The notes under the pieces: model-generated
What the model saw: only the letters and a program-made list of their open reading frames with translations
Database searches by the model: none
Told to the model about the DNA's origin: nothing
In this document: piece after piece, positions 1 to 9,992 of the stretch
Numbering within the stretch: the stretch's first letter is position 1
How the letters are laid out: the number at the start of each line of letters is the position of its first letter
Origin: Actinomycetota bacterium
GTDB lineage: Bacteria; Actinomycetota; Acidimicrobiia; Acidimicrobiales; Acidimicrobiaceae
Direction: 5' to 3'
Length of the DNA stretch: 9,992 nucleotides
Assembly: GCA_004366215.1 (NCBI GenBank)
Contig: SIRY01000055.1
Coordinates: forward strand, 1-9,992
Made by a program: the position numbers and the translations under genes

Positions 1-2
1 AT

Positions 3-950
3 GGTCGCCCTCTCCTCGGATGCACCATCAAGCCCAAGCTCGGCCTGTCGGCAAAGAACTACGGTCGCGCGGTGTACGAAGTGCTGCGCGGTGGGCTCGA
101 CTTTACGAAAGACGACGAGAACGTCAACTCCCAGCCGTTCATGCGCTGGCGAGACCGTTTCTTGTTCGTCGCGGAGGCCATCCACCAAGCGGAGGCCGAG
201 ACAGGGGAGCGCAAGGGTCACTACCTCAACGTCACTGCCCCCTCGCCGGAAGAGATGTACGAGCGAGCCGAGTTCGCCAAAGAGCTCGGCATGCCGATCA
301 TCATGCACGACTTCCTCACCGGTGGCTTCACGGCGAACACTGGGCTTGCGCGCTGGTGCCGTCGTAACGGCGTACTGCTCCACATCCACCGGGCGATGCA
401 CGCGGTCATCGACCGTAACCCATACCACGGCATCCACTTTCGGGTGCTCGCCAAGGCGCTGCGCCTCTCCGGTGGCGACCACCTCCACACGGGTACCGTC
501 GTTGGCAAGTTGGAGGGCGACCGCGCTGCGACGCAGGGGTGGGTCGACCTTCTGCGCGAGTCGTTCATCCCCGAGGACCGAAGCAGAGGCATCTTCTTCG
601 ACCAGGACTGGGGGTCGATGCCCGGCGTGTTCGCGGTGGCGTCTGGCGGCATCCACGTCTGGCACATGCCGTCGCTGCTCACGATCTTCGGTGACGACGC
701 GGTCTTCCAGTTCGGCGGCGGCACCCTTGGACACCCGTGGGGGAACGCACCTGGCGCGACCGCGAACCGTGTCGCGCTCGAAGCGTGTGTCCAGGCCCGC
801 AACGAGGGTCGAGACGTCGAGCGGGAGGGTCGCGAGATCCTCACCGCCGCTGCGAAGCACAGCCCCGAGCTTCGCGTCGCGATGGAGACGTGGAAGGAAA
901 TCAAGTTCGAGTTTGACACCGTGGACAAGCTCGACGTCGTCAACCGCTAA
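3..950 (+). CDS. cbbL: Ribulose-bisphosphate carboxylase large subunit, form IA (5'-truncated)
   Basis: Fixes CO2 onto ribulose-1,5-bisphosphate in the Calvin cycle; here the carboxysomal cargo enzyme. The window begins inside the gene: 315 residues remain of about 473. Key residues line up exactly with spinach numbering (fragment residue + 165): K175 in the TIKPK motif (fragment K10), carbamylated K201 with D203 and E204 in FTKDDEN (K36, D38, E39), H294 in HIHRAMHA (129), H327 in DHLHTG (162) and loop-6 K334 in GTVVGKLEG (169). The C-terminus, [17 protein letters not shown], is that of form IA enzymes from cso operons. No catalytic residue in the visible part is missing. The gene is followed after 59 nt by cbbS, with a hairpin between them. 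The true start and the operon promoter lie outside the window. Confidence 0.98.
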
Positions 951-973
951 GAGCAGTCGTTGGTCACGAGAGG

Positions 974-997
974 CGCGGGCGCCGGCAGGCGCCCGCG
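974..997 (+). promoter_or_regulatory. Perfect hairpin between cbbL and cbbS
   Basis: CGCGGGCGCC (974-983) and GGCGCCCGCG (988-997) are exact reverse complements around the 4-nt loop GGCA, giving a 10-bp, almost all-GC stem. The cbbS ribosome binding site (GGAGG, 998-1002) starts at the next base. No T-run follows, so it does not look like an intrinsic terminator. Inferred role: a 3' stabiliser or processing boundary for cbbL mRNA, or a brake on cbbS translation, since the stem abuts the Shine-Dalgarno. Confidence 0.7.
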
Positions 998-1009
998 GGA
1001 GGAGAGGGT

Positions 1010-1348
1010 ATGGCCGAGGTCCAGGACTACCGCAACACTCGACGTTACGAGCTCTTCTCGTACCTGCCCCCAATGACGCCTGAGCAGGTACGAAAGCAGG
1101 TTGTCTACCTGCTCAGCAAGGGCTGGAATCCCAGCGTGGAGCACGTCGAACCTGAGCGTTCGATGGAGCGGTACTGGTACATGTGGAAGCTCCCACTCTT
1201 TGGTGAGCAGTCGCCTGACGTCGTGCTCGCCGAGCTCGAGGAGTGTCGGCACGCCTACCCCGACCACCTCGTGCGGCTCGTGGGGTACGACAACTACACC
1301 CAGAGCCAGGGCATCGCGTTCGTCGTGTACCGAGGGCGCTCGTCGTAG
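1010..1348 (+). CDS. cbbS: Ribulose-bisphosphate carboxylase small subunit, form IA
   Basis: Small subunit that caps the CbbL octamer to make L8S8 Rubisco. The protein has 112 residues, normal for form IA. Visible family features are the N-terminal [29 protein letters not shown] block, the [14 protein letters not shown] segment (form I small subunits share the pattern Y-W-x-M-W-K-L-P), and the C-terminal [21 protein letters not shown] strand. The ATG start has a strong GGAGG at 998-1002 with a 7-nt spacer. It lacks the long internal loop of plant small subunits, as expected for bacteria. It lies between cbbL and csoS2 and would be co-transcribed with both. Confidence 0.98.
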
Positions 1349-1354
1349 CGCATC

Positions 1355-1368
1355 CGCGACGCGTCGCG
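1355..1368 (+). promoter_or_regulatory. Perfect 14-bp palindrome after cbbS
   Basis: CGCGACGCGTCGCG is its own reverse complement and begins 7 nt after the cbbS stop codon. As RNA it can fold as a CGCGA/TCGCG stem with a CGCG loop. It lies in the 87-nt gap before csoS2. No U-tract follows. A likely role is protecting the 3' end of cbbLS mRNA, which must be more abundant than shell-gene mRNA; protein binding to the DNA palindrome is the alternative. Confidence 0.5.
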
Positions 1369-1435
1369 TGGCGAGGTTGGGCGTGGCACTCACAGGCGTG
1401 GGCATCAGACGGACGGTCGAGAAGGGAGCCTTTGC

Positions 1436-3427
1436 GTGAGCGACTCGGCAGCTACGGGTGTCCGTGGCAAGTCAGCGCGGGCGGCGGCGCTCCGTGCGCG
1501 GCAGCAACGGTCGGCACCGACGCGCAGAGTTCCTGAGCGTCGTCGTGAGGCGACGCAGCAGCCGCTGGGGAGCACCTCCGGCGTCGGCGGTTCGCGTGGC
1601 GAGGGGGCGTCGTGTGGGTGTGGGCACGCAGAGGCCGCCCGGGTAGTCGACTCGTCCGCTGCGACGAGCTTCTCGGCTCGTGCTGATGTCCAAGGCGCTC
1701 GTGGGGCAGAGGCGGTGCTCACGAGCGCGCCGGCCGGCGCTCGGACGTCGGGGCTCGAGGTGAGCCCTGCCCTCGGTTACGTGTCGATACGGGAGGCCAT
1801 TCGCGGCCTCCGCGGTCGGGAGGCCGCGCAGCGGCGGCGACAGCTCCTCTGCGTGCAGGGGCGGGGCGACGAGGCTGCGTGTCGGCCGACCGGGCGGCAG
1901 CGCATCGGGGTTGCCAAGGTGGGCCTTGGGACGACGGCAGCGGGCAACCCGGTGACGGGGACTCAGGTCGGTTCGACCCCGGCGATGACGGGTCTCGAGG
2001 CCGGCTCGTGTCACGACGTGACGGGCACCGAGTACCTCGACGCCGCGGAGGTGCGCTCGCAGTGCGACGCTTGGCCGGTCGCCGGGCCCGCCAAAGTCGC
2101 CGTGGGCCGGACGGCAAGCGGTCACTGGGTGACCGGGACGTCGGTCGCGGCCGGCCCTCGCGTAACCGGCGTAGAGCCCGGTGTGTGTCAGCGGGTCACG
2201 GGCACCGAGTACCTCGACGTCGCGGAGGTGGTGACGGCGTGCGGCACGACGCCGGAGGCCGCCCCTGCGAAGGTGACGGTGAGCGCGACCGAGGCTGGGT
2301 TGCGGGTCTCGGGCGCAGACGTCGACCGCCCGAGTCGAGTGACGGGGGACGAGGTGGGCCGGGCTCGCCGCATCACAGGGTCCCAGTACCAGCATCCAGA
2401 GTGGGTGCGCCCCGAAGGTCGTTCAGGCTCATCGGTGCCCCACAAGGTCTCGGTGATGAGCACGCCGCTCGGTCGCACCGTGACCGGCACGACCGTGGCA
2501 CGCTCTCCGGTCGTCACCGGCACCGAGCGCGGTGAGTGCGTCGACGTGACCGGCATCGCCTACGAGGACAGCCTCGCGCGCTACCAAGCGTGCCTGCGGC
2601 CATCGCCACCGACGGCCGAGAAGGTCCAGGAGATGCGCACGTGGCGGGGCCAGCGCGTGACGGGCGCGAGCGTCGAGCACGCGGCGGCAGTCACGGGGGA
2701 CGAGCAGGGACTCTGTGAGGACGTGACCGGCACTCCCTACGTCGGACCAGACACCTACGCAGCGTTCTGTGAGACCGACGGACGCCAGCCACGGGCGAGT
2801 TGGGGACCGGCGGGTGTGCCATCCATCTCAGGCACTCGCCTCAGTGGCGACGGGCGGGTCACGGGTGAGGCTCAGGAGCCCCAGGCTCGGGTGAGCGGAA
2901 CGCCCTACCGCGACGTCGATCACGAGTCAGAGGGAGTCGGGGTCCTCGGTGGGCCGCGAGGTGGCTTTAGCGTGGTGTCGCCTGCACAGGCGGCGCGCCG
3001 ACGACGGACTCGCGTGACCGGCACCGGCCACCGCGAAGGAGGGCCACGCATCACAGGCCCGCTCGACCTCGCTGTCGGGCTGGTCTCTGGCACTCCAGAG
3101 TTCCGCTACACGAGTGAGGACGAGCCGCAGGCAGCGCAGCCCCGGCGGTGGTCGGCGAGCGACGCGGTGACGGGCGAGGGCAAGGTTGCCGGCGCGGTGA
3201 TCACAGGCGATGCGTGGGACCGTCATCCGGGGATCACCGGCACCGAGGGCGTGTCGACGCGGCGCAATCCGACCTTGCGGGGTGTTGCGCAGGCGCCGGT
3301 GCCCCCACGCCGTTCTCGGCCGTCGGCGCCAGACGCTGAGCCGCCAGCGAGTACGCGCGTGACGGGCAGCGCAGGAGGGGTTAGCGAGGGGCCCGTCGTG
3401 ACCTTCTCAGGGGGGTCTCGCGGGTGA
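1436..3427 (+). CDS. csoS2: Carboxysome assembly scaffold protein CsoS2
   Basis: Intrinsically disordered scaffold that links Rubisco (through its N-domain) to the shell (through its middle and C-terminal domains). The GTG start has AAGGGAG at 1422-1428 with a 7-nt spacer. The protein has 663 residues, shorter than the ~870 of Halothiobacillus. Residues 1-158 are Arg/Ala-rich with one clear N-repeat (127-154, GREAAQRRRQLLCVQGRGDEAACRPTGR). Residues ~160-447 hold five M-repeats of ~59 residues, each with V/I-T/S-G triplets. Residues ~450-663 form the C-domain, containing RITGP (538-542), GTPEFRY (552-558) and RNPTLRG (610-616) and ending in the conserved shell peptide TFSGGSRG. Four M-repeats carry a Cys pair spaced 18 residues apart (192/210, 251/269, 368/386, 427/445); M3 has none. 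I saw no convincing slippery heptamer for the frameshift that gives a short CsoS2A isoform in other species, but this was not an exhaustive scan. Confidence 0.96.
   Translation: MSDSAATGVRGKSARAAALRARQQRSAPTRRVPERRREATQQPLGSTSGVGGSRGEGASCGCGHAEAARVVDSSAATSFSARADVQGARGAEAVLTSAPAGARTSGLEVSPALGYVSIREAIRGLRGREAAQRRRQLLCVQGRGDEAACRPTGRQRIGVAKVGLGTTAAGNPVTGTQVGSTPAMTGLEAGSCHDVTGTEYLDAAEVRSQCDAWPVAGPAKVAVGRTASGHWVTGTSVAAGPRVTGVEPGVCQRVTGTEYLDVAEVVTACGTTPEAAPAKVTVSATEAGLRVSGADVDRPSRVTGDEVGRARRITGSQYQHPEWVRPEGRSGSSVPHKVSVMSTPLGRTVTGTTVARSPVVTGTERGECVDVTGIAYEDSLARYQACLRPSPPTAEKVQEMRTWRGQRVTGASVEHAAAVTGDEQGLCEDVTGTPYVGPDTYAAFCETDGRQPRASWGPAGVPSISGTRLSGDGRVTGEAQEPQARVSGTPYRDVDHESEGVGVLGGPRGGFSVVSPAQAARRRRTRVTGTGHREGGPRITGPLDLAVGLVSGTPEFRYTSEDEPQAAQPRRWSASDAVTGEGKVAGAVITGDAWDRHPGITGTEGVSTRRNPTLRGVAQAPVPPRRSRPSAPDAEPPASTRVTGSAGGVSEGPVVTFSGGSRG
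1916..2776 (+). repeat. Five CsoS2 M-repeats (coding tandem repeat)
   Basis: Five tandem coding units, period 58-59 codons, begin at KVGLG (residue 161), KVAVG (220), KVTVS (279), KVSVM (337) and KVQEM (396). Each has three spaced VTG/ITG/VSG motifs and a terminal Y-x(n)-C segment, except that M3 has Ala310 and Gly328 where the others have Cys. These repeats are known to contact the shell and curve it. M5 (MRTWRGQRVTGASVEHAAAV) most resembles the last M-repeat of Halothiobacillus CsoS2 as I remember it. Confidence 0.9.
2021..2053 (+). repeat. Near-exact DNA direct repeat in M1 (partner 2198-2230)
   Basis: The 33 bases 2021-2053 recur at 2198-2230 with a single change (C at 2043, T at 2220). 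The offset is 177 nt, exactly 59 codons or one M-repeat. It encodes TGTEYLD(A/V)AEV. M1 and M2 are thus nearly identical here while the other repeats have diverged, suggesting recent duplication or gene conversion between them. Confidence 0.9.
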
Positions 3428-3440
3428 GTGCCCAGTTCCA

Positions 3441-3446
3441 GGAGGT
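3441..3446 (+). promoter_or_regulatory. Ribosome binding site deciding the csoSCA start
   Basis: GGAGGT lies upstream of two consecutive GTG codons (3453 and 3456). Spacing is 6 nt to the first and 9 nt to the second. Both are usable; the protein family favours the second (see csoSCA). Confidence 0.75.
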
Positions 3447-3455
3447 CCTCTCGTG

Positions 3456-5000
3456 GTGAACACGCGCAATCGGCGGGGCCGGCACCCGGCGGCGCCGACG
3501 CCGACGCGAGCGCCGTGGGGACTTGGTACGCCTCAGGGGCGGCGTCGGCGCGAGCCGCTGACGGAGCCCGCCGAGGTGGCCCGGCCAAGCGGGCACGGGC
3601 GGTGGTCGCATCCGCTGAGTAGCCGCGAGCAGAACGCGCGGCTCGACCAGTTTGAGCGCTCGTTGCGGGCGAGGTTCGAGGCGGTCATCCCCACCCTGCG
3701 CGAGGTCGCAGGGCTGCGCTGGAGCGAGCACTTCGCGGCGGAGGCCTCCTCGCTCATCGAGCAACGGCTCGGCGTCGAGGCACCGCGGGAGCTCTTCGAC
3801 CAGGCCTGGATCGCCCCGCTCGACATGCGCCAGCTGTTCGGCGTCGTACTCGGTGGTGTGATTCGTCAGGTCGCTCAGGATGTGCACCGTGCGGGGGAGC
3901 TCATCGGCTCGGACTTGACGAGCTTCTTCCTCGAGTGCGGCTACCACGCCGTCGACATCTCTCCCTGCTCTGATGGTCGACTCAAGGGTGTGATCCGCGC
4001 GATCCTGCGTCTGCCCGACGAGGCCGTTCGAAGTCGCAAGGCTTACGCCGGAGCGATGTTCGACGTCGAAGCGAGCGTCCGACGCTGGGTGGAGACGGAG
4101 CTCATGCGCTTCCGTGAGGGCTGCCCGGTCCCACCCGAGGCAGGCACGCGCTACCTCAAGGTTGCGGTGTACCACTGGAGTCGCTCGGACCCCGAGCACG
4201 AGGGGTGCGCTGCGCACGGGTCGGATCGTGAGCGGGCTGCGGCCGGGGCGCTGCGCCGGTTGCGCGAGTTTCGTGAGGCGGTCGAGAACAGCTTCTACTG
4301 CGGGGCTTCCGTCGACATCCTCCTCATCGGGGTCGACACAGACGCTGATGCGATTCGGGTGCACGTCCCCGACGCCGAGGGCGACCTTACCCTCGACCGC
4401 TTCGTCGACAACCACGACCTCTACGAAGCGACACGCTTCCTCGACGCGACCCGCGCGCGGCTCGCGATCTACGAGGCGATCGAGGCGGCGTCTGGGACGG
4501 CCTCGCGACCACACGAGGGAATGCGCCGGCTCATCGCGACCCTGCTCATCAACAACCTCTCCCAGATCGATCGCGTCTACGAGACGTGGCAGGGCCGCTA
4601 CCCCGACGTCGGTCACAACGAGACTTTCATCTCGGTCGGAGATGGGTTCGAGGAGTTCCAGCTTCGCAACTTGGCCTACTTCGTCTACCTGCAAACCGTC
4701 GAAGAGGCTGGGCACGACCTCGACGTCGGGATCGAGATCTTCCGCCGGCTCAACGTGCGACGGGGTCTTCCGATCCCCATCGCGATCCACTTTCGTTACG
4801 ACCGGCGGGTGCCTGGGAGTCGAGAGCGAGCCACTGAGCGGTGCCAGAGAGTTCGCCGGGCCATCGAGGATCGGTACCGTGCGCTCTTCGAGGACGGCTA
4901 CGTGGTCTGCGACATGAGCATCCAGGATCGCGAGACCGGCAGCCCTATCGAAGCCGTCTCCGTCCACGAGCTCAGCCGTGGACACGGAGGTGGTTCGTGA
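3456..5000 (+). CDS. csoSCA: Carboxysome shell carbonic anhydrase CsoSCA (epsilon class)
   Basis: Zinc carbonic anhydrase that turns bicarbonate into CO2 inside the carboxysome. The protein has 514 residues from GTG 3456, or 515 from GTG 3453. I chose 3456 because it gives an MNTRN N-terminus, as in the Halothiobacillus protein. Zinc ligands and active site are intact: PCSDGR gives C171, D173 and R175, and HWSRSDPEHEGC gives H240 and C251. Each is exactly two residues below the Halothiobacillus positions (C173, D175, R177, H242, C253). Residues 1-50 are basic, Pro-rich and probably disordered; in the family this tail tethers the enzyme to Rubisco. It is followed by the helical, catalytic and C-terminal defunct duplicate domains. 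There is a 28-nt gap after csoS2, and the stop overlaps the csoS4 start by 3 nt (GTGA). Confidence 0.97.
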   Translation: MNTRNRRGRHPAAPTPTRAPWGLGTPQGRRRREPLTEPAEVARPSGHGRWSHPLSSREQNARLDQFERSLRARFEAVIPTLREVAGLRWSEHFAAEASSLIEQRLGVEAPRELFDQAWIAPLDMRQLFGVVLGGVIRQVAQDVHRAGELIGSDLTSFFLECGYHAVDISPCSDGRLKGVIRAILRLPDEAVRSRKAYAGAMFDVEASVRRWVETELMRFREGCPVPPEAGTRYLKVAVYHWSRSDPEHEGCAAHGSDRERAAAGALRRLREFREAVENSFYCGASVDILLIGVDTDADAIRVHVPDAEGDLTLDRFVDNHDLYEATRFLDATRARLAIYEAIEAASGTASRPHEGMRRLIATLLINNLSQIDRVYETWQGRYPDVGHNETFISVGDGFEEFQLRNLAYFVYLQTVEEAGHDLDVGIEIFRRLNVRRGLPIPIAIHFRYDRRVPGSRERATERCQRVRRAIEDRYRALFEDGYVVCDMSIQDRETGSPIEAVSVHELSRGHGGGS

Positions 5001-5248
5001 AGATCTACCAGGTCGAGCGGACGCTGTGGTCGACGAACCGCATTCCACAGCTCAAGAACCTGCCTCTCCTCGTCGTCAAAGAGCGCGGCGGTGCTCGCAG
5101 TGTGGCGGTGGACGCGGTGGGGTGCGTCCCAGGTGACTGGGTGATCTGCGTCAGCGGCTCGGGGAGCCGAGCCGCCACGGGTGACAAGGACTACCCGACC
5201 GACCTCACCATCGTCGGCATCATCGACGTGTGGGAAGAGGACGGTTAG
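4997..5248 (+). CDS. csoS4A: Carboxysome vertex pentamer protein, CsoS4A/B-like
   Basis: Bacterial microcompartment vertex protein (EutN/CcmL family) whose pentamers cap the shell corners. The protein has 83 residues, the usual length. The GTG start overlaps the csoSCA stop (GTGA), with GGAGG at 4986-4990 and a 6-nt spacer. The N-terminus MKIYQVERTLWSTNRI and the AVDAVGCVPGDWVICV segment match CsoS4A. The IPQLKN stretch (16-21) and SGSGSR loop (53-58) look more like CsoS4B. The C-terminal DLTIVGIIDVW motif is common to both. No second csoS4 gene is present in the window, although most cso operons carry the A and B paralogs side by side. I assign csoS4A by position and N-terminus. Confidence 0.95.
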   Translation: MKIYQVERTLWSTNRIPQLKNLPLLVVKERGGARSVAVDAVGCVPGDWVICVSGSGSRAATGDKDYPTDLTIVGIIDVWEEDG

Positions 5249-5267
5249 GTGCCCCACCGGGGTCGGC

Positions 5268-5282
5268 GCGGCGCATCGCCGC
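5268..5282 (+). promoter_or_regulatory. Hairpin upstream of csoS1
   Basis: GCGGCG (5268-5273) and CGCCGC (5277-5282) form a perfect 6-bp stem with a CAT loop. A smaller CCCC/GGGG stem (5252-5262) lies just before it. Both sit in the 72-nt gap between csoS4 and csoS1, a long gap for this operon. csoS1 product is needed in large excess over the vertex protein. This placement suits an RNA processing or stabilising element; there is no U-tract for termination. Confidence 0.5.
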
Positions 5283-5320
5283 AGGCGAGGACCAGTGAGT
5301 GACAACGGAGGAGATGGGAC

Positions 5321-5641
5321 ATGGCACAGGGAGTGACCGGCATCGCCCTCGGCATGATCGAGACGCGGGGCCTGGTACCAGCGATCGAGGCAGCTGACGC
5401 GATGACGAAGGCGGCCGAGGTGCGCCTCGTGGGTCGGCAGTTCGTCGGCGGTGGGTACGTCACGGTGATGGTCCGTGGCGAGACTGGTGCCGTGAACGCG
5501 GCGGTCCGGGCGGGAGCGGACGCGTGCGAGCGTGTCGGAGACGGGCTCGTCGCAGCGCACATCATCGCTCGGGTCCACAGCGAGGTCGAGAAGATCCTGC
5601 CGGAGTCTCCTGAACGAGATCCAGCGACCGTCCGGAGTTGA
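5321..5641 (+). CDS. csoS1: Carboxysome major shell protein CsoS1 (BMC-H hexamer)
   Basis: Forms the hexameric tiles of the shell facets; the central pore lets metabolites through. The protein has 106 residues. It is nearly identical to CsoS1A/C as I remember them: [20 protein letters not shown] at the start, the pore loop FVGGG at residues 41-45, and a conserved C-terminal helix ending near EKILP. It extends about 8 residues beyond the usual 98 ([11 protein letters not shown] tail). The ATG start has GGAGG at 5307-5311. It is the only hexamer gene in the window, whereas many cso operons carry two or three csoS1 copies. The TGA stop lies 5 nt before the GTG start of the next gene. Confidence 0.98.
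5634..5637 (+). promoter_or_regulatory. Ribosome binding site deciding the ferritin-like gene start
   Basis: GGAG at 5634-5637 gives a 9-nt spacer to GTG 5647. It touches the alternative TTG at 5638 with no spacer, which makes the TTG an unlikely start. Confidence 0.65.
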
Positions 5642-5646
5642 GGCTT

Positions 5647-6105
5647 GTGTCAGCTCGAGACCCTCGTCTCGTCGGGTACCTCCAGCGGGCACTGCGGGCT
5701 GAGATCACTGCGATCACGCTCTACCTCTCGCAGGCACACGAAGCGCTCGAGTGGGGCCTGCCTGAGCTGCACGCGCGCCTCCTCCAGGACGCACGTGACG
5801 AGCTTGAGCACGAGCGACGCATCGTGGCACACCTCGTCCACGAGGGGATCGCCGTCCGCGCCCTCGACCTGCCACCGCTGCGGCGAGCTCGCTCCCCCGA
5901 GGAGCTCGCCGCACTGAGTCGGACCTTCGAAGCTGAGGTGGTGGAGCTCTACGACGATGCGGCCGAGTACTGCAGGCGTTTTGGACACCGTGAGGCGGCT
6001 GAGCTCTTTGAGGCACTCCTCGACGATGAGCGCCAACACCTCGCCTCCGTGGTGGAGCTCGGCGGCGCGATCCGAGCGCAAAGCGGCGGTGGGAGTCGTG
6101 GCTGA
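5647..6105 (+). CDS. Carboxysome-associated bacterioferritin-like protein
   Basis: Four-helix-bundle ferritin-like protein; a homolog sits at this place in many cso operons, but its role in the carboxysome is unsettled. The protein has 152 residues from GTG 5647. Di-iron ligand candidates are E19 (RAEITAI), E52 with H55 (DELEHER, ExxH), E95/E97 on the third helix, and E128 with H131 (DDERQHL, ExxH), so both ExxH halves of the ferroxidase site are present. There is no internal methionine at all, so the Met-haem ligand of classical bacterioferritin is absent and haem binding by that route is ruled out. The last ~10 residues are Gly/Ser-rich. The 3' end overlaps the acRAF start by 8 nt. Confidence 0.85.
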   Translation: MSARDPRLVGYLQRALRAEITAITLYLSQAHEALEWGLPELHARLLQDARDELEHERRIVAHLVHEGIAVRALDLPPLRRARSPEELAALSRTFEAEVVELYDDAAEYCRRFGHREAAELFEALLDDERQHLASVVELGGAIRAQSGGGSRG

Positions 6106-6361
6106 GCCAGCTGGAGGAAGGACGCAGTCGCCGAGGAGCTGGCGCTTTGAGTTTCCAGCCTACGAGGACCTGCGTCGCTTCCTCGACGCGCTTGCTGCTG
6201 AGTGCGAGCACGTTGGCTTCTACCCCAACATCAGCTTCCACCGGCGAGACGCGACCGTGACGCTCGAGAGGACGAGCGACGATGGTGCGAGCGAAGCGCT
6301 CGTCGCGTGGCTCGACGCGTGGCGGGCGCGCGCAGGTCGGTCCGACACGAAGGAGGCCTGA
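6098..6361 (+). CDS. Carboxysomal Rubisco assembly factor, PCD-like (acRAF)
   Basis: Small protein of the pterin-4a-carbinolamine dehydratase fold; the cso-operon members act as Rubisco assembly chaperones, not as dehydratases. The protein has 87 residues from GTG 6098. The fold signature is visible: WRFEFPAYEDLRRFLDALAAECEHVGFYPNISF, then a short strand and a C-terminal helix. The HHP catalytic motif of true dehydratases reads GFYP here (40-43), fitting loss of that activity. The start is uncertain: GTG 6098 has a GGGAG only 2 nt away, and GTG 6089 in the same frame would add three residues. It overlaps the ferritin-like gene upstream, and its TGA shares one base with the next ATG (TGATG). 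Confidence 0.88.
   Translation: MAEPAGGRTQSPRSWRFEFPAYEDLRRFLDALAAECEHVGFYPNISFHRRDATVTLERTSDDGASEALVAWLDAWRARAGRSDTKEA
6350..6356 (+). promoter_or_regulatory. Strong ribosome binding site for the small ORF at 6361
   Basis: AAGGAGG ends 4 nt before ATG 6361. It is among the best Shine-Dalgarno matches in the window and supports translation of the unassigned ORF. Confidence 0.75.
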
Positions 6362-6606
6362 TGCACGAGAACGACGATCGAGCAGATGAGCTCGACGCAC
6401 CGGTGGTCGGCGACGAGGAGCCCGGCGCGGCGGCACAGACCCCACCGTCTCCACAGCGCCGTCGCCAGCGGCGCCCGAGCGCGCCGGCGCAGGAGTCGCC
6501 CCAGCCTGAGCCCGCGCGCGCTGACCGCGCGGGCGGGACCCCAGAGCCGCCAGCGCACCCCGCGCCGTTGCGTCGGCACAGCGCTCGGCGCGTGTGGCCG
6601 GACTAG
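6361..6606 (+). CDS. Small disordered Pro/Arg-rich protein with C-terminal Trp; McdB-like candidate
   Basis: I do not recognise this 81-residue protein by direct similarity. It is clearly a gene: an ATG coupled to the acRAF stop (TGATG), a strong AAGGAGG, and a stop followed 15 nt later by cbbQ. The first 20 residues are acidic (9 D/E). The middle is Pro-rich (16 Pro overall) with an RRRQRR cluster at 33-38. The C-terminus is basic (RRHSARR, 71-77). There is no Cys, Phe, Tyr or Ile, so the chain should be disordered. The only aromatic is W79, third from the end. McdB proteins, which position carboxysomes with the ParA-like McdA, are disordered, poorly conserved and marked by a C-terminal Trp, and are often encoded in cso operons. 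McdB is therefore my lead hypothesis; no mcdA is visible. An unrelated disordered accessory factor is the alternative. Confidence 0.8.
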   Translation: MHENDDRADELDAPVVGDEEPGAAAQTPPSPQRRRQRRPSAPAQESPQPEPARADRAGGTPEPPAHPAPLRRHSARRVWPD

Positions 6607-6621
6607 GAGAGGACACGATCG

Positions 6622-7428
6622 ATGGTCATGACCGAGGTGGAGCAGTACCTCCTCACAGAGGAGCCGTACTACCGACCGGTCGGCAACGAAGTCGAGCTCT
6701 TTGAAGCGGCCTACGAGGCTCGCATGCCACTCATCCTCAAGGGTCCGACGGGGTCAGGCAAGACTCGGTTCGTCGAGTACATGGCCTGGCGCCTTGGCAA
6801 GGCGCTCATCACCGTCGCGTGCAACGAGGACATGACCGCCTCGGACCTCGTGGGGCGTTTCCTCCTCGACGCGGCGGGGACGCGGTGGCAAGACGGACCG
6901 CTCACGACGGCGGCGCGCTACGGGGCGATCTGCTACCTCGACGAGGTCGTCGAGGCACGCCAAGACACGACGGTGGTGATCCACGCCCTCACCGACGCAC
7001 GTCGCATGCTCCCGCTCGATCGCAAGGGAGAGCTCGTGCGGGCACACCCAGACTTCTTGCTCGTGCTCTCCTACAACCCTGGGTACCAGAGCGTGCTCAA
7101 GGACCTCAAGCAGTCTACGAAGCAGCGCTTTGGTGCGCTCGACTTTACGTACCCCGACCACGACGTCGAAGTCGAGATCGTTGCCCACGAGAGCGGCGTC
7201 GACGCGGCGACGGCTGACCGACTCGTCGCGATCGCCGCTCGAGCGCGGAACCTCAAAGGCCACGGGCTCGACGAAGGCATCTCGACGCGCATGCTGATCC
7301 ACGCGGCGCGTCTCGTCGTCCGGGGCGTCGACCCGACGACCGCCTGCCAGGTCGCGCTCGTCGCTCCGATCACCGACGACCCGGACATGCGCGACGCGCT
7401 CAAGGCAGCGGTCGCTGCCTCGTTCTAG
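6622..7428 (+). CDS. cbbQ: Rubisco activase motor subunit CbbQ (MoxR-type AAA+ ATPase)
   Basis: Hexameric AAA+ ATPase that, with CbbO, remodels inhibited Rubisco to release sugar phosphates. The protein has 268 residues, normal length. Domains in order: Walker A GPTGSGKT (41-48), Walker B ICYLDEV (103-109, D107/E108), sensor 1 Asn in LSYNPGY (N152), arginine finger region STKQRF (R169), sensor 2 region GISTRML (R223), and the C-terminal helical lid. All ATPase motifs are intact. The start is ATG 6622; ATG 6628 in the same frame is possible. AGGAGAGG at 6605-6612 overlaps the stop of the small ORF and serves as ribosome binding site. It is followed after 32 nt by its partner cbbO. Confidence 0.97.
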
Positions 7429-7460
7429 CCGGTGGTGTCGAGGGCGGGGCTCGCGGACGA

Positions 7461-8849
7461 ATGACGGTCGACCTTGAGGCCTACCGAGGCCTCGTGAGCG
7501 ATCTCGGCGACCAGGCAGAGCACGTCCTGCGAGCCGCGTGGAGCGAGGCGGTGCAGAGCTTTGGGCCGGCTGCGCTCGAGGTGACGTACCTCGGCGGCGC
7601 ACGGACCTTGGCGCGGTTGGGACGCACGAGTGCGCTTCCCGTCGCGTTCCTCCAGCACGCACCCGCTGTGGCGCGAGAGGTGGGCGACGCGTGCGTCGAG
7701 GCTCTCGTCGAAGCTGCGGTGCGCTTCTCCTCGAAGACGAGTCAAGCGGTGATCGAGAGGCTCATCGAGGTTGCTCCGATCGCGGCTACGCGGCTCGCGG
7801 ACTGCGACCTGTTTCGTGAGTTCTTATCGCTCATCGATGAGCTGCTCGGTCTGGCACCGCGCGGCGTGCGTCCCCTGCTCGACCGCCTCGAGGTGCTCCT
7901 GCGCGAGCTCACGGTGCGCGGCTTGCGGCGCTGGGCGCTGTGGGGGGCGAGGGCACACGCGTTCGACTTCGATGCCCAGGTTCGCTACTTCTCGCTCGAG
8001 GCTCAAGAAGCGCTCAGCATGTTGCAGCGGGAGCGAGTCGGCACGCTCCTCGTGGACGTGCAGCGCCGGCTCCTCATGTACCTGCGTGCGCTGTGGGGAC
8101 GCGACTTTCTCCTGCGCCCCCAAGGGCGTGACCTCGAGACCGGCGAGCAGGCCCGCCCACACCTCGAGGGGATCACGATCGCGGTCGCCGACGCGTACGA
8201 CGACTGGCACGCCACGGTCGACGGCGAGGATCGAGTCGCACGAGGACTCGAGCTCTACCGAGCTGCGGTTGCGCACGCGGCTGCGCACGCGGTCTTGTCG
8301 CGCGAGCGCTTCGTGGGCGTCGATCGACCTGCTGCTGAGCGTGCGCTCGTCGGCCTCGTAGAGGACGCCCGAATCGAGCACGCCGCGCGCAGCCGTTTCC
8401 CCGGCTTCGCTCGCCTGTGGGGTCAGTTCCACGTCGTCAGCGCTCGAGCCGGCGAGGACCCCGCGGCGCTCATGGCGCGACTCGCGAGGAGCTTGGCCGA
8501 GCCTTCCTACGCTGATCCTCACCCCTGGGTGCAGGCGGCTCGGTCGGTGGTCGAGCAGCGCGTCCTCGGTCGTGATGAGGACGTCGCTGCTGCAGTCGAC
8601 GCGGCGGTCGCCGAGCTCGTCGAGCTCGCGAGGTCGTACGGCGTGGCGCTCGAGGGTGCCGAGGCGCTCACGTGGCAGCCGATCTACCGCGATGACAACG
8701 CCTTCCTCTTCGTCGAGGAGGCGCACGCCGGTGTCGCAGACAGCGCCGTCGACGTCCGCCCACAGCAGCAGCGTCGGACGGTCAACGTCATGGAGATGGT
8801 CAACGCGGTCGACGTGCCGAACGCGGGTGACGACGCCGATGAGATCTGA
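7461..8849 (+). CDS. cbbO: Rubisco activase adaptor CbbO, N-terminal part (split gene)
   Basis: CbbO is the adaptor that sits on the CbbQ hexamer and recruits Rubisco. This ORF encodes 462 residues of its helical N-terminal region and linker and stops at TGA 8847-8849. The very next codon is ATG in the same reading frame, and the remainder of CbbO continues from it (8850-9818). Together the pieces give about 785 codons, close to intact CbbO. Visible features: a Leu/Arg-rich helical region (about 1-200), an RGLELYRAAVAHAAAH block similar to NorD/CbbO proteins, and the NVMEMVNAVDVPNAG linker before the stop. The ATG 7461 has only a weak GAGGG about 16 nt upstream, and no other in-frame start was seen, so translation may be coupled to cbbQ. 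Confidence 0.9.
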   Translation: MTVDLEAYRGLVSDLGDQAEHVLRAAWSEAVQSFGPAALEVTYLGGARTLARLGRTSALPVAFLQHAPAVAREVGDACVEALVEAAVRFSSKTSQAVIERLIEVAPIAATRLADCDLFREFLSLIDELLGLAPRGVRPLLDRLEVLLRELTVRGLRRWALWGARAHAFDFDAQVRYFSLEAQEALSMLQRERVGTLLVDVQRRLLMYLRALWGRDFLLRPQGRDLETGEQARPHLEGITIAVADAYDDWHATVDGEDRVARGLELYRAAVAHAAAHAVLSRERFVGVDRPAAERALVGLVEDARIEHAARSRFPGFARLWGQFHVVSARAGEDPAALMARLARSLAEPSYADPHPWVQAARSVVEQRVLGRDEDVAAAVDAAVAELVELARSYGVALEGAEALTWQPIYRDDNAFLFVEEAHAGVADSAVDVRPQQQRRTVNVMEMVNAVDVPNAGDDADEI

Positions 8850-8852
8850 ATG
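8847..8852 (+). other. In-frame TGA-ATG junction splitting cbbO
   Basis: TGA (8847-8849) is followed directly by ATG (8850-8852) with no change of frame. The coding signal is continuous across it: ...DDADEI, stop, MLTTEFFRDGEE.... One base change (for example TGG, Trp) would restore a single ORF. Other genes here (csoS2, csoSCA, csoS1) end in TGA, so TGA works as a normal stop in this genome. No good Shine-Dalgarno precedes the ATG (only GATGAG). Confidence 0.9.
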
Positions 8853-9818
8853 CTGACGACGGAGTTCTTCCGCGATGGGGAGGAGACGAGCATCAACGCT
8901 CAGGAGGGTGTCGAGCCACCAGCGGTCGAGTACCACTACCCAGAGTGGGACTACCAGCTCCAAGCGGAGCGTCCAGACTGGGTCACGGTCCTTGAAGTCG
9001 CCCCCGAGCGTGGGGATCCAAGGCTCATCACCGCGATCCTCCAGCGCGAGCGCCGCGTGCTCGGTCGACTGCGAGGTGTCGTCGAAGCGCTTACCCCAAC
9101 TGGCCTGCGACGCGTACGACGCCAAGAAGAGGGCGACGACGTCGACCTCGACGACGCCGTCGACGCCCTCGTCGACGCGAGGCTCGGGCGCGCTCCTGAC
9201 CTTCGCGTGATGGTCCAGACGCGCCGATCCGTGCGCGACATCGCGGTACTCCTGCTCGTCGACGTCTCAGCCTCGACGAGTGACCTCGTCGTCGGCACCG
9301 AGCTCAGCGTGCTCGAGCTCGCGCGCGACGCGACGGTGGTGCTCGCCGATGCGCTCGATCGCATCGGGGATCCGTTCGCGATCCACGGCTTTGACTCCAA
9401 CTCTCGCCACGCTGTCCAGTACCGCCGCTACAAGGACTTCGACGAACCGTGGGGCACGCGGGTACACGCTCGGCTTGCGGCGATGCGGGCCCAGCGTTCG
9501 ACGCGCATGGGAGCCGCGATTCGCCACGCAGGAGCGCTGCTCGCGACACGTCCGAACAGTCGGCGCCTCCTCCTCGTGCTCACCGACGGCGAGCCGAGCG
9601 ACAACGACGTACGAGACCCGCTCTACCTGCGCTTCGATGCCCGCCACGCCGTCGAGTCGGTCGGTCGACTCGGGGTCCACACCTTCTGCCTCAGCCTTGA
9701 CCCACGAGCTGACAGCTACGTCACCCAGATCTTCGGTCCCTACGGCGCGACGGTGCTCGACAACGTCGCGCGGCTGCCAGAGCGCCTACCGCTCCTCTAC
9801 GCCGCACTCACTCGGTGA
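8850..9818 (+). CDS. cbbO: CbbO C-terminal part with von Willebrand factor A domain (split gene)
   Basis: Encodes 322 residues: the conserved linker TEFFRDGEE-SINAQEG and HYPEWDYQ (29-36), then a VWA domain (about 130-322). The metal-ion-dependent adhesion site is intact: DVSAS (138-142), T218 in STRMGAAIRHAG, and TDGEP (245-249). In CbbO the VWA domain is the part proposed to contact Rubisco. The family C-terminus RLPERLPLLYAALTR is complete. The ATG at 8850 directly follows the upstream TGA, so if translated separately it would depend on re-initiation. Sequence quality and motif conservation argue against long-standing decay. It could be a genuine two-subunit CbbO, a recent nonsense mutation, readthrough, or a sequencing error. 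Confidence 0.93.
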   Translation: MLTTEFFRDGEETSINAQEGVEPPAVEYHYPEWDYQLQAERPDWVTVLEVAPERGDPRLITAILQRERRVLGRLRGVVEALTPTGLRRVRRQEEGDDVDLDDAVDALVDARLGRAPDLRVMVQTRRSVRDIAVLLLVDVSASTSDLVVGTELSVLELARDATVVLADALDRIGDPFAIHGFDSNSRHAVQYRRYKDFDEPWGTRVHARLAAMRAQRSTRMGAAIRHAGALLATRPNSRRLLLVLTDGEPSDNDVRDPLYLRFDARHAVESVGRLGVHTFCLSLDPRADSYVTQIFGPYGATVLDNVARLPERLPLLYAALTR

Positions 9819-9838
9819 CGCCACGGTCGGGAGCCGGC

Positions 9839-9898
9839 TACCAAAAACATAACATCAAGCTTATGTAAATGGCAACACACATTAGCGAATAAAAAGCG
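9839..9898. promoter_or_regulatory. AT-rich island at the operon end (possible promoter/operator)
   Basis: About 31% G+C over ~58 bases, against about two-thirds elsewhere. It contains an inverted repeat ACATAA (9847-9852) / TTATGT (9861-9866) with an 8-nt loop, so TAA-N8-TTA is present, a loose match to LysR/CbbR-type sites. On the minus strand the repeat is followed by a short T-run and could be a weak terminator; also on that strand TTGCCA lies 17 nt from TTATGT, a poor promoter match. I can see no open reading frame here. Confidence 0.35.
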
Positions 9899-9910
9899 GA
9901 ACTCGAGTTC
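9899..9910. repeat. 12-bp perfect palindrome
   Basis: GAACTCGAGTTC is its own reverse complement and directly follows the AT-rich island. It could be an operator site or chance. Confidence 0.4.
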
Positions 9911-9924
9911 TGGTCAGCTAGGGT

Positions 9925-9983
9925 GCTGCTAGGCAGCCTGGCGACAGGCTCGGAGCCTGCGCTCGAAGCACGAGGCCCGTGCT
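9925..9983. promoter_or_regulatory. Cluster of hairpins, some mutually exclusive
   Basis: AGCCTG (9935-9940), CAGGCT (9945-9950) and AGCCTG (9954-9959) let the middle segment pair with either neighbour: a GCGA-looped hairpin (GNRA type) or a CGG-looped one. GCTGC/GCAGC (9925-9937) competes with the first, and AGCACG/CGTGCT (9967-9983) forms a further stem. This could be a leader RNA or the start of a structured RNA cut off by the window end; no coding is visible in the 174 bases after cbbO. Confidence 0.35.
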
Positions 9984-9992
9984 CTCGGTCGC

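What the first reader, a model, noticed from the sequence alone, without database searches (positions are those of the whole stretch)
6361..6606. Unassigned 81-residue disordered protein with a sole, C-terminal Trp: candidate orphan McdB
Seen: strong Shine-Dalgarno, coupling to acRAF, position before cbbQ, acidic N-terminus, Pro/Arg-rich middle, no Cys/Phe/Tyr/Ile, W79 three residues from the end. Established knowledge: McdB carboxysome-positioning proteins are disordered, diverge fast, are encoded near cso genes and keep a C-terminal Trp used for carboxysome association. Inference: this is a minimal McdB-like adaptor. No ParA-type mcdA is in the window, so it may act alone or with a distant ParA.
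Basis: partly seen in the sequence, partly recalled or inferred. Interest (0 to 1): 0.72.

Follow-up and report, generated by a model that had tools for sequence, protein, structure and literature searches.

The report
Carboxysome adaptor McdB without its motor
A bacterium's carboxysome gene cluster carries a small McdB-type adaptor gene that keeps the tail motif known to dock on this carbon-fixing organelle, while the neighbouring motor gene that its closest relatives have in that spot is gone, so the adaptor likely does its job without that motor.

Summary
The ORF at 6361-6606 is real and is an alpha-McdB by motif, position and synteny. It ends in RRVWPD, which fits the published alpha-McdB consensus R(V/I)WPD; the matching DNA motif occurs once in the 1.36 Mb assembly, here. 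The three genomes of its family in which I found a cso locus (one of the same genus) carry acRAF-mcdA-mcdB-cbbQ, with McdBs ending AVWPD or RVWPD. The window lacks mcdA in that slot, and its McdB lacks the N-terminal basic helix that binds McdA in Halothiobacillus. A CsoSCA tree pairs the window with the same-genus, mcdA-bearing genome (100/100), so loss on this branch is the simplest history. No McdA was found elsewhere, but the genome is only 72% complete. Four more genomes of the same phylum (96-98% complete) also have acRAF-McdB without mcdA; their best McdA-profile matches are 37-47.5 bits against 284-323 for true McdAs. Their McdB type has 420 database hits; all 120 listed end in VWPD. 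Orphan McdBs are already known in proteobacteria and cyanobacteria. New here, as far as the searches go, are loss of motor and motor-binding helix together within a genus, and a widespread, probably actinobacterial orphan type. McdA-independent function is inferred, not shown.

The parts
6098..6361 (+). acRAF (Rubisco assembly factor-like, 87 aa, GTG start), upstream coupled gene
   Evidence: tblastn match to the acRAF slot of L112-L114; reading frame; no Pfam hit. The name acRAF is taken from the finding and recalled knowledge.
6350..6356 (+). Shine-Dalgarno AAGGAGG, 4 nt before the ATG
   Evidence: sequence
6361..6606 (+). orphan alpha-McdB, 81 aa, ATG overlapping the acRAF stop (TGATG)
6361..6420 (+). 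acidic N-terminus (residues 1-20, net -8) where McdA-bearing relatives have a helix-like segment with basic residues
6457..6474 (+). arginine patch RRRQRR in the disordered linker
   Evidence: sequence
6589..6603 (+). C-terminal RVWPD, the alpha-McdB carboxysome-docking motif
   Evidence: consensus from PMC11321042 section 6
6361..6361 (.). point at which mcdA lies in the relatives (L112, L113, L114) and is absent here
6622..7428 (+). cbbQ, downstream neighbour
   Evidence: 79% identical in the same-genus genome; name recalled
7461..8849 (+). cbbO
   Evidence: name recalled
1436..5641 (+). cso genes: csoS2 (1436-3427), csoSCA (3453-5000), a single csoS4 (about 4997-5248), a single csoS1 (5321-5641)
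   Evidence: Pfam PF12288, PF20686, PF03319, PF00936

Best explanation
By motif, position and synteny this 81-residue ORF is an alpha-McdB that keeps the C-terminal RVWPD carboxysome-docking motif but has neither mcdA beside it nor the N-terminal segment predicted to form the McdA-binding helix in its relatives, and it likely acts on carboxysomes without an McdA motor. Shown by calls: the RVWPD end, the slot, the missing neighbour and the missing helix-forming sequence. Inferred: the ancestor had acRAF-mcdA-mcdB-cbbQ, and mcdA and the helix were lost on the window's branch. Inferred: RVWPD would anchor the disordered, Pro/Arg-rich and acidic chain to the carboxysome surface, as the last 10 residues do in Halothiobacillus. 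Inferred: the chain would then work passively, as a steric or condensate-forming coat that keeps carboxysomes from clumping or helps their assembly, rather than as a ParA-driven cargo adaptor.
For: Motif: the ORF ends RRVWPD; alpha-McdB consensus R(V/I)WPD with invariant WPD and length range 51-169 aa (PMC11321042 section 6); the last 10 residues of Hn McdB suffice for carboxysome binding (PMC11321042 section 9). Synteny: the three family genomes where I found a cso locus (G001, G006, G008) have acRAF-mcdA-mcdB-cbbQ; 12 of 13 proteobacterial cso loci among 80 cbbQ loci have mcdA-mcdB. Loss: a 14-row McdA profile scores 284-323 bits in those three genomes but at most 21.7 bits in the window's genome. 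Tree: window plus the same-genus genome 100/100, inside a four-row family clade (96/93) whose other three rows come from mcdA-bearing genomes. Helix: predicted at residues 3-28 in the same-genus McdB, none in the window's; in Hn the first 20 residues are necessary and sufficient for McdA binding (PMC12204374 passages). Parallel: 4 genomes of the same phylum, 96-98% complete, have acRAF-McdB without mcdA and best McdA-profile matches of 37-47.5 bits; their McdB type has 420 hits (queries included), 120 of 120 listed ending VWPD.
Against: The window's genome is 71.9% complete in 201 contigs, so a distant mcdAB could be missed; proteobacterial 'type 2' orphans do coexist with a distant mcdAB (PMC8262871 passages). 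The word-based protein search with this ORF found only itself among 8 candidates, so the orphan form is seen once. Selection is not demonstrated: dN/dS about 0.57 against the same-genus copy on a saturated, uncertain alignment, and 0.59-1.03 within the other orphan group (ratios of the values printed), so most of the chain may be under little constraint. The other orphan group has a basic N-terminus (MTPAKRR), unlike the acidic one here, so the two may not work alike. L078 keeps the McdA-binding N-terminal motif although its mcdA is a remnant, so loss of the two need not go together.
Confidence: 0.6

Rival explanations
1. A distant McdA or the chromosomal ParA, encoded in the unassembled 28% of the genome, still drives it: the proteobacterial 'type 2' arrangement, in which a second, helix-bearing McdB talks to McdA and this one only decorates the carboxysome.
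For: Published precedent for orphan cso-operon McdBs with a distant mcdAB (PMC8262871 passages). The genome is incomplete, and even the ParA-like protein (Soj-like by recall) found near C1:2151594 of the same-genus genome has no counterpart in it.
Against: The same-genus, one-contig genome has its only strong McdA match inside the cso locus and one [VI]WPD-stop site. The four near-complete orphan genomes have no McdA match above 47.5 bits. The window's N-terminus is acidic, with no predicted helix.
Confidence: 0.2
2. A decaying relic: after mcdA was lost, mcdB is no longer needed and is drifting, with the C-terminal motif surviving by recency.
For: N-terminal helix segment gone; dN/dS not clearly below 1; in L078 mcdA is reduced to a short remnant while mcdB remains, showing that such decay happens.
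Against: The ORF is open, has a strong SD, overlaps the acRAF stop and keeps an intact RVWPD, although CsoSCA of the same operon has diverged to 65% identity from the same-genus copy. The other orphan group keeps VWPD in 120 of 120 listed proteins, though that list is the best-scoring part of 420.
Confidence: 0.15
3. Assembly or binning artefact: mcdA was dropped by a mis-join of a GC-rich region.
For: The genome is a fragmented draft (201 contigs).
Against: The junction is a clean, coupled TGATG with its own SD, and the N-terminal helix segment is missing as well, which a simple drop of mcdA would not cause.
Confidence: 0.04

Closest known systems
alpha-McdB type 1 (Halothiobacillus neapolitanus McdB and relatives)
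   Same: C-terminal R(V/I)WPD, sole Trp, disorder, size, place in or near the cso operon
   Different: No mcdA upstream, and no N-terminal basic helix that binds McdA
alpha-McdB type 2 (orphan McdB in proteobacterial cso operons; PMC8262871, passages read)
   Same: In the cso operon, without neighbouring mcdA, lacking the basic N-terminus
   Different: No distant type-1 mcdAB found (genome incomplete); the N-terminus is strongly acidic rather than uncharged; by synteny it arose in situ in a genus whose other member has the type-1 pair. The 2026 review PMC12918739 (passages) words type 2 differently, as a McdB away from the cso locus.
MTPAKRR-type orphan McdB of the same phylum (found here: L138, L139, L140, L195)
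   Same: acRAF-McdB without mcdA, VWPD end, disordered linker
   Different: Conserved basic N-terminus; in L138-L140 followed by a NUDIX-like gene rather than cbbQ (Pfam run on L138 only); separate CsoSCA clade
L078 proteobacterial cso locus (MAG WH2.bin26)
   Same: McdB between acRAF and cbbQ with no full-length mcdA; no strong McdA match elsewhere in its genome (best 43 bits)
   Different: Keeps the N-terminal McdA-binding motif and a short mcdA remnant

Membership tests
alpha-McdB | C-terminal R(V/I)WPD with invariant WPD | tested here: met
   ends RRVWPD; consensus
alpha-McdB | short (51-169 aa), disordered, low hydrophobicity, biased composition | tested here: met
   81 aa; 9% order-promoting residues; charge-hydropathy value -0.245; no secondary structure in the model
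alpha-McdB | encoded in or near a cso operon | tested here: met
   csoS2, csoSCA, csoS4, csoS1 upstream, cbbQ downstream
alpha-McdB | binds alpha-carboxysomes through the Trp | not testable with these tools
   needs microscopy
alpha-McdB type 1 | mcdA directly upstream | tested here: not met
   acRAF stop overlaps the ORF start; best tblastn of 14 McdAs against 6091-6700 is E 0.023, on the reverse strand
alpha-McdB type 1 | basic N-terminal helix for McdA binding | tested here: not met
   net -8 in residues 1-20, no helix predicted; relatives have the L..KL.Q.V.QV-like segment
alpha-McdB type 2 | in the cso operon without mcdA and without the charged N-terminus | tested here: inconclusive
   no mcdA and no basic N-terminus, but the N-terminus is strongly acidic
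alpha-McdB type 2 | type-1 mcdAB elsewhere in the genome | tested here: inconclusive
   none found, genome 71.9% complete

The most novel reading that the evidence does not exclude
Actinobacteria hold a motor-free class of McdB that manages carboxysomes with no ParA-type ATPase: a shell-anchored disordered chain that keeps carboxysomes apart, or tethers them to the nucleoid through its own basic patches. The window catches a lineage switching from the motor-driven to the motor-free mode by losing mcdA and the motor-binding helix together.
Probability: 0.35. Interest if true: 0.72.

Novelty: new variant of a known kind. Interest (0 to 1): 0.5.

Why it matters
What McdB does without McdA is an open question in print (PMC8406218 and PMC8262871, passages read). 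The orphans named there are proteobacterial or cyanobacterial, and the proteobacterial type 2 is described in genomes with an mcdAB elsewhere, which confounds tests. Here two genomes of one genus differ by the presence or absence of mcdA plus the McdA-binding helix at the cso locus, and four near-complete genomes of the same phylum carry McdB with no strong McdA match. That offers a natural separation of function: what still needs the WPD tail once the motor is gone.

Tried and rejected
Considered and rejected: a random GC-rich ORF (motif, slot and SD argue against it); a hidden mcdA remnant in the window (best tblastn of all 14 McdA rows against 6091-6700 is E 0.023, 23 residues on the reverse strand; on the narrower 6330-6640 it is 0.008, same strand; the best forward match is 17 residues at E 0.061 and 0.024; the L078 remnant gives 6e-9). 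Pfam and NCBIfam cannot test membership: 0 hits for the window McdB, and also 0 for the same-genus and L138 McdBs.

Led nowhere: protein search with the window ORF alone found only itself among 8 candidates; with the family alignment it found 4 proteins, namely the three relatives or near-copies of them, plus itself. The MacCready 2021 primary paper on alpha-McdAB is not held, so types 1 and 2 are taken from passages of the review PMC8262871. dN/dS is uninformative for the window copy. G820 (81% complete) has a cso contig that ends before the acRAF slot, so it was not counted.

Control results to tell: the [VI]WPD DNA motif is not unique in every genome. G008 has 9 hits and G006 has 2; the backward control has 1 in G006, 3 in G374, 1 in G649 and 2 in G792. 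Read in frame, six G008 hits are copies of one short piece (frames of 8-21 aa), and two further true-stop frames (116 aa in G008, 57 aa in G006) lie away from the cso locus and were not studied.

Rows dropped or partial: L090 McdA was left out of the 14-row profile as a near copy of L080 (14 of 15 used). L038 shows a RVWPD ORF before cbbQ but is cut at the contig end and was not counted among the 13 cso loci. Family genomes with cbbQ-like matches of only 56-59% identity were not counted as cso carriers; L006 and L007, the two looked at, show no cso gene in 3.2-3.8 kb. The orphan-family profile used 3 of the 4 sequences, because L195 was found later. 120 of 420 hits were listed and examined. 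The [VI]WPD pattern was not run on G824. The two structure predictions used different alignments (4 and 7 rows; the second contains the window too).

Full report
OBSERVATION. It has no Cys, Phe, Tyr or Ile and one Trp, W79. The first 20 residues carry 9 acidic and 1 basic residue.

WHAT IT IS. Published alpha-McdBs share an invariant WPD and the consensus R(V/I)WPD, at lengths of 51-169 residues (PMC11321042, section 6 read). In the window 1 of 170 stop-bounded ORFs of 30 residues or more ends in [VI]WPD, against about 4e-6 expected per ORF end. In the whole 1.36 Mb assembly the DNA motif RTNTGGCCNGAYTRR occurs once, at this ORF, and the backward control 0 times; some other genomes have further hits and control hits, which on reading are mostly short frames.

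WHOSE GENOME. G001, same genus, has one contig of 2,158,157 bases, the length given for the Acidimicrobium ferrooxidans type strain, of an actinobacterial family (PMC3035218, passages), a species reported to carry alpha-carboxysome genes (PMC4499774, passages). I infer from this that the window is from a second Acidimicrobium species and that 'same phylum' means Actinobacteria.

RELATIVES AT THE SAME LOCUS. G001 (99% complete), G006 and G008 (same family) have acRAF, then a ParA-type ATPase, then a small ORF ending AVWPD, AVWPD and RVWPD, then cbbQ. The ATPase of G001 matches NCBIfam 'ParA family partition ATPase' at 158 bits, below that model's cut-off of 180, and Pfam AAA_31 above its cut-off. 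Among 80 cbbQ loci from named genomes, 13, all proteobacterial by title, have cso genes upstream of cbbQ. All 13 have a WPD-ending ORF and 12 of 13 have the ATPase before it. The exception, L078, keeps the McdB with its N-terminal motif but only a short mcdA remnant (tblastn 6e-9), and no strong McdA match elsewhere in its genome.

WHAT IS MISSING IN THE WINDOW. mcdA is absent between acRAF and McdB, and no McdA similarity beyond chance level is left in the interval (best of 14 McdAs E 0.023 for 6091-6700 and 0.008 for 6330-6640, both on the reverse strand). A 14-row McdA profile gives 284-323 bits in G001, G006 and G008 but at most 21.7 bits (a protein I read as Mrp/ApbC-type, sequence) in the window's genome. 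That genome is 71.9% complete, so absence from it is not proven. The McdB is altered too: relatives start with a helix-like segment with basic residues (LGSKLAQEVQKVQ and the like), which the window lacks. AlphaFold2 predicts a helix at residues 3-28 of the G001 McdB (mean pLDDT 78 and 90 in the first two ten-residue blocks) and no secondary structure for the window protein (mean pLDDT 64.8); the two alignments differed. In H. [quoted passage not shown]

WHEN IT WAS LOST. In a CsoSCA tree of 15 rows the window pairs with G001 (100/100) inside a four-row clade with G006 and G008 (96/93), next to Acidithiobacillus L041 and the remnant-bearing L078 (six rows, 99/99). Of these six, four have a full mcdA, L078 has a remnant, and the window has none. 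Loss on the window's own branch is the simplest history. This is inference.

A SECOND GROUP OF ORPHANS. Searches with the CsoS2 model gave G270 and G374 (class search, 5 of 395 genomes with a match), G649 (phylum search, 3 of 396), G824 (family of G374, 2 of 6) and G820 (class of G649, 2 of 66). In the first four, acRAF is followed directly by a WPD-ending ORF with no mcdA (L138, L139, L140, L195); the G820 contig ends before that slot. In L138 a NUDIX/thiamine-phosphate-synthase-like gene and Proton_antipo_M and DabA-type genes follow; L139 and L140 look alike by reading, and the downstream side of L195 was not examined beyond showing no cbbQ match. These four genomes are 96-98% complete; their best McdA-profile matches are 42.7, 47.5, 37.2 and 46 bits, and in the three scanned for the DNA motif the only hit with a true stop codon is the cso-locus ORF. 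A profile of three of these McdBs finds 420 proteins at E<=0.01, the queries included; all 120 listed end in VWPD and 100 of 120 begin MTPA. The list is the best-scoring part, so it favours conserved ends. In the CsoSCA tree the four form their own clade (100/100), so the two kinds of orphan probably arose separately.

SELECTION. Ratios of the printed dN and dS are 0.59-1.03 in the second group and 0.57 for window against G001 on a saturated alignment. This is no evidence of strong constraint on the whole chain; the conservation that is visible lies in the terminal motif and, in the second group, the N-terminus.

MECHANISM. Shown by others: the last ten residues of H. neapolitanus McdB suffice for carboxysome binding (PMC11321042 section 9), and in Synechococcus McdB is suggested to have a role beyond McdA (PMC8406218, passage read). 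Inferred here: the window's McdB would dock by RVWPD, is unlikely to engage McdA because the N-terminal helix is missing, and so most likely acts as a passive surface coat or condensate former.

KNOWN OR NEW. Orphan alpha-McdBs are in print as type 2 in proteobacterial cso operons, with mcdAB elsewhere (PMC8262871, passages read); a 2026 review words it as a McdB away from the cso locus (PMC12918739, passages). Numerous orphans in cyanobacteria and proteobacteria are mentioned (PMC8406218). Paper searches for McdB or McdA with orphan, actinobacteria, Acidimicrobium or Acidimicrobiia, or for ParA with Acidimicrobium ferrooxidans, gave no title or abstract on actinobacterial McdB (searches listed in full; one search listed 20 of 61; one search listed 20 of 471). 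One 2018 paper says that mcdA/B-like genes often lie near alpha-carboxysome operons and names actinobacteria among carboxysome hosts (PMC6328274, passage). The primary alpha-McdAB paper is not held, so its lists were not checked, and actinobacterial McdBs may be in them.

Noticed in passing
window 4997-5641: The operon has a single csoS4 and a single csoS1 between csoSCA and the ferritin-like gene, whereas the same-genus locus L112 has one csoS4 and three csoS1, and L113 has two csoS4; a minimal shell gene set at this locus. Copies elsewhere in the genome were not searched.
   Followed up: partly
L078:5540-5940: A proteobacterial MAG has an mcdA reduced to a short remnant beside an intact-looking mcdB that keeps its N-terminal motif: an apparent intermediate of mcdA loss.
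   Followed up: partly
L138, L139, L140, L195: cso operons of the window's phylum carry a conserved MTPAKRR-type protein ending VWPD after acRAF; in L138 a NUDIX/ThiE-like gene and DabA-type genes follow where cbbQ/cbbO stand in the window.
   Followed up: partly
window 5638-6105: A ferritin/bacterioferritin-like gene lies between csoS1 and acRAF and, as listed, overlaps both; it matches Pfam Ferritin at 2e-13.
   Followed up: no
L196 (G820): A genome of another family of the phylum carries a cso locus whose CsoSCA groups with Nitrosomonas (100/100), suggesting a separate transfer; the contig ends before the McdB slot.
   Followed up: no
G008, loci L175, L184-L187, L189: One short sequence ending GTATGGCCAGATTGA is repeated at six places of the G008 genome, several at contig ends, as a mobile element would be; the frames are 8-21 aa and are not McdBs.
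   Followed up: no
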